Positions 1-64,000 of a stretch of DNA of 64,000 nt are shown piece after piece. The position numbers and the translations under genes are program-made. Position 1 is the first letter of the stretch. Each line of letters starts with the position of its first letter. The notes beneath the pieces are model-generated. The model saw only the letters and a program-made list of their open reading frames with translations. It searched no databases and was not told the origin of the DNA. The stretch comes from Kribbella catacumbae DSM 19601 (GTDB lineage: Bacteria; Actinomycetota; Actinomycetes; Propionibacteriales; Kribbellaceae): assembly GCF_000372465.1 (NCBI RefSeq), contig NZ_AQUZ01000009.1, positions 1 through 64,000 on the forward strand, in the 5' to 3' direction.

Positions 1-257
1 GGGCATCGAGGTACCCGAGGCTGCGCGTGAGATGGGCGTTGCGGGAGTGGCGGTGCGACCTCGCGGTACTGCGGGGTGGTGGTGCGGGTCCGCGGTGCGG
101 CGGGTGGTGTGGGTTCGCGGTGCGGCGGGTGGTGTGGGTTCGCGGTGCGGCGGGTGGTGTGGGTTCGCGGTGCGGCGGGTGGTGTGGGTTCGCGGTGCGG
201 CGCGGCGGCGGGGGTGGTGGGGGACACAGGGCTTCGCCGTGTTGTGTGGTGGTGGGG
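1..257. other. Gene-free segment at the left edge
   Basis: No convincing gene is seen here. The plus frame starting at base 2 is open through base 298 and could be the 3-prime end of a gene entering from the left, but it runs through a 25-bp tandem repeat and gives a low-complexity Gly/Trp/Arg protein, so I do not call it. The stop codon of the minus-strand reductase gene lies at 258. Confidence 0.4.
91..203. repeat. 25-bp tandem repeat, four full copies plus a partial
   Basis: Four identical 25-base units occupy 91-115, 116-140, 141-165 and 166-190, and a partial fifth starts at 191 before diverging near 203. Each unit begins CGCGGTGCGG and ends GTGTGGGTT. The unit length is not a multiple of three, so each copy shifts the frame. 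The repeat lies just past the 3-prime end of the minus-strand gene that stops at 258. Confidence 0.95.
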
Positions 258-1085
258 TTACTGGAAGACGGTTGGGTTGTCTTGGAGCCAGGTGGTGAAC
301 GGGCGGGCGGGGTGGGTGGTGAGGAGTTCGACGGTGGGTTCTAGGGGGTGGGGGGTGCCTACTCGGGATGACCAGTAGGACATCAGGGAGGTGAGTTGGG
401 CTGGGTTGCGCATGATGGGTGAGAGTTCTTCGAAGCCTTGTTCGGGGGTTAGGTCGACGGCGTTGATCGGTACGTCGGTGACTTGGGTGATCAGGTCGAG
501 TTGGTGGCGGCGGGTCATCGATTCGGGGCCGGTCATGGGGTAGGCGCGGCCGTCGTGGGCGCTGCCGGGGCCGTCTAGCAGGACCTTGAGGGCTACGTCG
601 GCGATGTCTTGCTCGTGGATCGGTGCCTCTTCGGCGTCCAGGTAGGGCATGCGGATCTGGCCGGTGGCGCGGAGTTGGTACGACCAGTAGATCGCGTTCG
701 ACATGAAGGTGCCGGGTTGTAGGCGGGTGGTCGCGTAGGAGCCGCTGGAGATGACTCGCTCGGCTTCGGCGTGTGGGTCGCCGGTGGCGTGGTCGTTGTC
801 GGCTTGGGCGGACATCGATGAGAGCAGGACGACTTGCTTGACGCCTGCCTGTTCGGCGGATTGGGCGAAGAGGGTGGCGGTGGCGGGGTCGGCGTACAGG
901 AAGACCTGGGAGATGCCGTCGAGTGCGTTGGCGAGGGAGGTCGGGTCGGAGGTGTCGAGGGCGACGGCGCCGGGGAGGTCGGCGGGTTCGCGGGAGGCGA
1001 CGCGGGCGTCGAGGCCGTGGGTGGTGAGGCCGGCGTGAATGGCGCGGGCGATCTTGCCTCGGCCGCCGGTGATGAGGATTGACAT
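258..1085 (-). CDS. NmrA-like NAD(P)-binding reductase
   Basis: 275-residue single-domain Rossmann protein. It opens with a beta strand and a Gly-rich dinucleotide loop (ITGGRGKIA, about residues 5-13), followed by the LLSS segment near residue 88 typical of atypical short-chain dehydrogenases of the NmrA/YtfG (quinone oxidoreductase 2) type. No canonical YxxxK pair stands out. Substrate is unknown; relatives sense or reduce quinones or act as redox sensors. It is divergent from a TetR gene at 1190 with a clear palindrome between them, so it is probably that repressor's target. Family call is firm, function is not. Confidence 0.85.
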   Translation of the reverse strand: MSILITGGRGKIARAIHAGLTTHGLDARVASREPADLPGAVALDTSDPTSLANALDGISQVFLYADPATATLFAQSAEQAGVKQVVLLSSMSAQADNDHATGDPHAEAERVISSGSYATTRLQPGTFMSNAIYWSYQLRATGQIRMPYLDAEEAPIHEQDIADVALKVLLDGPGSAHDGRAYPMTGPESMTRRHQLDLITQVTDVPINAVDLTPEQGFEELSPIMRNPAQLTSLMSYWSSRVGTPHPLEPTVELLTTHPARPFTTWLQDNPTVFQ

Positions 1086-1101
1086 GGAGTGGCTCCAAAA
1101 A

Positions 1102-1114
1102 TGTAGTGACTACA
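1102..1114. promoter_or_regulatory. Putative TetR operator, palindrome TGTAGT-G-ACTACA
   Basis: Perfect 6-1-6 inverted repeat in the 104-bp divergent gap, 16 bp upstream of the reductase start codon. Divergent TetR/target pairs usually share such an operator. Binding by the TetR protein at 1190-1849 is inferred. Confidence 0.7.
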
Positions 1115-1189
1115 ATAATGGATCAAGTAAAACATGACGGCTAGGCTTTGGCCAAAGGGATTGCTTGGGCGCTGGGGAGTGGAGGAACG

Positions 1190-1849
1190 GTGGCGAAGGC
1201 TGGAGCGGAAGAAGCCGGCACAGGCGGGGAGGAGGTTGGGCGGCGGGAGCGGAAGAAGTTGCGGACTCGGCAGGTGATTTCGGATCTGGCGACCAGGCTG
1301 TTTATCGAGCGTGGGTTTGATCACGTGACCGTTGCCGAGGTTGCGCGGGCCGCTGATGTCGCCGTGCAGACCGTGTTCAATCACTTTCCGGCCAAGGAGG
1401 ATCTGTTCTTCGACGAGCAGGGCTGGTGGGTCGGGCCGGCGCAGGCGATCCGCGAGACGCCACCCGGCGAAGACGTGATCGAGGCGCTCGAGCAGCACTA
1501 CCTGAGCGGGATTCAGGCCCGCCTGCGATCCGGGCATCTGGCTACCTGGAAGGAGTTCACCCGGACCATCGAGGAGAGCCCGGCGCTGCTCGCCCGGCGG
1601 CGGAAGAATGCCGAGGAGATGGAGACGCTGATGGTCGAGGCGCTCCGGGAGCGAGACCCGCGGCTCACCCCGTTGATGGCGCAGCTGATCGCGGCGCAGT
1701 ACGCGGCGGCTCAGAAGGTGCTGGAGACCGAGCTCGCCCGGCTGGTGCCCGACAAACCCTCCGGAGTCCAGTTGGCCCACGCCGACGGCGCGCTGACCAA
1801 GGCTGTGGGGATCGTGTTCGGGGCTCTGAAGCAGGGCCTGAAGGCCTGA
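1190..1849 (+). CDS. TetR family transcriptional regulator
   Basis: 219 residues from the GTG at 1190, chosen because GGAGG at 1181-1185 sits just upstream; an in-frame TTG at 1148 has no such site. The N-terminal helix-turn-helix is typical of TetR (ATRLFIERGFDHVTVAEVA, then a recognition helix with VQTVFNHFPAKEDLFF, about residues 28-75). The C-terminal ligand domain is generic. It probably represses itself and the divergent NmrA-like reductase through the palindrome at 1102-1114. It ends about 40 bp before prfB, which has no obvious link. Confidence 0.9.
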   Translation: MAKAGAEEAGTGGEEVGRRERKKLRTRQVISDLATRLFIERGFDHVTVAEVARAADVAVQTVFNHFPAKEDLFFDEQGWWVGPAQAIRETPPGEDVIEALEQHYLSGIQARLRSGHLATWKEFTRTIEESPALLARRRKNAEEMETLMVEALRERDPRLTPLMAQLIAAQYAAAQKVLETELARLVPDKPSGVQLAHADGALTKAVGIVFGALKQGLKA

Positions 1850-1889
1850 ATTCCCGGCCTGAGACACGAAGCGGGTACGCTGCTTGGTT

Positions 1890-3011
1890 GTGGCTGGACC
1901 TGATTTCGACGCTGACCTGAAGCAACTCGACGCGACCCTGACCTCGATCGAGAAAGTTCTCGATCTCGAGGGGATGCGCCGCGACATCGCCGACCTCGGC
2001 GAGCAGGTCGCCGCGCCCGATCTGTGGAACGACCAGGCCAACGCGCAGAAGGTGACCTCGAAGCTGTCGCGCCTGGAGGCCGACCTCGATCGGGTCACCA
2101 CGCTGCGCGGGCGGATCGACGACCTCGGCATCATGGTCGAGATGGGCCGCGAGGAGAACGACGCGGACACCCTGGCCGAGGCGGACAAGGAAATGGGCTC
2201 GCTGAGCAAGGCGATCCAGTCGCTCGAGGTCCGCACCCTGCTGTCCGGCGAGTACGACGAACGCGAGGCACTCGTCACGATCCGCTCCGGCGCGGGTGGC
2301 GTGGATGCCGCCGACTTCGCCGAGATGCTGCAGCGGATGTACCTGCGCTGGGCCGAGCGGCACGGTTACGGCACCGAGGTCTACGACACGTCGTACGCCG
2401 AAGAGGCCGGGCTCAAGTCGACCACGTTCGGCATCAAGGCGCCGTACGCGTATGGCACGTTGAGTATCGAGACGGGCACGCACCGGCTGGTCCGGATCTC
2501 GCCGTTCGACAACCAGGGCCGCCGGCAGACCTCGTTCGCCGCGGTCGAGGTGGTCCCGGTGCTGGAGCAGACCGACGAGATCGACGTCCCCGACGAAGAG
2601 CTGCGGATCGACGTGTACCGGTCGTCCGGTCCGGGTGGACAGAGCGTCAACACGACCGACTCGGCGGTCCGGATCACCCACATCCCGACCGGCACGGTGG
2701 TCTCCTGCCAGAACGAGAAGTCGCAGCTGCAGAACAAGGCCAGCGCGATGGTGATCCTGAAGGCCAAGCTGCTCGCGCTGAAGAAGGCCGAGGAGCGGGC
2801 CGAGATCGACTCGCTGCGCGGTGACGTGCAGGGCTCGTGGGGCGACCAGATGCGTTCCTACGTGCTGCACCCGTACCAGATGGTCAAGGACCTGCGGACG
2901 CTCTACGAGTCGGGAAACACCAGCGGCGTGTTCGACGGTGAGATCGACGAGTTCATCGAGGCCGGCATCCGCTGGCGCCGGACCGGGCAAACCGCGGTCG
3001 AGCAGAACTAG
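1890..3011 (+). CDS. prfB: Peptide chain release factor 2
   Basis: RF2 releases the nascent chain at UGA and UAA codons. 373 residues from GTG 1890 (a TTG at 1884 is also in frame). The RF2 codon-reading tripeptide SPF is at residues 204-206 and the peptidyl-transferase GGQ motif at 249-251, inside [15 protein letters not shown]. Length and domain order are normal: helical domain 1, then the class-I RF core. There is no internal frameshift, so the autoregulatory UGA frameshift known from E. coli is absent. It is an outlier here: its usual partners ftsE, ftsX and smpB lie about 24.5 kb downstream. Confidence 0.97.
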
Positions 3012-3033
3012 TACTGCGCTCGCCCAGGCAGCC

Positions 3034-3825
3034 GTGACCCGAGCAAAACCAGCGCGAGCAGATCTCCGTGCCGACTGCACCAACTGCTTCGGCCTCTGCT
3101 GCGTCGCGCTGACGTTCGCGAAGTCCGCCGACTTCGCGATCGACAAGGATGCCGGCGACCCCTGCCCGAATCTGCACGAAGACTTCCGCTGCGGCATCCA
3201 TCAGAAGCTAAGGCCACAAGGCTTTCAGGGCTGCACTGTCTACGACTGCTTCGGTGCGGGACAGAAGATCTCGCGACTGGCCGGCAAGAGCTGGCGTGAA
3301 CAACCCGGTCAGAAGATGTTCGCCGCGCTTCCCGTCATGCGCCAACTGCACGAGCTGCTCTGGTACCTCGCGGAGGCCGTCGAGCTGGACGAGGCACGCT
3401 CGCTCCGTCCGGAGATCCACGAGGCGAGCGAGCGGATCGAGAAGCTGACCCTCGAACCCGACGTCACCAGCGTCGATCTGACCAAAGAACGCCAGCAGGT
3501 CAACGTGCTCCTGCTCCAGACCAGCGAACTGGTCCGCGGCAAGCAAAAGAAGAAGGACCGCCGCGGCGCCGACCTCATCGGGGCCAAGCTGCGCAAAGCA
3601 GACCTGTCGCGAGCCAACCTCCGAGGCGCCTACCTGATCGCCGCCGACCTCCGCGACGCGGACCTGAGACAAGCGGACCTGATCGGTGCCGACCTCCGTG
3701 ACACCGACCTTCGCGGCGCAGACCTCACCGGCGCCCTCTTCCTGACGCAATCCCAGGTCAACGCCGCCCGCGGCGACGACGCCACCAGACTTCCCGCGGC
3801 GATCATCCGCCCGTCCCACTGGTGA
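3034..3825 (+). CDS. YkgJ-like Cys-cluster protein with C-terminal pentapeptide repeats
   Basis: 263 residues from GTG 3034, 22 bp after prfB. Two parts are visible. The N-terminal about 75 residues hold eight cysteines, starting with CTNCFGLCC and including CPN, RCG and GCTVYDC, a C-x2-C-x3-C-C pattern as in the YkgJ/UPF0153 putative zinc- or iron-chelating domain. A charged helical linker (about 100-165) follows, then about ten A(D/N)LXX pentapeptide repeats (about 170-235), which fold as a right-handed quadrilateral helix. No signal peptide. Function is unknown; some pentapeptide proteins mimic DNA and protect gyrase, but nothing here proves that. Confidence 0.8.
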   Translation: MTRAKPARADLRADCTNCFGLCCVALTFAKSADFAIDKDAGDPCPNLHEDFRCGIHQKLRPQGFQGCTVYDCFGAGQKISRLAGKSWREQPGQKMFAALPVMRQLHELLWYLAEAVELDEARSLRPEIHEASERIEKLTLEPDVTSVDLTKERQQVNVLLLQTSELVRGKQKKKDRRGADLIGAKLRKADLSRANLRGAYLIAADLRDADLRQADLIGADLRDTDLRGADLTGALFLTQSQVNAARGDDATRLPAAIIRPSHW

Positions 3826-3827
3826 CC

Positions 3828-3873
3828 AGCGCGACCTAAGCTGGTGAGTCAGCGCGATCTGAGTTGGTGAGTC
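3828..3873. repeat. 23-bp direct duplication
   Basis: Two adjacent 23-base copies, 3828-3850 and 3851-3873, differing at three bases. The second copy encodes the last residues of the minus-strand MFS protein (HQLRSR then stop); the first lies just past its stop and spans the convergent gap. It looks like a recent local duplication at the gene end. Its 12-mer TGGTGAGTCAGC recurs at 58631. Confidence 0.85.
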
Positions 3874-5288
3874 AGCGGCGTCATCAGCAGCGAGAGCGCG
3901 GTGATCGCGATGGCTACGGCGGCCAGCGCCCCGCCCTGTCCCCAAGAGGTGCCGGCCAGCGCCAGGTACGCCGTACCGACGGTTGCTGCACCAAGTGCGA
4001 GGCAGGTCTGCTGACTGGTGAGCAGGATGCCGCTACCTAGTCCAGCTTGCGCCGGCGGGACCTGACCGATGACCACACCCATCAGCGGGACCATCACCAG
4101 GCCGCTACCGAAGCCTGCGATCAGCATGGGGACCGCCAGCGTCCACGGGGTCACGTCGGGCCACAGGGCGAGCGCAGCGACCGCCAGTACGGCGTACCCG
4201 ACTGACTGCACGATCCAGCCGCGCAGGATCAGCCCAGCGCCGTACCGCTGCTGCAGGCGGGGCCCGTAGATCGAGGTGATCAGGAAGCCGACCGCCATCG
4301 GCAGCAAGCTCAGACCGCCTTCCAGCGGGGACATCCCGGCTTCGCCCTGAGTGGCGAGCGCGAAGACGAACATGAACCCGCCGAAGCTCGTGAAGAAGGC
4401 CACGGCCAGCGACAAGCCGATCAGCATCGGGCGCAGCCGCAGTACCGACGGAGGGATGAGTGGCGCCGACCCGGCCTTCTCCGACCGATGCTGGTGTACG
4501 CCGAGCAGCGCGACGGCCGGGATCGTGGCGGCCAGCGACACCCAGGTCCACGTCGGCCAGCCGAGCGGGCGCCCCTCGGTCAGCGGCAGGAGCAGCAGCA
4601 CCAACGCGAGTGCGAGCAGAGCGGCGCCGACCAGATCGACCCGCTGGGCCTTGTCGGCGCGAGTCTCCGGCAGCAACCTGACCGCCGCAGCGAGCGCGAA
4701 CAGCCCGACCGGGACGTTGACCAGGAACACCGCACGCCAGCCAAGGCCGAAGACATCAGCCTCGACCAGTACGCCGCCGAGGATCTGGCCGAGCGCTGCG
4801 GCAGCTCCGCCCGCGACACCGAACATCGCCATCGCGCGGGCCCGATGCTCGCCGGTGAGCAGGCTGCTGATCGAGGCGAGCACCTGTGGCGTCATCGCCG
4901 CGGCAGCCGCGCCCTGGACGACCCGGGCCGCCAGCAGTACGCCGATAGTCGGCGCGATCGCGCAGATCAGCGACATCACCGTGAAGCCGATGAGCCCGGC
5001 GAGGAACAGCCGCTTGCGGCCGAAACCGTCGCCGAGCCGGCCGCCGACCACGAGCAGCGTGGCGTTGGCGATGCCGTAGCTGCCGACGACGAGCTGGAGC
5101 TCGCCCGCGTTCGCGTGCAGATCGGAGCCGATCGCGGGCAGCGCGACGTTGATGATGAAGAAGGACAGCATCGGCAGGAACGCGCCGAAGAGCAGTGTCG
5201 TGAGCGCGACCGGGCCGAGTGGTGACGAGGCCGGCGGCTGAGGCGTCACCTGGGCGGACTGGAGCTGGTCTGTCATGGGATCCAGCAT
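3849..5288 (-). CDS. MFS drug/small-molecule exporter, 14-TM DHA2 type
   Basis: 479 residues from ATG 5288; ATG 5276 (MTDQLQS, GGATC just upstream) is an equally likely start giving 475. Hydrophobic segments fit about 14 helices. The early motif GSYGIANATLLVVGGRLGDGFGRKRLF (written here in part; about residues 70-95) is the MFS motif A region with GDGFGRKR, and the RVVQGAAAAAMTPQ segment is typical of EmrB/QacA exporters. It is divergent from an XRE regulator at 5408, a common arrangement for regulated exporters. Substrate unknown. It converges with the YkgJ/pentapeptide gene. Confidence 0.88.
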   Translation of the reverse strand: MLDPMTDQLQSAQVTPQPPASSPLGPVALTTLLFGAFLPMLSFFIINVALPAIGSDLHANAGELQLVVGSYGIANATLLVVGGRLGDGFGRKRLFLAGLIGFTVMSLICAIAPTIGVLLAARVVQGAAAAAMTPQVLASISSLLTGEHRARAMAMFGVAGGAAAALGQILGGVLVEADVFGLGWRAVFLVNVPVGLFALAAAVRLLPETRADKAQRVDLVGAALLALALVLLLLPLTEGRPLGWPTWTWVSLAATIPAVALLGVHQHRSEKAGSAPLIPPSVLRLRPMLIGLSLAVAFFTSFGGFMFVFALATQGEAGMSPLEGGLSLLPMAVGFLITSIYGPRLQQRYGAGLILRGWIVQSVGYAVLAVAALALWPDVTPWTLAVPMLIAGFGSGLVMVPLMGVVIGQVPPAQAGLGSGILLTSQQTCLALGAATVGTAYLALAGTSWGQGGALAAVAIAITALSLLMTPLTHQLRSR

Positions 5289-5297
5289 GCGGCTTGT

Positions 5298-5336
5298 CCA
5301 ATCCTGGTGGTGAGAGCCTGGTTATCCTGGTATTGG
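5298..5336. promoter_or_regulatory. Putative operator between exporter and XRE regulator
   Basis: The divergent gap contains CCAAT (5298-5302) and ATTGG (5332-5336) as an inverted repeat, and two direct copies of ATCCTGGT (5301-5308, 5324-5331) 23 bases apart. Such repeats fit a regulator binding on successive helical faces. No binding evidence beyond the repeats. Confidence 0.4.
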
Positions 5337-5407
5337 CAGCACCTGGCACCAGCCTTCTCCTGCGCCGATCGAGCCCGCACGATGGAGAGGTGAGTCTCCT
5401 GAGCAGT

Positions 5408-6259
5408 ATGCCCGCCCGCACCGACAAGGCCGGCACCGACAAAGATGAGCGGCGCCGGGCGATGTCTGCGTTCCTGCGCAGCCGGCGGGAGCGGATCCGG
5501 CCCGAGGAAGTCGGCTTCGCGCCAGGAGCCAGACGCCGTACCCCGGGATTGCGCCGCGAAGAGGTCGCTCAACTGGCCGGCGTCGGCGTGACTTGGTACA
5601 CCTGGCTCGAGCAGGGCCGCGACATCAACGTGTCGGCCCAGGTGCTCGAGGCGATCTCACGGACGCTGCGGCTGGACAGGCTGGAGCGTAACCACCTATA
5701 CACGCTGGCGGGGATCGCGCTCGGAGCGGCGAAGAGCGAGTGCTCCTCGCTTCCCGGGTCGATCCAGAAGATGCTCGACCAGCTTTCGCCGTACCCGGCG
5801 CAGGTGGTGAACTCCCGGTACGACGTACTGGCGTTCAACGACGCCTATTGCAAGGTGATCCTCGACATCGCATCGGTGCCGATCGAGGAGCGCAATCTGC
5901 TCTGGCTGACCTTCGTGTCGGACGAGTGGCGGTGTGGTTTCGCCGATGCCGAGTCGATCAAGCTGCACATGGTCGCCGGCTACCGGGCCGCGTCGGCCGA
6001 TCATCTGGGCGAGCCGAGCTGGCAGGATCTCACCGAGCGGCTGCTGGCCAGTTCGCCGTTGTTCGCCGAGCTCTGGGAGCGGTACGACGTGGCCGCGCCG
6101 AGCGCGAAGATCAAGGTGCTGGACAACCAGCGGGTCGGGTTGCTGCGGGTGGAGTCGGCGAACCTGTGGCTGAGCCAGCTCGGTCAGCACCGGGCGACCG
6201 TCTACACGCCGGCAGACGACGAGACCGAGGCCAAGCTGCACGCGCTCGTCAACGGCTGA
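5408..6259 (+). CDS. XRE-family regulator with MmyB-like ligand domain
   Basis: 283 residues from ATG 5408. The N-terminal helix-turn-helix has the wording of the MmyB group (LRSRRERIRPEEVGF, then RRRTPGLRREEVAQLAGVGVTWYTWLEQGRD, about residues 20-72). The C-terminal half (about 110-275) matches the MmyB-like PAS-type ligand domain that binds fatty acids in the one structure known. Divergent from the MFS exporter, so control of that exporter by a small hydrophobic ligand is likely but inferred. Confidence 0.9.
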   Translation: MPARTDKAGTDKDERRRAMSAFLRSRRERIRPEEVGFAPGARRRTPGLRREEVAQLAGVGVTWYTWLEQGRDINVSAQVLEAISRTLRLDRLERNHLYTLAGIALGAAKSECSSLPGSIQKMLDQLSPYPAQVVNSRYDVLAFNDAYCKVILDIASVPIEERNLLWLTFVSDEWRCGFADAESIKLHMVAGYRAASADHLGEPSWQDLTERLLASSPLFAELWERYDVAAPSAKIKVLDNQRVGLLRVESANLWLSQLGQHRATVYTPADDETEAKLHALVNG

Positions 6260-6387
6260 TTGCCGGGGGCAACTGCTGCCCCCGGCAACCAAAAGGCCGG
6301 TCGACGGGGCGGAGCGACCGGTCGGCGGAGACCGGCCGGTGAACCCGAGCGGGTCCACCGGCCGGCCCGGTCAGGGGTGGAGCGTCG

Positions 6388-7827
6388 TCAGGAGGTCGGG
6401 AAGTCGTCCGGTGTGCGGATCCGGTCGCGGACCCAGACGCCGGCCGGCTTCAGCATCGAAGTACCGGTGAAGTTGCTGCCGGCGCAGGTGCCCTCCTTGA
6501 AGACCGCGCCGGAGCGGAAGTCGTCGGAGAAGTTCCAGTTGGTCCAGCCGATCTTCTTGCTGGCCAGGAAGTCCAGGTATTTCTGCGAGTAGGTGAAGTC
6601 GTTGGCGCCTTCACCGGCGTAGTTCTGGGTGCCGAACTCGGTGACGAACAGCGGGATCTTGTCCGCGGCCCGCGACAGCGCGTTGAAGTACTCGTCGTGG
6701 TGCGAGGCGGCGTAGAAGTGGAACGTGTACATGAAGTTCGTCGCGTTGATCGGGTTGTTGATCACGTCGGCCTCGGTCCGGCCGTCGGAAACGCCCAGCG
6801 AGGCCCAGCCGTGGGTGCCGACGAACACCACGCCGTCGGAGTCCTTGGCCCGGATCACCGGGATCAGCTGCTCGGCGTACGACTTGATGCCAGCCCAGCT
6901 GACGCCGTTCGGCTCGTTGGCGATGTCGTAGATGATGTTGGTCTTGTTCTTGTGCCGGTCGGCGATCTCGGCGAAGAACGTCTTGGCCTTGGCCGTGTAG
7001 ACGTTGGGGTCACCCGGGCTGAGCTGGTGCCAGTCGACCAGCGCGTACATCCCGCGCTTGGTGGCCTCCTCGATGTAGCCGTGCACCATGTCGGTGAACT
7101 TACGCGGGTCGGTCTCGTAGCCGCCTTCCTCACGGGCCACGTACATCGAGATCCGCAGGATGTCGGCCTTCCAGTCGGTTGCGAGCGCGTCCAGCGAGGC
7201 CGTCTTGACGCAGTTGGCGTACCACTGCAGGCCGTGGGTGCTCATGCCGCGCAGCTGGATCGGCTTGCCGTACTGGTTGCAAAGCTTGGTGCCGCAGACC
7301 CGCAGTTGGCCGTTGATCGAGACCGGAGTGCCGCCGGGACCGGGACCCTGCACGGTGTCCACCGACAGCGAGTCGGCGTTCGGGCCGCCGTTCGAGGTGA
7401 CCGCGGTGGTCTTGATCTTGTTGGCACCGGCGACCAGTGTCGCGTTGGCGGTGACCGTCCGGTACGTCGTCCAGGCGCCGGTCCCCGGGAAGGCCAGGTC
7501 ATCGACGGCCAGGGAGCCGTTGACGGTGACGTCGAGCGGGCGGTTGGCCGTCGTACCGTTGGCATAGCGGAAGGTCAGGGTGTACGAACCGGCCGTCGGC
7601 GCGGTCACGGTGTACTCCACCGAGCTGCCGACGACGTTGTTGAAGTTGACGAACCCGGAGCCGGTGAAGCCGGTGTGATTCGACTCGACGACGCCTTGGG
7701 AAATGGTGGCCGCTTCGGATTCGTAGCCGACCGGGGCGGCGGAACTGGTGCCGACGCTCATGGTCACGAGGGCGGTCGCGGCGAGCGCGACACTCGTGAA
7801 CAGCGCGGACCATCGGGGGCGGATCAT
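6388..7827 (-). CDS. Secreted GH5 glycoside hydrolase with N-terminal CBM35-like module
   Basis: 479 residues with a signal peptide ending near SSAAP (residue 32). A jelly-roll carbohydrate-binding module like CBM35/CBM6 covers about 35-157 (starts YESEAAT, ends ADSLSVD). A Gly/Pro linker leads to a GH5 barrel (about 170-470). The acid/base lies in DIANEPNG (E305) and the nucleophile in VTEFGT (E397), both as expected for retaining GH5. Endo-beta-glucanase or mannanase activity is plausible; the subfamily cannot be set by eye. Start ATG 7827 has AGGAGG upstream. A palindrome 45 bp upstream suggests repressor control. Confidence 0.93.
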   Translation of the reverse strand: MIRPRWSALFTSVALAATALVTMSVGTSSAAPVGYESEAATISQGVVESNHTGFTGSGFVNFNNVVGSSVEYTVTAPTAGSYTLTFRYANGTTANRPLDVTVNGSLAVDDLAFPGTGAWTTYRTVTANATLVAGANKIKTTAVTSNGGPNADSLSVDTVQGPGPGGTPVSINGQLRVCGTKLCNQYGKPIQLRGMSTHGLQWYANCVKTASLDALATDWKADILRISMYVAREEGGYETDPRKFTDMVHGYIEEATKRGMYALVDWHQLSPGDPNVYTAKAKTFFAEIADRHKNKTNIIYDIANEPNGVSWAGIKSYAEQLIPVIRAKDSDGVVFVGTHGWASLGVSDGRTEADVINNPINATNFMYTFHFYAASHHDEYFNALSRAADKIPLFVTEFGTQNYAGEGANDFTYSQKYLDFLASKKIGWTNWNFSDDFRSGAVFKEGTCAGSNFTGTSMLKPAGVWVRDRIRTPDDFPTS

Positions 7828-7871
7828 GGGAGGCCTCCTACTGCGTCAGGGGCGGGGACGAGAGGATTACT

Positions 7872-7892
7872 TATTAGGAAACTTTCCTAATA
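7872..7892. promoter_or_regulatory. 21-bp palindromic operator upstream of the GH5 gene
   Basis: Perfect palindrome whose core is ATTAGGAAA-C-TTTCCTAAT (7873-7891), extended one base each side. It lies 45 to 65 bp upstream of the GH5 start codon. AT-rich TTAGGAAA-type palindromes upstream of secreted glycosidases suggest a ROK- or LacI-type sugar repressor; the regulator is not in the immediate neighbourhood and is inferred. Confidence 0.75.
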
Positions 7893-7987
7893 GATTTCCC
7901 CGGAATTTAGTCCTGATGCAAGGCGCTGTCAATTGGTCGCGGACGGTGACCGGGTTAATTCCCGCCTGGCGGAACGTGGTGACAGCG

Positions 7988-8896
7988 CTAGGCCGTGTCG
8001 CGGGAGGCCCAGCCGGACTTGAGGGCGGCGAGGGTGACGGCGATGGCCGGGCGGCGGGCGGTGGCGGTGCGCCAGACGGCGTACAGGCGGCGGCTCGGCG
8101 CCGGGTGCAGAGGGATCGCGACCACGCCGTCGGGCAGCGGACCGCGGCCGAGTCGGGGGAGCAGGCCGATACCGATGCCTTGGGCAAGCATCGCGAGCTG
8201 GGTCTGGTACTCCGCGATCGAGTAGGCGACCTCCGGCTCCACGCCCGCCTTGCGCATCGTGCGGATCAGCCACTCGTAGCAGATCGACCCGGTCGGCTGG
8301 CAGATCCAGCGCTCACCGACGAGGTCGTCGGCACGCACGAACTCCTTGCCTGCCAGCCGATGCGAGGCCGGGACGAGGACGTCGGCGGGATCGGAACCGA
8401 GCTTCACCCGGGACAGCTCGTCGGGGAACGTGAGCGGTGTGTTGTGCCAGTCGTGCACGATGGCGATCTGGATCTCGCCCCGGGTGACCGCGGCGACGGC
8501 CTCGAACGGGTCGCTTTCTGTCATCCGCACGTCGAGGGCAGGGTTCTCGTCGATCAAGCGGGGCAGTACGGCCGGCAGCAGCCCGCGCGCGGCCGTCGGG
8601 AACGCGGCGATCGCCAGGATCCCGGTCGCTTGGCCGCGCTGCTCCTCCAGCGTCAGCTCGGCGCTCTCGACCAGCTCCAGCACCTGTGACGCCGTGGCCG
8701 CGAGCTGCTGGGCGGCGTCGGTCAGGACGACCCCGCGACCGCGCTTCTCGATCAGGATCGTCCGCGTCTCGCGCTCCAGCTTCGCGAGTTGCTGCGAAAC
8801 CGCGGACGGGGTGTAGCCAAGCGCCTCCGCTGCGCCGCCGACCGAACCGTACGTCGCGACGGCGTGCAGCGCACGCAACCGGCCCAGGTCGATCAT
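7988..8896 (-). CDS. LysR family transcriptional regulator
   Basis: 302 residues. The N-terminal winged helix-turn-helix (residues 1-60) has the LysR signature: LRALHAVATYGSVGGAAEALGYTPSAVSQQLAKLE (quoted in part; SVGGAAEALG then PSAVSQQLAKLE). The periplasmic-binding-like effector domain covers about 90-295. Divergent from an EamA transporter at 8970, with a 73-bp gap, the classic LysR/target layout. The effector is unknown; an amino acid or related metabolite exported by EamA is likely. Confidence 0.93.
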   Translation of the reverse strand: MIDLGRLRALHAVATYGSVGGAAEALGYTPSAVSQQLAKLERETRTILIEKRGRGVVLTDAAQQLAATASQVLELVESAELTLEEQRGQATGILAIAAFPTAARGLLPAVLPRLIDENPALDVRMTESDPFEAVAAVTRGEIQIAIVHDWHNTPLTFPDELSRVKLGSDPADVLVPASHRLAGKEFVRADDLVGERWICQPTGSICYEWLIRTMRKAGVEPEVAYSIAEYQTQLAMLAQGIGIGLLPRLGRGPLPDGVVAIPLHPAPSRRLYAVWRTATARRPAIAVTLAALKSGWASRDTA

Positions 8897-8910
8897 GTAG
8901 CACTCCTACA
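8896..8910. promoter_or_regulatory. Possible LysR site TGTAG-N5-CTACA over the lysR start
   Basis: Perfect 5-5-5 inverted repeat that begins on the first base of the LysR start codon. LysR proteins often bind such interrupted dyads and repress themselves. Short, so could be chance. Confidence 0.35.
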
Positions 8911-8969
8911 GAGTTTGGCGTAGCAGGATTCGCTGGTGCTTAACTGTAGCGCGCCCAAGACTGGACCGC

Positions 8970-9872
8970 ATGAACCCTCGTCACGTCCTGCTCGCGATCG
9001 CCGTCATGGTTGTCTGGGGCATCAACTTCGTCGTCATCGAGGTCGGCCTGCAAGACTTTCCGCCGTTGCTGTTCTCGGCGATGCGCTTCTTCTTCGCCGC
9101 CGTGCCAGCCATCTTCATCCTCGGCAAGCCCGCGGTCGCTTGGCGTTACGTGATTGCCGTCGGACTGGCGCTCGGGCTGGCGAAGTTCGGTCTGCTCTTC
9201 GTCGCGATGGACCATGGCGTCCCGGCCGGCCTGGCCTCACTCGTGTTGCAGAGCCAGGTGGTCTTCACCCTGCTGTTCGCAGTCGTCGTACTACGGGAGC
9301 GCCCGCGGCCGACGCAGTTGCTCGGCATCGCCATCGCCTGCTGCGGACTCGGTCTGATCCTGGTCGATCGTGGACTCGCGGCTCCGGTCGGCGCGCTCGG
9401 CCTGGTGATCGCGGCCGGCGCGTCTTGGGGTGTCGCCAACATCGCCACCAGGCGGGCCAAGCCGCAAGACACCCTGCGGTTCATGGTCTGGGTGAGCGCG
9501 GTCGCAGTACTGCCATTGCTCGTGCTCTCCCTGCTAACCGAGGGAGTGAGCAACGATCTGGATGCCCTGCGCAACATCGACCTGACCGGAGTAGGTGCCA
9601 TCGGCTACCTCTCCTTCATGGCGACCCTGTTCGGCTTCGGCGTCTGGGGTTTCCTGCTCCGCCAGTACGACGCCAGCACCGTCGCGCCGTTCTCCCTGTT
9701 GGTACCAGTAATCGGGATGGCGGCGGCCTGGTTGCTCCGTGGCGAGCAGGTCGGCCTACAGCAGGCGATCGCAGCCGCACTGATCATCGGCGGCATGGCC
9801 TGCACGGTGATCCGCCGGCGCCCCCGGCCTCAGGCAGCCGCCCCCGAATTGGTGCTCAGTAAAGCTGCCTAA
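8970..9872 (+). CDS. EamA/DMT-family transporter (YedA-like exporter)
   Basis: 300 residues with about ten hydrophobic segments in two EamA repeats (about 8-135 and 148-285). It opens with the usual VVWGINFVVIEVGL and has the small-residue-rich helices of drug/metabolite exporters. It sits opposite the LysR gene and is its probable target. Substrate unknown; relatives export amino acids or metabolites. Converges with the TIGR03943 gene, six bases separating the two stops. Confidence 0.92.
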   Translation: MNPRHVLLAIAVMVVWGINFVVIEVGLQDFPPLLFSAMRFFFAAVPAIFILGKPAVAWRYVIAVGLALGLAKFGLLFVAMDHGVPAGLASLVLQSQVVFTLLFAVVVLRERPRPTQLLGIAIACCGLGLILVDRGLAAPVGALGLVIAAGASWGVANIATRRAKPQDTLRFMVWVSAVAVLPLLVLSLLTEGVSNDLDALRNIDLTGVGAIGYLSFMATLFGFGVWGFLLRQYDASTVAPFSLLVPVIGMAAAWLLRGEQVGLQQAIAAALIIGGMACTVIRRRPRPQAAAPELVLSKAA

Positions 9873-9878
9873 GGGCCG

Positions 9879-10595
9879 TCACTCGTACTGGTTGGCCGGG
9901 GGAGTTACGTTCTGTACTCCGGTGACGGTCAGTGCGGCGACGTCACCGTCGGCGCGCTTGGTCGGCTCGGCCCACTCGCCGGTCACGGTGACCCACTGGT
10001 TCTTCGGCGGGGCGGTCTGGCCGCGGGCCTCCACCATGAACGCGGTGCCGTCGGCGACGCAGCAGGTCAGGCCGATCCGGGAGACGTACCAGGTGCCGTT
10101 CTTGCCGGGCGTCACGAACCCGGTGAGCTGGAAGTTGCGGCCCTTCATACTCTCCTTCTCCCAGACCGCCCAGACGGCGTAGTCCCGGACTGCCAGCGGT
10201 ACTGGTGCTGCGCCGGCGGTGCTTTCGCCGAGGAAGGAGTTGCCTTTCGGCACGGCAGGTTTGGCCGCGACGGGTGACTGCCGTTGCGCGGCGTCCGCAC
10301 CGAGCGCCGGTGGGTCAACGACGAGCAGCGCGAAGATCGGGATCACCAGCAGCCAGGCAGCACGCGGCAACAGGTGACCATGGCCGTGGCCGTCGTCTGC
10401 TTGGTGCTCGCCGGGCTTCTTGCGAGTGTCGGCCAGTACGTCGGCGACAGCGAGCACGATGAGGATGGCGCCGGCCGCGAGCAGCATCCAGCGCATTCCT
10501 GGCTTCACGTAGCGCAGATAGGTGTTGGAGATGGCGAGCTGCATCACCGCCGCTCCGACGAACACGACGACCAGACCCGCGACATTGCGCCTCAC
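9879..10595 (-). CDS. TIGR03943/DUF1980-type membrane protein with His-rich loop
   Basis: 238 residues from GTG 10595, which overlaps the TGA of the upstream permease by four bases, so the pair is translationally coupled. Two N-terminal membrane helices (about 5-55), a loop with DGHGHGH (about 67-75), another helix, then a soluble C-terminal domain (about 130-238) with a conserved TCC cysteine pair. This is the usual partner of UPF0718 (YraQ) permeases. The His run and the upstream Zur-like box point to zinc or another transition metal; the biochemical role is unknown. Confidence 0.85.
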   Translation of the reverse strand: MRRNVAGLVVVFVGAAVMQLAISNTYLRYVKPGMRWMLLAAGAILIVLAVADVLADTRKKPGEHQADDGHGHGHLLPRAAWLLVIPIFALLVVDPPALGADAAQRQSPVAAKPAVPKGNSFLGESTAGAAPVPLAVRDYAVWAVWEKESMKGRNFQLTGFVTPGKNGTWYVSRIGLTCCVADGTAFMVEARGQTAPPKNQWVTVTGEWAEPTKRADGDVAALTVTGVQNVTPPANQYE

Positions 10596-11683
10596 AGCAG
10601 CCACCACCCGACGAGAAGACTGAACAGGATCGCGACCACGAACGTGGCCGGCGCGAATCTGACGGCGAACTTGGGTCCGAAGGTACCGGTCTGCAGTGCG
10701 ATCAGCTTCACGTCCACGACCGGCCCGACCACCATGAACGCGAGCCGCGCGGTGAGCGAGAACTGTGTCAGGCTGGCGGCGACGAAAGCGTCGGCCTCGG
10801 AGCAGATCGCGAGCAGCACGGCGAGCACGCCGAGGACGAGCACCGAGAGCAGCAGGTTGCTGGCCACGTGGTCGAGCCACGACCGCGGTACGACGACGTT
10901 CAGCGTGGCCGCGGCCGCCGCGCCGACGACCAGGAAGCCGCCCGCGTGCAGGAAGTCGTGCAGCATCGACGAGCGGAAGACCTCGAGCTTCGCGGTGCCT
11001 TCGGCGTGCCGGTTCTTCGGCATCTTGAGCCACGAACTGCCCTTGCCGGTCAGCAGCCACAGCCAGCCCAGGACCATCGAGACGGCGAGCGAGCAGATCA
11101 AGCGGGCGACCACGACCTTCGGCTGCCCGGGGAACGCGACAGCGGTGGAGGCCAGTACGACGGGGTTGATGGCCGGCGCGGACAACAGGAACGCGATCGC
11201 CGCGGCCGGGGTGACGCCGCGATTCATCAGCGCGGCGGACACCGGCACGGAGGCGCACTCGCAGCCCGGCAGGATCACGCCGGACGCACTGGCGACCGGT
11301 ACGGCGAGAGCCGGGTGCTTGGGCAGCGCCTTCGCGAAGAAGGACGGCGGGACGAACGCGGTCAGTGCGGCCGAGAGCAGCACCCCGAGTACCAGGAAGG
11401 GCATCGCCTGGACGGTCACGCCGACGAACATGGTCGCCCAGGTGCGGACGCCGTCGTCGGTGAACAGCCCGGAGAAGATCCTCCGCCCGAAGAGCGCGAG
11501 CGCGACCAGCAGGACGAGCGTCAGGGTGAACGCGATCGACGATCCGGCCGGTTCCTTCTCCGCTGGCGGCTCCGGTTCGGTGGAGGGCGCCGGCGGTGGG
11601 CCGACCGGTGCGTCGGGATCTGCCGTCGCGGCGGCGGAATCCCGCTCGCCCGTGGCCTCTGCGGAGTCGGCTGGCGTGCTCAT
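10592..11683 (-). CDS. UPF0718/YraQ-type permease (DUF318)
   Basis: 363 residues from ATG 11683, with AGG nine bases upstream; ATG 11692 is possible but has no spaced ribosome site. An acidic, Pro-rich N-terminus (about 1-40) precedes about eight to ten membrane helices. The motif GVILPGCECASVPVSAALMNRG (quoted in part: PGCECASVPV, near residue 140) is diagnostic of the COG0701 permease family. First gene of a two-gene operon with the TIGR03943 protein. Probably metal- or thiol-related transport, induced under zinc starvation if the upstream box is real. Confidence 0.88.
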   Translation of the reverse strand: MSTPADSAEATGERDSAAATADPDAPVGPPPAPSTEPEPPAEKEPAGSSIAFTLTLVLLVALALFGRRIFSGLFTDDGVRTWATMFVGVTVQAMPFLVLGVLLSAALTAFVPPSFFAKALPKHPALAVPVASASGVILPGCECASVPVSAALMNRGVTPAAAIAFLLSAPAINPVVLASTAVAFPGQPKVVVARLICSLAVSMVLGWLWLLTGKGSSWLKMPKNRHAEGTAKLEVFRSSMLHDFLHAGGFLVVGAAAAATLNVVVPRSWLDHVASNLLLSVLVLGVLAVLLAICSEADAFVAASLTQFSLTARLAFMVVGPVVDVKLIALQTGTFGPKFAVRFAPATFVVAILFSLLVGWWLL

Positions 11684-11740
11684 GGGCGGCATCCTGACAC
11701 AGCAGAACGCGCCCGGACGAGTACACACCGCACTCCTGAA

Positions 11741-11758
11741 ATGAAAATCAGCGTCATT
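11741..11758. promoter_or_regulatory. Zur-like zinc-regulation box
   Basis: The stretch ATGAAAATCAGCGTCATT matches the actinobacterial Zur consensus ATGAAAATCATTTTCATT at all but three central bases. It lies 58 bp upstream of the permease start. COG0701 permease plus COG3689-type genes are, to my knowledge, often zinc-responsive in bacteria. It is also 69 bp upstream of the serpin gene on the other strand. Confidence 0.6.
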
Positions 11759-11826
11759 CCGCCGAATAGTCGCCATGCCCGGTTGCCGGCTCCTTCGATG
11801 ACCGGGGGCGTGGCAAGGTGGAACGT

Positions 11827-12999
11827 ATGGATGCCGACGTCGTTCAGGCCGTCAACCACCTCACTTCGCGCTGGGCCCGGGAGTTGCCGGCCGGCAATAC
11901 CGTGGTGTCCGGGCTCGGGCTCTGGCCGTTGCTCGCGATGCTGGCGACCGCCGCTGATGAGCCCGGGCGTACCGAGCTCGCCGAGGCGGCCGGAGTCGAC
12001 GCCTCGACCGGCGCCGCGAAGGCCGTCGAGTTGATGCAAGCCGTGGACAGCGCGGCTGACCTGCACGCGGCGCTCGGCGTCTGGGTGCACGAGCAGCTGA
12101 AGCTGAGCGAGTCGTTCGACTCCGTAGTACCGGCTGCGTTGAGTGGGACGTTGACGGGCGACCTTGCCGGCGACAAAGCGAAGCTCGACGCTTGGGCTGC
12201 GCAGCACACCGACAACCTCATCCGCGAGATGCCGCTCGACGTGACGCCGGACCTGGCCGTAGTACTGGCTTCCGCGCTGTCCTTGCGGACGACCTGGACC
12301 CGACCCTTCAAGGCACAGCTCGTGAGCCCGTACGCCGGTCCGTGGGCGGGCGGGTCCTGGCATTGGCTGGAGCGGGACGATCGCGACCTCGGCACGGTCC
12401 GCCTGTACGACGGGCTGACGGTGGTGACCGTGCAGGGTGATGCCGACGTGGATGTGCTGCTCGGAATCGGGTCGGCGGAGGCGGCGCAATCCGACGTACT
12501 GGCTGGGCTGCTTGCTGCGTCGATCGAACCTGCGAGCGGCCGGTCTGGCGCGGAGCTGATCGAGCACGGGGAGCCTGGGCAGGAGTTGGCGCCGGGGGTG
12601 AAGATCGGGCTGAACACCTCCTCGGTGCCTGACGTGAGGGTGTCGCTGCCGTCGTTCAGCGTCCAGGCCGAGCACGACCTGCTCGCCGCGCGTGAGCTCT
12701 TCGGCCTGTCTGCCGTGTCGTCAGCGCCGCACGGTTCCGGGCACTTCAGTGCGATCAGCCCGGAGCAGTTGGTGGTCGGGCAGGCCAAGCAGACCGTGCT
12801 CGCGCGCTTCTTCGCGACCGGCTTCGAGGCGGCCGCGGTGACGGCGATGGGGATGATGCGGACGTCGATGTCGACCTCTCAGTCGCGGCGGCTCGAGGTC
12901 CTCTTGGATCGCCCGTTCGCGTTCGTCGCGGTACACCGTGAGTCCCGGCTGCCTGTGGTGGCCGGCTGGATCGCTCAGCCGACCGAGCCCGCTTCCTAG
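11827..12999 (+). CDS. Serpin-like protein (peptidase inhibitor family I4)
   Basis: 390 residues from ATG 11827, preceded by AAGGTGGA. No signal peptide, so cytoplasmic. Serpin signs: a C-terminal signature RPFAFVAVHRESRLPVVAGWI (quoted in part: RPFAFVAVH, GWI) and a reactive-loop hinge TGFEAAAVTAMG (G332 to M341). The hinge keeps the small P12-P10 alanines that inhibitory serpins need, but P14 is Phe (333), where Thr or Ser is usual. It may inhibit a self protease or be a non-inhibitory relative. Its TAG stop shares bases with the TAG of the convergent TetR gene (12996-12999). Confidence 0.82.
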   Translation: MDADVVQAVNHLTSRWARELPAGNTVVSGLGLWPLLAMLATAADEPGRTELAEAAGVDASTGAAKAVELMQAVDSAADLHAALGVWVHEQLKLSESFDSVVPAALSGTLTGDLAGDKAKLDAWAAQHTDNLIREMPLDVTPDLAVVLASALSLRTTWTRPFKAQLVSPYAGPWAGGSWHWLERDDRDLGTVRLYDGLTVVTVQGDADVDVLLGIGSAEAAQSDVLAGLLAASIEPASGRSGAELIEHGEPGQELAPGVKIGLNTSSVPDVRVSLPSFSVQAEHDLLAARELFGLSAVSSAPHGSGHFSAISPEQLVVGQAKQTVLARFFATGFEAAAVTAMGMMRTSMSTSQSRRLEVLLDRPFAFVAVHRESRLPVVAGWIAQPTEPAS

Positions 13000-13529
13000 A
13001 AGAGTTTGTTCAGGAGAGCGGACGCCTCATCGACGGCGGCTCGATCGCCGGTCAGCAGCAGGTCGAACAGCAGCCCGCGTGAGGCGGCCAGCCCGAGCCG
13101 CGCGTACGCCGGTGCCTGGTCGGCCGGGATGCCCGCGCGGAGGCAGAGGTCGGTCAGGGGTGGCAGCCACACGTTGATCAGGTCTGCCTTGAGGGCCTCG
13201 GTGTGGGGGAGGTCTTGCATGGCATGCGCGGACAACTCGAAGAAGAGCGGTCCGTAGATCAGAGCGGCCTCGGTGACGCGGCGCCAGAACCGCTCGGACA
13301 GCTCTGCGATCGGCAGGTCCTCGTCGCCGAGTGAGGCAAGCAGTTCGCGTTGCTGGTTCTCGACCTTGCGGACCACTTCGGCCAGCAGGCCTTCGCGCGA
13401 GCCGAAGTGATAGATCAGCATCCGATGACTGGTGCCGATGCTGGTCGCGATCGAGCGCAGGCTGGCGTCGCCGATGCCGTTCTTGGCGAAGTGCTCGACG
13501 GCGTCTTCGAGCAGCGACACGCGGCTCAC
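12996..13529 (-). CDS. TetR family regulator, second gene of an SRPBCC-TetR operon
   Basis: 177 residues from GTG 13529, overlapping the upstream TGA by four bases. N-terminal HTH (about 1-45: LLEDAVEHFAKNGIGDASLRSIA in part, then TSHRMLIYHFGSREGLLAEV in part). The HTH starts unusually close to the N-terminus, so the usual leading arm is absent. Translational coupling to the SRPBCC gene and a palindrome over that gene's start suggest autoregulation of the operon. Confidence 0.88.
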   Translation of the reverse strand: MSRVSLLEDAVEHFAKNGIGDASLRSIATSIGTSHRMLIYHFGSREGLLAEVVRKVENQQRELLASLGDEDLPIAELSERFWRRVTEAALIYGPLFFELSAHAMQDLPHTEALKADLINVWLPPLTDLCLRAGIPADQAPAYARLGLAASRGLLFDLLLTGDRAAVDEASALLNKLF

Positions 13530-13945
13530 GCCTGCTCGCTGACCTTCTTCAGGTTCTCGCCCTCGAGCGCGATGTACTCCCTGGTCAGCTTGGCGAGCAG
13601 CCGGCCGAACACCCAGCCGAGCGGTCCCTCCTGGACGATCGTCGAGGTCGCGACCGTGCCCTCGGGCGTCTGGGTAACCCGGTGACCGCCGGTGGTCTTG
13701 ATGCCGGGGCCGCGCGAGACCCATTCGAAGTACTCGCCCTCGACCAGTTCGGTCACCTCCCAGACGGCGACCGGGAGCTTGGGCTGGCGGATTCGGGTCC
13801 GGGCCCCGAGGTGGATCTGGCCCTCGTCGAGCCGCTCGACGCTCTCGATGGTCGGAGTCCACTCGGGCCAGTTCGCGACATCGCTGAAGATCGCCCAGAC
13901 CTGCTCGGCCGGGGCTTGGACGGTGACGGAGTGTTCGAAGCGCAT
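13526..13945 (-). CDS. SRPBCC (polyketide cyclase-like) hydrophobic-ligand protein
   Basis: 139 residues from ATG 13945. It reads as a START/Bet v1-like fold: MRFEHSVTVQAPAEQVWAIF in the N-terminus, DVANWPEWTPTIESVE around 22-38, then alternating strands and a long C-terminal helix. Such proteins bind or modify hydrophobic ligands. First gene of an operon with a TetR regulator. The start codon touches the operator palindrome, so the message may be leaderless, with TACCAT as the -10 box eight to thirteen bases upstream. Confidence 0.85.
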   Translation of the reverse strand: MRFEHSVTVQAPAEQVWAIFSDVANWPEWTPTIESVERLDEGQIHLGARTRIRQPKLPVAVWEVTELVEGEYFEWVSRGPGIKTTGGHRVTQTPEGTVATSTIVQEGPLGWVFGRLLAKLTREYIALEGENLKKVSEQA

Positions 13946-13960
13946 GTACCAAATGGTACA
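13945..13960. promoter_or_regulatory. Operator/promoter palindrome TGTACCA-AA-TGGTACA
   Basis: Perfect 7-2-7 inverted repeat directly at the SRPBCC start codon. On the minus strand it contains TACCAT, a TANNNT-type -10 element at a spacing that would start the transcript at the ATG. Binding of the TetR protein here would block RNA polymerase. Confidence 0.75.
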
Positions 13961-14053
13961 CGGACTTGCGGCACTCACAAAGGGCGGTCACAGCCGGTGG
14001 CTGAGCGTAAGAAACCGATCAGAACCCTGGTTGGTGAGTGCTGGCGGTCCGGG
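13961..14053. repeat. Palindromic repeat element, copy A (degenerate)
   Basis: Arms CGGACTTGCGGCACTCA (13961-13977) and TGAGTGCTGGCGGTCCG (14035-14051) match each other at 13 of 17 positions when one is reversed. It shares CACTCACAAAG (13972-13982) and TGAGTGxTGGCGGTCCGGG (14035-14053) with the element at 41868-41973. It lies between the SRPBCC operator and the small membrane gene. Confidence 0.65.
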
Positions 14054-14073
14054 CTCCGGGTAGGGTCTGCGCC

Positions 14074-14259
14074 ATGGCTGACCACAACACCACGGACAAC
14101 GAGCAGGACCCGGGAGCGAGCACGCAGATGTTCCGCGCGTTCGTCGACGAGGGCCAGGCCGAGCCGACGGTAGAGCCGAAGGTCAACGGCCGCACGCTGG
14201 CAGTCGTCGGCGGCGTCGTCCTCCTGATCGCCATCATCGCCGCCATCCTCGTCCTCTGA
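14074..14259 (+). CDS. Small single-pass membrane protein
   Basis: 61 residues from ATG 14074. A polar acidic N-terminal half (about 1-38) is followed by a C-terminal helix of about 20 hydrophobic residues (LAVVGGVVLLIAIIAAILVL) ending at the last residue, so it is a tail-anchored type. No family recognised. Codon use looks real, with GC at third positions. Nothing nearby explains its role. Confidence 0.65.
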   Translation: MADHNTTDNEQDPGASTQMFRAFVDEGQAEPTVEPKVNGRTLAVVGGVVLLIAIIAAILVL

Positions 14260-14420
14260 CCCAAGCTCTCACCGGGTTGACAGCCGCCGACTTCCACCGC
14301 CGACGGCCCTTCTAGCGACCCTGTCGGCGACCCCACCGGGCGCGGTTTCCGGAGGTCGTTGACTTAGTGACCCCGGCGGATGGAGCATGAGGGCTCGTCT
14401 AGTTGGGGAGGTCCTGAGCG

Positions 14421-15263
14421 ATGGCGGACGTTGTGCGGGCGGCGCTGGTTCAGACGAACTGGACCGGGGACCAGGAGTCGATGACCAAGGCCCATGAGGA
14501 GTATGCGCGGCAGGCGGCTGCCGCGGGAGCCAAGGTCATCTGCTTCCAGGAGTTGTTCTACGGGCCGTATTTCTGCCAGCTGCAGGATCCCAAGTTCTAC
14601 GAGTACGCCGAATCGGTGCCCGGGCCGACGGTTGAGCGGTTTCAGGCGCTTGCCGCGGAGCTGGGCATGGTGATGGTGCTGCCGGTGTATGAGCTGGAGC
14701 AGCCGGGGGTGCTGTACAACACGGCGGCGGTGATCGATGCTGATGGCAAGTATTTGGGGAAGTACCGGAAGAACCATATTCCGCAGGTGAACGGGTTCTG
14801 GGAGAAGTTCTACTTCCGGCCGGGCAACCTTGGGTACCCGGTGTTCGACACGGCAGTCGGCAGGATCGGCGTGTACATCTGTTACGACCGGCACTTCCCG
14901 GAGGGGTGGCGGGCGTTGGGGCTGGCGGGGGCGAAGATCGTGTTCAACCCGTCGGCGACCAGTCGCGGGTTGTCGTCGTACCTGTGGAAGCTGGAGCAGC
15001 CTGCGTCGGCGGTGGCCAACGAGTACTTCATCGGGGCGATCAACCGGGTCGGGATCGAGTCCGAGTTCGGGGACAACGACTTCTACGGGACGTCGTACTT
15101 CGTCGATCCGGAGGGCAAGTTCGTCGGGGAGGTCGGGCATGACCACGACCCCGAGCTGATTGTCCGGGATCTGGATCTGAGCCTGCTCGACACCGTGCGC
15201 GACCGGTGGCAGTTCTACCGGGATCGCCGGCCGGACGCCTATGGGGACCTGACCAAGCCGTAA
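14421..15263 (+). CDS. Beta-ureidopropionase / N-carbamoyl amidohydrolase, nitrilase superfamily
   Basis: 280 residues. Hydrolyses N-carbamoyl-beta-alanine (or N-carbamoyl amino acids) to the amino acid, CO2 and ammonia. The nitrilase triad is visible: E44 in FQELFYG, K117 in YRKNHIPQ, C154 in YICYDRHFPEG. HFPE and the NRVG segment near residue 210 fit carbamoyl-amidohydrolases. It is first in a three-gene run with dihydropyrimidinase (16 bp gap) and an LLM enzyme, so it does the last step of reductive pyrimidine breakdown. D-amino acid hydantoin use cannot be excluded. GGGAGG lies upstream. Confidence 0.92.
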   Translation: MADVVRAALVQTNWTGDQESMTKAHEEYARQAAAAGAKVICFQELFYGPYFCQLQDPKFYEYAESVPGPTVERFQALAAELGMVMVLPVYELEQPGVLYNTAAVIDADGKYLGKYRKNHIPQVNGFWEKFYFRPGNLGYPVFDTAVGRIGVYICYDRHFPEGWRALGLAGAKIVFNPSATSRGLSSYLWKLEQPASAVANEYFIGAINRVGIESEFGDNDFYGTSYFVDPEGKFVGEVGHDHDPELIVRDLDLSLLDTVRDRWQFYRDRRPDAYGDLTKP

Positions 15264-15279
15264 CCGGAGGAGCCCAAGA

Positions 15280-16686
15280 ATGTCGCTGCTGGTCAAGGGT
15301 GGAACCGTCATCGGGCCGACCGGTGCGCAACCGGCCGACGTCCTGGTCGAGGGCGAGAAGATCGTCGCGCTGCTCGATCCGGCGTACCGGGAGGCCGTGC
15401 AGGCCGATGAGGTGATCGATGCCACCGGCAAGTATGTGATCCCGGGCGGGATCGACGCGCACACGCACATGGAGCTGCCGTTCGGCGGTACTGCGGCCAG
15501 CGACACCTTCGACACCGGTACTCGGGCCGCGGCCTGGGGCGGTACGACGACCATCATCGACTTCGCCGTCCAGCGCACCGGTGAGGTGGTGCAGGACGGG
15601 CTGGCCGCCTGGCATGCGAAGGCCGAGGGCAACTGTCACATCGACTACGCGTTCCACATGATCCTCGGCGGCGTCGACGCCGAGGCGCTGAAGGCGATGG
15701 ACCAGCTCGTCACGGACGAGGGCATCACCAGTTTCAAGCTGTTCATGGCCTACCCGGGCGTCTTCTACTCCGACGACGGGCAGATCCTCCGGGCCATGCA
15801 GACCGCCCGGGAGAACGGCGCGATGATCATGATGCACGCGGAGAACGGCATCGCGATCGACGTACTCGTGCAGCAGGCGCTGGCTCGCGGTGAGACCGAC
15901 CCGATCTACCACGGGATCACCAGGCCGGCCGCCTTGGAGACCGAAGCGACGAGCCGGGCCATCACCCTGGCCGAGGTGGCGCAGGACTGCCCGCTCTACA
16001 TCGTGCACCTGTCGGCGAGCGGAGCCCTCGAGGCCGTTGCAGCGGCGCGCAACGACGGCCGGAACGTGTTCGCGGAGACCTGCCCGCAGTACTTGTATCT
16101 GACGCTGGAAGACCAGTTGGGCGCGCCCGGGTTCGAAGGCGCGAAGTACGTCTGTTCGACGCCGCTCAGGAGCAAGCACGAACAGCACGCCAAGGATCTG
16201 TGGAAAGGGCTCAGGAGCAACGATCTCGCGGTCGTGTCGACCGACCACTGCCCGTTCTGCTTCAAGGACCAGAAGGAGCTGGGCGTCGGCGACTTCTCCA
16301 AGATCCCGAACGGGATCGGCGGCGTCGAGCACCGCGTCGACCTCGTCTACCAGGGCGTCGTGGACGGTCAGCTGTCGCTGGAGCGTTGGGTCGAGACGAT
16401 CGCCACGACACCGGCCCGGATGTTCGGGCTGTATCCGCAGAAGGGCATCATCGCGCCGGGCTCGGATGCCGACCTGGTCGTCTACGACCCGAACGGGACC
16501 ACCCGGATCGGGGTCGAGACGCACCACATGAACATGGACTACTCGGCGTACGAAGGGGTAGAGATCGCGGGCCGGGTGGGCACGGTGATCTCGCGGGGCG
16601 AGGTGATCGTGGCTGACGGCAACTACCATGGCCGCAAGGGCCGCGGCAGGTACCTCAAGCGCGGCCTCTCGTCTTACCTGGTCTGA
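15280..16686 (+). CDS. hydA: Dihydropyrimidinase / hydantoinase
   Basis: 468 residues. Opens the ring of dihydrouracil or dihydrothymine (and hydantoins). Metal ligands: H61 and H63 in GGIDAHTHME, the carboxylated Lys in TSFKLFMAYPG (about residue 151), His in MMHAENG and in YIVHLSASG, and Asp in VSTDHCPFC. Length is typical of the cyclic amidohydrolase family. GGAGG precedes the ATG by eight bases. It feeds its product to the ureidopropionase encoded just upstream. Confidence 0.95.
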   Translation: MSLLVKGGTVIGPTGAQPADVLVEGEKIVALLDPAYREAVQADEVIDATGKYVIPGGIDAHTHMELPFGGTAASDTFDTGTRAAAWGGTTTIIDFAVQRTGEVVQDGLAAWHAKAEGNCHIDYAFHMILGGVDAEALKAMDQLVTDEGITSFKLFMAYPGVFYSDDGQILRAMQTARENGAMIMMHAENGIAIDVLVQQALARGETDPIYHGITRPAALETEATSRAITLAEVAQDCPLYIVHLSASGALEAVAAARNDGRNVFAETCPQYLYLTLEDQLGAPGFEGAKYVCSTPLRSKHEQHAKDLWKGLRSNDLAVVSTDHCPFCFKDQKELGVGDFSKIPNGIGGVEHRVDLVYQGVVDGQLSLERWVETIATTPARMFGLYPQKGIIAPGSDADLVVYDPNGTTRIGVETHHMNMDYSAYEGVEIAGRVGTVISRGEVIVADGNYHGRKGRGRYLKRGLSSYLV

Positions 16687-16698
16687 GGGGGAGCAACC

Positions 16699-17697
16699 GT
16701 GGACTTCGGAGTGGTGTTCCAGTGTGATCCGCCCGCGTCCGCGGTGGTGGACCTCGCGCGCAAGGCCGAGGAGGCCGGCTTCAGCCACGTGTGGACGTTC
16801 GACTCGCATCTGCTCTGGCAGGAGCCGTTCGTCATCTACAGCCAGATCCTGGCCGCGACCGAACGCGTCATCGTCGGGCCGATGGTGACGAACCCGGGCA
16901 CCCGCGACTGGACCGTGATCGCATCCCAGTTCGCCACCCTGAACGAGATGTTCGGCAATCGCACGATCTGCGGCATCGGCCGCGGCGACTCGGCGTTGCG
17001 CACGCTCGGGGCCAAGCCGGGCACGATCGCCGAGCTGAAGCAGTGCGTCGAAGTGGTGCGCGAACTCGCCGCCGGGCGCACGGTCGAGTACCGCGGCCAG
17101 CAGCTCAAGTTCAGCTGGGTCGAGGACGGCAAGCTCGAGGTCTGGGTCGCGGCGTACGGCCCCAAAGCCCTGCAGGCGACCGGCGAGGTGGGCGACGGCT
17201 ACATCCTCCAGCTCGCCGACCCCGACATCGCCGCCTGGATGATCTCCGCCGTACGCCGGTCCGCCGAGCAGGCCGGTCGCGATCCGGAGCAGATCACCTT
17301 CTGCGTGGCGGCTCCCGCGTATGTCGGCGACAACCTGGAGCACCAGCGCGACCAGACCCGCTGGTTCGGTGGGATGGTCGGCAACCACGTCGCCGACATC
17401 GTCGCCCGGTACGGCGAATCGAGTGCGGTGCCGCAGGCGTTGACCGACTACATCGCGGGCCGCCAAAGCTACGACTACGCCGAGCACGGGCGGGCCGGCA
17501 GCACCCACACCGACTTCGTGCCCGACGAGGTGGTCGACCGGTTCTGCATCCTCGGCCCGGTTGAGAACCACCTGGCCAAGCTGGAGGAACTGAAGGCGAT
17601 CGGCGTCGACCAGTTCGCCCTCTACCTCCAGCACGACGCCAAGGAAGAGACGTTAGCTGCCTACGGCAAGCACATCATTCCCGCTTTCAACGGGTGA
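16699..17697 (+). CDS. LLM-class F420-dependent oxidoreductase (TIGR03842-like)
   Basis: 332 residues from GTG 16699 with GGGGAG upstream, 12 bp after hydA. It has the bacterial-luciferase-like barrel of F420/flavin oxidoreductases: DFGVVFQCDPPA at the N-terminus, VGPMVTNPGTRD near 55-67, the CGIGRGDSALRTLG loop near 93-106, and a C-terminal HIIPAF. Members of this group are often found with hydantoinase genes. No flavin- or NADPH-dependent dihydropyrimidine dehydrogenase is present nearby, so this protein could supply the missing redox step. That is inference. Confidence 0.85.
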   Translation: MDFGVVFQCDPPASAVVDLARKAEEAGFSHVWTFDSHLLWQEPFVIYSQILAATERVIVGPMVTNPGTRDWTVIASQFATLNEMFGNRTICGIGRGDSALRTLGAKPGTIAELKQCVEVVRELAAGRTVEYRGQQLKFSWVEDGKLEVWVAAYGPKALQATGEVGDGYILQLADPDIAAWMISAVRRSAEQAGRDPEQITFCVAAPAYVGDNLEHQRDQTRWFGGMVGNHVADIVARYGESSAVPQALTDYIAGRQSYDYAEHGRAGSTHTDFVPDEVVDRFCILGPVENHLAKLEELKAIGVDQFALYLQHDAKEETLAAYGKHIIPAFNG

Positions 17698-17767
17698 AGT
17701 GTCGCCGTGGCAGCAAGTTGCGGGCAATCCCGTGGAATCAGTGACGGGATTGTGAAAGCGTGCCCGG

Positions 17768-18196
17768 ATGGGCATTGAACTGCGACCGCTGACGGACGAG
17801 GACCACGAGCTGATCGAGCTCGCGCGGCGAACGGTGGACGAGAACACCGACGGTCCCGACGGCGTGTACACGATGGGTGCGGCGGTCCGGGCCGCCGATG
17901 GCCGGATGTTCGCCGGGATCAACCTGTACCACTTCACCGGCGGCCCGTGTGCCGAGCTCGTCGCCCTCGGCCGGGCCCGCGCCGAGGGCGCCCGTGAGCT
18001 CACCACCATCGTTGCGGTAGGCAACGAAGGCCGCGGCGTCCAGGGGCCGTGCGGCCGCGACCGTCAGATCTTCGTCGACTACCACCCGCAGTTGCGCGTC
18101 ATCTTGTCCACAGCCCAAGGCCTCGGCAGTGTCGTCGCCACCGACCTCCTCCCAGAAGGCTTCCCCTGGACACCTTCTGGGGCGGACGTCGTCTGA
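17768..18196 (+). CDS. Blasticidin-S-deaminase-like / cytidine-deaminase-fold protein
   Basis: 142 residues. The middle reads very like fungal blasticidin S deaminase: YHFTGGPCAELVALG, then VAVGNEGRG and PCGRDRQ. C61-A-E63 gives one zinc ligand and the catalytic Glu. C95 gives the second. The third ligand, usually Cys in PCGRC, is D98 here. Either Asp coordinates zinc or the site is altered. It follows the pyrimidine operon by 70 bp and may act on a cytosine-type nucleoside. Blasticidin resistance is not shown. Confidence 0.82.
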   Translation: MGIELRPLTDEDHELIELARRTVDENTDGPDGVYTMGAAVRAADGRMFAGINLYHFTGGPCAELVALGRARAEGARELTTIVAVGNEGRGVQGPCGRDRQIFVDYHPQLRVILSTAQGLGSVVATDLLPEGFPWTPSGADVV

Positions 18197-18197
18197 A

Positions 18198-19553
18198 TCA
18201 GGCTGGGCCGTACGGGAAGACGGTGTTCGGGTCGTAAGTCGCCCGGATCTCGGCCAGGCGAGTGAAGGTGCCGGCCGGCCAGGACGCTTCGTACGAACCC
18301 GGGACCTTCAGGCCGCCTGCGTAGTTGATGGTGGTCTCGGTCGCGATCCAGGGGCGGAGTGGTTCTAGCAGCGCGTCGGCGGCCGGGGGCAGGACCGTCG
18401 CGAACAGGCTGGGGTCGGGGACTCCGGCCATGAAGTACGTGTAGGCGCCGCCGCGACCCCCGACCGCACTGCCCTCCGGTACGTCGCGCCGCGTGGCTCC
18501 GCCGAGGTGGCGGATCTCGATGGCGACGAACGGCACCTGCTGGTCGGGACCGGCCGCTCCGAGGAAGGCTTCGACGAAGTCGGCGTCGATCTCGTTCAGC
18601 AGTCCGCCGCGATCCCAGCCAGGTCCCGGATCGGTGGGGTCGTTGTGGATGGTCGCGATCGCCGCCGCCGGCAGTTCGGCGACCGCGTCGATGATGGTGG
18701 GACCGACGTCGCGGATCGGCTGGAAGAGGCGTTCGCCTTCGGCCGGGTCGCCGACGAACGCGAAGCGCGCGCTGAGCACGGTCTTGCCCCGCAGTGGTTC
18801 GGGGATGAACTCCAGCGGCGGCAGCCGGAGGATGATGACGGACGTGGTCGCCGTTTCGGGGAGTGTCTTGGTCCACTCGGCCCAGGTGGACAGCGCATCG
18901 GCGATCTGGGGAGCGTCGAAGAACACCGAACCGCCGTACAGGGTGGAGAGCTCGACGAGTTCGAAGTCCATCGAGGTGACGATGCCGAAGCCGCCCTTGC
19001 CACCGCGCAGTGCCCAGAACAGGTCCGGGTTCTCGGTCGCGCTGGCCGTGATGACCTCGCCGGAGGCGACCGCGACCCGGAAGGCGCGAGCCCAGTCGGA
19101 GGAGAAGCCGTAGGTCCGGGCCAGCGGGCCTAGACCGCCACCAAGTGTGTAGCCGATACAGCCAACGTTGGCGGACGCGCCGGCGATCGGCGCGAGACCG
19201 TGTTCGGCCGCGGCCTCGATGACGTCGGCCCAGCGGCAGCCCGCGTTGATGTGGGCGATTCGCTGATCGGCGTCGATGGTCACGCCGGCAAGCCTGGACG
19301 TGGTGGCGAGGATGCCGCCGGTCACGGGAGTGGCGGAGCCGTGGCCGGTGGCGAGCACGCGCACCGGAGTACCGGCTGATGCTGCCAGCCGGACGAGGGC
19401 TGCAGCGTCCTCCTCCGAGGTGAGGCCGACGGCGACGTCAGGGGTGTGCAGGGTGGCCGTGTTCCAGGCCGCGACCTCGGCAGCGAAGTCGTCGTCGCCG
19501 GGGCCTAGCACCGGGCCTGCGACAGAACTGCGGAGTTGGTCGATCAGGGTCAT
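18198..19553 (-). CDS. FAD-linked oxidase, berberine-bridge/PCMH type
   Basis: 451 residues from ATG 19553 (AAAGG upstream). An FAD-binding PCMH domain spans about 35-205: VRVLATGHGSATP carries the His expected to hold FAD covalently, and YTLGGGLGPLARTYGFSSD (in part) is the FAD loop. The C-terminus ends in the BBE-like YDPNTVFPYG. Cytoplasmic; no signal. It is last in the sugar-importer operon, 20 bp after the second permease, so its substrate is probably the imported sugar or an aglycone. It ends two bases from the convergent deaminase stop. Confidence 0.88.
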   Translation of the reverse strand: MTLIDQLRSSVAGPVLGPGDDDFAAEVAAWNTATLHTPDVAVGLTSEEDAAALVRLAASAGTPVRVLATGHGSATPVTGGILATTSRLAGVTIDADQRIAHINAGCRWADVIEAAAEHGLAPIAGASANVGCIGYTLGGGLGPLARTYGFSSDWARAFRVAVASGEVITASATENPDLFWALRGGKGGFGIVTSMDFELVELSTLYGGSVFFDAPQIADALSTWAEWTKTLPETATTSVIILRLPPLEFIPEPLRGKTVLSARFAFVGDPAEGERLFQPIRDVGPTIIDAVAELPAAAIATIHNDPTDPGPGWDRGGLLNEIDADFVEAFLGAAGPDQQVPFVAIEIRHLGGATRRDVPEGSAVGGRGGAYTYFMAGVPDPSLFATVLPPAADALLEPLRPWIATETTINYAGGLKVPGSYEASWPAGTFTRLAEIRATYDPNTVFPYGPA

Positions 19554-19573
19554 GATTGCCTTTCTTTCTGGGG

Positions 19574-20422
19574 TCATTCGCTGATTCCCGAGCGCTCGAC
19601 GCCTGCCACGATCCAGCGCTGGAGGAAGACGAACATCACCACCAGCGGCAGGATCGCGATGGTGGCGGCGATGAACAGTTGGGGGAGGTCGATGGTCTGG
19701 GCGGTGAGGAAGGTGGACAGGGCGATCTGGACCGTCCAGGCGGACTGGTCCGGTGCGATCACCAGCGGCCAGAGGAACGCGTTCCACGATCCGATGAAGG
19801 TGATCGTGGCGATGGCGGCGATGAACCCCTTCGAGTTCGGGACCACGATCCGCCAGAAGGTGCCCCAGTACGCCGTACCGTCCAGCGCCGCGGCTTCTTC
19901 CAGCTCCCGGGGGAAGTTGAGGAAGTACTGCCGGAACAGGAAGGTCGCGAAGGCCTGGAACAACCCGGGGATGATCAGTCCGCGCAACGTGCTCACCCAG
20001 CCGAGCGACGACACCAGCACGAAGCTCGGGACGAACGTCACGGCCGCCGGGATGAGCAGCGTCGCGACGATGAAGTAGAAGACCGCGTTCGCGTATCTGA
20101 ACGGGATCCGGGCCAGGCCGTAGCCGGCCAGGCCGGAGATCACCAGGACGCCGACTGTCTGCACCACCGCGATCACCAGTGAATTGATCAACGATCTGAG
20201 CATCGGGACGGCCGGATTGTTGAACAGTTCAGCGATGTTGCTCCACTGCAGCGACGACGGGAACAATTTCCACGACGGTGACGTGATGTCCTGTTCGGTC
20301 GCCAACCCGTTGCGCACTAGGAGATAGAACGGCAGCAGGAACAGCAGCGCGCCGACCGCCAGGACGACGTACCGGATCACAATGCCGGTCTTGTCGGCGC
20401 GGGATCGCTGGATCACCGCCAT
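19574..20422 (-). CDS. ABC sugar transporter permease, CUT1 (MalG-like)
   Basis: 282 residues from ATG 20422, preceded by GGAGGGAGGA. Six hydrophobic segments. The cytoplasmic coupling motif is the EAA loop EEAAALDGTAYWGTFWRIVVP (in part: EEAAALDG). It starts one base after the stop of the first permease. No ATPase is encoded in the cluster, so a shared MsiK-like ATPase elsewhere must energise it. Confidence 0.94.
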   Translation of the reverse strand: MAVIQRSRADKTGIVIRYVVLAVGALLFLLPFYLLVRNGLATEQDITSPSWKLFPSSLQWSNIAELFNNPAVPMLRSLINSLVIAVVQTVGVLVISGLAGYGLARIPFRYANAVFYFIVATLLIPAAVTFVPSFVLVSSLGWVSTLRGLIIPGLFQAFATFLFRQYFLNFPRELEEAAALDGTAYWGTFWRIVVPNSKGFIAAIATITFIGSWNAFLWPLVIAPDQSAWTVQIALSTFLTAQTIDLPQLFIAATIAILPLVVMFVFLQRWIVAGVERSGISE

Positions 20423-20423
20423 C

Positions 20424-21344
20424 TCAGTCCTCCCTCCGGCCGAGGCCGAGAAAACGTCCCTGCCCAAGGGCGACCAAGGCGATCAGCAGCGTGAGGATGA
20501 CGGCTCCCGCGCTGCCATGGCCGAAGTCCTGCCCTTGACCCAGCGCCGCGTAGTACAGGTAGACCAGGGGCGGTCGCGCGTACGGCGGGTACTGCCCGGA
20601 GCTGGACAGCAGGTTGTAGAACTCGTCGAAGGCCTGGAACGCGTTGATCAGAAGCAGCAGCAGTACTGCGGTCGACGTGGCGCGCAACTGCGGCAGGGTG
20701 AGGAAGCGCAGCACCTTCCACCCGGTCGCGCCGTCGATCGCGGCGGCCTCGTAGAGCGACGGCGCGATCCGCTGCAGCCCGGCGAGGAACAGGATCATGT
20801 AAAAGCCGGCCTGCAACCACATCCGGGCGGTCACGATCACCAGCCAGTACCACGGCGGCTGCGTCACCGAGAGCCAGGCGATCGGCTCGATCCCGAACCA
20901 GCCGAGCACCGTGTTCATCAGGCCGAACCGGACGCCGGAGAAGATCGACAACTTCCAGATCAGCGACGCCACGACGTACGAGCAGGCGGTCGGCAGGAAG
21001 AAGACCGAGCGGAAGAAGGTCTTGGCGAACCGGGCCCGGTTCACCAGCAGCGCCAGGCCGAGCGACGCGACGAACGTGGTCGGCACGATGAACAGCGCGA
21101 ACACCACGAAGGTGATCAGGCTGGACCGGAACGCCGAGTCCGCCAGCATGTCCACATAGTTGCCCAGGCCAACGAAATTGGCCGGCGTGACCGTGTTGTG
21201 CGCGTCGAAGAAGCTCAGCCAGATCGACCACAGGATGGGGATGTAGACGAACACCACCAGGCCGAGCACGAACGGGCCGACGAAGATCAGGAACCAGAGA
21301 TTGCGGTCGTGCCTTCCGCGCAGTCTGGTGGTGACGGTTGACAT
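20424..21344 (-). CDS. ABC sugar transporter permease, CUT1 (MalF-like)
   Basis: 306 residues from ATG 21344; its start shares one base with the TGA of the binding protein (TGATG). Six membrane segments, an Arg-rich cytoplasmic N-terminus, and the EAA loop YEAAAIDGATGWKVLRFLTLP (in part: YEAAAIDGA). Pairs with the MalG-like permease encoded just downstream. Confidence 0.94.
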   Translation of the reverse strand: MSTVTTRLRGRHDRNLWFLIFVGPFVLGLVVFVYIPILWSIWLSFFDAHNTVTPANFVGLGNYVDMLADSAFRSSLITFVVFALFIVPTTFVASLGLALLVNRARFAKTFFRSVFFLPTACSYVVASLIWKLSIFSGVRFGLMNTVLGWFGIEPIAWLSVTQPPWYWLVIVTARMWLQAGFYMILFLAGLQRIAPSLYEAAAIDGATGWKVLRFLTLPQLRATSTAVLLLLLINAFQAFDEFYNLLSSSGQYPPYARPPLVYLYYAALGQGQDFGHGSAGAVILTLLIALVALGQGRFLGLGRRED

Positions 21345-22630
21345 CAGCCGGCGACGCGCTGCAGTTCCGCTTCCACGATCGCCTTGACCGCCTTGATCTC
21401 TCCTGCCGGATCGGTGCCGTTCTTGATGATCCGGTTGAGCGCGTCGGAGTACGCAGTACCGGATTTCGGTGTCCAGAGCAACGGCGTCTGGGCGTGCCCG
21501 TTCTCGTTGACGAACTTGACCGCGTCGGCGGCCGGACCGGACTTCAGCTTCTCCGCCTTCTCGGCCAGGCTCTTGCGGGCCGGGATGTGGAAGCCGAACG
21601 ACTGGGCCCAGTCGAGCTGCTTGTCGGCCTGGTCCACCCACAGCCACTTGATGAACTTCTTGGCGGCATCGACATTCTTCGACTTGGCGTTGACCGCGGA
21701 GCCGTAGGCGCCGACCGGCACGCTCGGCGCGCCCGTCGAGCTGTTCAGCTTCGGCCAGGGCAGTACGCCGAAGTCGTCCGGGAACGCCTTCTGGATCTGC
21801 GGGAGAGTCCACAGCCCGGTGAACTGCATCGCCGTCAGCCCCTGAGTGAAGGCCGACGGGTCAGACCAGTCGGTCGGTGCCCCGAGCAACAAGGCCTTCG
21901 AGGTGAACAGCTCCCGCAGCTTGCGCAGCGATTCGACCGCGGCCGGGTCGTCGAAGCCGAAGGTGTTGTCTTCCTTGAGGTAGTCGAGCCCGGCCGACCA
22001 GAGCGCAGGACCACCGAGGATGCCGACGCCGCCGTCGTTGCCGACGAACAGGCCCTTGACCTTGTCGGTGGTCAGCTTCTTGGCCGCGGCGAGCAACTCG
22101 TCGACCGTCGTCGGCGGCTGGATGCCCGCGGCCGAGAGCAGGCTCTTGCGGTAGACGAGCAGCTGCATGTCCGTCACCTGCGGAATCGCGTACAGCTTGC
22201 CCTGGTACGTCATCCGCGCGATCAGCGACGGCGTGAAGTCGGACTTGGCGTCGCCGAGCAGGTCGGTCAGGTCGACCACCTGACCGCCTTTGACCATGTC
22301 GATGCTGGGGCCGTTGCCGTACTCGAAGACGTCCGGCCCACCATCGGTCAGCAGCGCCGAAGCGGCCTTCTTGTCATAGTCGCCCGGCGACCACTGCACG
22401 GTCACGGTGGCGTCGGCGTACTCCTTGGCGTACCGCTCGACGGCCTGCTGGGTGCCGGCTTCGCCGTACTGGTGGTACCACTGCGACAACGCCGGCTTGC
22501 TGCCCGAGGAGCCGCTGTCCGGCGACCGGCCTGTGTTGGATCCACAGCCCGCCACTGCCATCGCGGCCATCCCGCCGGCTCCGATCAGGAACTGTCGCCG
22601 GTTGAATCCGTTGCCACGAGCACCCGACAT
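21344..22630 (-). CDS. CUT1 extracellular solute-binding lipoprotein
   Basis: 428 residues. The N-terminus has a twin-arginine type signal (FNRRQFLIGAGG) and a lipobox AVAGC at about 25-29, so it is probably exported folded and lipid-anchored. The rest is a family 1 sugar-binding fold with the PDVFEYGNGPS strand and ALWSAGLDYL region. GGAGGT precedes ATG 22630. It heads the operon binding protein, permease, permease, FAD oxidase. The sugar is unknown. It lies divergent from the MFS leader. Confidence 0.94.
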   Translation of the reverse strand: MSGARGNGFNRRQFLIGAGGMAAMAVAGCGSNTGRSPDSGSSGSKPALSQWYHQYGEAGTQQAVERYAKEYADATVTVQWSPGDYDKKAASALLTDGGPDVFEYGNGPSIDMVKGGQVVDLTDLLGDAKSDFTPSLIARMTYQGKLYAIPQVTDMQLLVYRKSLLSAAGIQPPTTVDELLAAAKKLTTDKVKGLFVGNDGGVGILGGPALWSAGLDYLKEDNTFGFDDPAAVESLRKLRELFTSKALLLGAPTDWSDPSAFTQGLTAMQFTGLWTLPQIQKAFPDDFGVLPWPKLNSSTGAPSVPVGAYGSAVNAKSKNVDAAKKFIKWLWVDQADKQLDWAQSFGFHIPARKSLAEKAEKLKSGPAADAVKFVNENGHAQTPLLWTPKSGTAYSDALNRIIKNGTDPAGEIKAVKAIVEAELQRVAG

Positions 22631-22732
22631 CTCGACGTACCTCCGCAGGTTTTCGGCGCGGTCCCACAGCCGCGCACCGATCCTCCGACCCTACGACCGT
22701 CGAGGGCTGACGTCGTGCCATTCCGCGCCGTG

Positions 22733-22777
22733 AATAATCACCTGCTCGACTCGACTTCCTCGGGTAGGCTGCGCGCC
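22733..22777 (+). promoter_or_regulatory. Promoter of the leader-ORF/MFS transcript
   Basis: TAGGCT at 22765-22770 is a good actinobacterial -10 box; seven bases later comes the leader ATG, so the transcript probably starts on it. The -35 region (about 22742) is poor, but an AT-rich patch, AATAATCA (22733-22740), lies just upstream. Weak -35 plus AT patch is what WhiB7-dependent promoters look like; that link is inferred. Confidence 0.55.
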
Positions 22778-22798
22778 ATGTTCGATCCCCGTGCCTAG
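22778..22798 (+). CDS. Leader ORF, six codons (MFDPRA)
   Basis: ATG TTC GAT CCC CGT GCC TAG, probably translated leaderless from the TAGGCT promoter. Its stop codon lies inside the 5-prime arm (22794-22803) of a long hairpin whose 3-prime arm covers the MFS ribosome-binding site. This is the geometry of a translational attenuator peptide such as those before erm and cat genes. Sequence is not matched to any leader I know. Confidence 0.55.
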   Translation: MFDPRA

Positions 22799-22863
22799 AG
22801 AGCGCTCGCCACCGAGCCCGTTCATCGCACCCCGCTCCACTGACGGAGCCGGGGCTCTCTAGG
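22794..22863 (+). promoter_or_regulatory. Attenuator-like hairpin covering the MFS ribosome-binding site
   Basis: CCTAGAGAGC (22794-22803) pairs perfectly with GCTCTCTAGG (22854-22863). Inside, CCCC-GCTCC (22830-22838) pairs with GGAGC-c-GGGG (22845-22854) around ACTGAC. The MFS ribosome site AGGAG (22861-22865) is half buried in the outer stem, and its ATG follows nine bases later. A ribosome stalled on the leader would open the outer stem and free the site. Confidence 0.7.
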
Positions 22864-22874
22864 AGCGTCTTCAC

Positions 22875-24089
22875 ATGCCTGGCACAACGCGTGCCGGGAG
22901 CTACCGTGACGTCCTGCTGCTGCCGAACGCGCTGCGCACCTTCGTGCCAGCGCTGTTCGGCCGCTTGGCGTACGGCCTGCTCCCGCTGTCTGCCCTCTTC
23001 ACCGTCCACCAAGCCACCGACTCGTTCGCGACTGCCGGCCTGGCCGTCGCCGCCTTCGGCTTGGCCTCCCTCTCCATGCCACTCAAGGCGCGCCTGGTCG
23101 ATCGCTTCAGTCAGCGCCGAGTCCTCCCGCCCCTGGCCGTGCTCTGCGCATCAGGTCTCGCCGTTGTCGCCTCAGCCGGTACTGCGAACGCCGTGGCGCT
23201 GGTGATCCTCGTCGGCGTCGCCGGCCTCTTCGCGCCACCGCTCGGCCCGTCGATGCGCGCCACCTGGCGGCTCATCACCGACAACTCCGACCTCAAGCAG
23301 CGCGCCTATGCCCTCGACTCGATCTGCGAGGAGTCGCTGTATCTGGCTGGACCACTCATCGCGGGACTCCTGATCAGCTTCTGGTCCGCGCCGGTCGCGT
23401 TGAGTTGCGCCGCTGTACTCATGGTCGGCGGCACCCTCGGAATGGTCGCGACGCCGTTGGCGCGGCAGGTCGCTGAGCAAAAGGCCGGCGGCCGCTTCCT
23501 GGATCCCGGCCCGCTGCGCGTCGCGGGTCTGCGGCGGATCCTGCTGGTCATCCTCTTCGTGGCCGGAGGCATCAGCGTCGCCTATGTCTGTGTGGCAGGC
23601 GTCGCGCAGGATCAGGGCCTTGCAGGCGCGGCCGGCTTCGTGGAAGCGGGCATTGGCCTGGGCAGTGTGATCGGCGGGCTCACGTGGGACCGCCGTACAC
23701 ACACTCGCTCCCATTGGCATCACCTGGCCGGCCTGATCGCGCTGCTGGCAGTCGGTCTGCTGGCCGCGTCGCTGGCCACGAACCTGATCGTGCTCGGCGT
23801 GGTGATGGCCGTCGGTGGACTGGCGGTAGCTCCGCTCTTCGTCGTTTCCTACCTGGCCGCCGACGACCTGACCCCACCACACCAGCGCACCGAAGCCAGT
23901 ACCTGGATCAACACCGCCAACAACCTCGGCAGCTCGGCCGGCTCGTCGTTGGCCGGCCTGGCGATCGACCGCACCACGCCCTCCCACGGCTTCCTCGCCG
24001 CGGGGGTTCTCCTCGCAGTACTGGCGCTGGTCAGTTCTGCGCTGCGAGCACCTTCTCCATCGAGTCGAAGAAGCCGTTGTAGCCCATGA
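22875..24089 (+). CDS. MFS exporter (12 TM), probably attenuator-controlled
   Basis: 404 residues from ATG 22875. About twelve hydrophobic segments. PLKARLVDRFSQRRVLPP near residue 70 is the cytoplasmic loop 2-3 motif, and a conserved arginine-rich loop follows. The type resembles actinobacterial exporters of the YfcJ/drug-efflux class. The last 59 bases overlap the convergent SRPBCC gene, giving a short Ser/Arg-rich tail. Leader ORF and hairpin upstream suggest induction by something that slows translation, such as a ribosome-targeting antibiotic. Substrate unknown. Confidence 0.88.
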   Translation: MPGTTRAGSYRDVLLLPNALRTFVPALFGRLAYGLLPLSALFTVHQATDSFATAGLAVAAFGLASLSMPLKARLVDRFSQRRVLPPLAVLCASGLAVVASAGTANAVALVILVGVAGLFAPPLGPSMRATWRLITDNSDLKQRAYALDSICEESLYLAGPLIAGLLISFWSAPVALSCAAVLMVGGTLGMVATPLARQVAEQKAGGRFLDPGPLRVAGLRRILLVILFVAGGISVAYVCVAGVAQDQGLAGAAGFVEAGIGLGSVIGGLTWDRRTHTRSHWHHLAGLIALLAVGLLAASLATNLIVLGVVMAVGGLAVAPLFVVSYLAADDLTPPHQRTEASTWINTANNLGSSAGSSLAGLAIDRTTPSHGFLAAGVLLAVLALVSSALRAPSPSSRRSRCSP

Positions 24090-24468
24090 TCGTGGCGTCG
24101 ATCTGCTCCTGGGTGAAGTCGCCGGCGAGCTGAGTCAGCGTCATCTCGGTGCCACCGGCGACCTCTTCGAACACCACGACGATCGGGACGTCGGAGGGGT
24201 TCGCGGGGTCGTCGGTCATCGTGAAGGCCAACCGCTCGGGCGGGGCGACCTCGGTGTACTCACCGACCCAGTTGATCTGGTGGCCGTCGGGCAGTTGCAT
24301 GATGGCCTTCCAGGCGCCGCCGACGCGGACGTCCAGGGCCAGCGTGTCCAGCGGTACGTCGACCGCGTCGGTACCGAACCAGACGGAGAAGTGCTCCGGC
24401 TTGGTCCACGCCTCGAAGACGAGCTCGCGGGGTGCGTTGAAGGTGCGGGTGACAACTACGTCAGACAT
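24031..24468 (-). CDS. SRPBCC/AHSA1-type protein
   Basis: 145 residues from ATG 24468. Start-related fold: VVVTRTFNAPRELVFEAWTKPEHFSVWFG in part (APRELVFEAWT), then GEYTEVAPPERLAFT and a C-terminal helix GYNGFFDSMEKVL. Eight bases overlap with the ArsR gene upstream, so the two are co-translated. Such ArsR-AHSA1 pairs are widespread in actinobacteria with unknown ligand. Overlaps the MFS gene on the other strand. Confidence 0.9.
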   Translation of the reverse strand: MSDVVVTRTFNAPRELVFEAWTKPEHFSVWFGTDAVDVPLDTLALDVRVGGAWKAIMQLPDGHQINWVGEYTEVAPPERLAFTMTDDPANPSDVPIVVVFEEVAGGTEMTLTQLAGDFTQEQIDATIMGYNGFFDSMEKVLAAQN

Positions 24469-24826
24469 CGTCGTTCTCCTTGGCGGGGTTGCTCTTGGGG
24501 TTGGTCTGTTGCAGCCGGTCAAGATAGCTGCCGAGCGATTCGAAGCTGTCGGCCCAGAACTTGGCGTAGTCGCCGATCCAGTCGGACGCCGCGGCCAGCG
24601 GTCGCGCATCCAGCCGGGCCGGCCGGTACTGCGCGTCGCGCCCCCGGCTGACGAGCCCGGCGGCCTCGAGCACCCGCAGGTGTTTCGACACCGCCGCGAA
24701 ACTCATCGCGAACGGCTCCGCGAGCTGCCCGACCGTCGCCTCACCCTCCGACAACCGAGCGAGCATCGCCCGCCGAGTCGGATCCGCAAGAGCCGCAAAC
24801 GTGCGACTGAGCTGGTCGGTCGACAT
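24461..24826 (-). CDS. ArsR/SmtB-type regulator
   Basis: 121 residues from ATG 24826 with AGGAG seven bases upstream; TTG 24844 is in frame but less likely. Winged HTH: FAALADPTRRAMLARLSEGEATVGQLAEPFAMSFAAVSKHLRVLEAAGLV (in part; ADPTRRAMLARL, SKHLRVLE). No Cys or His metal cluster, so it is not a metal sensor of the classic kind. First gene of the pair with the SRPBCC protein. The perfect inverted repeat upstream is its likely operator. Confidence 0.92.
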   Translation of the reverse strand: MSTDQLSRTFAALADPTRRAMLARLSEGEATVGQLAEPFAMSFAAVSKHLRVLEAAGLVSRGRDAQYRPARLDARPLAAASDWIGDYAKFWADSFESLGSYLDRLQQTNPKSNPAKENDDV

Positions 24827-24837
24827 CTCCTGACTCC

Positions 24838-24874
24838 TATTCAACTACTTAGTTCTAAACCGATGAGTTGAATA
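24838..24874. promoter_or_regulatory. ArsR operator, TATTCAACT-N19-AGTTGAATA
   Basis: Perfect 9-base arms at 24838-24846 and 24866-24874, 12 to 48 bp upstream of the ArsR start. AT-rich compared with the surroundings and overlapping the expected promoter, so repression by the ArsR protein is likely. Confidence 0.7.
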
Positions 24875-24945
24875 TAGCCGACCCAGGCAGATTGTCAAGC
24901 GCGCGGGTGGGCAGGGATGGCCGGAGGTGCCGATTTGGTTACGGA

Positions 24946-24965
24946 GTATATCCGGGTATATATAC
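24946..24965. promoter_or_regulatory. Putative VapBC operator/promoter
   Basis: GTATAT (24946-24951) and ATATAC (24960-24965) form an inverted repeat in an unusually AT-rich patch 21 bp upstream of vapB. Toxin-antitoxin operons are normally repressed at such a site by their own complex. Confidence 0.5.
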
Positions 24966-24985
24966 AGGCGCATATCGTTGTCTAC

Positions 24986-25195
24986 ATGAAGACGATGATC
25001 GACCTGGATGACGAGGCGCTCGCGCTCGCGGCGAAGGAGTTGGGGACCGTGACGAAGAAGGACACAGTGAATGCTGCGCTGCAGTTCGTCGCCCGGCGGC
25101 GTGAACGCATCGAGGCGCTGCTCGACGACCCGTACGCGTTGGGTGTCGGGCCGGACATCGCCGACCCCGACATCATGCGAGAGGCCGATCGTTGA
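24986..25195 (+). CDS. vapB: VapB-type antitoxin
   Basis: 69 residues from ATG 24986. Starts MKTMIDLDDEALALAAKELG and continues TVTKKDTVNAALQFVARRRER (in part), the usual VapB ribbon-helix-helix pattern with TKKDTVNAAL. The acidic C-terminus (DIADPDIMREADR) is the toxin-binding tail. Followed by the PIN toxin with a TTGA overlap. Together they form a type II toxin-antitoxin pair. Confidence 0.9.
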   Translation: MKTMIDLDDEALALAAKELGTVTKKDTVNAALQFVARRRERIEALLDDPYALGVGPDIADPDIMREADR

Positions 25196-25629
25196 GCACG
25201 GTGACCGCCGTCGGCAAGCTCTACCTGGTCGACACGTCGGCGCAAGCCCGCTCCGGCCATCCCGCCGTGCGGACCGTGATCGCCGGTCTGATCGTCGACC
25301 GTGCGGCCGCGACCTGTGTGACGGTCGATCTCGAGGCCGGCTACTCGGGGCGAAGTCTGGAGGATGTTCAGAACATCGCCGCACGCCGGAAGTCTCTGTA
25401 CACGGTCCTGCCTGTCACCGAGGCCATCGCGGAACGAGCCCGCGAGGTGCAGGTTCGGATGGCGGCGCGCGGTCACCATCGCGCCGCGGGGGTGGTGGAC
25501 CTACTCACCGCAGCCGTCGCGGAGCAGCATGATGCGGTGATCCTGCACTACGACACGGACTTCGAGCACATCGCGGCGACCACCGGTCAGCCGCATCTCT
25601 GGGTCGCACCTCGCGGGTCACTCGACTAA
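25192..25629 (+). CDS. vapC: VapC-type PIN-domain ribonuclease toxin
   Basis: 145 residues from TTG 25192, which overlaps the vapB stop (TTGA); GTG 25201 is a possible alternative. The PIN acid cluster is present: D14 (YLVDTS), E48 (DLEAGY), D103 (VVDLLTAA) and D121 (HYDTDFEH). VapC toxins cleave tRNA or rRNA in growing cells and are held by VapB. The site looks intact. Confidence 0.9.
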   Translation: MSTVTAVGKLYLVDTSAQARSGHPAVRTVIAGLIVDRAAATCVTVDLEAGYSGRSLEDVQNIAARRKSLYTVLPVTEAIAERAREVQVRMAARGHHRAAGVVDLLTAAVAEQHDAVILHYDTDFEHIAATTGQPHLWVAPRGSLD

Positions 25630-25642
25630 CTCGCCTGTGCCC

Positions 25643-26689
25643 TCAGGCGTCCGAGAGGCGGGCGATGGTGGCGCCGGCTCGGCGGACTATCGGGACCGGG
25701 CCTTCGGGGAGGATGTCGCCGATGAAGGTGTAGTGGCGGAGGATCTCGGGGTCGACGTTGCCGGGGCGGTGGCGGCTGTGGTCGCGGACCCAGTCGATGA
25801 TGTCGCCCCAGCCCGGGGCTGCCAGCGAGCCGCCGAAGTGCTGGACGGAGAGGCCGGCGCACAGATTGCCGAAGGCCAGCCGGTGGGCGAGGGGCCAGCC
25901 GCGCAGGGTGCCGAGTACCAGTGAGGCGAGGAAGACGTCGCCTGCGCCGGTCGGGTCGTAGGAGCGGACCGGCAGCGCCGGGATGTGCTCCTCCTCGCCC
26001 GTCTCCGAGTCGATCGCCAGTACGCCGTCCGACCCGTTGGTCACGACAGCGAGGGGGACTCGCTCGGCGAGTTTGTGCAGCGCGGCCTTGGGGTTGTCGG
26101 TGCGGGTGTAGGCCATCGCCTCGCTCGCATTCGGCGTGAAGGCGTGGAACCCCTCCAGCACGTCGAGGACCGCGGGGGACCAGGTATCGGTCGGGTCCCA
26201 GCCGACATCCCCGAACAGCAGCGCGCCGGACTCGCGGGCCTCGGCGGTCCAGCTCGGCAGCTCCTCGGCAACAGGCACGATCGCGGTCCGGGTCCGCAGG
26301 CCGGTACCGACCAGCTTGCTCGGGTCGCCCGGCGCCTCGTGCGCGTGGGTGACCATCGCGCGGTCCCGGTCGATCGACATCGACACCGTGACGGGCGAGT
26401 GCCAGTGCCCGATCCGGCGCGAGTGCGACAGGTCGACGCCCTCCTGGTCGGCCAGCGTGCGCCAGCAGAAGTCGGCGTACACGTCGTCGCCGAAGACGGC
26501 GGCCAGCCCGCTGCGCAGGCCGAGCCGGCTGGCGGCGATGGCGAAGTTGGCGACGCCGCCGGGGCAGGAACCCATGCCCTCGGCGAAGATCTCGGTACCG
26601 GTGGTCGGGGCGGACTCCAGGCCGGTCAGCACGATGTCGAGGAACACGGTCCCCTGCACGAACACGTCGTAGATGTCCGGCTCGTCCAT
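25643..26689 (-). CDS. PfkB-family carbohydrate kinase
   Basis: 348 residues from ATG 26689. Ribokinase fold: the substrate-side glycine segment GGVANFAIAASRLGL (about residues 42-57) and the ATP-side signature DPTGAGDVFLASLVLG (about residue 255-270) with the catalytic Asp of GAGD. A sugar or nucleoside is the likely substrate; the exact one is not readable. It stands alone between VapBC and a divergent small membrane operon. Confidence 0.92.
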   Translation of the reverse strand: MDEPDIYDVFVQGTVFLDIVLTGLESAPTTGTEIFAEGMGSCPGGVANFAIAASRLGLRSGLAAVFGDDVYADFCWRTLADQEGVDLSHSRRIGHWHSPVTVSMSIDRDRAMVTHAHEAPGDPSKLVGTGLRTRTAIVPVAEELPSWTAEARESGALLFGDVGWDPTDTWSPAVLDVLEGFHAFTPNASEAMAYTRTDNPKAALHKLAERVPLAVVTNGSDGVLAIDSETGEEEHIPALPVRSYDPTGAGDVFLASLVLGTLRGWPLAHRLAFGNLCAGLSVQHFGGSLAAPGWGDIIDWVRDHSRHRPGNVDPEILRHYTFIGDILPEGPVPIVRRAGATIARLSDA

Positions 26690-26810
26690 CTCGGTGACAC
26701 TGCTCCTTCGTCGGTGAATTCTTGGCGCTGACTGAATTGTCGGTGCTCGGTGGTCTGCTCTCTTCGTAGCATCATCAACCGGCCACCACCATTGATTTGG
26801 GAGGAACACG

Positions 26811-26834
26811 ATGAGTTCTGGGGTGTGTTCGTGA
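26811..26834 (+). CDS. Leader ORF, seven codons (MSSGVCS), coupled to the next gene
   Basis: ATG at 26811 has GGGAGG (26799-26804) at good spacing. Seven codons later its TGA (26832-26834) overlaps GTG 26831, the first sensible start of the next gene. That gene has no ribosome site of its own, so it is probably reached by re-initiation from this leader. Very short, so only supported by position. Confidence 0.5.
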   Translation: MSSGVCS

Positions 26835-27211
26835 TCCCGACCTGGATCGCGGTGATCGGTGTCGCCGTCACCGCGCTGAGCCCGTTCGTGGCGCTCGGCG
26901 GAGTCGCGCTGGGTGCCTACCTGACCCGCAAGTCCGATCGTGAACTGGACACCTGGCGGCACCGCGAGGAGACGATGCGGATGGTCCGCTGGGCGGTCGA
27001 GCAGATCCTGGACGGCGACGAGGCGGGGACGGACGCCGGAGTGGTGACGCTGCGCTCACTGATGCGGTCGGAACTGTTACAGCCCGAGGACTACGACCTG
27101 GTCGCCGCGCTGACCGCCGCCGTGGCCATCGACCGGGTCGGTTCGGCCGCGTACGCTGATATCGCGGAAGAAGGCGCCGACGTGGTTGAGGGAGACAGTG
27201 CCGATGAGTGA
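26831..27211 (+). CDS. Small membrane-anchored protein, unknown function
   Basis: 126 residues from GTG 26831; GTG 26825 is also in frame. One N-terminal membrane helix (IAVIGVAVTALSPFVALGGVALGAYL, about 5-30, quoted in part) then a soluble acidic helical domain with TWRHREETMRMVRWAVEQIL and a C-terminal acidic tail. No family recognised. The next small gene starts inside its end with an 8-bp overlap. Confidence 0.65.
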   Translation: MIPTWIAVIGVAVTALSPFVALGGVALGAYLTRKSDRELDTWRHREETMRMVRWAVEQILDGDEAGTDAGVVTLRSLMRSELLQPEDYDLVAALTAAVAIDRVGSAAYADIAEEGADVVEGDSADE

Positions 27212-27365
27212 GAAGAAGACCGTCAGGGTCTCCCGCCAGGCAGTGGAGTTGGCCCGCCTGCACGTAGAAGCCGCCCGCAAGGCCGGCCGCAAACCCGAGC
27301 CCGGCCTGGCCCGGATCGCGACTGCTCGCCCCGAGCACGGTCCCGGAGCCCCCGCACCCGCCTAG
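27204..27365 (+). CDS. Small basic protein, unknown function
   Basis: 53 residues, MSEKKTVRVSRQAVELARLH and on to GAPAPA, stop TAG 27363-27365. Starts on ATG 27204, overlapping the previous gene end by eight bases (ATGAGTGA), so it is co-translated. The Lys/Arg-rich helix may bind nucleic acid or membrane; no family is recognised. It is too short for certainty but the overlap favours a real gene. Confidence 0.55.
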   Translation: MSEKKTVRVSRQAVELARLHVEAARKAGRKPEPGLARIATARPEHGPGAPAPA

Positions 27366-27523
27366 CCGGTACTGCGTACGCCGGGTATCGGACGTGGCGG
27401 CATGCCTAGTCGGAGCGGCGAGTTGAAGCACCTACACTGATCGACGGCCGCTCCGGTGGCGTACGGTGCCCTCGTGGTGACCTGACCGCCACTCCCTGTT
27501 CCCGACCACGGCCGGAAGCTCAC

Positions 27524-28213
27524 GTGATCCGCTTCGAGAATGTTTCCAAGACGTACGAGGGTCAGTCCAAGGCTGCCCTGCTGAACGTCGACGTCGAGAT
27601 CGAAAAAGGCGAGTTCGTCTTCCTGGTCGGCACCTCCGGGTCCGGCAAGTCGACGTTCCTGCGCCTCGTCCTGCGCGAGCACCGGACCACCAAGGGTCAC
27701 GTCATGGTGGCCGGCAAGGACCTGAACCGGCTGGCCAGCTGGCGGATCCCGCAGATGCGCCGGCAGATCGGCACGGTCTTCCAGGACTTCCGGCTGCTGC
27801 CGAACAAGACCGTCTCGGAGAACGTGGCGTTCGCGCTGCAGGTGATCGGCAAGCCGCGCTCGCACATCCGCAAGACGGTGCCCGAGGTGCTGGAGCTGGT
27901 CGGCCTGGACGGCAAAGAGGACCGGCTGCCCGACGAGCTGTCCGGCGGTGAGCAGCAGCGCGTCGCGATCGCCCGGGCGTTCGTCAACCGGCCGATGATC
28001 CTGATCGCCGACGAGCCGACCGGAAACCTCGACCCCGGGACGTCGGTCGGCATCATGAAGCTGCTGGACCGGATCAACCGGACCGGGACGACCGTGGTGA
28101 TGGCCACCCACGACGTCTCGATCGTCGACCAGATGCGCAAGCGCGTGATCGAGCTGGAGAACGGTCATGTCGTCCGCGACGAGTCGCGTGGCGTCTACGG
28201 CTACCAGCACTGA
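27524..28213 (+). CDS. ftsE: Cell division ATP-binding protein FtsE
   Basis: 229 residues from GTG 27524. ABC ATPase with Walker [10 protein letters not shown] (about 38-46), signature [14 protein letters not shown] (about 138-151) and Walker [12 protein letters not shown]. FtsE with FtsX at the membrane drives peptidoglycan hydrolase activity during division and growth. The gene is followed by ftsX after 20 bp and then the M23 factor, the normal actinobacterial module. Confidence 0.97.
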
Positions 28214-28233
28214 CTACAGGGACTGACTGACTG

Positions 28234-29145
28234 ATGCGCTTGAACTACATCCTCTCCGACCTGGGCATCGGCCTGCGCCGGAACCTCTCGATGACGATCG
28301 CCGTCGTCGTCACCATCTGGGTCTCGCTGTCGCTGTTCGGTAGCGCGCTGCTCGCCCGCGAGCAGGTCGACCTGATGAAGGGGAACTGGTACGACAAGAT
28401 CCAGATCTCGATCTTCCTCTGCACCAAGGACTCCGGCGGCCGCGGCTGTACCGGCACCGAGGTGACCACGGAGCAGAAGAACCGGATCAAGCAGGTGATC
28501 GAGTCGAACCCGGACACCGCGCCGGAAGGGGTGTTCGGCGAGACCAAGAAGGAAGCGTTCGAGCAGTTCAAGAAGCTCTACAAGGACTCACCGATCGTCA
28601 GCACGGTGACCGAGGACCAGATGCAGGAGTCCTTCCGGGTCAAGCTGAAGGATCCACAGCGCTACCAGAACCTGGTCAGTGCCGTGTCGGGTCTGCCGGG
28701 CGTCGACACCGTGCAGGACCTCAGACAGTATCTGGATCCACTCTTCAACGCGCTGAACAAGCTCAGATGGGGCGCGTTACTGGCCGCCGGTCTGCTGCTG
28801 GTCGCGGCGCTGATGCAGATCTCCAACACGATCCGGCTGGCGGCCTACGCCCGGAGAAGGGAGATCGGGATCATGCGCCTGGTGGGCGCCTCGAACTTCT
28901 ACATCCAGCTGCCGTTCTTGCTGGAGGCGATCCTGGCGGCCCTGATCGGCGCGGTCCTTGCCTGCGGCACCTTGTGGCTCGGGGTCTACTTCCTGGTCAA
29001 GAAGCAGGCCGAGGAGACGTTCCGGGTCTGGCAGTGGGTCGGCGCGTCCGAAACCTTCCGCGCCACGCTCATCATGGTCGTGGTCGGTCTGGTGCTGGCG
29101 ATCATCCCGACATTCCTGACAACGCGGAAATACCTCAAAGTCTGA
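28234..29145 (+). CDS. ftsX: Cell division protein FtsX
   Basis: 303 residues. A cytoplasmic start (MRLNYILSDLGIGLRRNLSM), one membrane helix, a large extracellular domain (about 50-175) with a Cys pair in CTKDSGGRGC, and three more helices with the ARRREIGIMRLVGAS loop between the first two. The topology and order fit FtsX of actinobacteria. It transmits FtsE ATP hydrolysis to an outside hydrolase, here probably the next gene product. Confidence 0.97.
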   Translation: MRLNYILSDLGIGLRRNLSMTIAVVVTIWVSLSLFGSALLAREQVDLMKGNWYDKIQISIFLCTKDSGGRGCTGTEVTTEQKNRIKQVIESNPDTAPEGVFGETKKEAFEQFKKLYKDSPIVSTVTEDQMQESFRVKLKDPQRYQNLVSAVSGLPGVDTVQDLRQYLDPLFNALNKLRWGALLAAGLLLVAALMQISNTIRLAAYARRREIGIMRLVGASNFYIQLPFLLEAILAALIGAVLACGTLWLGVYFLVKKQAEETFRVWQWVGASETFRATLIMVVVGLVLAIIPTFLTTRKYLKV

Positions 29146-29202
29146 CCTGGGTGACTTATCGTGCAGTAGCACGTCACCTTCACCCATAGCAAGGGGTCGA
29201 CT

Positions 29203-30645
29203 GTGGTCCCGCACTTCCCCGGTGCGAACCCGCGCAAGCGGGGGAGCATCAAGCGAGACGACAGCATCGGCGCCACCGCCTTGCCGCATGCACGATCCCT
29301 CAGGCAGCGCCTGCTCGGGTCGCCGCAGCGGCAGACGGTCATCGCCGCTTGCTGCGTTGTCCTGTCCCTGTCCGCCGGAGCCCTGGCGGTGGTCCCGTCT
29401 GCCCAGGCGGACCCACCGGATCCAGCGAAGAAGAAGAAACAGCTCGACTCGCAGATCACCGAGTCCCGGGCCGACCTGAAGCAGTCCTACGACCAGGTCG
29501 CCAAATCCGTTGCCGCGTACACCCAGGCGGAAGCGCAGTACAAGGTCGTGCAGACCCGGTACGCCGTTGCGCAGGGCAAGCTTGCTGCGGCGAAGGCGGC
29601 CGACGCGGTTGCCGCGGGCAAGCTCCGCCGGGCCGAGCGGGCTTTGCGGGCGGCGATCGCCGCTGTGGACGCGGGGGAGCAGGTGCTCATCCGGCAGAAG
29701 CAGGTGGCCGGCCGCGCCGCGCAGTCGGCGTACCAGCAGCAGAACAGCCTGGTCGGGTTGTCCATCCTGCTGAACGGCGCCTCGCCGGCCGACGTTGCCA
29801 ACGGCATCCAGGTGCAGCGGAACGTGTTCGGCATCCAGGGCAACACGATCACCAGGCTGAACAACTCCCAGGCGCAGCTCGCGAACCAGCGGGTCAAGGT
29901 CGCCGAGGCCGAGAAGATCGTCTCCGCCCAGCGCGCCGAGGCCGCGCGGACGGTCAAAGAGGTCACCGCGCTGACGCAGCAGGTCGCTGCCGAGAAGGCT
30001 GAGGCCGCCAAGCTGGCCCAGGCCAAGCTGACGACGTACAAGGCAGCTGAGCGGGACAAGAACTCCGAGCTGGCGCAGTACAACGCGCTGGTCGCGGAGC
30101 GGAACCGGGTGCAGCTGATCCTGATCGCGCGGGCGAAGGCCGAGAAGATCGCCGCCGCCAAGCGCAAGGCGGCCCGGGAGGCGGCCGAGCGCGAGAAGGC
30201 GCGCAAGGAGAAGCGGCCGCCGCGCCAAGTACCGGATCCGCCGGATGAGTCGTCGGGGCTGAGCTACCCGCTCAACACCTACATCACCTCGCCGTTCGGG
30301 ATGCGCTTCCACCCGGTCCTGCACTACTGGAAACTGCACGACGGCACCGACTTCGGTGGCGGCTGCGGTACGCCGATCCGCGCCGCCGCGAGTGGCGTCG
30401 TCACGGACAAGTACTACAACGGTGGTTACGGCAACCGGCTGTTCGTATCACACGGCGTGATCGACGGGTCGTCCATCACGACGGTCTACAACCACTTGTC
30501 GAAGTACAAGGCACGCGTCGGCCAGCGGGTCGCGAAGGGCCAGATCATCGGGTACGTCGGGACGACCGGCTACTCGACCGGCTGCCACCTGCACTTCATG
30601 GTCTACCAGGACGGCACCGTGGTTAATCCGATGAAGTGGCTGTGA
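29203..30645 (+). CDS. Secreted coiled-coil M23 peptidase, EnvC-like hydrolase/activator
   Basis: 480 residues from GTG 29203 with AAGGGG six bases upstream. A long basic leader and a membrane segment (about 48-65) ending at SAQADPP form a signal. Two coiled-coil stretches (about 75-135, 210-340) follow. The LytM/M23 domain occupies the last 110 residues: LHDGTDFGGGCG carries the first His and Asp, and TGCHLHFMVY the HxH, so the zinc site looks intact, unlike degenerate activators. Position after ftsEX suggests it is controlled by FtsX. Confidence 0.93.
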   Translation: MVPHFPGANPRKRGSIKRDDSIGATALPHARSLRQRLLGSPQRQTVIAACCVVLSLSAGALAVVPSAQADPPDPAKKKKQLDSQITESRADLKQSYDQVAKSVAAYTQAEAQYKVVQTRYAVAQGKLAAAKAADAVAAGKLRRAERALRAAIAAVDAGEQVLIRQKQVAGRAAQSAYQQQNSLVGLSILLNGASPADVANGIQVQRNVFGIQGNTITRLNNSQAQLANQRVKVAEAEKIVSAQRAEAARTVKEVTALTQQVAAEKAEAAKLAQAKLTTYKAAERDKNSELAQYNALVAERNRVQLILIARAKAEKIAAAKRKAAREAAEREKARKEKRPPRQVPDPPDESSGLSYPLNTYITSPFGMRFHPVLHYWKLHDGTDFGGGCGTPIRAAASGVVTDKYYNGGYGNRLFVSHGVIDGSSITTVYNHLSKYKARVGQRVAKGQIIGYVGTTGYSTGCHLHFMVYQDGTVVNPMKWL

Positions 30646-30666
30646 GTCATCTGGGATACTGGCCGG

Positions 30667-31137
30667 ATGGTGAAACAGACCGGCCACAAACCGATCGCGC
30701 AGAATCGTAAGGCGCGACACGACTACCACATCGACGACGTGGTGGAGGCCGGACTTGTGCTGACCGGGACCGAGGTGAAGTCCCTGCGGCTGGGTCGGGC
30801 CTCCCTCGTCGACGCCTTCGCGTCCGTGCGGGGCAACGAGCTGTGGCTGCAGAACCTGCACATCCCGGAGTACACGCACGGCACCTGGACCAACCACGAG
30901 CCCCGGCGGACCCGCAAGCTGCTGCTGCACAAGGACGAGATGCAGAAGCTGATCAAGGCGGTCGAGCAGCAGGGCGTCTCGCTGATCCCGCTGTCGCTGT
31001 ACTTCAAGGACGGGTACGCGAAGGTGGAGCTGGCCACCGGCCGCGGCAAGAAGGATTACGACAAGCGGCACTCGCTGGCCGAGCGGCAGGCGAACCGCGA
31101 GGCGCAGCGGGCGCTGAGCGACCGCCGCAAGGGGTAA
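30667..31137 (+). CDS. smpB: SsrA-binding protein SmpB
   Basis: 156 residues. Binds tmRNA and brings it to stalled ribosomes. The OB-fold reads [34 protein letters not shown] in part ([24 protein letters not shown]), and the C-terminal tail has [21 protein letters not shown] in part, the basic segment that enters the decoding centre. The partner RNA lies 0.7 kb downstream. Confidence 0.97.
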
Positions 31138-31210
31138 TAAGGGTCTGCCCAGGGGTGGGTCCGGGCGTCACCCTATGGGGTGGAGGGCTGCGGCGGGGCA
31201 CGCTGAAGGC

Positions 31211-31765
31211 ATGTCCACTTCAGACCTGCTGGTGACGCCGGCCCAACGGGACCGCGCAGTCGAGATCCTGCAAGAGATGTACGCCGACGGCCGCCTGGAG
31301 CGTCTTGAGTTCGACTCCCGGCTGGAGTTGGCGCTGAAGGCCCGTACCCGGGCCGAGCTCAACGGCACGTTCGACGGCCTGGTCGCGCGCCCGGTCCCGA
31401 CGTTCGCGCCGGCCGCCTTCACCCGCCCGGTCGCGGTCCGGCAGTCCGACGGCCGTGGGCTCGGGCTGGTCTCGCACTGGCTCGGGTTCCCGACGTTCTT
31501 CGTCGGCCCGGCGCTGGTCGCGGCGAGCGCGGGCAGGCAGAACCCGGCGGTCCGCAAGCACGCCGTGGAGGCGCTGAACTTCCAGTTGAGTGCCTTCGGG
31601 ATCTTCGCGTTACTGGGCATCGTGACGGCGGTGACGGAGGGGTTCACCGGCTTCCTGTTCCCACTGGTCGGCCTCGCCTGGATGGTCCTCACCGGCATCG
31701 GCGGCATCGCCGCCCTGCTCGGCTCGGACTTCCGCTACCCGTTCACCCTGCGCATGATCAAGTGA
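31211..31765 (+). CDS. DUF1707 protein with C-terminal membrane domain
   Basis: 184 residues from ATG 31211. The N-terminal about 50 residues are a DUF1707 domain (LLVTPAQRDRAVEILQEMYADGRLERLEFDSRLELAL in part). The rest holds three membrane helices (about 85-180) like DUF4870 proteins. Role unknown. Sits between smpB and tmRNA with no overlap to either. A second DUF1707 gene is at 49347. Confidence 0.85.
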   Translation: MSTSDLLVTPAQRDRAVEILQEMYADGRLERLEFDSRLELALKARTRAELNGTFDGLVARPVPTFAPAAFTRPVAVRQSDGRGLGLVSHWLGFPTFFVGPALVAASAGRQNPAVRKHAVEALNFQLSAFGIFALLGIVTAVTEGFTGFLFPLVGLAWMVLTGIGGIAALLGSDFRYPFTLRMIK

Positions 31766-31863
31766 CGGGAATCTGAGGTGCGGCAGGCTTGCTGGACTTG
31801 ATAGTGTGGAGGTTCCACGGCCAGTCAGGATGCTTTCGGGCCATGGGGTTTGACAACTCAACA

Positions 31864-32243
31864 GGGGGTGAACGGTTTCGACTTTGGCTGTACGTTTCGA
31901 GAGAAGCGGGCCGAGGATCCAGGGTTATCTCGTAAACGATCTCTGGAAAACAATAACTGCCAACACTAACGTGCGCAGTAGCTTCTCTCTCGCCGCCTGA
32001 CGGCCTGAGCTAAAAGAAGCGGTCAGCCCGGGGTTGCTTCCGACCCGGTTCCTGGCCTCAGCTAGGGAGCTTGCTTCGTTAACCCGGTCGCGGGGTTAAC
32101 GCGGGACATTTACAGCGACTGAGCTCGTCAGCAACCCTGTCTGTGGGAGTGCTGGAGCTGAGAAAAGCGACTAACAGACTGCGCCCGGAGAAGTCTCGAG
32201 TCGGCACTGAAGGACGCGGGTTCGATTCCCGCCACCTCCACCC
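31864..32243 (+). ncRNA. ssrA: Transfer-messenger RNA
   Basis: The 5-prime end GGGGGTGAACGGTTTCGACTT and the 3-prime GGTTCGATTCCCGCCACCTCC are the tmRNA tRNA-like halves; the acceptor stem pairs GGGGGTG with CACCTCC. The last bases of the acceptor are at 32233-32239; CCA is not encoded in full. The tag frame runs 31959-32000: GCC AAC ACT AAC GTG CGC AGT AGC and on to TGA, giving ANTNVRSSFSLAA. Length about 380 nt is normal. Works with SmpB to rescue stalled ribosomes. Confidence 0.97.
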
Positions 32244-32249
32244 CTGTTG

Positions 32250-32284
32250 AAGTGCCTGGTCAGAGCGTTTCTGGCCAGGCACTT
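32250..32284. terminator. Hairpin terminator after tmRNA
   Basis: AAGTGCCTGG (32250-32259) pairs with CCAGGCACTT (32275-32284) around a 15-base loop, right after the tmRNA 3-prime end. It can also serve the minus-strand regulator gene that stops at 32301. Confidence 0.8.
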
Positions 32285-32300
32285 TGTCGTTGATCCACCG

Positions 32301-34892
32301 TTAGTCGGTGGATCCTGCAGGCACGCCTAGGTCCTGCCAGATGATCGACTCCTGCTGCAGGTGCCGTGCTGCCGCCGCGCTGTCGTCCTGGTGGGTGGCG
32401 CACCGGCCGAGGCCGCGATGGGCCTTGGCCTGCTCGAACCGGAGCCCGATTCCCACCGCAAGCTGGAGTGCCTCCTCATGACAGCGACGGCTGTCCTCGA
32501 CGTTTGCGCCGGCAAGATGCGTCGCGCCCATGGTGTTGAGAATCTCCACCCGGAGGTCGACGGCATCGAGTTCGCCGGCGAGCTGGAGAGCCAATCGATA
32601 CTGGCGGAACGACTCCTCGTACCGGGCCAGACGACCATGGGCCGACCCGAGGGTCGCCAACGTGGTGACCTGATCGGGTCGCGCGTTGATGGCACGTAGT
32701 ACCGCAAGGGACTCCTGCAGGCAGCTAACGGCGTCAATCGGTCGATCGAGCCGGAGGTACACGCCTCCCAATCCGCCCAGAGCCCGGCCCTCAGTCAATC
32801 TGTCCCCAAGGTCTCGGGCAATGCCCAGCGACTTGGTGAAGCAGGCCATGGCGGAGCGGTGATCACCAAGCCGGGTGTGAATGATTCCGAGGTAGCGCAA
32901 CGCAAGCCCTTGGTTGTCCCGATCGTTGAGTGCGCCGAACAAACTCATGGCTGACAAGAAGAGGCGCAGGCCGTCCTGATACCGGCCGAGTCGCTCGTAC
33001 ACCACCGCCAGATTGGACAGGTAGATCGCCTTGGCGTGACGCCTAACGTCCGACGGCTCGTCGAGAATTGGTGTCAGGGCGTCCATCGAATAACGCGCAG
33101 CCACTTCGTATTCGCCGGCCAGTCGATGGACCTGCCCTAGTTCGCTCCGCGCCACGGCCTGACCGAAGAGGTCGCCGGACTCGACAGCGAGTTCCAGACT
33201 GCGCAGCGCGCGCTCGTGTCCTTCCGCATGTCTGCCGACCCGCCGGAGAACCTGACTGAGGTTGCTGAGCGTAATGCCCTCGCCCAGCGGGTCCGCGCTG
33301 CGCCGAGCCGAGACCGCCGCGAGCTCGTGGCTGGTGATCCAGTCTTCCTGATACCCACGCAGGTCATAGAAGGGGCGCAAGGCCCAAGCCAGCTGCCAGA
33401 CGTACGTGTCCCATCCCTCGGCAGCAGCGTACTCAATCACGGCGAGCAGGTTGGTGCGTTCGATCTCGAGCCAGGCCAACGCCGCATGGTCGCTCTCGGC
33501 GACCTGCGGGACGGCTGCTGGAATTCTCGTGATCGCCAACTCGTACTCCCTGCGGTAAGGATCGAGCGGGCGGCCGGCCTCCATGGCGACATGCAGGAAA
33601 TAGTCCAGCAGTCGCCTGGTGGATTCGCGTCGCTCATCCGTAGCCTCCTCGGCCTCCGCGGCGCCCCGGGCGTGGATCCTCAGCAGGTCGTGGAACTGGT
33701 ACCGGTCGGGGCCGGACTGCTCCACCAGGTGGACATCGACGAGTTCTTCCAGGATCCGGTCAGCGGACTCGAGCGTAACGCTCAGTACCGCGGCGGTGGC
33801 GTAGCTGTCGAAGGTGGTCATCGGCTGCACGCCGAGCAACCGGAACGCTCGCCGCAACGTGGGTGAAAGCTGCTGATAGGACATTCCGAACGCGGAGGCC
33901 ACGCTCTGGTCTCCGGCGTCCAGCTCCGACAGCGGGTTCCGGTCGCTCAGCCGGCGGAGCAGATCGGCCGGCGTCCACGACGGCCGGTGCCGAAGCCGTG
34001 CGGCCGCGATCCTGATCGCCAGGGGCAGCTGGGCGCATCGCACCACAATCTGCTCAATCGCGGCATCTGCCGGATCCGAACCGGCAACCACGGTGAAGAG
34101 TTCTCGGGCATGGTCACCAGGCAGTGTGCCGAGTGAGATCGGCACCGCCCCGTCGAGGCCGATCAGTCGCCGCCTGCTGGTCACCAGCGTCACGCATCCG
34201 GCTGAGTCGGTCAGCAACGGTGCGACCTGCTCCTCAGTTGCCGCGTTGTCCAAGACGACCACGGCCTGCAGCCCGGCCATCTCCCGGCGCCATAGCGCCG
34301 CGCGGTCCGACACCTCCTGTGGTGTTCGTTCGCCCGGCACCCCGACCTGTCGCAGCAGCACAGCCAATGCGGCCTGGGGTCCCAGCGGCCGTTCGCCGGG
34401 AGTGTAGCCGTGCAGGTCGAGGTAAAGGAGTCCGTCCGGAAATCTCGGCGCGAGGGCATGGGCAGCCTGTACGACCAAGGCGGTCTTGCCGACACCTGCC
34501 ATTCCGTCCACGCTGCAGACCAGACCACCCGGCTCGCTCTCGATCAGCCGGCCTAGTCGGTCGAGCTCAGCGCCGCGGCCGGTGAAACCAGGCACCCGGC
34601 GCGGCAGAAAGTTCCGACCGGGCAGAAGTGAGCTCTGGTCGGCCGCCCGGCCGCCGCGGCGCTGCTCGATCAGCGTGTTCCGTTGCTCCGGGGCGAGTTC
34701 GAGCGCATCGGCCAGCGCTTCCAGCGAGCTGCGCCGGGGCCGGGCGATGTGGCCCCGCTCGATGTTGCGGATATTGCGCACGCTCATCCCCGAACGTTCC
34801 GCGAGTTCTTCCTGGCTCAGACCGGCCGCCTGTCGAGCGGCCCGCAGGAACGCGTCCACTCCCGGCGCGGGCTGGGGGTCGGGATCGGTCAC
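32301..34892 (-). CDS. HTH / NB-ARC / TPR transcriptional regulator (SARP-like group without BTAD)
   Basis: 863 residues from GTG 34892. XRE-type helix-turn-helix first (about 12-68: FLRAARQAAGLSQEELAERSG in part, SVRNIRNIERG). Then an NB-ARC STAND ATPase (about 100-390) with Walker A DGMAGVGKTALV and Walker B AVVVLDNA. The C-terminal half is tetratricopeptide repeats (about 560-850), with repeating LGxxxxxxGxxxxA. Such proteins sense a ligand through the TPRs and switch on ATP. Target unknown; the divergent PLD-like gene at 35017 is the first candidate. Confidence 0.93.
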   Translation of the reverse strand: MTDPDPQPAPGVDAFLRAARQAAGLSQEELAERSGMSVRNIRNIERGHIARPRRSSLEALADALELAPEQRNTLIEQRRGGRAADQSSLLPGRNFLPRRVPGFTGRGAELDRLGRLIESEPGGLVCSVDGMAGVGKTALVVQAAHALAPRFPDGLLYLDLHGYTPGERPLGPQAALAVLLRQVGVPGERTPQEVSDRAALWRREMAGLQAVVVLDNAATEEQVAPLLTDSAGCVTLVTSRRRLIGLDGAVPISLGTLPGDHARELFTVVAGSDPADAAIEQIVVRCAQLPLAIRIAAARLRHRPSWTPADLLRRLSDRNPLSELDAGDQSVASAFGMSYQQLSPTLRRAFRLLGVQPMTTFDSYATAAVLSVTLESADRILEELVDVHLVEQSGPDRYQFHDLLRIHARGAAEAEEATDERRESTRRLLDYFLHVAMEAGRPLDPYRREYELAITRIPAAVPQVAESDHAALAWLEIERTNLLAVIEYAAAEGWDTYVWQLAWALRPFYDLRGYQEDWITSHELAAVSARRSADPLGEGITLSNLSQVLRRVGRHAEGHERALRSLELAVESGDLFGQAVARSELGQVHRLAGEYEVAARYSMDALTPILDEPSDVRRHAKAIYLSNLAVVYERLGRYQDGLRLFLSAMSLFGALNDRDNQGLALRYLGIIHTRLGDHRSAMACFTKSLGIARDLGDRLTEGRALGGLGGVYLRLDRPIDAVSCLQESLAVLRAINARPDQVTTLATLGSAHGRLARYEESFRQYRLALQLAGELDAVDLRVEILNTMGATHLAGANVEDSRRCHEEALQLAVGIGLRFEQAKAHRGLGRCATHQDDSAAAARHLQQESIIWQDLGVPAGSTD

Positions 34893-35016
34893 CGGCCCAG
34901 CGTAAGCGGACTTTCCGGTCAAGTTGCCGGTCCTCCTGCCTGGTGTCCGCACCGGCCAGACGGTTGTGTAGTTGCCGACTCATCCGAAGATGGAGCACCC
35001 AGACGGGGGAACGGCG

Positions 35017-36240
35017 ATGAATATTCCGAGGAAACGGGCGACGATCGGAGTCGCGGCGATCGCAGCCCTGACGATGCCACTGGTCGTCATATCTGCAGCT
35101 GCGCCGGCTGCCGGAACGTCTGCAGTGGCGAGCCAGCCGGCCGCGGACGTGGCTACTGCGGTGACCTATGCGCCGCAGTCCGGTCCGATCGGCCAGCACC
35201 CCACGGCCACCGGGGCGCAGTCGAGCCCGATCCGCCGCGCCATCCTCGACAACATCGCGCACACCCCGCAGCAGCAGACGATCCGGGTGGTGGCCTGGAA
35301 CTTTGACGACCAGGGGATCACCACCGCGCTGATCAACGCGCACCGGCGCGGGGTTCACGTGCAGGTTCTGGTGTGGGACCAAAACTGCGGCAGCGGGACG
35401 GTCCATCTGCGGGCTGTCCTGGGCGTTTCCGGCGACGCGAGCTTCTTCAAGTGCATCCAGAACTCCGCCCGCGGGCCGGAAGGCAAGGGCCAGCTGCATC
35501 AGAAGTCGTTCACGTTCTCCCGGACTGGTACCGCGAGCCACGTTTCGCTGGTGACGTCGTACAACCCGACGGACCACGCGAACGAGAACCAGTACAACGT
35601 CGCTCTTCAGTTCGTGAACAACCAGACCATGCACGATGACCTGAAAGCGCTGTTCGTCCAGCAGACTGCCGATCAGCCGCGGCCGGCCCAGTGCCAGACT
35701 GCCGCGGCCAATGACGGCAGGCTCTTCCAGCACTTCTTCAACGGCTACGGCGTGATGGCCTACCCGCTGGACTGCATCGCCGAGGACCCTCTGATCACCC
35801 GGCTGCGAACGATCCCTAACCCTGACCATGCGGTGATCCGGGTGGCGACCTCGGGCTTGACCAACGAGCGGGCCCGGCGGATCGCGGAGGAACTGGTGCG
35901 GTTGCGGAAGGCCGGCGCCTGGGTGAAGGTCATGCATACCGCCGGAGCGGGACCGGTGGTGCGGAGCATCCTCGACGAAGGTGGGGTCACCCGGCTGGAC
36001 ACGCAGACCTGCGGCGGCGCGCCGGCGAACGACGTCAGCTTCAACCACTCGAAGATGTTACTGGTGAGCTACCTGTCGGCCGGGACGCGGACCTACCGCA
36101 GCTGGGTCGGGTCGGACAACATGGCCGACTCCTCGATCAACTCCGACGAACTCATGGTCCAGGTTCCTCAACAGGTGCACTACGAGGCTCTGACGGACTT
36201 CTTCGACTTCACCTGGCAGCGCGAAGCCGCACAGTGCTGA
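35017..36240 (+). CDS. Secreted phospholipase-D-like protein
   Basis: 407 residues from ATG 35017, with GGGGGAA upstream; ATG 34990 would lengthen it by nine. Signal peptide (RKRATIGVAAIAALTMPLVVISAAAPAAG in part; about 4-35). Two PLD half-sites: QLHQKSFTFSR near residue 165 and FNHSKMLLVSY near 347. The second lacks the usual Asp of HxKxxxxD, so activity may be altered. Several Cys suggest disulphides outside the cell. Divergent from the NB-ARC regulator, and followed by a strong terminator. Confidence 0.87.
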   Translation: MNIPRKRATIGVAAIAALTMPLVVISAAAPAAGTSAVASQPAADVATAVTYAPQSGPIGQHPTATGAQSSPIRRAILDNIAHTPQQQTIRVVAWNFDDQGITTALINAHRRGVHVQVLVWDQNCGSGTVHLRAVLGVSGDASFFKCIQNSARGPEGKGQLHQKSFTFSRTGTASHVSLVTSYNPTDHANENQYNVALQFVNNQTMHDDLKALFVQQTADQPRPAQCQTAAANDGRLFQHFFNGYGVMAYPLDCIAEDPLITRLRTIPNPDHAVIRVATSGLTNERARRIAEELVRLRKAGAWVKVMHTAGAGPVVRSILDEGGVTRLDTQTCGGAPANDVSFNHSKMLLVSYLSAGTRTYRSWVGSDNMADSSINSDELMVQVPQQVHYEALTDFFDFTWQREAAQC

Positions 36241-36272
36241 GCCGCCATTGGCCCGCCGACGCCTGAAGGTCG

Positions 36273-36305
36273 GACAAAGCCCCGCCGAAATGGCGGGGCT
36301 TTGTC
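36273..36305. terminator. Rho-independent terminator
   Basis: 14-bp perfect stem (36273-36286 with 36292-36305) with a GAAAT loop, right after the PLD gene. GC-rich core with a TTTGTC 3-prime side. The rest of the 330-bp gap to the M4 gene holds an inverted repeat AGTGAC-N6-GTCACT (36339-36356) and the promoter below. Confidence 0.9.
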
Positions 36306-36388
36306 ATGTCCTGGTGCCTTGGAGAACGGTATCTCGACAGTGACAACGCAGTCACTTGGCGTGTTGGTGCCAACGGCATATCCGCGCC

Positions 36389-36417
36389 TTGCCGGGGAAT
36401 TTTCGCGGGCATAGTGT
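36389..36417 (+). promoter_or_regulatory. Putative sigma-A promoter of the M4 protease gene
   Basis: TTGCCG at 36389-36394 and TAGTGT at 36412-36417 with a 17-bp spacer. The start would be near 36424, about 147 nt upstream of the M4 start codon, so the 5-prime untranslated region is long. Confidence 0.5.
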
Positions 36418-36570
36418 CCGTCCGCGCGCTCCACCGGCGGTGGACTAGCGGAGGGGGTTGACTGAACGATCGGTGGGGAGCCGGAGCGTTCCAGGCGGAA
36501 GTGGTGCGGCCGCCTGCCAGCCCGGCGTGGCGCAACCCGCCCAGCACCATGTCGCGAAGGGACCACTCAG

Positions 36571-38874
36571 ATGGTCTTGTTTCAGCGTTCCCGCAAACCC
36601 GCCACCGTTCTGGCGATCGCCGGCCTCACCCTGGCCTCCGTCGCCGGATTCGGCACCTCGGCATCCAGCGCCGCGCCGAGTGCGGCACCACCAAGGCCGT
36701 CACCGGCCCAGTCGAAGGTCTTCGCAGCCCAAGCTGCTTCGACCCTGGTGGCGAACCGGCCGGCCGGACTGCAAGCCGGCAAGAGCGACGGCTTCATCGC
36801 CAAACCCGTGATCTCCGAGCCGTCCGGCCTGCAGTACGTGCCGTACGAGCGGACGTTCAAGGGACTCCCGGTCGTCGGCGGTGACTTCGTCGTCGTCACC
36901 GATGCCACCGGTGCCGTCAAGGCAACCTCGGTCGCGCAGACCAGCGCGATCCCGGACCTTGCGACGAAGGCCGGTGTCAGCGCCGCGACCGCCAAGGCGA
37001 CCGCGACCAAACAACTCAAGCGCGTCACCTCGAGCACCCAGCCGACGCTGGCCGTGTACGCCCTCGGCAGCACCCCGCGACTGGCCTGGCAGTCCCGCGT
37101 CAGCGGCAGCAACGGCCGGCAGCCTTCAAGCCTGTCCGTGTACGTCGATGCGGCCACCGGCAAGGTGCTCGGTACTCAGGAGCACGTGCTGGCCGGCAAC
37201 GGTACGGCCTTCTACAGCGGGCCGAGCCCGCTGACGCTGGCCACCACCCAGTCCGGCAGCACCTTCTCGATGAAGGACCCCGTCACCACCAACCTGGCCT
37301 GTCAGGACTCGGCGAACAACACCACGTTCACCGGCCCGGACGACAACTGGGGCAACGGCAACGGGACCAGCAGGGAGACCGGCTGCGTCGACGCGCTCTT
37401 CGCGGCGCAGAGCCAGAAGAAGATGCTGACCGAGTGGCTGGGTCGCAACGGCATGGACGGCAACGGCGGTGCCTGGCCGATCCGCGTCGGCCTGAACGAC
37501 CAGAACGCGTACTACGACGGCACCCAGGTGCAGATCGGCAAGAACACGGCCGGCCAGTGGATCAGTTCGATCGACGTGGTGGCGCACGAGATGGGGCACG
37601 GCATCGACGACCACACCCCGGGTGGGATCTCCAAGGCTGGTACGCAGGAGTTCGTCGCCGACACGTTCGGCACGGCCGTGGAGTACTACAGCAACCAGGC
37701 GGCGGCGTACGACCCGCCGGACTTCCTGATCGGCGAAGAGGTCAACCTGGTCGGCCAGGGGCCGATCCGGAACATGTACAACCCCTCAGAGCTCGGCGAC
37801 CCGAACTGCTACTCGAGCGCGATCCCCGGCATGGGCGTGCACACGGCGGCCGGACCCGGTAACCACTGGTTCTACCTGCTGTCCCAGGGCAGCAACGGTT
37901 CGCCCGCGAGCCCGACCTGCAACAGCTCGACGGTGACCGGCATCGGAATCCAGAAGACGATGCGGATCATGTACAACGCGATGCTGATGAAGACGAGCAC
38001 CAGCTCGTACCTGAAGTACCGCACCTGGACGCTGACCGCGGCCAAGAACCTGTTCCCGGGCAGCTGCACCGAGTTCAACACCGTCAAGGCGGCGTGGGAC
38101 GCGGTCAGCGTTCCGGCGCAGACGGCTGATCCGACTTGCACCACTGGTGGTGGCGTCACAGTCGGCAACCCGGGCAACAAGACCGGGACCGTCGGTACTG
38201 CGATCGCCGCGTTCACGTTGTCGGCGACGGGCGGCACCGCGCCGTACACCTGGTCGGCCAGCGGATTGCCGGCCGGCATCACGATCGGCTCGTCCACCGG
38301 CACGATCTCCGGTACTCCGACTGCCGCGGGCACCTACAACGTCACGGCGACGGCGACAGCGAGTGCCGGCGGGTCGGGCAACACCTCCTTCACCTTCACC
38401 ATCACCGGTGGCGGCGGAGGTTGCTCCGGGCAACTACTAGGTAACCCGGGCTTCGAAACCGGTACTCCGGCGCCGTGGTCGGCGACAGCAGGAGTAGTCA
38501 CCAACCAATCAGGACAGGCCACCCACAGCGGCACCTGGAAGGCCTGGCTCGACGGCTACGGATCAACCCACACCGACACCCTGAGCCAGTCGGTCACCAT
38601 CCCGGCGGGGTGCACCGCGACCCTGTCGTTCTGGTTGCACATCGACACGTCCGAGACCACCACGTCGATCCAGTACGACAAGCTGACCGTCAAGGCCGGC
38701 GCGACCACCCTGGCGACGTACTCGAACCTCAACAAGGCAACCGGCTACCAGCTACGAACCTTCAACGTCTCGGCCCTGGCCGGCACAACCTCCACCATCA
38801 CCTTCACCGGCACCGAAGACAGCTCCCTACAAACCTCCTTCGTCGTCGACGACACCGCCCTCAACCTGAGCTGA
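36571..38874 (+). CDS. Secreted M4-family metalloprotease with Ig-like and jelly-roll tail
   Basis: 767 residues. Signal peptide (about 1-35, ends SSAAP). An FTP/PepSY propeptide (about 40-215) is followed by the M4 catalytic domain (about 220-520) with the zinc helix HEMGH at 339-343, the Glu ligand in TQEFVADTFG, and a later His in GNHWFYLL. After it come a putative Ig domain (about 525-615, SGLPAGITIGSSTGTISG in part) and a C-terminal jelly-roll (about 625-767) starting LLGNPGFETG, the kind found in carbohydrate-binding and cell-surface modules. Secreted protein degradation is the likely task. Confidence 0.94.
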   Translation: MVLFQRSRKPATVLAIAGLTLASVAGFGTSASSAAPSAAPPRPSPAQSKVFAAQAASTLVANRPAGLQAGKSDGFIAKPVISEPSGLQYVPYERTFKGLPVVGGDFVVVTDATGAVKATSVAQTSAIPDLATKAGVSAATAKATATKQLKRVTSSTQPTLAVYALGSTPRLAWQSRVSGSNGRQPSSLSVYVDAATGKVLGTQEHVLAGNGTAFYSGPSPLTLATTQSGSTFSMKDPVTTNLACQDSANNTTFTGPDDNWGNGNGTSRETGCVDALFAAQSQKKMLTEWLGRNGMDGNGGAWPIRVGLNDQNAYYDGTQVQIGKNTAGQWISSIDVVAHEMGHGIDDHTPGGISKAGTQEFVADTFGTAVEYYSNQAAAYDPPDFLIGEEVNLVGQGPIRNMYNPSELGDPNCYSSAIPGMGVHTAAGPGNHWFYLLSQGSNGSPASPTCNSSTVTGIGIQKTMRIMYNAMLMKTSTSSYLKYRTWTLTAAKNLFPGSCTEFNTVKAAWDAVSVPAQTADPTCTTGGGVTVGNPGNKTGTVGTAIAAFTLSATGGTAPYTWSASGLPAGITIGSSTGTISGTPTAAGTYNVTATATASAGGSGNTSFTFTITGGGGGCSGQLLGNPGFETGTPAPWSATAGVVTNQSGQATHSGTWKAWLDGYGSTHTDTLSQSVTIPAGCTATLSFWLHIDTSETTTSIQYDKLTVKAGATTLATYSNLNKATGYQLRTFNVSALAGTTSTITFTGTEDSSLQTSFVVDDTALNLS

Positions 38875-38886
38875 GGACGGCGCAGA

Positions 38887-38940
38887 GGCCCCGGCAATCC
38901 ACCAGTTGCCGGGGCCTCGGCACCTCCCAGGTTGCCGAGG
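38887..38940. terminator. Two consecutive hairpin terminators after the protease gene
   Basis: First stem: GGCCCCGGCAA (38887-38897) with TTGCCGGGGCC (38906-38916), 8-base loop. Second stem: CCTCGGCA (38915-38922) with TGCCGAGG (38933-38940). They lie 13 bp past the M4 stop. Confidence 0.85.
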
Positions 38941-38960
38941 ACCTGAAGTCACCACTTTGG

Positions 38961-39100
38961 GCACCGGCCAGTCGCCTGAGCGCCGGTCATCCGCCTGCCC
39001 GGTGCTCAAGGTCGCGTCCCTGCCCATCCGGCCCAGCACCTTGAGCACCGGCCAGCCGCCTGAACGCCGGTCATCCGCCTGCGCGGTGCTCAAGGTCGCG
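38961..39100. repeat. 56-bp direct repeat pair forming hairpins
   Basis: Two 56-base copies, 38961-39016 and 39045-39100, nearly identical (GCACCGGCCAG...GCTCAAGGTCGCG). The second is bracketed by a 13-bp perfect inverted repeat, ACCTTGAGCACCG (39038-39050) with CGGTGCTCAAGGT (39084-39096). No gene overlaps. The convergent SGNH gene stops at 39181, so the array sits between two 3-prime ends. Confidence 0.85.
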
Positions 39101-39180
39101 GGTACCACGGTCGGGGCGCTCCACCACGACGGAGGAGCCCGCGTGTTGGGTGGGTGGGAGCTGGCTGAGCGGGCGTGGGG

Positions 39181-40404
39181 TCAGTTCAAACTCATACGCG
39201 GTTCGCCGTTGAGTAGGCCTGTGCCGGTGATGGTGCAGGTGCCGCCTCGGTTGAGGGTGTAGGTCTGGCGGACGCAGGAGCGGAGGGCGAGTTGGCCCCA
39301 GTAGTTGGGGTGGATGGATTCCTGGATGAAGTAGTTCGAGCCGACGGTGGTGACGGTGCGGATCTGGTTGATCCATTCGGTCTTGTCGACGGCGGTGGCT
39401 TGGGTCCAGGAGGACAGGCCGACCTCCTCGTACAGGCCGACGGTCTTCTCGCAGAGGCGGCGGCCGTTGAAGGTGGACTGGAGTTCCAGGACGCGCGTGT
39501 TCGTCAAGCCGGATTGGCCGATCGCCGCGCGGACGGTGTTGTTGATGGTGGCGAGGGCTGTCGAGTTGGCCCAGTCGGCGTCGGCGTTCCAGAAGCCGCA
39601 GCCGCCGACGCTTTGCCGGGTGTAGCCGGTTTGCCCATACCGGAATCCGCTGCCGGCCGGGATGGGTGACGGGTAGGTCTGCACGAGCAGCGTCCACGCG
39701 TTGTCGCCGTACCCGGCGTTGCGCATCGCGGTCCGGACGTTCTGGAACGACGTCGCGATGCGAGCCCGTACTGCGGTGACGTTGGCGGAGGTGAAGTTCG
39801 CGACCACCGACGCGTCGTCCTTGCAGTAGTCCGGGAACCACGACGGCGAGAGCAGGAAGTCCGTCACGCAGGACGTCACGATCGACGCGAAGTTGAAGTC
39901 GTTGCCGCCGATCGAGACGACCACCTGCTTCACGTTGTGGGTCGCCGCGAACTGCTGCAGGAGTTTCGCCTGGCCGAGCTTGCCGGCGCCGTTGTCGTAG
40001 AAGTCGAGCCCGGGCTTGAAGTCGTCTCCGGTGGCCGTGCCGGTGCGGGCACCGGAGCAAGCCAGGTTGAGGCCGCCGACACCGCCACCGATGTAGGCCT
40101 CGGCGGACCTACTGCGGTGACAGCGAGGGATCGTCTCCGCGGTCCCGGCGGAGTTGTCGTGGTAGGCGTGGGCACCGAGCGCGTCGGCCGGTGCCTCGGA
40201 GTTGTTGGAGCTACCGGCCCAGCGACCCGCTTCGCCGGAGATGTAGGAGTCGCCGACGGTGACGACGTACGGCGTACCGGAGCCGGGGCCGTCTGCGTGG
40301 GCTGCGGGGGCGGTGACGACCAGGCTGCCGGCCGTCAGGGTGAGAGCGGTGATGGTCAAGGACAAACGACGCCAGCCAACAATTGCCGAGTTCGGGGTTA
40401 GCAC
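39181..40404 (-). CDS. Secreted SGNH/GDSL esterase-lipase
   Basis: 407 residues from GTG 40404, where GGAGG sits seven bases upstream; an ATG 54 bases earlier lacks such a site. Signal peptide about 8-38, ending APAAHA. Blocks of SGNH hydrolases: VTVGDSYISGEAG (nucleophile Ser in GDS), SIGGNDFNF (the Gly-Asn pair) and SIHPNYWGQ (catalytic Asp/His region, with His). Several Cys pairs suggest an extracellular disulphide-stabilised enzyme. Substrate is likely an ester of a lipid or polysaccharide acetyl group. Confidence 0.92.
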   Translation of the reverse strand: MLTPNSAIVGWRRLSLTITALTLTAGSLVVTAPAAHADGPGSGTPYVVTVGDSYISGEAGRWAGSSNNSEAPADALGAHAYHDNSAGTAETIPRCHRSRSAEAYIGGGVGGLNLACSGARTGTATGDDFKPGLDFYDNGAGKLGQAKLLQQFAATHNVKQVVVSIGGNDFNFASIVTSCVTDFLLSPSWFPDYCKDDASVVANFTSANVTAVRARIATSFQNVRTAMRNAGYGDNAWTLLVQTYPSPIPAGSGFRYGQTGYTRQSVGGCGFWNADADWANSTALATINNTVRAAIGQSGLTNTRVLELQSTFNGRRLCEKTVGLYEEVGLSSWTQATAVDKTEWINQIRTVTTVGSNYFIQESIHPNYWGQLALRSCVRQTYTLNRGGTCTITGTGLLNGEPRMSLN

Positions 40405-40539
40405 CGGAAGGCCTCCTCGCCGAAGGGCGGTGACCACCTTGGACCCCGTGTTGGTCACCGTGCAGCGAGAATGTACTCTCCGGTAACGTCCGCGGATAGA
40501 CCGAGAGCGCTGGCACGTTTGCGCCCTGTCACCACCGGG

Positions 40540-41253
40540 TCAGGTTGCTTCCTCCGTGCCCGGGTACCGCGGCGACCACCAGTCCCGCCAGCGCTTGTCG
40601 ATCGCCTCGCGCGCGGTGTCGTCGACGCCGTAGAACGTGAGCACGGCCATCGCGGCGCCGTTCGGCTTCTGCTCGGTAGCGCCGATGTGGCTGAGTACCA
40701 GCAACCCGTCGCCCCACTGGTCGACCGTCACCCCGACCTGATGCTCCGACCGGAACCACACCTGCCCGGTGACCGACTCGCCAACCACCTCAGCCTCGTA
40801 CTGCGCCCCGACAGCAGCGTCGAGCCCCAACTGCTCAGCTGGTCCCGTACTGCGACCGCCCGCGCCCGAGTAGAAAAGCGTCCGCCGGCTCTCGCCCGGG
40901 TGCCGCTCCATGGCGAAGCGAAGCTGCTGGACGAACGTGATCCAGCCCTCGGTGATGTCGTCGTAGTACGCGTCCCACTCGGGATCGTCGCTGTGTGGTG
41001 CCCGGGTCAGGGTGATTTTCGAGCCGCCCTCATGCGGCTCGACCACGAACCGGTCGCCACCCTGGATCTCCAGCGTGTGCGTCTGGCCGTCCTCGGTGAA
41101 CGCGGTGAAGAAGATCAGGTCGATCTCGGCGTCCAGCCCTTCGTACTCCCAGCCGTGCCAGTGCTGGATCTTCTCCTTGTCCCGCAGGGCATTCCAGACC
41201 GCCTCGACCGGCGCGGCCACAGTCACCACGATCTGCGGAGTCTCTTCACTCAT
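40540..41253 (-). CDS. SRPBCC/AHSA1-type protein with C-terminal extension
   Basis: 237 residues from ATG 41253. N-terminal AHSA1 domain (about 1-130: VVTVAAPVEAVWNAL, WHGWEY, then ITEGWITFVQQLRFAME). Longer than the usual 140-160 residues; about 100 further residues carry an SRPBCC-like second segment and end in RWWDWWSPRYPG-type Trp-rich text. Starts within the ArsR stop (ATGA). Pair with unknown ligand, as at 24031. Confidence 0.87.
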   Translation of the reverse strand: MSEETPQIVVTVAAPVEAVWNALRDKEKIQHWHGWEYEGLDAEIDLIFFTAFTEDGQTHTLEIQGGDRFVVEPHEGGSKITLTRAPHSDDPEWDAYYDDITEGWITFVQQLRFAMERHPGESRRTLFYSGAGGRSTGPAEQLGLDAAVGAQYEAEVVGESVTGQVWFRSEHQVGVTVDQWGDGLLVLSHIGATEQKPNGAAMAVLTFYGVDDTAREAIDKRWRDWWSPRYPGTEEAT

Positions 41254-41822
41254 GACTTCTCTCCTCCTGTACTGCGGGGCGCGGGGTGGCCGCCGGCGAT
41301 CAGCCGGTAGGGCCGGCCACCTTCGGCGTCGAAGGCCTCGACGACCTGCCGGACCGCTTCGGTCAACGCGTCGGTGAAGCGATGGACGTCACCGGGCTCG
41401 GCGAACCGAACCTCGGTCTCGAGGGTGAAGGTCAGCAGCCGCTTGCCCGAGGCATCGGCCTTGTTCTGCATCCGGGCCACGTCGCGAACGGTGCCGGCGG
41501 CAACTTCCACCAGGTGCTCGGCGGCGTGCTGATCGCCGAGCCGGCTGAAGGCGCGACCCATCACGGCCGGGTCGACGACGAAGGAGCCGGAGGTCGCGCG
41601 CAGGATCCGCTCGACGCACCCGCGCCGCTGACGCTCCTCGACCAGCTCCACCAGCCCGGCCTTCTCGAGCTCCCGTAGGTGGTAGTTCACCCGCTGCCGC
41701 GGCAGTTCCAGGGTCGCGGCCAACTGGGTCCCCGACGCAGGCTCCTGCAGCAGATCAAGCAACTGCCGGCGCAGCGGGGACAGCGCGGCCCGCACTTTCT
41801 CAGGCTCCTCCAGCAGCTTCAT
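41250..41822 (-). CDS. ArsR-type helix-turn-helix regulator
   Basis: 190 residues from ATG 41822. Winged HTH (about 8-75: VRAALSPLRRQLLDLLQEPASGTQLAATLELPRQRVNYHLRELEKAGLVE, in part LSPLRRQLLDLL, NYHLRELE). The C-terminal 100 residues lack metal motifs and may bind a small ligand. Overlaps the SRPBCC gene by four bases, so the operon is repressor first, SRPBCC second. A palindrome lies 13 bp upstream. Confidence 0.9.
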   Translation of the reverse strand: MKLLEEPEKVRAALSPLRRQLLDLLQEPASGTQLAATLELPRQRVNYHLRELEKAGLVELVEERQRRGCVERILRATSGSFVVDPAVMGRAFSRLGDQHAAEHLVEVAAGTVRDVARMQNKADASGKRLLTFTLETEVRFAEPGDVHRFTDALTEAVRQVVEAFDAEGGRPYRLIAGGHPAPRSTGGEKS

Positions 41823-41834
41823 GCCGACTACTGT

Positions 41835-41862
41835 CGTATTGACAGTTTCATTTGTCAATACG
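41835..41862. promoter_or_regulatory. ArsR operator and promoter, CGTATTGACA-N8-TGTCAATACG
   Basis: Perfect 10-base arms (41835-41844 and 41853-41862). On the minus strand TTGACA of the distal arm is a consensus -35 element, so repressor binding would block RNA polymerase. It is the strongest palindrome of the window's regulator genes. Confidence 0.8.
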
Positions 41863-41867
41863 GCGGG

Positions 41868-41973
41868 CCCGGACCGCCACCACTCACAAAGTCGGTTGGT
41901 CGGGGTCCGGGGCGGCGGCGCTGAGCGGGGGATGCGGCGGCGCACGGGGGTTTATGAGTGGTGGCGGTCCGGG
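41868..41973. repeat. Palindromic repeat element, copy B (perfect 19-bp ends)
   Basis: CCCGGACCGCCACCACTCA (41868-41886) and TGAGTGGTGGCGGTCCGGG (41955-41973) are exact reverse complements around a 68-base G-rich interior. Related copies lie at 13961-14053 and 58818-58907. It starts six bases after the ArsR operator and ends 22 bases before the nucleotidyltransferase start. No open reading frame inside; a MITE- or REP-like element is likely. Confidence 0.85.
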
Positions 41974-41994
41974 GGATGCAGGAGTATGGCCGTC

Positions 41995-42912
41995 ATGTCT
42001 GGCTTTGGGCCGCAGTTGCCGGTGGGGACTCAGGTGGTGTTGCGGGTTGAGCGGCCCGCCGCGGCCGGTGGTATTGCGCAGCGTGGGGCGACCGGGCGCG
42101 TCAGTGGGGTCACGGCTGATGGCAGGTATGTCGTCCGGCTGGTCGATGGACGGGAGGCGACGGCGAAACGGGATCAGCTGAGCTTGCGGACGGCCTACCA
42201 GAGTGACGCGGTCGCGGTGGATCAGCCGGATGGCGATCGGCTGGTGCGGGAGCACACGATCTACGCGGCGGTGGTCGGATCGCGGGCGTTCGGGCTGGAC
42301 ACGGATGCCTCGGACACGGATACGCGTGGGGTGTACGTCGCGCCGACGGAGGCCTTCTGGTCGCTCGGCAAGCCTCCGATGCATGTCGACGGGCCCGACG
42401 AGGAGTGGTTCTCCTGGGAGGTCGAGCGCTTCTGCGAGCTCGCGCTGAAGGCGAACCCCAACCTGCTCGAGGTGCTCCACTCGCCGTTGGTGGTCAGTCA
42501 GACTCCACTTGGTGAGGAGTTGGTCGGTCTGCGGGAATCGTTCCTTTCGCAGCTCGCCTACCAGACCTACTCGGGCTACGTGCTGAGCCAGTTCAAGAAG
42601 ATCGAGGCGGACTATCGCCGCGACGGTGCGCCGAAGTGGAAGCACGTGATGCACCTGATCCGGTTGTTGCTGGCGGCCCGCACCTTGCTCACCTCGGGAA
42701 AGCTGGTCGTTGACGTCGGCACCTATCGCGAGCGGCTACTGGCAGTGAAGCGCGGTGAGCTCCCCTGGGACGAGGTCGAGCGCTGGCGTCTCGAGCTGCA
42801 TGCGGAGCTCGAGAACGCCTTGCAAATAACAGTTCTGCCCGCGACGCCCAACGTCGCTAAGGTTGACGCCTGGCTCAGATCGGTCCGGAGGAGGAGCATC
42901 GGTGACGCGTGA
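41995..42912 (+). CDS. Predicted nucleotidyltransferase (pol-beta superfamily), first of a pair
   Basis: 305 residues from ATG 41995 (AGGAG ten bases upstream; ATG 41986 also possible). Residues about 8-68 look like a small beta-barrel (VGTQVVLRVERPAAAG, VSGVTADGRYVVRLVDGREAT) not seen in the second protein. The nucleotidyltransferase core has GSRAFG (95-100) and D107/D109 in DASDTDTRG, the metal-binding pair. A helical C-terminal region follows. Substrate unknown; COG3541-like predicted enzymes are uncharacterised. Overlaps the second gene by 11 bp. Confidence 0.85.
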   Translation: MSGFGPQLPVGTQVVLRVERPAAAGGIAQRGATGRVSGVTADGRYVVRLVDGREATAKRDQLSLRTAYQSDAVAVDQPDGDRLVREHTIYAAVVGSRAFGLDTDASDTDTRGVYVAPTEAFWSLGKPPMHVDGPDEEWFSWEVERFCELALKANPNLLEVLHSPLVVSQTPLGEELVGLRESFLSQLAYQTYSGYVLSQFKKIEADYRRDGAPKWKHVMHLIRLLLAARTLLTSGKLVVDVGTYRERLLAVKRGELPWDEVERWRLELHAELENALQITVLPATPNVAKVDAWLRSVRRRSIGDA

Positions 42913-43663
42913 TATGCGCCAGCTCGACTACCCCGAACTCCGCGCCATCATCACCGGCCAGCCCTACCGCTTGCTCTTCGCCACCGTCTCCGGCGCCCAT
43001 CTCTACGGCTTCCCGAGCCGTGACTCCGACGTGGATCTGCGCGGAGTCCATCTGCTGCCGGTCGAGAAAGTGGTCGGTCTGACGACCGGACCCGAGACGC
43101 TGGACCGCACCTGGTTCCAGAACGGGGCCGAGGTCGACCTCGTGACGCACGATCTGACGAAGTTCGTCCGGCTGATGCTCCGCCGCAACGGCTACGTGCT
43201 CGAGCAACTCCTGTCGCCGCTCGTGGTGGCGACCACCCCGGAGCACGAGGAGTTGATCGCTCTGGCGCCGGACTGTCTGACCCGGTGGCACGCGCATCAC
43301 TACCGGGGGTTCGCGAACACCCAGTGGGACTTCTTCGTGAAGAAGAGCGAGCTGAAGCCGCTGCTCTACACCTTCCGGGTGCTGCTGACCGGGATTCACC
43401 TGATGCGGACAGGTGTCGTGCAGGCGGATCTCCGCGAGCTGGTCGAGCTCGCGGAGGCGCCGGCGTACTTGGGGGAGCTGATGGCCGCGAAGGCGGAGGC
43501 TGAGCACGGGCCGCTCGTTGGGCCGTCTCGCGAGCAACTCGAGCGGGATGTGACGGCTCTCCAGGCGACGCTCGACCAGGCTGAGACCGACTCGAAGCTG
43601 GCCGACCGGCCAACGGCCGACGCCGCGCTGCACGAGTTCATCGTGCGAACCCGCCTCAGCTGA
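42902..43663 (+). CDS. Predicted nucleotidyltransferase (pol-beta superfamily), second of a pair
   Basis: 253 residues from GTG 42902, with GGAGGAGG seven bases upstream, overlapping the first gene. Core motif SGAHLYG (30-36) with D43 and D45 in RDSDVDLRG, and helical segments like those of its neighbour: NGYVLEQLLSPLVVATTPEHEEL versus NPNLLEVLHSPLVVSQTPLGEEL (in part), so the two are paralogues. No barrel at the N-terminus. The tight pair suggests a heterodimer or two-step modification. No nearby substrate gene is visible. Confidence 0.85.
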   Translation: MTRDMRQLDYPELRAIITGQPYRLLFATVSGAHLYGFPSRDSDVDLRGVHLLPVEKVVGLTTGPETLDRTWFQNGAEVDLVTHDLTKFVRLMLRRNGYVLEQLLSPLVVATTPEHEELIALAPDCLTRWHAHHYRGFANTQWDFFVKKSELKPLLYTFRVLLTGIHLMRTGVVQADLRELVELAEAPAYLGELMAAKAEAEHGPLVGPSREQLERDVTALQATLDQAETDSKLADRPTADAALHEFIVRTRLS

Positions 43664-43747
43664 CCGGATAGCGGTCGCTCGCAGGCCCTCCGGAGACCGG
43701 GTGGCCGATACCGGCGCGCGCTGTGCAGCCGGGGGAGCGGACTTCTA

Positions 43748-43800
43748 AAGTATTTACTTAACCGTGTGAAGCTATTGACACCTGCTCTGTTCGGGTAAAT
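43748..43800 (+). promoter_or_regulatory. Promoter and operator of the alpha-galactosidase operon
   Basis: AAGTA-TT-TACTT (43748-43759) is a perfect palindrome in a very AT-rich stretch. TTGACA at 43775-43780 is a consensus -35; AATAGT lies 17 bases later as the -10 (about 43798). The palindrome just upstream of the -35 fits a sugar-responsive ROK or LacI-type regulator. Confidence 0.65.
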
Positions 43801-43842
43801 AGTTCCGTCTTGAAAACAATCGGAAAGCAGAGTGAATCAACA

Positions 43843-45966
43843 GTGTCGAACATCAAGGTGCTGCAGCTCCGCTCGGCGGGTGTCAGCCTCGTCCTGGACT
43901 GCTCCGGTCCGGCCCTTCCGTCCGTGCTGCACTGGGGTGCGGATCTGGGCCCGCTGGACGAGGCGGCTCTGGTTGGCCTGAGGCTGGGAGCGGGCGCGGT
44001 ACAGGCCGGCAACGGGCTCGATGACAACAAGCCGGTCGCGATCATCCCGGAGTACTCCGCGGGCTGGTTCGGTCTGCCGGGGCTGAACGGGCATCGCGAC
44101 GGACAGGACTTCTCGGCGTCCTTCCAGCTCACTGAAATCGCCCAGAGCGGCAACACGGTTCAGGTCACCGCTGCCGATCCGCAGGCCGGACTGAGTCTCG
44201 CTCTGGTGATCGAGCTGACCGATTCCGGGCTCGTCCGGGCCAAGGCCGAGCTGACGAACACCGGCGCATCGGCGTACACGGTCGACGGGCTGGTGCTCGC
44301 GCTGCCGGTACCGACCGAGGCGACCGAGTTGCTCGACATGACCGGTCGGCACATCGGTGAGCGGCACCCGCAGCGACACGCGTTCACTCAAGGCGCGCAT
44401 GTCCGCGACAACCGCCGCGGCCGCACTGGCGCCGACGCCACCCTGCTGCTGATCGCGGGCACCCGCGGCTTCGACTTCGGCACCGGCGAGATCTGGGCCG
44501 TGCACACCGCTTGGAGCGGCAACCACCGCTCGTACGCCGAACGCGGCATGAGCGGGTACGCCGTCATCGGCGGCGGCGAACTCCTGCTTCCGGGTGAAGG
44601 CCGGCTCGCGCCCCAGGGGTCGTACAGCACCCCGTGGCTTTACGGCTCGTACGGCGTCGGCCTCGACCAGGTATCGACCCGTTTCCACGAGTTCCTGCGC
44701 GCTCGCGAGACGCACCCGAAGACGGACCGCCCGGTCGTTCTGAACACCTGGGAGGCCGTGTACTTCGATCTCGACCTCGACAAGCTGAAGACGCTCGCCG
44801 ATGCGGCTGCCGAGGTCGGCGCCGAGCGGTTCGTGCTCGACGACGGCTGGTTCCGCGGCCGCCGCGACGACCATGCGGGTCTCGGCGACTGGTACGTCGA
44901 CGAGGGCATCTGGCCGAAGGGCCTGCACCCGCTGGTCGACCACGTCACCGGGCTCGGCCTGCAGTTCGGCCTCTGGGTCGAGCCGGAGATGGTGAACCCC
45001 GACTCCGACCTGGCCCGCGAGCACCCGGACTGGATCCTTGCCACCGGCAACCGGATGCCACCGACGGCGCGGCACCAGCAAGGCCTCAACCTGGGCATCC
45101 GGGCGGCGTACGACTATCTGCTGGAGCGACTCGACTCGCTGCTGAACGAGTACGAGATCAGCTACCTCAAGTGGGACCACAACCGCGACTTCGTTGACGG
45201 AGGCAACCAGCAGACCGGTACGGCGGGCATCCACGAGCAGACGCTGGGCGTGTACCGGCTGCTGGACGAGCTCAAGCGACGCCACCCGGGCCTGGAGATC
45301 GAGTCCTGCTCGTCCGGCGGTGCCCGGGTCGACCTCGCCATCCTGGAGCGGACCGACCGGGTCTGGGGTAGCGACAGCAACGACGCGCTGGAGCGGCAGA
45401 AGATCCAGCGCTACACGCAGTTGCTGTTGCCGCCGGAGCTGATCGGCTGCCACGTCGGCCCGCCGCAGGCGCACACCACCGGCCGGACGCAGAGCCTCGC
45501 CTTCCGGGCGACCACCGCGTTGTTCGGCCACTTCGGCATCGAGTGGGACATCAGCGCGGCTTCGGCCGAGGAGCGCGAAGAGCTGGCAGGGTGGGTCGCG
45601 CTGCACAAGGAGCTGCGGCCGCTGCTGCACACCGGCCGGGTGGTTCGCGCCGACCGTGGCTCCGACGACTTCCTGCTGCACGGCGTGGTCGCGCAGGATG
45701 GCTCGCGTGCGGTTTACTCCGCTGTCCAGCTGGCACAGTCGATCACCTCCGACTTGGGCCGGGTCCGGCTGCCGGGTCTCACCAAGGACCGGGTCTACCG
45801 GGTACGCAAGACCCCGACGCCCGGCCCCCAGTCGCGTACTGCGCCCTGGTGGGTCGACGGCGGCACGGTCGAGCTGAACGGGGCCGCGCTGGCGTCAGTC
45901 GGCGTACAGGTTCCGGCGCAGTTCCCCGAGAGCGCGATCCTGCTGGACGTCCAAGCGATCGACTGA
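43843..45966 (+). CDS. Alpha-galactosidase, GH36
   Basis: 707 residues from GTG 43843; TTG 43810 would add 11. N-terminal beta-sandwich (about 1-280), then a TIM barrel with the nucleophile D445 in LKWDHNRD and the acid/base D511 in VWGSDSND; CSSGGARVD between them binds substrate. No signal peptide, so the enzyme is cytoplasmic and acts on imported galactosides. First gene of an operon with two CUT1 permeases and a binding protein. Confidence 0.95.
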   Translation: MSNIKVLQLRSAGVSLVLDCSGPALPSVLHWGADLGPLDEAALVGLRLGAGAVQAGNGLDDNKPVAIIPEYSAGWFGLPGLNGHRDGQDFSASFQLTEIAQSGNTVQVTAADPQAGLSLALVIELTDSGLVRAKAELTNTGASAYTVDGLVLALPVPTEATELLDMTGRHIGERHPQRHAFTQGAHVRDNRRGRTGADATLLLIAGTRGFDFGTGEIWAVHTAWSGNHRSYAERGMSGYAVIGGGELLLPGEGRLAPQGSYSTPWLYGSYGVGLDQVSTRFHEFLRARETHPKTDRPVVLNTWEAVYFDLDLDKLKTLADAAAEVGAERFVLDDGWFRGRRDDHAGLGDWYVDEGIWPKGLHPLVDHVTGLGLQFGLWVEPEMVNPDSDLAREHPDWILATGNRMPPTARHQQGLNLGIRAAYDYLLERLDSLLNEYEISYLKWDHNRDFVDGGNQQTGTAGIHEQTLGVYRLLDELKRRHPGLEIESCSSGGARVDLAILERTDRVWGSDSNDALERQKIQRYTQLLLPPELIGCHVGPPQAHTTGRTQSLAFRATTALFGHFGIEWDISAASAEEREELAGWVALHKELRPLLHTGRVVRADRGSDDFLLHGVVAQDGSRAVYSAVQLAQSITSDLGRVRLPGLTKDRVYRVRKTPTPGPQSRTAPWWVDGGTVELNGAALASVGVQVPAQFPESAILLDVQAID

Positions 45967-45997
45967 AGGTCCATCGACTGAGGAGGTATCCGTCCCC

Positions 45998-46912
45998 GTG
46001 ACCACGACGACGAGTGCGCCGAGCGGCGCGACACGAAAACGACGAAGGTACGGGGATCTGAAGGTCGCGATGATCTTCCTGGCTCCCGCGACGCTGGGCT
46101 TTGTGGTCTTCTACATCTGGCCTACGTTGCGGGGTGCCTACCTCAGTTTCACCGAGTACAGCCTGCTGTCCGCGCCGGAGTTCAACGGGCTGGACAACTA
46201 CGACCGGATGCTGCACGACAGCTTCTTCTGGAACGCGCTCGGCGTCACCGTCGAGTACGTCGTGATCAACATCGGCCTGCAGACCGTACTCGCGGTCGGC
46301 ATCGCGATGCTGATGTACCGGCTGACCCAGTCGATCACGGTCCGGGCCGTGATCCTGGCGCCGTACCTGGTGGCGAACGTCGTGGTCGCGCTGGTCTGGT
46401 ACTGGATGCTCGACTTCCAGATCGGCATCGTGAACCAGGGCCTGACCTGGATCGGGATCGATCCGGTGGCCTTCTTCGGCGACTCGCACTGGGCCATCCC
46501 GACGATCGCCGGGATCAACGTCTGGCGGCACATGGGCTACACGGCGCTGATCGTCTTCGCCGGCCTGCAGATGATTCCGAAGTACGTCTACGAGGCGGCC
46601 GAGATGGACGGCGCGTCCGAGCTGAAGACGTTCTGGCGGATCACGCTGCCGCTGCTCCGGCCGATCCTGGCGATGGTCCTGGTGGTCACCATGATCGGCT
46701 CGTTCCAGATCTTCGACACCGTCGCGGTGACGACCCAGGGCGGCCCGATCAACGCGACCCGGGTGATCTACTACTACATCTACGAGCGGGCGTTCACCCG
46801 GTTCGACTTCGGCTACGCCTCCGCGATGGCGATGGTGCTGTTCGCGATCCTCGCGGTCGTCTCGCTGCTGCAGTTGCGGCTGCTCCGGGCCAAGGAGAGT
46901 GACCTGGCATGA
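45998..46912 (+). CDS. ABC sugar transporter permease, CUT1 (MalF-like)
   Basis: 304 residues from GTG 45998 (GGAGGTATC upstream). Six helices, cytoplasmic basic N-terminus, and the EAA loop YEAAEMDGASELKTFWRITLP (in part: YEAAEMDGA). Likely imports the alpha-galactoside handled by the GH36 enzyme. ATPase not in the cluster. Confidence 0.94.
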   Translation: MTTTTSAPSGATRKRRRYGDLKVAMIFLAPATLGFVVFYIWPTLRGAYLSFTEYSLLSAPEFNGLDNYDRMLHDSFFWNALGVTVEYVVINIGLQTVLAVGIAMLMYRLTQSITVRAVILAPYLVANVVVALVWYWMLDFQIGIVNQGLTWIGIDPVAFFGDSHWAIPTIAGINVWRHMGYTALIVFAGLQMIPKYVYEAAEMDGASELKTFWRITLPLLRPILAMVLVVTMIGSFQIFDTVAVTTQGGPINATRVIYYYIYERAFTRFDFGYASAMAMVLFAILAVVSLLQLRLLRAKESDLA

Positions 46913-47790
46913 GGACTCGCCTGAATCCCGGGCGCGTGGTCGCCTGGGCCTGCCTGATCGTGTTGATGATCCTGACCTTGTTCCCGTTCTACTGGATGCT
47001 CCGTACTGCGCTGTCGAACAACACTCAGCTGTCCGGTCACCCCAACGCGCTGCTCCCGGTGGAGACGACACTGGGCGCCTTCAAGCGGGTGCTCGGGCTG
47101 TCGTCCGTCGCCGAGGCGCAGGCCCAGGGTGGATCCGGTGCCTCGGTCAACTTCTGGCTGTACCTGCGCAACTCGTTGGTGGTGGCAACTGTCACCACGG
47201 TCTGCCAGGTGTTCTTCAGCGCGATGGCGGCGTACGCGTTCGCCCGGCTGCGCTGGCCCGGCCGGGACAAGGTGTTCGCGCTGTTCCTGGCCGCGCTGAT
47301 GGTGCCGCCGATCTTCACCACGCTGCCGAACTTCGTGCTGATCAAGAACCTCGGCCTGCTGAACAGTTTCGCCGGCATCATCTTGCCGGGGGCGTTCATG
47401 ACGCCGTTCGCGATCTTCTTCCTGCGCCAGTTCTTCCTCGGCATCAACCGGGAGCTGGAGGAGGCGGCGATGATCGACGGCGCCGGTCACCGCCGGATCT
47501 TCTTCGGCCTGATCCTCCCGATGAGCGCCGCGCCGATCACGACGCTCGCGGTGCTGACCTACATCAACTCCTGGAACGACTACTTCTGGCCACTGCTGGT
47601 CGGTCAGCAAGAGCAGGTCCGCGTACTGACGGTTGCCCTGGGCATCTTCCGCTCGCAGACCCCGCAGGGCAGCCCGGACTGGGCGGGCCTGATGGCCGCG
47701 ACGCTGATCGCCGCGCTGCCGATGATCCTGCTGTTCCTGGCGTTCGCGAAGCGGATCACCAACTCCATCGGTTTCTCCGGGATCAAGTGA
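46909..47790 (+). CDS. ABC sugar transporter permease, CUT1 (MalG-like)
   Basis: 293 residues, ATG 46909 overlapping the upstream TGA by four bases. Six helices and the EAA loop EEAAMIDGAGHRRIFFGLILP (in part: EEAAMIDGAG). Partner of the 45998 permease. Confidence 0.94.
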   Translation: MRTRLNPGRVVAWACLIVLMILTLFPFYWMLRTALSNNTQLSGHPNALLPVETTLGAFKRVLGLSSVAEAQAQGGSGASVNFWLYLRNSLVVATVTTVCQVFFSAMAAYAFARLRWPGRDKVFALFLAALMVPPIFTTLPNFVLIKNLGLLNSFAGIILPGAFMTPFAIFFLRQFFLGINRELEEAAMIDGAGHRRIFFGLILPMSAAPITTLAVLTYINSWNDYFWPLLVGQQEQVRVLTVALGIFRSQTPQGSPDWAGLMAATLIAALPMILLFLAFAKRITNSIGFSGIK

Positions 47791-47800
47791 GGTGACCTCG

Positions 47801-49162
47801 ATGAATCTGTCACGACGTACCTTGCTCAAGGCGGGCCTCGCAGGGCTGGCCGCGTCCGCTGTCGCGGGCTGCAACAACGGCGCCGCCGACCGGCCGGCCG
47901 GCGAGATCTCGTACTGGCTGTGGGACTCGGCCCAGCTGCCGATGTACGCCGAGTGCGCCAAGCTGTTCCAGCAGCAGAACCCGCAGTACTCGGTCAAGAT
48001 CGAGCAGAACGGCTGGGCCGACTACTGGAACAAACTCGTCACCGGCTTCATCTCCGGTACCGCACCCGACGTGTTCACCTCGCACTCGTCGAAGTACCCG
48101 CTGTTCGCCGACAAGGACCAGGTGCTCGCGATCGACGACTTCGTGGCCCAGGACAACGTTGACCTCGGCATCTACCAGAAAGGTCTCGCTGACCGCTGGA
48201 TCGGTGCCGATGGCAAGCGGTACGGCCTGCCGAAGGACTGGGACACCGAGGCCTACTTCTACAACAGCGCCTTGGCCGAGGCGGCCGGGATCAGCACCGA
48301 GCAGCTGAACTCGATGACCTGGAACCCGCAGGACGGTGGCACGTTCGAGCAGATCGTCGCGCGCCTCACGGTCGATAGCAAGGGTCGCCGTGGGGACCAG
48401 TCCGGCTTCGACAAGGACAACGTGAAGGTCTACGGACTCGGCTTCGGTGACGCGGGGGGCGCGGACGGGCAGACCAGCTGGAGCTGGTACGCCGCGACCA
48501 ACGGCTGGAAGTACTCCGAGGGCGAGCCGTGGGGCACCAAGTTCTTCTACGACGACCCGAAGTTCGCCGAGACGATCGGGTGGTGGCGTGGGCTCATCAC
48601 CAAGGGGTACATGCCGACACTCGCGCAGGCGAAGTCCGGGATCGACTCCAGCGCCACGGCGGCCTTCGGCGCGGGCAAGTACGCGATCACTCCGAACGGG
48701 TCGTGGATGCTCGGCACGTACGGTCAGCTCAAGCAGGTGAAGACGAAGCTGGCCCGGTTGCCGCAGGGGCCGAACGGCAAGCGGATGTCGATGATGAACG
48801 GCCTCGCCGACAGCATCTGGGCGGGCACCACCCGCAAGGAGGCGTCCTGGGCGTGGGTGAAGTTCCTCGGCTCGCAGCAGGCGCAGGACATCGTCGCCAG
48901 GGCGGGCGTGGTCTTCCCGGCGGTCACCGCCAGCATGCCGGCGGCAAAGGCATCCTTCGCCAAGGCCGGCTGGGACGTCACCCCGTTCCTCGAACCGGTC
49001 GAGGCGGGCGACGTCTTCGCCTTCCCCGCCAACCCGAACGCCGCCGACGTCTCAGCAGTGATGACCCCGGCCATGGAGTCGGTGATGGGTTTCCAGTCCG
49101 ACCTCGGCTCCCTGAGCAAGGCCAACGACGACGTCAACCAGATCCTCGCCGCCAACTCCTAG
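47801..49162 (+). CDS. CUT1 extracellular sugar-binding lipoprotein
   Basis: 453 residues from ATG 47801 (GAGGTGA upstream). Twin-arginine signal LSRRTLLKAG and a lipobox AVAGC (about 20-24). Family 1 binding fold follows (SYWLWDSAQLP, PDVFTSHSSKYPLF). It comes last in the operon GH36, permease, permease, binding protein, whereas the binding protein usually comes first; it may allow balanced or independent expression. Confidence 0.94.
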   Translation: MNLSRRTLLKAGLAGLAASAVAGCNNGAADRPAGEISYWLWDSAQLPMYAECAKLFQQQNPQYSVKIEQNGWADYWNKLVTGFISGTAPDVFTSHSSKYPLFADKDQVLAIDDFVAQDNVDLGIYQKGLADRWIGADGKRYGLPKDWDTEAYFYNSALAEAAGISTEQLNSMTWNPQDGGTFEQIVARLTVDSKGRRGDQSGFDKDNVKVYGLGFGDAGGADGQTSWSWYAATNGWKYSEGEPWGTKFFYDDPKFAETIGWWRGLITKGYMPTLAQAKSGIDSSATAAFGAGKYAITPNGSWMLGTYGQLKQVKTKLARLPQGPNGKRMSMMNGLADSIWAGTTRKEASWAWVKFLGSQQAQDIVARAGVVFPAVTASMPAAKASFAKAGWDVTPFLEPVEAGDVFAFPANPNAADVSAVMTPAMESVMGFQSDLGSLSKANDDVNQILAANS

Positions 49163-49227
49163 ACCGGGGTCGGACCCTGGGCCGTCCCTGACTCGGCATA
49201 CCCCAGCGGGAGTACGTCGTACTGCGT

Positions 49228-49250
49228 CCGGGGGCGCAGGGTGCCCCCGG
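49228..49250. terminator. Hairpin terminator after the galactoside operon
   Basis: CCGGGGGC (49228-49235) with GCCCCCGG (49243-49250), 7-base loop. No U-run, as usual in GC-rich genomes. Confidence 0.65.
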
Positions 49251-49346
49251 GGGAGTAGGTGAGGTGTAGCCGCCGAGGCGACGCGGTGAGGGTGGTCCGG
49301 AAGACACGATCGGTGCAGTTGGAAACTGCGAACACCGAGGAGTGTC

Positions 49347-49889
49347 ATGAACGAGGAGAAGCCGGTCCGGATCGGCGATCGGGAACGAGAGGAAGCGGTC
49401 ACGCGGCTGGGTGCGCACTACGAGGCCGGCCGGCTGAGCGCCGAGGAGCACCAGGAGCGGGTCGGCGAGGCGCTGCAGGCGAAGACGCAGACGGAGCTGG
49501 CTGGGCTGTTCGAAGACCTTCCAGGCGAGCGGGCGGCCGGGGCGGAGCAGGGCTCGGCGCAGGATGAGCAGTGGGCTGGGCCGTGGGGTTGGGCCTGGCC
49601 GCCGTGGACGGCGCCGCAGGACCAGGCCGGGGCGCGGGACCAGGCTCGGGGCTCGGCGGCCGGGAGTGGCGGGCGCTCGCAGGCGCAGTACGGGCCGCCT
49701 TGGATGCGTGGCGGGCGGGGGCCGTTTGGGCGGGTTCCGTTGCCGTTGCTGATGGCGCTTGGCGTTGTCGCCGTACTGGCCTCGATCGCGTGCACGGTCG
49801 GTGGTGGGCATCCGCCGCTCCTGCCGTTGCTGTTGATCGTGGCGGGCGTGGTCATCGTCAAGAAGCGCAGGCAAGGGCAGGGCGCATGA
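49347..49889 (+). CDS. DUF1707 protein with C-terminal membrane helices
   Basis: 180 residues. DUF1707 domain at about 6-58 (VRIGDREREEAVTRLGAHYEAGRLSAEEHQERVGEAL, in part). A long Gln/Gly/Pro/Trp-rich linker leads to two hydrophobic segments (about 133-170) and a basic end. First gene of a coupled operon: its TGA overlaps the ATG of the next gene. Function unknown; the domain is often beside small membrane proteins. Confidence 0.85.
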   Translation: MNEEKPVRIGDREREEAVTRLGAHYEAGRLSAEEHQERVGEALQAKTQTELAGLFEDLPGERAAGAEQGSAQDEQWAGPWGWAWPPWTAPQDQAGARDQARGSAAGSGGRSQAQYGPPWMRGGRGPFGRVPLPLLMALGVVAVLASIACTVGGGHPPLLPLLLIVAGVVIVKKRRQGQGA

Positions 49890-50299
49890 GGGCGGCGTAC
49901 CGGGTGATGGCGTCGCTCATCGCCCTGGCGGTGGTGCTGCAGATCGCCTCGATCGCGATGGCCGGGTTCACCATCGCCGGTGATGCGGAGGACGGCGCGA
50001 CGATCGGCGCCGACTACAGCAACTTCGGGCAGAGCTACCACAGCATGGCCGGTACGGCGATCGGCTTGCTCGCCCTGGTGTTCCTGATCGTGTCGTTCAT
50101 GACCGACGTACCGCGCGGCCGCATGCTGGCGGGGATCGTGGTCGGTCTGGTGGCCCTGCAGTTCGCGCTGGCCGTCGTGTCCTTCGGGATCCCGGCGCTC
50201 GGCATCCTGCACGGGATCAACGGGCTCGCGATCGCCGGCGTCGCCGGGATGGCATCTCGCCGGGCCGCGACCGTGGTCCAGCCCGCGACCAGTGCGTAA
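49886..50299 (+). CDS. Small four-helix membrane protein, unknown function
   Basis: 137 residues from ATG 49886, overlapping the previous stop by four bases. Four hydrophobic segments (about 5-30, 48-70, 75-100, 105-125) and short loops. Its last eight bases overlap the multicopper oxidase start, so the three genes are co-translated. It may anchor or assist the oxidase. I do not recognise a family with confidence. Confidence 0.75.
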   Translation: MRAAYRVMASLIALAVVLQIASIAMAGFTIAGDAEDGATIGADYSNFGQSYHSMAGTAIGLLALVFLIVSFMTDVPRGRMLAGIVVGLVALQFALAVVSFGIPALGILHGINGLAIAGVAGMASRRAATVVQPATSA

Positions 50300-51737
50300 G
50301 TGGAAGGGGCGCCTGATCGCCCTCGGAGTGACGCTGGCGGTCCTCGTACCGCTGGCGTACCTCTGGGCGACCAGCCTCGTCCCGAACGACTACTCGGCGA
50401 TGGACATGGGGTACGCCGACTATGGCGGCGGTCCGTCGTCTGGGCACCAGCATCATGGTGGGCAGCATCAAAATGGGAAGGGCGTGGCCGACCTGACCGG
50501 GCCGCGGACCGGCAAACCCGATGTCGCCGTCACGCTGGTCGCCAAGAAGCAGAAGTTCACTCTGGCGAGTGGTGAGTCGATGGACGGGTTCACCCTCAAC
50601 GGGTCGTCGCCGGGGCCGCTGATCCGGGCGAAGCAGGGTCAGCTGGTCGAGGTGACGCTGGTGAACGAGTCCGTGCCGGATGGCGCGACGCTGCACTGGC
50701 ACGGGATCGATGTGCCCAATGGTGAGGACGGGGTCGCCGGGGTCACGCAGGACGCAGTACCGGTGGGTGGGAAGCATGTCTATCGGTTCCTGGCCGATGA
50801 CGTGGGGACGTATTGGTATCACTCGCATCAGGTGTCGAGTGAAGAGGTTCGGGGCGGGTTGTTCGGGACGATCGTGATCGATGGCGCTGACGACGACGTG
50901 ATCGCGGCGATCCACACCTATGACGGGAAGCGGACGATCAATGGGCGGACCGGGTCGCAGCGGGTGGAGGTTGCCGCGGGCAAGAAGGTGCGGGTGCGGG
51001 TGATCAACACGGACAACACGATCGTGCGGACCGGGCTGGTCGGCGCGCAGTACAAGGTGATCGCGGTCGACGGGCGCGAGCTGCACGGGCCGACGCCGGT
51101 GACGGCAGCGTTTCCCTTGGCCGCTGGGGCGCGGGTTGATCTCGAAGCCGTGGTGCCGGCGTCGGGCGCGTTGAGGCTGGATGCGGGGACTGTGTCGATG
51201 GAGATCGGCTCCGGTACTGCGTCCGCCGAGCCGTTGCCCAGCGCAACCGTCGATCTGCTGAGCTATGGGACGCGCGCACCGCTCGGGCTGGATCCGGCGA
51301 AGGCCGATCGGCGGTTCGAGTATCGGATCGGCCGGCGGCCGGGCTTCCTCGACGGGGTGCCGGGGCTGTGGTGGACGATCAACGGGCACAAGTTCCCCGA
51401 CGTACCGATGTACATGGTGGCCGAGGGGGACGTGGTGGTGATGAAGATCAGCAACTCCAGCGGGCAGGCGCACCCGATGCACCTGCACGGTCACCATGCG
51501 GTCGTGCTGTCCAGAAACGGCGTCGCCGCGACCGGAACGCCGTGGTGGATCGACACGCTAGAGGTGGGCGACAAGGAGACCTACGAGATCGCCTTCCTCG
51601 CCGACAACCCAGGCATCTGGATGGACCACTGCCACAACCTGCCGCACGCGTCGGAAGGATTGATGACGCACCTGGCATACGAAGGCGTCAGCACGCCGTA
51701 CCAGATAGGCGGCAAACACGGCAACGAGCCCGAGTAG
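50292..51737 (+). CDS. Multicopper oxidase, membrane-anchored or secreted
   Basis: 481 residues from GTG 50292. N-terminal membrane helix (about 8-28) then a His-rich linker (HQHHGGQHQ). Copper ligands are complete: HWHG (type 2/3), WYHSHQ, then HPMHLHGHH and HCHNLPH in the C-terminal cupredoxin, with the type 1 His/Cys. Oxidises copper(I), phenols or similar with oxygen. Third gene of the DUF1707 operon. It converges with a small gene, four bases separating the stops. Confidence 0.93.
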   Translation: MRKWKGRLIALGVTLAVLVPLAYLWATSLVPNDYSAMDMGYADYGGGPSSGHQHHGGQHQNGKGVADLTGPRTGKPDVAVTLVAKKQKFTLASGESMDGFTLNGSSPGPLIRAKQGQLVEVTLVNESVPDGATLHWHGIDVPNGEDGVAGVTQDAVPVGGKHVYRFLADDVGTYWYHSHQVSSEEVRGGLFGTIVIDGADDDVIAAIHTYDGKRTINGRTGSQRVEVAAGKKVRVRVINTDNTIVRTGLVGAQYKVIAVDGRELHGPTPVTAAFPLAAGARVDLEAVVPASGALRLDAGTVSMEIGSGTASAEPLPSATVDLLSYGTRAPLGLDPAKADRRFEYRIGRRPGFLDGVPGLWWTINGHKFPDVPMYMVAEGDVVVMKISNSSGQAHPMHLHGHHAVVLSRNGVAATGTPWWIDTLEVGDKETYEIAFLADNPGIWMDHCHNLPHASEGLMTHLAYEGVSTPYQIGGKHGNEPE

Positions 51738-51741
51738 CCGT

Positions 51742-51990
51742 TCAGGCCGAGGTGGTTGCTCTAAGCATCAGTTGTTGGCTGAGGCGTTGGGCCTGGGCTC
51801 GGTGGAGGGCTGCGATGCGTTCGCAGGCCGCGTCGACGGCGGCTCGCTGGGAGGTGTAGTAGCCGTACCAGTAGGGATCGTCCGGCTGTGGATCCGCGTG
51901 GTCGTCGATATCGGCGTACCAGTCACAGCCTGCGCGGAACACTCGTGCGTGCAGGTGGATCTCCGTGCCCAGGTTGTTCATCGCCCGCAT
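51742..51990 (-). CDS. Small hypothetical protein
   Basis: 82 residues from ATG 51990 (or 51981). Acidic and aromatic middle (DWYADIDDHADPQPDDPYWYGYY) followed by a helix. No family recognised and no signal or membrane segment. It stands between the oxidase and the sulfite-oxidase-like gene, opposite strand to the former. GC bias at third positions supports coding. Confidence 0.6.
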   Translation of the reverse strand: MRAMNNLGTEIHLHARVFRAGCDWYADIDDHADPQPDDPYWYGYYTSQRAAVDAACERIAALHRAQAQRLSQQLMLRATTSA

Positions 51991-52078
51991 CCCGTGAGTA
52001 GAGAAACCGTGCGTTGTACAGCTCCATCATGAAACTGTTCAGCGCCGATTCCGCGACCCGACACGCGGGCGGGCGGGC

Positions 52079-53173
52079 TCAGAGGACCAGGACGGTGATC
52101 CGCTGGGCGGAGTTGTTCGCGAAGCCGCCGCGGTTCCAGGGCGCCTCGATGGGCTGGACGCGCCCACTGCGGTCGTGGGCACGGACGGTCAGCACGTGCT
52201 CACCGGGGACCGCGTCCCAGTCGAAGGAGAAGCCGCGCCAGGACAGGTCGTTGCTCTCGGCATCGAGTTTCGCGTCCTGCCAGCTGACCCCGGCGTCGAC
52301 GCTGACCTCGACCCGCTCGATCGGCGCCCAGCCGGACCAGGCGCGCCCCTGCAGGACGACCGGTCCCGCGGTGACGAAGCGGTGCCGGCTCATGAAGTCC
52401 GGATGCCCGGGCGGGATCAGCAAAGCGCGTGGCTCGATCCGGGTCACCCCGACGCCGACCTCGTTCGGCTCCTGGCGGATCCGGTACGCGACCGCGTTCT
52501 GGTAGCCGGTGAACTCGTGGTCGATCAGCTCGATCGAGCGCAACCACTTGACGCTCGCCATCCCGTACCAGCCCGGCATCACCAGCCGCAGGGGATACCC
52601 GTGCTGCGGCGGCAACGGCGCGCCGTTCATCTCCCAGGCGACGATCGCGTCGGACTCCATCGCCTCGGTGATGCTCAGCCCACGCTGGTAGTCCTGTTCG
52701 ACGCCACGCTCGAAGCCGTGGTCCGCGCCGGTGAACACCACGTCGATCGCGTCCTTGCGGATCCCGGCCGCCCGGATCAGACCGGCCAGCGGTACGCCGG
52801 TCCACTCCGCGGTGCCGACCGCTTCCATCAACCAGGGCTGGCTGATCGGCCGCGGTTGCAGCCCGGCGCGACCGTTGCCCGCGCACTCCAGTGTGACCCG
52901 GACCGTCTGCCGGCCCATCGCCCGCAGCTCGGTCAGCCCGAACGAGAGTGGTTGCTCGACGCAACCGTCAATCGTGAGCTGCCAGGTGGCCGCGTTGGTG
53001 GCCGGAATGTCGTAGTGCACCAGCACGTAGTGCAACCCCGGCGGCGTCAGCTCGTACCGCAGCGCCTCCAGCGGAATCCCGTGGTTGCGAGCCGCCAGCT
53101 GCAACTCGTCCCCGGTGATCCCCTCGCCGGTATCCGCCAGCCGTCCCCTGCCACTGAACTGTTCGATCGTCAT
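52079..53173 (-). CDS. Sulfite-oxidase-like molybdopterin enzyme
   Basis: 364 residues from ATG 53173. The molybdopterin domain (about 30-230) has the Mo-ligand Cys97 in TLECAGNGRAGL and DVVFTGADHGFERG; the dimerisation Ig domain fills about 245-360 (GPVVLQGRAWSGWAP, IERVEVSVDAG). No twin-arginine signal, so it is cytoplasmic, unlike YedY. No heme domain. Sulfite or another oxyanion may be the substrate. Lone gene; partner unknown. Confidence 0.9.
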   Translation of the reverse strand: MTIEQFSGRGRLADTGEGITGDELQLAARNHGIPLEALRYELTPPGLHYVLVHYDIPATNAATWQLTIDGCVEQPLSFGLTELRAMGRQTVRVTLECAGNGRAGLQPRPISQPWLMEAVGTAEWTGVPLAGLIRAAGIRKDAIDVVFTGADHGFERGVEQDYQRGLSITEAMESDAIVAWEMNGAPLPPQHGYPLRLVMPGWYGMASVKWLRSIELIDHEFTGYQNAVAYRIRQEPNEVGVGVTRIEPRALLIPPGHPDFMSRHRFVTAGPVVLQGRAWSGWAPIERVEVSVDAGVSWQDAKLDAESNDLSWRGFSFDWDAVPGEHVLTVRAHDRSGRVQPIEAPWNRGGFANNSAQRITVLVL

Positions 53174-53302
53174 CTGCCGACCCCTTTCCCCCACGCGCCA
53201 GCCTAAGTCACCAAGGGTGGACGAGTCATCAGAGCCAGCCAGAAGGCTGCCGCCGTACCGCGGTCCGGCCCTGGGGCGGGCGTCACGACGTACCCATGAC
53301 AT

Positions 53303-53347
53303 CCGTCAGCCCCATCCACCCTGCAGCAGGGTGGATGGGGCTGACGG
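53303..53347. terminator. Strong hairpin terminator, 21-bp stem
   Basis: Arms 53303-53323 and 53327-53347 are perfectly complementary around CAG. It follows the minus-strand chitinase gene (stop 53353) and would also block reading into the sulfite-oxidase gene from upstream. Confidence 0.92.
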
Positions 53348-53352
53348 TCGGA

Positions 53353-54771
53353 TCAGGCCGGGAGGGTCCAGACCTGGTTGCTGCGGGTGAGGCAGTCCCA
53401 GATCTGCAGCCGGGTGCCGTCCGCCGAGCTCTGGCCGGTCGCATCGAGGCAGCGTCCGGAGTTCGGGTTGCGGAGCGATCCGTTCGCCTGCGCCTGCCAG
53501 GTCTGAGCGACAGTGCCGTTGCAGTCGTAGAGCTGAACCAGGGTGCCGTTCGCCGTACCGGCGGCGTTGATGTCCATGCACTTGCCCAGGGCCCGGATGG
53601 TGCCGTCAGTGCCGACCGTCCAGGTCTGCGCGTTGGTGCCGTTACAGGTCCAGAGCTGGACTGCCGTTCCGTTCGCGCTGTTCGCGCCGGCGACGTCCAC
53701 ACACTTGCCGCCGATGCCCTTGATCGTGCCGGTCTTGCCGCCCGGCGGGTTGCCGGTACCGCCCGCAGCATCGAAGATCGCGCTGACCAGGGACGTGGCG
53801 CCGCTGGTGTCCTGCGACAGCTCCCAGTTCATGATGCCGCCGGCGTTCGCCACCGCCCACTGGGTCTTGCGCTTGATCGTGGGGATGCCGTTGTAGCACT
53901 GCTGGGCGCCGTTGATGGTGGCGCAGTCGACGTTGGCGTTGTTGGCGTTCATCCCGACGATCTGCGAGTACGTCAGGTAGGTCGGCCGGCTGTAGAACGG
54001 CACGCCGAGCACGGTCTTGGCGGCCGGCAGACCGCGGCCTTTCCAGAAGTTGGCCGCGTTGATGGACCAGTCGTAGTTGGCGTGCGGGCTGCCGCCGTCG
54101 TACGCCATGATGTTCAGGAAGTCGACGTAGCCGAAGACCGCCGGCTGGACGCCGTTGGCGGTGCCGCCTTCGGAGACCACCGCAGCGGTGAGCAGCTTGC
54201 CCCTGCTGTGCATGGCGGTGCTCAGCTGCGACATCAGAGCCGTGAAGTTGTTGCCGGAGGTGCCCGGGTCGGGGTACTCCCAGTCGATGTCGACGCCGTC
54301 CAGGTTGTGCGTGTTGACGGCGTTGACCACCGCGTTGACGAAGGTCGTCCGGGCGCCGGAGTTGCCGGCGAGGGCTTCGAACGCCGAGTCGTTACCGTCG
54401 TTCCAGCCGCCGATGGCCAGCGAGACCTTCACACCGTTGCTGTGTGCGAGGCTCACCAGCGAATTCAGCTTGCCCGTGTCCGGGATCGCCTGCAGGGTGC
54501 CGTTGGAGTTCGGCAGCGCGAACGCGTAGTTGATGTGGGTGAGCTTGCTGTACTGGATGCTGTTGACGCTGCCGGACCAGGACGGCATGTAGCCGACGCT
54601 CTTGAATCCGGCCGGCAGTGCGGCGGCAGCGGTCGGCGCGGTGACAGCATTCTGTGCGGCGTCGGCCGACCGGGCCGGGGCGACGACCGTCAACAGCCCG
54701 GCGACGCCAGTGGCCAGCGCGAGGCCGGCAACGGCCCACCGACTTCGGAGTTTCATCCTTGATGACTTCAT
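53353..54771 (-). CDS. Secreted GH18 chitinase with C-terminal ricin-type lectin domain
   Basis: 472 residues from ATG 54771; GGACACC lies upstream. Signal peptide about 1-38 (ends SADAA). GH18 barrel about 50-325: LAIGGW near 115 and the DxxDxDxE motif DGVDIDWEYP with E165 as acid. A trefoil ricin B/CBM13 domain (about 335-472) has repeating QXW: QLWTCNG, QTWTVG, QTWQAQ, QVWTLP. Degrades chitin or related N-acetylglucosamine polymers. The 271-bp upstream gap has no clear DasR-type site, only CTGAC-N4-GTCAG and AGAATGCGCATTCT (54993-55006). Confidence 0.95.
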   Translation of the reverse strand: MKSSRMKLRSRWAVAGLALATGVAGLLTVVAPARSADAAQNAVTAPTAAAALPAGFKSVGYMPSWSGSVNSIQYSKLTHINYAFALPNSNGTLQAIPDTGKLNSLVSLAHSNGVKVSLAIGGWNDGNDSAFEALAGNSGARTTFVNAVVNAVNTHNLDGVDIDWEYPDPGTSGNNFTALMSQLSTAMHSRGKLLTAAVVSEGGTANGVQPAVFGYVDFLNIMAYDGGSPHANYDWSINAANFWKGRGLPAAKTVLGVPFYSRPTYLTYSQIVGMNANNANVDCATINGAQQCYNGIPTIKRKTQWAVANAGGIMNWELSQDTSGATSLVSAIFDAAGGTGNPPGGKTGTIKGIGGKCVDVAGANSANGTAVQLWTCNGTNAQTWTVGTDGTIRALGKCMDINAAGTANGTLVQLYDCNGTVAQTWQAQANGSLRNPNSGRCLDATGQSSADGTRLQIWDCLTRSNQVWTLPA

Positions 54772-55042
54772 GGGGGCGGTGTCCTTTCGGATGGACCCTC
54801 GCACCGCTCCCGTCCAGCTCAAGAGATCGACGAAAGCCGTCCGGTCGCAGGGGGCAGCGAGCGAACGGGTCGCCTTCTCGAGGCACCTTCTTGGGGGCGG
54901 AAACTGCGAAGGTGAATATAGAAGAGATCTGACCGAAGTCAGGGCAAGTCAACCTCGGATGACTTACCGGCGTCAAGGCGTCATCAGCTATCAGAATGCG
55001 CATTCTCAGCGTGGAGATCCTATGTATCTGGGCCCGGCCGGA

Positions 55043-55897
55043 TCAGATGTCGGGCGCCTCGGAGCGGGACGTGCGAGTGATCGCGATCGAGGCGGCGACC
55101 ACGCAGGCCATCCCGGCGAGCTGGATGACGGCCAGCCGCTGGCTCAGGATCAGGAAGCCGGCGGTCGCGCCGACGGCCGGCTCGATGCTCATCAGGATGC
55201 CGAACACGACCGGCTTCATCCGCCGCAGCGCGAGCGTCTCCAGCGAGTAGGGGAGGACGGACGAGAGTACGGCGATCGCCAGCCCGAGTGCGAGGGACCG
55301 CCAGTGCAGCAACTCGCTGCCCGCGGTGACGAGACCGGCGGGTGCGGTGATGAGCGTGCTCACCACCATCGCCAGCGCGAGACCGTCGAGCTGGGCGAAT
55401 CGCCGGCCGGTCTCCGCGCTGAGCAGGATGTAGCAGGCCCACAACGCGCCGGCGAGTCCGGCGAACCCGACGCCGAGCCAGTCGACCGCGGACAGCTCAT
55501 GCCCATTGACCAGTACTACGCCCAGCGCCGCGCCCGCGACGGCGACCAGGTCCCGGCGCTTGCGTGACATCGCCGCGGCCAGGCCGAGTGGGCCGATGAA
55601 CTCGATGGTGACTGCGACGCCCAGCGGCAAGCGCTCCAGCGACAGGTAGAAGGAGAGGTTCATCAGGCCGAGGACGATGCCGAAGGCAACTACCGCGAGG
55701 AAGTCCCGGCGGGTGCGGTTGCGCAGGCTTGGGCGGGCGATCAGCAGGAGGATCGGCACGGCTAGCGCGAGCCGGACGGAAACGGTGCCGGCGGCACCCA
55801 AGTGCTCGATCAGCTTGGCAGCCAGCGCCCCACCGAGCTGCACCGACACCACGCCACCCAGCACCATCGCCGTCGGCGGAACCCGCAGTACACCCAC
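55043..55897 (-). CDS. EamA/RhtA-type amino-acid exporter
   Basis: 284 residues from GTG 55897. About ten hydrophobic segments in two EamA repeats. The MKPVVFGILMSIEPAVGATAGFLILSQRL region (in part) is typical of RhtA, which exports threonine and homoserine. Role in amino-acid or metabolite efflux is likely; regulator not obvious. Confidence 0.9.
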   Translation of the reverse strand: MGVLRVPPTAMVLGGVVSVQLGGALAAKLIEHLGAAGTVSVRLALAVPILLLIARPSLRNRTRRDFLAVVAFGIVLGLMNLSFYLSLERLPLGVAVTIEFIGPLGLAAAMSRKRRDLVAVAGAALGVVLVNGHELSAVDWLGVGFAGLAGALWACYILLSAETGRRFAQLDGLALAMVVSTLITAPAGLVTAGSELLHWRSLALGLAIAVLSSVLPYSLETLALRRMKPVVFGILMSIEPAVGATAGFLILSQRLAVIQLAGMACVVAASIAITRTSRSEAPDI

Positions 55898-56465
55898 GGG
55901 TCGATCACATCACGCCACCCCACCACCCCCCGCACACCCCGCCCCTCCAAACACCACGCCCCCGCGTTCAGCGCCACCGCACAGCCCGGTACTCCGACAC
56001 CGCGGACCCCCGCCAACAGGCCACCGCACGGCGGTACTCCGAGCCGCGCGGGGCCGGCCGGAGCCCCATCCCATCAGTCGCCCGGGAAACCGTCGCGTGG
56101 CTGGCGGATCCAGGCGTGGTGGGGTGCTGGGTTGAGGGGTGGTGGTGGCCATTGATGGGCTGGGTCGCCGCGTCGAGACCGAGCCGGGCGGGCGGACGCC
56201 GTACGGGCCGGTACGCCGAGTGTCGCGGCGCCGGGTGGGCGGAGTCCCATCCCATCAGTCGCGCGGTAGAGCGGAGCCTGGCCGGCGATCCAGGCGTGGT
56301 AGAGGTGCTGGGGTGAGGGGTGGTGGCGGCCATTGATGGGCTGGGTCTCCGCGTCGGCGCCGAGCCAGGGCGGGCGCCGTACGGGCCGGTGATCCGGGCG
56401 TCGGGGAACCAGGCCGGGCTAGGGGTGGCGGGTGGAAGCCTGGCCGGGGTGGCGGGTGGACGGGG
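55898..56465. other. 568-bp gene-free region holding a 181-bp tandem duplication
   Basis: No supported gene in either strand. The first 130 bases are C-rich with CACCCCAC-type runs. From about 56030 to 56390 two imperfect copies of a 181-base unit lie head to tail: GGCCATTGATGGG occurs at 56147 and 56328, CCCATCCCATCAGTCG at 56065 and 56246. The region lies between the RhtA-like gene's promoter and the 3-prime end of a TetR gene. Confidence 0.7.
56030..56390. repeat. Tandem duplication, period about 181 bp
   Basis: Copies roughly 56030-56210 and 56211-56390, about 80% alike by eye. Shared words include CCATCCCATCAGTCG, GATCCAGGCGTGGT, GGTGAGGGGTGGTGG-type text, GGCCATTGATGGGCTGGGTC and GCCGTACGGGCCGG. 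Spacing 180-181 bp. Confidence 0.8.
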
Positions 56466-57101
56466 TTAGGGGCGGAGGGAGTTCAGGCCGTGCCAGAGGA
56501 GGTTTTGGAGGGTGGTGGCGACCTTTTCGGGGGTTGGGGTGCCGCCGTTGCGGGTGCGCCAGATGGCTAGGCGTTCGGTCGCGCCGGAGACGGTCTGGGC
56601 GACGATCTGGATCTCGTCGTCGTCGGCCGGGTGGTCGGCGGGGAGGTTGAGGCGGACCATTGTCGCGATCAGGCCGACGAACTCGGCGCGGACCTCGTCG
56701 GCGGCAACGGCTGCGGGGCCGGCTGACAGCATGCCCTCGTCGACCATCACGGACCAGGTGCGCGGGTGCTCGTCCAGGAAGGTGAACCAGGCGACGAACC
56801 CGGCGTACATGGCCTGTTCGGCGTCGGGGGCGGCGAGGACCGCGTCGGAGACGGCGTCCAGGAGTTGGGCTCGCAGGCGGGACAAGCAGGCGAGGAAGAG
56901 GCCATCCTTCGAGCCGTAGTACTGGTAGACGAGCGGTTTGGAGACGCCGACCGCGGCGGCGATGTCGTCCATCGACGTGCCCTGGTAGCCCCGCTCGCCG
57001 AAGATCCGCTCGGCCGCGTCAAGGATCTCCCGCTCACGCGCCGCGCGATCCCGTCGCCGCTTCGCCGGTACTGCGCTGTCAGTGGTCGAGGTCACTTGCA
57101 C
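56466..57101 (-). CDS. TetR family regulator
   Basis: 211 residues from GTG 57101 (GTG 57095 also possible). HTH about 18-65: REREILDAAERIFGERGYQGTSMDDIAAAVGVSKPLVYQYYGSKDGLFL (in part). Standard TetR C-terminus. Divergent from the BVMO gene, with a 19-bp palindrome in the 56-bp gap; likely its repressor, inducible by a ketone or related molecule. Confidence 0.92.
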   Translation of the reverse strand: MQVTSTTDSAVPAKRRRDRAAREREILDAAERIFGERGYQGTSMDDIAAAVGVSKPLVYQYYGSKDGLFLACLSRLRAQLLDAVSDAVLAAPDAEQAMYAGFVAWFTFLDEHPRTWSVMVDEGMLSAGPAAVAADEVRAEFVGLIATMVRLNLPADHPADDDEIQIVAQTVSGATERLAIWRTRNGGTPTPEKVATTLQNLLWHGLNSLRP

Positions 57102-57120
57102 ACTCTAACTGACTCCGAGT

Positions 57121-57139
57121 AACTTACTGGCAGTAAGTT
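57121..57139. promoter_or_regulatory. TetR operator AACTTACTG-G-CAGTAAGTT
   Basis: Perfect 9-1-9 palindrome, 20 bp upstream of the monooxygenase start and 20 bp from the TetR start. Fits a dimeric TetR site that controls both genes. Confidence 0.85.
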
Positions 57140-57157
57140 CATCCTCAGGAGGCTTCT

Positions 57158-58612
57158 ATGACGGCAGGCCAGCATCACCGGATCGTCGTGATCGGCACCG
57201 GATTCGCCGGGATCGGGATGGCCGTGCGGCTCAAGCAGGCCGGCTACCACGACTTCGTCGTCCTGGAGCGGGCCGCCGACGTCGGCGGGACCTGGCGCGA
57301 CAACACGTACCCGGGCTGCCGCTGTGACGTGCCGTCGCACCTGTACTCCTTCTCGTTCGCGCCCAACCCGGACTGGTCGAGCACGTTCTCGCCGCAGCCG
57401 GAGATCGAGGCGTACCTGGCGAAGGTGACCGACGGATTCCGGGTCCGGCCGCACATCCGCTTCGGGCACGCGGTCGAGTCGGCGCACTGGCAGGACGATC
57501 ACTGGCTGATCCACACGAGTCAGGGCGACTTCACGGCCGAAGTACTGCTGTCCGGGATGGGCCCGCTGGCCGAGCCGTCGATCCCCAAGCTACCGGGGAT
57601 CGAGTCGTTCGAGGGGGAGGTCTTCCACTCCGCGCAGTGGAACCACGACCTGGACCTGAGTGGCCGCAAGGTGGCGGTGATCGGGACCGGCGCTTCGGCG
57701 ATCCAGTTCGTCCCGGCGATCCAGCCCGACGTCGAGGAGTTGCATCTTTTCCAGCGGACGCCGCCGTGGGTGATGCCGCGGCCTGATCGCAAGATCAGTG
57801 TCATCGAGAAGCGGGTCTATCGCGCGTTTCCCCTTGCGCAGAAGGCGGTTCGGGCTGGGATCTACTGGAGCCGTGAGTCGCTCGTACTCGGCTTCGCCAA
57901 ACTGCCCGCGATGATGAAGCAGGGCCAGAAGATCGCCGAGCGGCATCTGCGCCAGCAGATCCGCGACCCCGAACTGCGCGCGAAGCTGACGCCGGACTTC
58001 ACCCTCGGATGCAAGCGGGTGCTGATCTCCGACGACTACTACCCGGCCGTCGCGCAGCCGAACGTCGAGGTCGTCACAGAGCCCGTCCTCGAGGTTACCC
58101 CGACCGGTATCGTCACCGACGACGGTGTGAAGCACGAGGTCGACACGATCATCTACGGCACCGGGTTCCGGGTCACCGACCTGCCGGTGATGGACATGCT
58201 GCACGGCCGCGACGGGGTGACGTTGCGCGAGGCCTGGGCGAATGGGATGGAGGCGCATCTCGGTACCGCGATCGCCGGCTTCCCGAACTTCTTCCTGCTG
58301 ATCGGGCCGAACACCGGCCTCGGGCACAGCTCGATGGTATTCATGATCGAGTCGCAGATCGCCTACATCCTGGACGCGCTGCAGACGATGGATGCCGAGC
58401 GGTTGCGGCAGGTCGAAGTACGGCCGGAGGTGCAGCGTGAGTTCGTCGACGGGGTCCGCTCCTCGATGCGGAACACAGTCTGGACCCGAGGCGGCTGCAC
58501 CAGCTGGTACCTCGACGCCGAGGGGCGCAACACCACGCTCTGGCCGTCGTTCACCTTCCGGTTCCGCCAGCTGACCAGGCGCTTCGACCGAAGCGAGTAC
58601 CTGACCCGCTGA
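57158..58612 (+). CDS. Baeyer-Villiger-type flavin monooxygenase
   Basis: 484 residues from ATG 57158, with AGGAGG at 57147-57152. FAD Rossmann GTGFAG (13-18), GGTWRDNTYPGCRCDVP near 43-59, the BVMO fingerprint FEGEVFHSAQW (151-161, FxGxxxHxxxW), and a second Rossmann VIGTGASA for NADPH (about 174-181). Converts ketones to esters with O2 and NADPH. Substrate unknown. Regulated by the divergent TetR gene. It has the same architecture as other class B monooxygenases. Confidence 0.94.
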   Translation: MTAGQHHRIVVIGTGFAGIGMAVRLKQAGYHDFVVLERAADVGGTWRDNTYPGCRCDVPSHLYSFSFAPNPDWSSTFSPQPEIEAYLAKVTDGFRVRPHIRFGHAVESAHWQDDHWLIHTSQGDFTAEVLLSGMGPLAEPSIPKLPGIESFEGEVFHSAQWNHDLDLSGRKVAVIGTGASAIQFVPAIQPDVEELHLFQRTPPWVMPRPDRKISVIEKRVYRAFPLAQKAVRAGIYWSRESLVLGFAKLPAMMKQGQKIAERHLRQQIRDPELRAKLTPDFTLGCKRVLISDDYYPAVAQPNVEVVTEPVLEVTPTGIVTDDGVKHEVDTIIYGTGFRVTDLPVMDMLHGRDGVTLREAWANGMEAHLGTAIAGFPNFFLLIGPNTGLGHSSMVFMIESQIAYILDALQTMDAERLRQVEVRPEVQREFVDGVRSSMRNTVWTRGGCTSWYLDAEGRNTTLWPSFTFRFRQLTRRFDRSEYLTR

Positions 58613-59092
58613 CCACCGCGCGCGGGCGGCTGGTGAGTCAGCTGCGATGCGCCTCGTCGGCTTGGCGCTCCGGCGGGTGATCGGGTCCCAGGAGTGGCGG
58701 TGCAGGGGCAGATCGCCAGCCCGGACAAGACACCGGCGTTTCGCCTAGCCAGCACCTTCGGTTCCGAGCCTCCGAAGCCGGTTAGTCAAGGACCGCATCA
58801 GGTTTGGGCGGCACGGCCGGACGGCCACCACTATCTAACCTCCCGAGCAATCGTTTCCCCTCGGTGTGTCGGGGGCTGGGGCTGGGTTCGTTAGTGGTGG
58901 CGGTCCGCGCCCCGGTTCTAGTGCTGGCACACGGGCCGCCCCCGGCGCATGACCCGATTTCAGTGCTGGCACGGGCCGCCTGGGCGGTGGCGCATGAGCC
59001 AGCGTCCGCGGCTGCGCCCGCCAGTGTCGGCAAGCGATGCATCCGGCGGAGCGGAGCGGGCGTTGCGAGCCGGGCCGGGGTGTCTGCAAGGT
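58613..59092. other. Gene-free 480-bp region with repeats
   Basis: No supported gene. It holds TGGTGAGTCAGC at 58631-58642 (as at 3842 and 3865), the palindromic element at 58818-58907, and an imperfect direct repeat AGTGCTGGCAC-GGGCCGCC at 58920-58955 and 58962-59000. Plus-strand open frame through this stretch joins the next gene but has no start with a ribosome site before 59158. Confidence 0.6.
58818..58907. repeat. Palindromic repeat element, copy C
   Basis: CGGACGGCCACCACTA (58818-58833) and TAGTGGTGGCGGTCCG (58892-58907) are reverse complements with one mismatch around a 58-base G-rich interior. Same family as the elements at 41868-41973 and 13961-14053 (GTGGTGGCGGTCCG ends). Confidence 0.8.
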
Positions 59093-59141
59093 CTCGCTAT
59101 GTGACATTGGGCGTGTTACATTCGATTGGTCATATAGCGAG
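59093..59141. promoter_or_regulatory. Long inverted repeat at the promoter of the membrane-protein gene
   Basis: CTCGCTATGTGAC (59093-59105) and GTCATATAGCGAG (59129-59141) match at 12 of 13 positions around a 23-base loop. A TATAGC-type -10 element lies in the right arm and GGAGGG (59148-59153) is just downstream, so it may be an operator or a leader hairpin. Confidence 0.5.
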
Positions 59142-59160
59142 TCGATCGGAGGGCGCCGTG

Positions 59161-60471
59161 GTGCTGCTGGTCCCGCTGCACGGCATTGGCGGCCGAGGTG
59201 ACTTGCCCGTCCCGCTCTGGCTGGCTGTCTACTCCGCCGCCGCGGCAGTGGCCGTCTCCTTCTTCGCTCTCGCCGCCTTCTGGTCGAAACCGCGCTTCGA
59301 GCGCACCACCGGTACTCCGCTCCGCTGGCTGACCAACGTGGTCGACGCCCAGCCCACCCGGTGGTTGCTCAAGGCAATCGGATGCACCGCACTCGCGCTG
59401 CTGCTCGGGGCAGCGTGGTTCGGCAGCAGCTCACCCGGCCTCAACCCGGCGCCGACCTGGCTCTACGTCTGGATCTGGGTCGGCATCATCCCGCTGTCGC
59501 TCGTGTTCGGCCCGGTCTGGCGCCTGGCCAATCCGCTCCGCACCCTCGCCGGACTGCTGCCGCGTACGACGTACCGCGATCTGCCGACGCGCATCGCCTA
59601 TTGGCCGGCCGTCGCAGGACTGCTCGGGTTTCTCTGGCTGGAGCTTGCCTACCCCGAAGGCTCTCAACCGCTCGTCGTGGCGATCTTCCTCACCGTCTAT
59701 GCCACAGTGAATGTTGCCGCTGGCATCATCTACGGCCCGCGCTGGTTCGCCACGGGCGACAGCTTCGAGGTGTACGCCGAGGTGCTCGCCAAGCTCAGCC
59801 CGCTCGGCCGCGACGAGCAGCACCGGCTCGTACTCCGAAACCCGCTCGCCGGCCTGGCCACGATCCCGCAAGAGCGTGGCATGGTCGGCCTGCTCTGCCT
59901 GCTGCTCGGGTCGACCGCCTTCGACGGCATCAGCCGCTGGTCCGCCTGGACCAACCTCACCGGCGAACTCGGCCGGACCGCGCACATCCTCGTCTACACG
60001 CTCGGCCTGTTGGTCGCGGTCGCGGTGGTCGCGACTCTCTTCCTGCTCGCCGCCCGGGCGACCGGTTCGGCCCGGATCAGGCCGGGTGGGCTCGGGTACG
60101 CCGGCCTGCCAGGCGCTTTTGTGCACTCACTGGTGCCGATCGCGATCGGGTACGCCGTCGCGCACTACTTCTCGTTCGCGATGTTCCAGGGCCAGGAAGG
60201 GTTGCTGTTGGCAACGGATCCGTTCGGCCGCGGCTGGGACCTGCTCGGTGTGGGCGATGCGCGGATCGACTATGCGTTCCTGGGCACCGGCCTGATCGCG
60301 GCCGTCCAGATCGGCGCGATCGTGCTCGGACACGTACTCGGGGTAGTGTCCGCGCACGATCGCGCGACTCAGCTGTTCCGCCGGCGCCAGCTGCGGCGGG
60401 CGCAGTACCCGATGCTGGCGGCGATGGTTGCCTTCACCGCCGGTGGGATAGCGCTGGTGACGGCCTCGTGA
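59161..60471 (+). CDS. Polytopic membrane protein, unknown function
   Basis: 436 residues from GTG 59161 (GTG 59158 is equivalent), GGAGGG five to eight bases upstream. About ten hydrophobic segments from residue 15 to the end. Conserved-looking loops include GPVWRLANPLRTLAGLLPR and LGRDEQHRLVLRNPL. No family I can name with confidence. A small single-helix protein follows with a GTGA overlap, so the pair is co-translated. Confidence 0.75.
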   Translation: MLLVPLHGIGGRGDLPVPLWLAVYSAAAAVAVSFFALAAFWSKPRFERTTGTPLRWLTNVVDAQPTRWLLKAIGCTALALLLGAAWFGSSSPGLNPAPTWLYVWIWVGIIPLSLVFGPVWRLANPLRTLAGLLPRTTYRDLPTRIAYWPAVAGLLGFLWLELAYPEGSQPLVVAIFLTVYATVNVAAGIIYGPRWFATGDSFEVYAEVLAKLSPLGRDEQHRLVLRNPLAGLATIPQERGMVGLLCLLLGSTAFDGISRWSAWTNLTGELGRTAHILVYTLGLLVAVAVVATLFLLAARATGSARIRPGGLGYAGLPGAFVHSLVPIAIGYAVAHYFSFAMFQGQEGLLLATDPFGRGWDLLGVGDARIDYAFLGTGLIAAVQIGAIVLGHVLGVVSAHDRATQLFRRRQLRRAQYPMLAAMVAFTAGGIALVTAS

Positions 60472-60647
60472 TCGCGCTGCACATGGGTGGCATTCCCGAG
60501 CTGGCGATGGTTCTCGGGCCGATCCTGCTGATCATCGCTTTCCTCAAAATCGCACGCCACAACGAGGCGACTGACGAGGACGACTGGGACGCCGACCTCG
60601 GCGATCTGGACGAGCCGCAAAGGATCAGCGGATCTTCACTGCAGTAG
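60468..60647 (+). CDS. Small single-pass membrane protein
   Basis: 59 residues from GTG 60468, overlapping the previous TGA by four bases. A hydrophobic helix (ELAMVLGPILLIIAFLKIA, about 11-29), then an acidic tail (DEDDWDADLGDLDE). Likely partner of the upstream membrane protein. Ends overlapping the convergent secreted-protein gene by 23 bp. Confidence 0.7.
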   Translation: MIALHMGGIPELAMVLGPILLIIAFLKIARHNEATDEDDWDADLGDLDEPQRISGSSLQ

Positions 60648-62142
60648 CAGCGCCGCTCCTGAGATTGCGCCCGTCGCTCACCTGGACGTGGTAGCTGTAC
60701 GCCTTGCCGCTCTTCAAGCGGGTGTCGGTGAAGGTCGTTGCGGCCGGCTTCGCCCACGAGTAGGAACTGCGTTTCCAGGAACCGACCTTGGTGGTGCCCC
60801 GGAACAGCGTGTAGGTCAAGGCGATGCTGTCCGCGTCGACCACCGTGGGGAAGCTGATCGTCGCCTTGCCTGCGCGCGTGCTCGACGCCTTCGGTGCGCC
60901 CGGGCGGCCAGGCTGTGCACCGCCCGGAGCGTTGGTGAAGCGGGTGAGACCCTGCTGGGCGGTGCGGTTCACGCTGGTGAAGTCGCCGCCCACCCACAGG
61001 TCGTTGCCGCCGGACGCGAACGCCAGCGGCCCGACTTCCGTCGTACCGCCTCCGTTGGTGTTCGGGTACCACGGGCCGAGCTTGCCGTTGATCGCGCTCT
61101 CGACCAGCAGGTGGAAGGTACCGGCGCCTTCCTTGAAACCGCCGTCGCGGCTGCAGTCGTGGGCGTGCGAACCCTTGTAGAGCCAGTTGCCGATCGCCTT
61201 GATCGCCTCGGTGGCGCCCAGGCAGTTGTTCTGCCAGAGCAGCTTGCCAGTCCTGGCATCAGCGGCCAGTACGCCGTCGTAGCAGCCTCGCCCGCTGCCG
61301 GCGTTGGAGACGAAGACCTTGCTGCCAAGTGTGTCGATGTCCTTGACCCGGCTGACGCAATCCAGGTCTGGCTCCGGGATGGCCGCCGCGGCCGGCATCG
61401 AGTAGGCGGCGCCGGTCGTGGTGTTCAGCATCGCCAGCGCGTAGTGGTCGTCGCCCTTGAGCGTGCTGAAGCCGCCGCCGACGAAGACGCGAGTGCCGTT
61501 GTCGGACAGATCGATCGCGAAGACCTCGTCGTCCGCGTCCGGATCCCAAGGCAGCAGTACTCCGGTGTTGAGGGTCACGGCGGCCAGGTAGTTGCGTTCA
61601 ACGTTGTCCACCCGGCCGAACGAGCCGCCGAAGTACACGCTGTTGCCGGAGATCGCGAGCGCGGAGACCCGGTAGGCGACCGCCGGATCCCAGCCGGCGA
61701 CGAGCTTGCCGGTCGCGACGCTGAACATCGCGAGATGCTTGCGGGGGAGACCGTTGACGGTGGTGAAGTCCCCGCCGATGACGACCCACTTGCCGTTCGG
61801 GCTGGTCGCGATGCTCCAGACAGGCCCGTCGAGCTTCGGCGCGAACCGGGTGGGTGCGGCGGTGGTGCGGTTGAACGCGGCGAGATAGGTCCGCGCCGCG
61901 TCACCCTGACCGACGCGTTTGCCAGGCTGCCGGATCCGGGTGAACAGGCCGCCGGCGTACACCGTGTTGCCGGCGACGGCGAGCGCGTTCACGCTGGCGT
62001 TGGTCTGCCAGGTCACCTGCTTGACCGCGGACAACGCCGACCCGAACCCCGAGGTCGCGGCCTCCACTGGTCGCCCCGAGGGGATCAGTGCCGCCGCGAT
62101 CACGGCGACGGCCGTGACGAGTACCAGAACTGCCTTCTTCAT
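60625..62142 (-). CDS. Secreted beta-propeller protein with C-terminal fibronectin-like domain
   Basis: 505 residues from ATG 62142 (TGAGGA upstream). Signal peptide about 1-29. Residues about 35-400 repeat blade-like text: VNALAVAGNTVYAGGLFT, VWSIATSPNGKWVVIGGDFT, VSALAISGNSVYFGGSFG, VFAIDLSDNGTRVFVGGGFS (in parts), typical of NHL/PQQ-like or delta-60-repeat propellers. The last about 90 residues look like fibronectin type III. Four cysteines in the middle. No catalytic motif; adhesion or binding is likely. Confidence 0.82.
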   Translation of the reverse strand: MKKAVLVLVTAVAVIAAALIPSGRPVEAATSGFGSALSAVKQVTWQTNASVNALAVAGNTVYAGGLFTRIRQPGKRVGQGDAARTYLAAFNRTTAAPTRFAPKLDGPVWSIATSPNGKWVVIGGDFTTVNGLPRKHLAMFSVATGKLVAGWDPAVAYRVSALAISGNSVYFGGSFGRVDNVERNYLAAVTLNTGVLLPWDPDADDEVFAIDLSDNGTRVFVGGGFSTLKGDDHYALAMLNTTTGAAYSMPAAAAIPEPDLDCVSRVKDIDTLGSKVFVSNAGSGRGCYDGVLAADARTGKLLWQNNCLGATEAIKAIGNWLYKGSHAHDCSRDGGFKEGAGTFHLLVESAINGKLGPWYPNTNGGGTTEVGPLAFASGGNDLWVGGDFTSVNRTAQQGLTRFTNAPGGAQPGRPGAPKASSTRAGKATISFPTVVDADSIALTYTLFRGTTKVGSWKRSSYSWAKPAATTFTDTRLKSGKAYSYHVQVSDGRNLRSGAATAVKIR

Positions 62143-62214
62143 CAACGTCCTCAGGACTGAGCCAACAAGTGTGACTATCTGCGATCACACGATAACTGTC
62201 AGCGCAGCCCGAGC

Positions 62215-62775
62215 CTAAAGCGGACGCCAATCCTGGGCGCGAACGGCGTAGACGAGTTCGTCGCACCACTTGCCTTTGAAGAAGATGTTCTCGATCAGGT
62301 GGCCTTCCTGGCGCATCCCCAGGCGCTCGAGAAGCTTGGTCGAGGCGGTGTTGCCGTTGATCACGTTGCCGCAGATGCGGTGCAGCCCGAGGTCTTCGAA
62401 CCCCAGGCGGAGTACTGCGCCCGCGGCCTCCGCGGCCAGGCCGCGGCCGTGGTAGCCGTTGTGCAGTGCGAAGCCGAGCTCGCCTTGGCGGCTCGTGTCG
62501 CTTTCCCACTTGAGGAGGACCTCGCCGATCACGGTGCCGGTCTCGCGCAGTTCTATCGCCAGTACGAGCCACTGGCCGGGCTCGGTCAGGGCCCCCTGGC
62601 CGAGTTTGACCTCCAGTGCCGCGCGGGTCTGTTCGCGGTCCCGGACCGGCCACGGCACGTATCGCACCACTTCAGGGTCGGAGTGGAACGCGAGCAGGTC
62701 GTCCAGATCGTCCATCCGGTGCGGCCGGAGGTCGAGGCGGTCGGTCTTGATCGGATAGCTGGGATGCAGTGTCAC
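62215..62775 (-). CDS. GNAT-family N-acetyltransferase, RimJ/RimL type
   Basis: 186 residues from GTG 62775 with AGGAGA eight bases upstream. Starts TDRLDLRPHRMDDLDDLLAFHSDPEVVRY in part, and has the acetyl-CoA loop GYHGRGLAAEAAGAVLRLGF (in part, about 110-128), then NTASTKLLERLGM. Acetylates a protein N-terminus or a small amine. Divergent from a TetR gene with an inverted repeat in the gap. Confidence 0.92.
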   Translation of the reverse strand: MTLHPSYPIKTDRLDLRPHRMDDLDDLLAFHSDPEVVRYVPWPVRDREQTRAALEVKLGQGALTEPGQWLVLAIELRETGTVIGEVLLKWESDTSRQGELGFALHNGYHGRGLAAEAAGAVLRLGFEDLGLHRICGNVINGNTASTKLLERLGMRQEGHLIENIFFKGKWCDELVYAVRAQDWRPL

Positions 62776-62785
62776 CGGCGGTCTC

Positions 62786-62806
62786 CTGTCTAATGCTGTT
62801 AGACAG
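62786..62806. promoter_or_regulatory. TetR operator CTGTCTAA-N5-TTAGACAG
   Basis: Perfect 8-5-8 inverted repeat in the 69-bp gap between the acetyltransferase and the TetR gene; it overlaps where either promoter must lie. Probable site of the TetR protein at 62845. Confidence 0.8.
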
Positions 62807-62844
62807 TAATCTAACGGGAGTAGACGACCAGAAGCGAGGGAAAT

Positions 62845-63468
62845 ATGAGGCGCGACGCGTCGTCGCACGCGGCCGTGGGAATCTCCGTCGCCGCGATCGT
62901 CGAGGCGGCGCTGGCGGCGATCTCCGAGCGCGGGGTCGAGGGGCTGACCATGCGCTCGGTCGCCGAGCGGCTGGAGGTCCGGGCGCCGACGCTCTACCAC
63001 CACGTCCGGAACAAGGACGAGTTGCTGGAACTGGTCGCCCGCAACGCGTTCGACTCGTTCGGGGCCGAGCGACTGGCCTATCAACGGGTCGAGACGCTCG
63101 ACGACTGGATCGCGGTGACGACGACGGGTGCCCATCGCCTGCGTGAGTTCTATGCCGGGCACCCCGGCCTGGCCCGCCTGATCCAGGCCAAGGCGACGCC
63201 GTACCGGGATGAGGGCGATGGATCGCGGGCGGCGCTGATCCGCGCGCAACTCGTTGCCCTGGTCAACCTTGGTGTCCCGGAACCCGTTGCCCGCAAGGTC
63301 TTCGAGACCACGGCCCGATGGACCATGGCCGCCGTCGCCGCGGAACCGGTGGGGGACTCGGGCGATCAGTTCTCGCTAGGCCTGGACTTCTTCCTGCAGG
63401 GCGTCAAGGCGCACCTGGCTCAGCCGGTCGAGGGCAGCGCGTCGGGGTCGAGGCCGAGCTCCTCGTAG
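62845..63468 (+). CDS. TetR family regulator (TetR_C-like)
   Basis: 207 residues from ATG 62845. HTH about 18-65 (ISVAAIVEAALAAISERGVEGLTMRSVAERLEVRAPTLYHHVRNKDELLEL in part; APTLYHHVRNKDELL). This wording is close to the classic TetR/TetR_C group. Divergent from the GNAT gene and probably its repressor. Its last 49 bases overlap the convergent MerR gene. Confidence 0.92.
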   Translation: MRRDASSHAAVGISVAAIVEAALAAISERGVEGLTMRSVAERLEVRAPTLYHHVRNKDELLELVARNAFDSFGAERLAYQRVETLDDWIAVTTTGAHRLREFYAGHPGLARLIQAKATPYRDEGDGSRAALIRAQLVALVNLGVPEPVARKVFETTARWTMAAVAAEPVGDSGDQFSLGLDFFLQGVKAHLAQPVEGSASGSRPSSS

Positions 63469-64000
63469 GCGACGACCTCGATCTCGCGGCCCATCGACTC
63501 GCGGAAGGCGGCCACCAGAGCCTGCCCGGCCAGCGGAATGATGTTCTCCAGCGTGCGCTGGATCTCCGGCCAGCGGTCAGCCGGCAGGCCCGCGTCGGCG
63601 AACTCGCGCCAGACGGTACTGCGGAACAACTCGACGTAGATCTTGGCGACCGCGTCGGCGTGGTTGAAGAGTTTGGGCAGCATCTCGAAGATCGCGTCCA
63701 GCGGGACGCCGAGCTTGATCACCTCGAGGCCGGTGCGGAGCAGATCCGGGTTCGGGATCCGGAGCCGGCCGTCGTCCTGGCGTTCGGCGATACCCAGCTC
63801 GACCAGCCGGGTGATGGTGTCCGGGTTGTGCGGGATGCCCGCTCGCTCGGCCAGCTGCTGCTCGGTGATCACCTCGGGCTCGGTCGGCGTCCAGGGGCTG
63901 ACCAGCGTCTCGAACACGCCCAGCGCGAGAGCGCCGTCTGGGAGCTCGCTCATCATCCGCTCGACCGCCGCCAGCGTGTAGCCCTTGTCGAGCAGCTCGC
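63420..64000 (-). CDS. MerR family regulator, 5-prime end beyond the window
   Basis: At least 193 residues; the frame is open past 64000, so the N-terminal winged helix is cut. The first visible residues are ELLDKGYTLAAVERMMSEL, the end of a MerR HTH and the ridge before its linker helix; the next 170 residues form an effector domain (about LPDGALALGVFETLVSPW onward) without a Cys cluster for metals. It ends convergent with the TetR gene. Effector unknown. Confidence 0.85.
   Translation of the reverse strand, partial: ELLDKGYTLAAVERMMSELPDGALALGVFETLVSPWTPTEPEVITEQQLAERAGIPHNPDTITRLVELGIAERQDDGRLRIPNPDLLRTGLEVIKLGVPLDAIFEMLPKLFNHADAVAKIYVELFRSTVWREFADAGLPADRWPEIQRTLENIIPLAGQALVAAFRESMGREIEVVAYEELGLDPDALPSTG

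Follow-up and report, generated by a model that had tools for sequence, protein, structure and literature searches.

A conserved six-codon upstream ORF, probably leaderless, as a candidate translational attenuator of a probable drug exporter in Kribbella, Actinoplanes and Streptomyces

The leaders of cat and erm genes are translational attenuators, and ermSF of Streptomyces fradiae is said to carry a further leader of the erm type. The ermB leader, according to excerpts of one account (PMC8274638), has 27 codons and a ribosome site of its own, with stalling at the tenth codon. Very short upstream ORFs (uORFs) with the sequences MR[I/M], MIN, MK[L/Q] and MAGN precede the ARE-ABCF genes cplR, vmlR, vmlR2 and lsaA of Firmicutes; at cplR, stalling on the uORF frees the Shine-Dalgarno sequence (SD), which is held in a terminator hairpin, with transcription attenuation added (excerpts of PMC10201436). 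The uORFs of whiB7/wblC act through termination, as far as the available part of PMC11550727 goes, and in mycobacteria leaderless short ORFs with contiguous cysteine codons respond to cysteine supply (Canestrari et al. 2020, as related in a part of PMC9031893).

The stretch of DNA analysed here (the window) comprises 64,000 nucleotides of Kribbella catacumbae DSM 19601 (contig NZ_AQUZ01000009.1), in which a six-codon uORF precedes a gene encoding an MFS exporter. As in the translational attenuators of the erm type (excerpts of PMC8274638), a leader ORF is combined with a hairpin, here a predicted one, over the ribosome site of the downstream gene, which is a resistance gene in erm and a putative one here; unlike ermB, the uORF has six codons and no ribosome site, and no peptide is fixed in Kribbella. 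With the cplR leader, as portrayed in the excerpts of PMC10201436, it shares a very short uORF and a predicted anti-SD element, but it differs from that terminator-bearing leader of a Firmicute ABC-F gene in having no intrinsic terminator in the scanned part of the window, six codons, a probably leaderless start and an MFS target, and in that the uORF itself is predicted to be the anti-SD. With the mycobacterial attenuators it would share a leaderless short ORF controlling a downstream gene, although the signal of those, in the partial account available, is cysteine supply through contiguous cysteine codons. No earlier description of the six-codon leader was found in the open-access literature, and an older one may exist in subscription journals; the passages available from the Corynebacterium resistens genome paper (PMC3350403) mention leader peptides of erm(X) and tet(W), and no six-codon leader. 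The class of attenuator is a known one (erm, cplR), whereas the variant in which a leaderless six-codon uORF serves as the anti-SD appears to be undescribed.

In our view the arrangement is likely to act as a translational attenuator ahead of a gene for a probable drug exporter: a leaderless uORF would itself be the anti-SD strand, and a ribosome held on it would expose the exporter start. The mRNA would begin at, or about one base from, the uORF start codon, and a ribosome would load on the uORF without a ribosome site. Once the six codons had been completed, the uORF would pair with the exporter SD, or fold right against it, and the SD would be closed; the pairing part of the uORF would be the last codons and stop in Kribbella, and codons 2-3 in Streptomyces and in those Actinoplanes leaders that encode MTSTPP. 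An inhibitor of early elongation or termination would hold the ribosome on the uORF and block this pairing, and the exporter would be translated. That the uORF is translated, that an arrested ribosome is the trigger and that antibiotics, presumably ribosome-targeting ones, are the inducer are steps that we infer, as are the leaderless start of the transcript and drug export by the MFS protein. Such an attenuator would be compact, testable and common to genera of three actinobacterial families, ahead of an uncharacterised exporter family, and a leaderless uORF acting as sensor would bring together, in one element, leaderless translation and intrinsic drug tolerance, both of them traits of actinobacteria.

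The features of the leader and exporter in the window are:

22733-22738, + strand: AATAAT patch at a WhiB7-promoter-like position, -45 to -40 relative to the uORF start (sequence)

22765-22770, + strand: -10 box TAGGCT, separated by 7 nt from the uORF start codon, predicting a leaderless transcript

22778-22798, + strand: six-codon uORF (MFDPRA, then stop), probably leaderless (sequence; six codons in all 18 Kribbella-group orthologues)

22794-22803, + strand: 5' arm of the main stem P1, the anti-ribosome-site arm (from the end of codon 6 through the stop codon into the bases after it)

22804-22817, + strand: small hairpin P2 directly behind the uORF stop, 22804-22808 with 22813-22817 (fold)

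22830-22853, + strand: GC-rich hairpin P3, CCC.GCUCC / GGAGC.GGG (fold and alignment)

22854-22863, + strand: 3' arm of P1, overlapping the exporter SD (sequence and fold)

22861-22865, + strand: AGGAG, the exporter ribosome site (sequence; GGAG invariant in all 18 Kribbella-group leaders)

22875-24089, + strand: MFS exporter of 404 aa (PF07690; ORF list, Pfam)

A first-pass annotation of this stretch had reported the TAGGCT seven bases ahead of ATG 22778, the MFDPRA ORF with its stop in a stem arm, a perfect 10-bp stem, and an AGGAG ahead of the MFS gene overlapped by the 3' arm, all of which were borne out by direct reading: the uORF codons are ATG TTC GAT CCC CGT GCC TAG, the TAG (22796-22798) lies within the 5' arm CCTAGAGAGC, and this arm is the exact reverse complement of the 3' arm GCTCTCTAGG. 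The second, GC-rich hairpin reported between the arms was found as P3 (22830-22832 and 22834-22838 with 22845-22849 and 22851-22853 in the fold), together with the additional small P2 right after the stop; P3 is seen by eye in only part of the Kribbella leaders. The leader of the window has a minimum free energy of -43.5 (z -2.28), and 4 of 200 shuffles fold equally well. Taken alone, the window sequence is only moderately unusual; it is conservation among orthologues, not the fold of the window by itself, that places the leader beyond chance.

No Rfam covariance model matched positions 22600-23000 of the window up to E = 5. A ligand-binding riboswitch or RNA thermometer, to which the six-codon ORF would be incidental, would agree with a structured leader ahead of a transporter and with the large variable hairpin of the Streptomyces leaders, but we hold it to be very improbable, given this lack of an Rfam match and an ORF that persists while structures differ between clades. 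Transcription attenuation, intrinsic or Rho-dependent, with the ribosome on the uORF deciding, is likewise a reading that we regard as improbable. No intrinsic terminator was found in the scanned interval 22650-22950 of the window, and by eye the aligned leaders have no U-run in common; some Streptomyces leaders do have CCCCUUUU (four U) behind a stem, the terminator scan having covered the window only, and uORF-controlled termination is the mode described for whiB7/wblC in the available part of PMC11550727.

Conservation of the leader was examined among exporter orthologues. Of 58 related genomes searched (37 belong to the window's genus), 18 have a close exporter orthologue, the window genome being one of these; the other 17 are 65-84% identical to the window's protein, and the remaining listed matches in these genomes are paralogues of at most 34% identity. 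All 18 Kribbella-group orthologues have the leader, consisting of a start codon (17 ATG, 1 GTG) 6-7 nt behind TANNNT, exactly five more codons, and a stop (17 TAG, 1 TGA) that lies in or near a stem running into the exporter ribosome site. Twelve peptide sequences occur among the 18: MFSPRD (4), MFDPRA (3), MSRMPH (2), and nine that occur once each. Among 38 genomes of the genus, in 37 of which the exporter itself was sought, strong matches to R1, a covariance model of the leader with only 6 pairs, were confined to these 18, which it matches by construction, having been built from them. Four weak R1 matches (L096-L099, E 0.002-0.66), considered as second copies of the leader in Kribbella, show by eye no layout of -10 box, uORF and exporter and were rejected as chance. 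The genome recorded as Streptomyces sp. SID13031 (L018, L044) groups with Kribbella and has exporter pieces 78-86% identical to the window's protein, so its title looks wrong; its exporter copy L018 is broken into two frame-shifted pieces with the middle missing, and the leader is intact.

In a named genome collection, 27 loci were found in Kribbella, Actinoplanes/Paractinoplanes, Streptomyces, Microtetraspora, Leifsonia and Salinibacterium, with exporters 50-55% identical to the window's in Actinoplanes/Paractinoplanes and 36-39% in Streptomyces and Microtetraspora. Five Actinoplanes loci of this collection encode MSQTPP and a stop after a -10 box. The genus Paractinoplanes has the exporter orthologue in 12 of 67 genomes, and 11 of the 12 Actinoplanes/Paractinoplanes orthologues, these five included, have a six-codon ORF (MSQTPP 5, MTSTPP 4, MTSTPH 1, MTPARH 1); the twelfth, L138, has no leader ORF upstream. 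A Streptomyces clade with six-codon leaders was first seen in a search of 396 genomes of the phylum, and its exporter is present in 26 of 121 Streptomyces genomes at E 1e-80; an ORF of six codons ending in Ala-TAG precedes all 26 and also L060 (27/27), and the peptides are mostly MFLLLA (10), MYLLLA (5) and MFLSLA (3). A strict form of the leader pattern (gap of exactly 7) had 16 matches in the 121 genomes, every one before the same MFS gene: 13 are the known loci, and the remaining three copies, with long inserts or in two frames, had not passed the protein cut-off. In a second clade of Streptomyces/Microtetraspora loci the ORF has seven codons (MFIVMFI-like) and stands 6 nt behind TANNNT in 10 of 10. 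No leader ORF was found at the Leifsonia (L049) and Salinibacterium (L047) loci, and none of 28 other MFS paralogues has such an ORF in the 260 nt before it, even when 3-12 codons and a gap of 4-9 nt are allowed. The pattern of TANNNT, 6-7 nt, RTG, six codons and stop is present in 56/56 leaders of the three genera, which are the loci gathered as leader-bearing (18 Kribbella, 27 Streptomyces and 11 Actinoplanes, L138 left out), versus 6 of 11200 sequences obtained from these stretches by mononucleotide shuffling. The ORF and stop codon, the conservation of which had been proposed as a check in the first-pass annotation, are kept in the leader-bearing relatives.

A distance of 6-7 nt from the -10 box is that expected when transcription starts at the start codon. 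The start codon lies 6-7 nt behind TANNNT in all 56 six-codon leaders, and 6 nt behind it in all 10 of the seven-codon form. A leaderless uORF is therefore probable, a point absent from the first-pass annotation. WhiB7-type promoters have an AT-rich patch just above a poor -35. The poor -35 already noticed upstream of this uORF was confirmed, no sigma-70 consensus promoter being found in a scan of 22650-22950. AAA occurs within -48 to -38 in 7 of 18 Kribbella leaders (9/1080 control windows), 7 of 27 Streptomyces leaders (22/1620) and 0 of 11 Actinoplanes leaders (9/660); the leader of the window, with AATAAT at the WhiB7-like position, is not among the seven of Kribbella. The A-rich patch proposed at the WhiB7-like position is thus present in a subset of Kribbella and Streptomyces leaders, but not in Actinoplanes, and the fit of a WhiB7/WblC-type promoter to this subset is suggestive only.

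Although their sequences differ, the leaders of each clade are predicted to have uORF bases that pair with the exporter SD region or abut it. In most Kribbella leaders the stop region CUAGAG would pair with bases running into the SD; the CUAGAG:CUCUAG form of P1 is missing from L008, L016 and L017, the last two of which show another pairing by eye, and L015 lacks GCG behind the SD. In the six-codon Streptomyces leaders the predicted partner of codons 2-3 (UUCCUC or near) is the SD itself, GAGGAA, and further helices are nested inside this pairing. The MTSTPP leaders of Actinoplanes have CCUCGA opposite UCGAGG; in the MSQTPP leaders AUGUC-CAGAC lies opposite a stretch immediately ahead of the SD, GUCUGGACAU or a variant of it. 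Comparison and folding of the leaders bring out the uORF, its fixed length, its place behind the -10 box, and a predicted pairing that persists through sequence change between genera.

The mean pairing probability between SD and uORF (nt 1-25, or 1-28 in the seven-codon form; 60 SD-keeping shuffles per sequence) was 0.71 in Kribbella versus 0.32 in shuffles, 0.95 versus 0.25 in six-codon Streptomyces leaders, and 0.84 versus 0.26 in the seven-codon form. It was 0.00 in the five MSQTPP leaders of Actinoplanes, where the stem ends a few bases before the SD. An SD-sequestering structure that overlaps the uORF is thus predicted in general, and more weakly for the MSQTPP leaders. Total pairing of the SD was raised over shuffles in the six-codon Streptomyces leaders (0.95 versus 0.70), and not in Kribbella (0.72 versus 0.84) or in the seven-codon form (0.84 versus 0.82); according to these predictions, the special feature in Kribbella would be only the partner of the SD, not its overall pairing.

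Compensatory changes were sought by exchanging partners between sequences and counting, among 2000 permutations, those that pair as well as the sequences' own partners. The main stem P1 of Kribbella showed no covariation (1125/2000 permutations as good). No permutation was as good for P2 of Kribbella (0/2000), to which two hairpin lengths in the genus contribute because the windows were fixed, or for Actinoplanes (0/2000), and five of 2000 were as good for the uORF and 3' region of Streptomyces. Tests against the 3' region without the SD were not significant for nt 10-24 of the Streptomyces uORF (345/2000) or its stop region (512/2000), nor was the test of the seven-codon form (358/2000), and the RNAalifold consensus structures were weak (-3.76 with 6 pairs, -2.29 with 10 pairs). 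Between genera, the leader's own SD region beats the mean of foreign genera in 18/18 Kribbella, 25/27 Streptomyces and 11/11 Actinoplanes leaders, and beats every single foreign one only in 9/18, 3/27 and 3/11, the number of independent events in this comparison being small because related sequences are not independent. Compensatory change in the stem, asked for in the first-pass annotation, is therefore absent from P1 in Kribbella; P2, Actinoplanes, Streptomyces and pairings across genera show signs of it. The attenuator proposed there stands on the conserved uORF, the predicted SD-occluding structure and the absence of an intrinsic terminator from the scanned leader of the window, but not on P1 covariation in Kribbella; conservation, the inner hairpin, Actinoplanes, Streptomyces and the between-genera comparison are what argue for it at the sequence level.

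The leaders differ in whether the uORF peptide appears to be selected, by a crude spanning-tree count of changes. The five MSQTPP leaders of Actinoplanes have 6 synonymous and 0 non-synonymous changes, and codon 6 of the Streptomyces six-codon leaders specifies Ala in 27/27 through three codons; both speak for a uORF that is read as protein. The changes in Kribbella (21 non-synonymous, 8 synonymous), in the whole six-codon Streptomyces set (12 and 6), in the seven-codon form (4 and 1) and in the MTST leaders (2 and 2) seem to demand no particular peptide. Sequence-specific stalling as in erm leaders is unlikely in Kribbella because the peptide varies while length and position are fixed. With counts that are mixed across clades, ribosome occupancy is the best description of the proposed mechanism, to which the peptide may contribute in some of them. 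Ala, Ser or Thr as penultimate residue is the context of phenicol-type stalling. A, S or T is found at residues 2-5 in 14/18 Kribbella, 8/27 Streptomyces and 11/11 Actinoplanes uORFs by hand count, and a phenicol context was rejected as a common denominator.

Tentatively, and with somewhat less than an even chance of being right, the attenuator may be a gauge of ribosome occupancy and not a peptide sensor: with a leaderless uORF of only six codons that also serves as the anti-SD strand, any delay of a ribosome near the uORF start (initiation, early elongation or termination) would expose the exporter site, whatever the peptide. If so, actinobacteria would have kept a geometry and replaced its sequence in at least three lineages, and one exporter family would respond to a wide range of inhibitors that act early in translation, with no need of drug-specific stalling peptides. 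The 56 natural six-codon leaders form a ready library in which the roles of peptide and of mere occupancy in arrest could be told apart, and leaders of this kind could serve as reporters for unknown ribosome inhibitors from soil bacteria.

The variable peptides of Kribbella and the A-rich patch that some leaders have at the WhiB7-like position would also suit a constitutive dampener, in which uORF and hairpin would limit exporter translation and tie it to the general translation rate, with no drug-specific arrest and with control by a WhiB7-like promoter. This we consider unlikely: a plain SD hairpin needs neither the fixed six-codon uORF that is kept in 56 leaders nor the synonymous-only change of MSQTPP. 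An attenuator responding to amino-acid starvation, as leaderless uORFs with cysteine codons do in mycobacteria (part of PMC9031893), might be read from the three Leu codons that Streptomyces leaders often have, but is exceedingly improbable, there being no amino acid common to the clades and peptides that differ between them and, in Kribbella, also within.

The downstream protein, annotated as MFS in the first pass, is confirmed as such by Pfam (MFS_1, PF07690) and is a probable drug exporter. Of six proteins tested against NCBIfam, the window's and five relatives, none reaches a cut-off, and a profile of the Kribbella exporter found no related sequence in the PDB at E 0.001. Identity with the Cmx/CmrA chloramphenicol exporters (NF033135) was rejected, the window protein having no match to this model among the matches listed and the Actinoplanes homologue L040 scoring 20 against a cut-off of 400. 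The Streptomyces homologue L062 matches five plasmid records, in four of which no gene is named there and in one of which it is called 'MFS transporter'. In a quick maximum-likelihood tree of 85 MFS proteins, which has several long branches, the leader-bearing Kribbella and Actinoplanes groups are neighbours, and the two Streptomyces leader clades lie apart, each beside leader-free relatives; a single ancestral origin of the leader and repeated origin are both compatible with this tree. The exporter of Microtetraspora fusca NBRC 13915 (L056), with its MFIVMFI-type leader, falls inside a Streptomyces clade, reflecting either transfer or a misnamed record. By eye, eight leader-free relatives (L064-L066, L068-L070, L074 and L075) keep a repeat, ATGGTACGTAT...GTTATACGTA, close before the start, with the apparent start of a divergent LacI-type regulator nearby, and seem to have repressor control in place of the attenuator.

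The Cmx/CmrA-family loci of Streptomyces were also considered as carriers of the same leader and rejected, 0 of 30 having an ORF of 3-14 codons. In a search up to 30 codons, 11 of the 30 (L140, L141, L146, L147, L149, L150, L152, L153, L156, L158 and L166) have a leaderless-type leader ORF of 19-23 codons, mostly beginning MSSPES or MSSPEA, 6-7 nt behind TANNNT. These leaders resemble the six-codon ones in their TANNNT spacing and in preceding an exporter of the MFS family, but are of about 20 codons with a conserved N-terminus, and five such exporters form a separate clade of the tree.

In the window, the exporter ORF and a convergent ORF (24031-24609) overlap by 59 bases at their 3' ends (24031-24089), and a small gene pair resembling antitoxin and PIN-domain genes was recognized by eye at 24917-25629. 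At L032 and L033, the -10 box of the exporter directly follows the end of a gene whose product resembles, at its C-terminus, that of the second gene of this pair.
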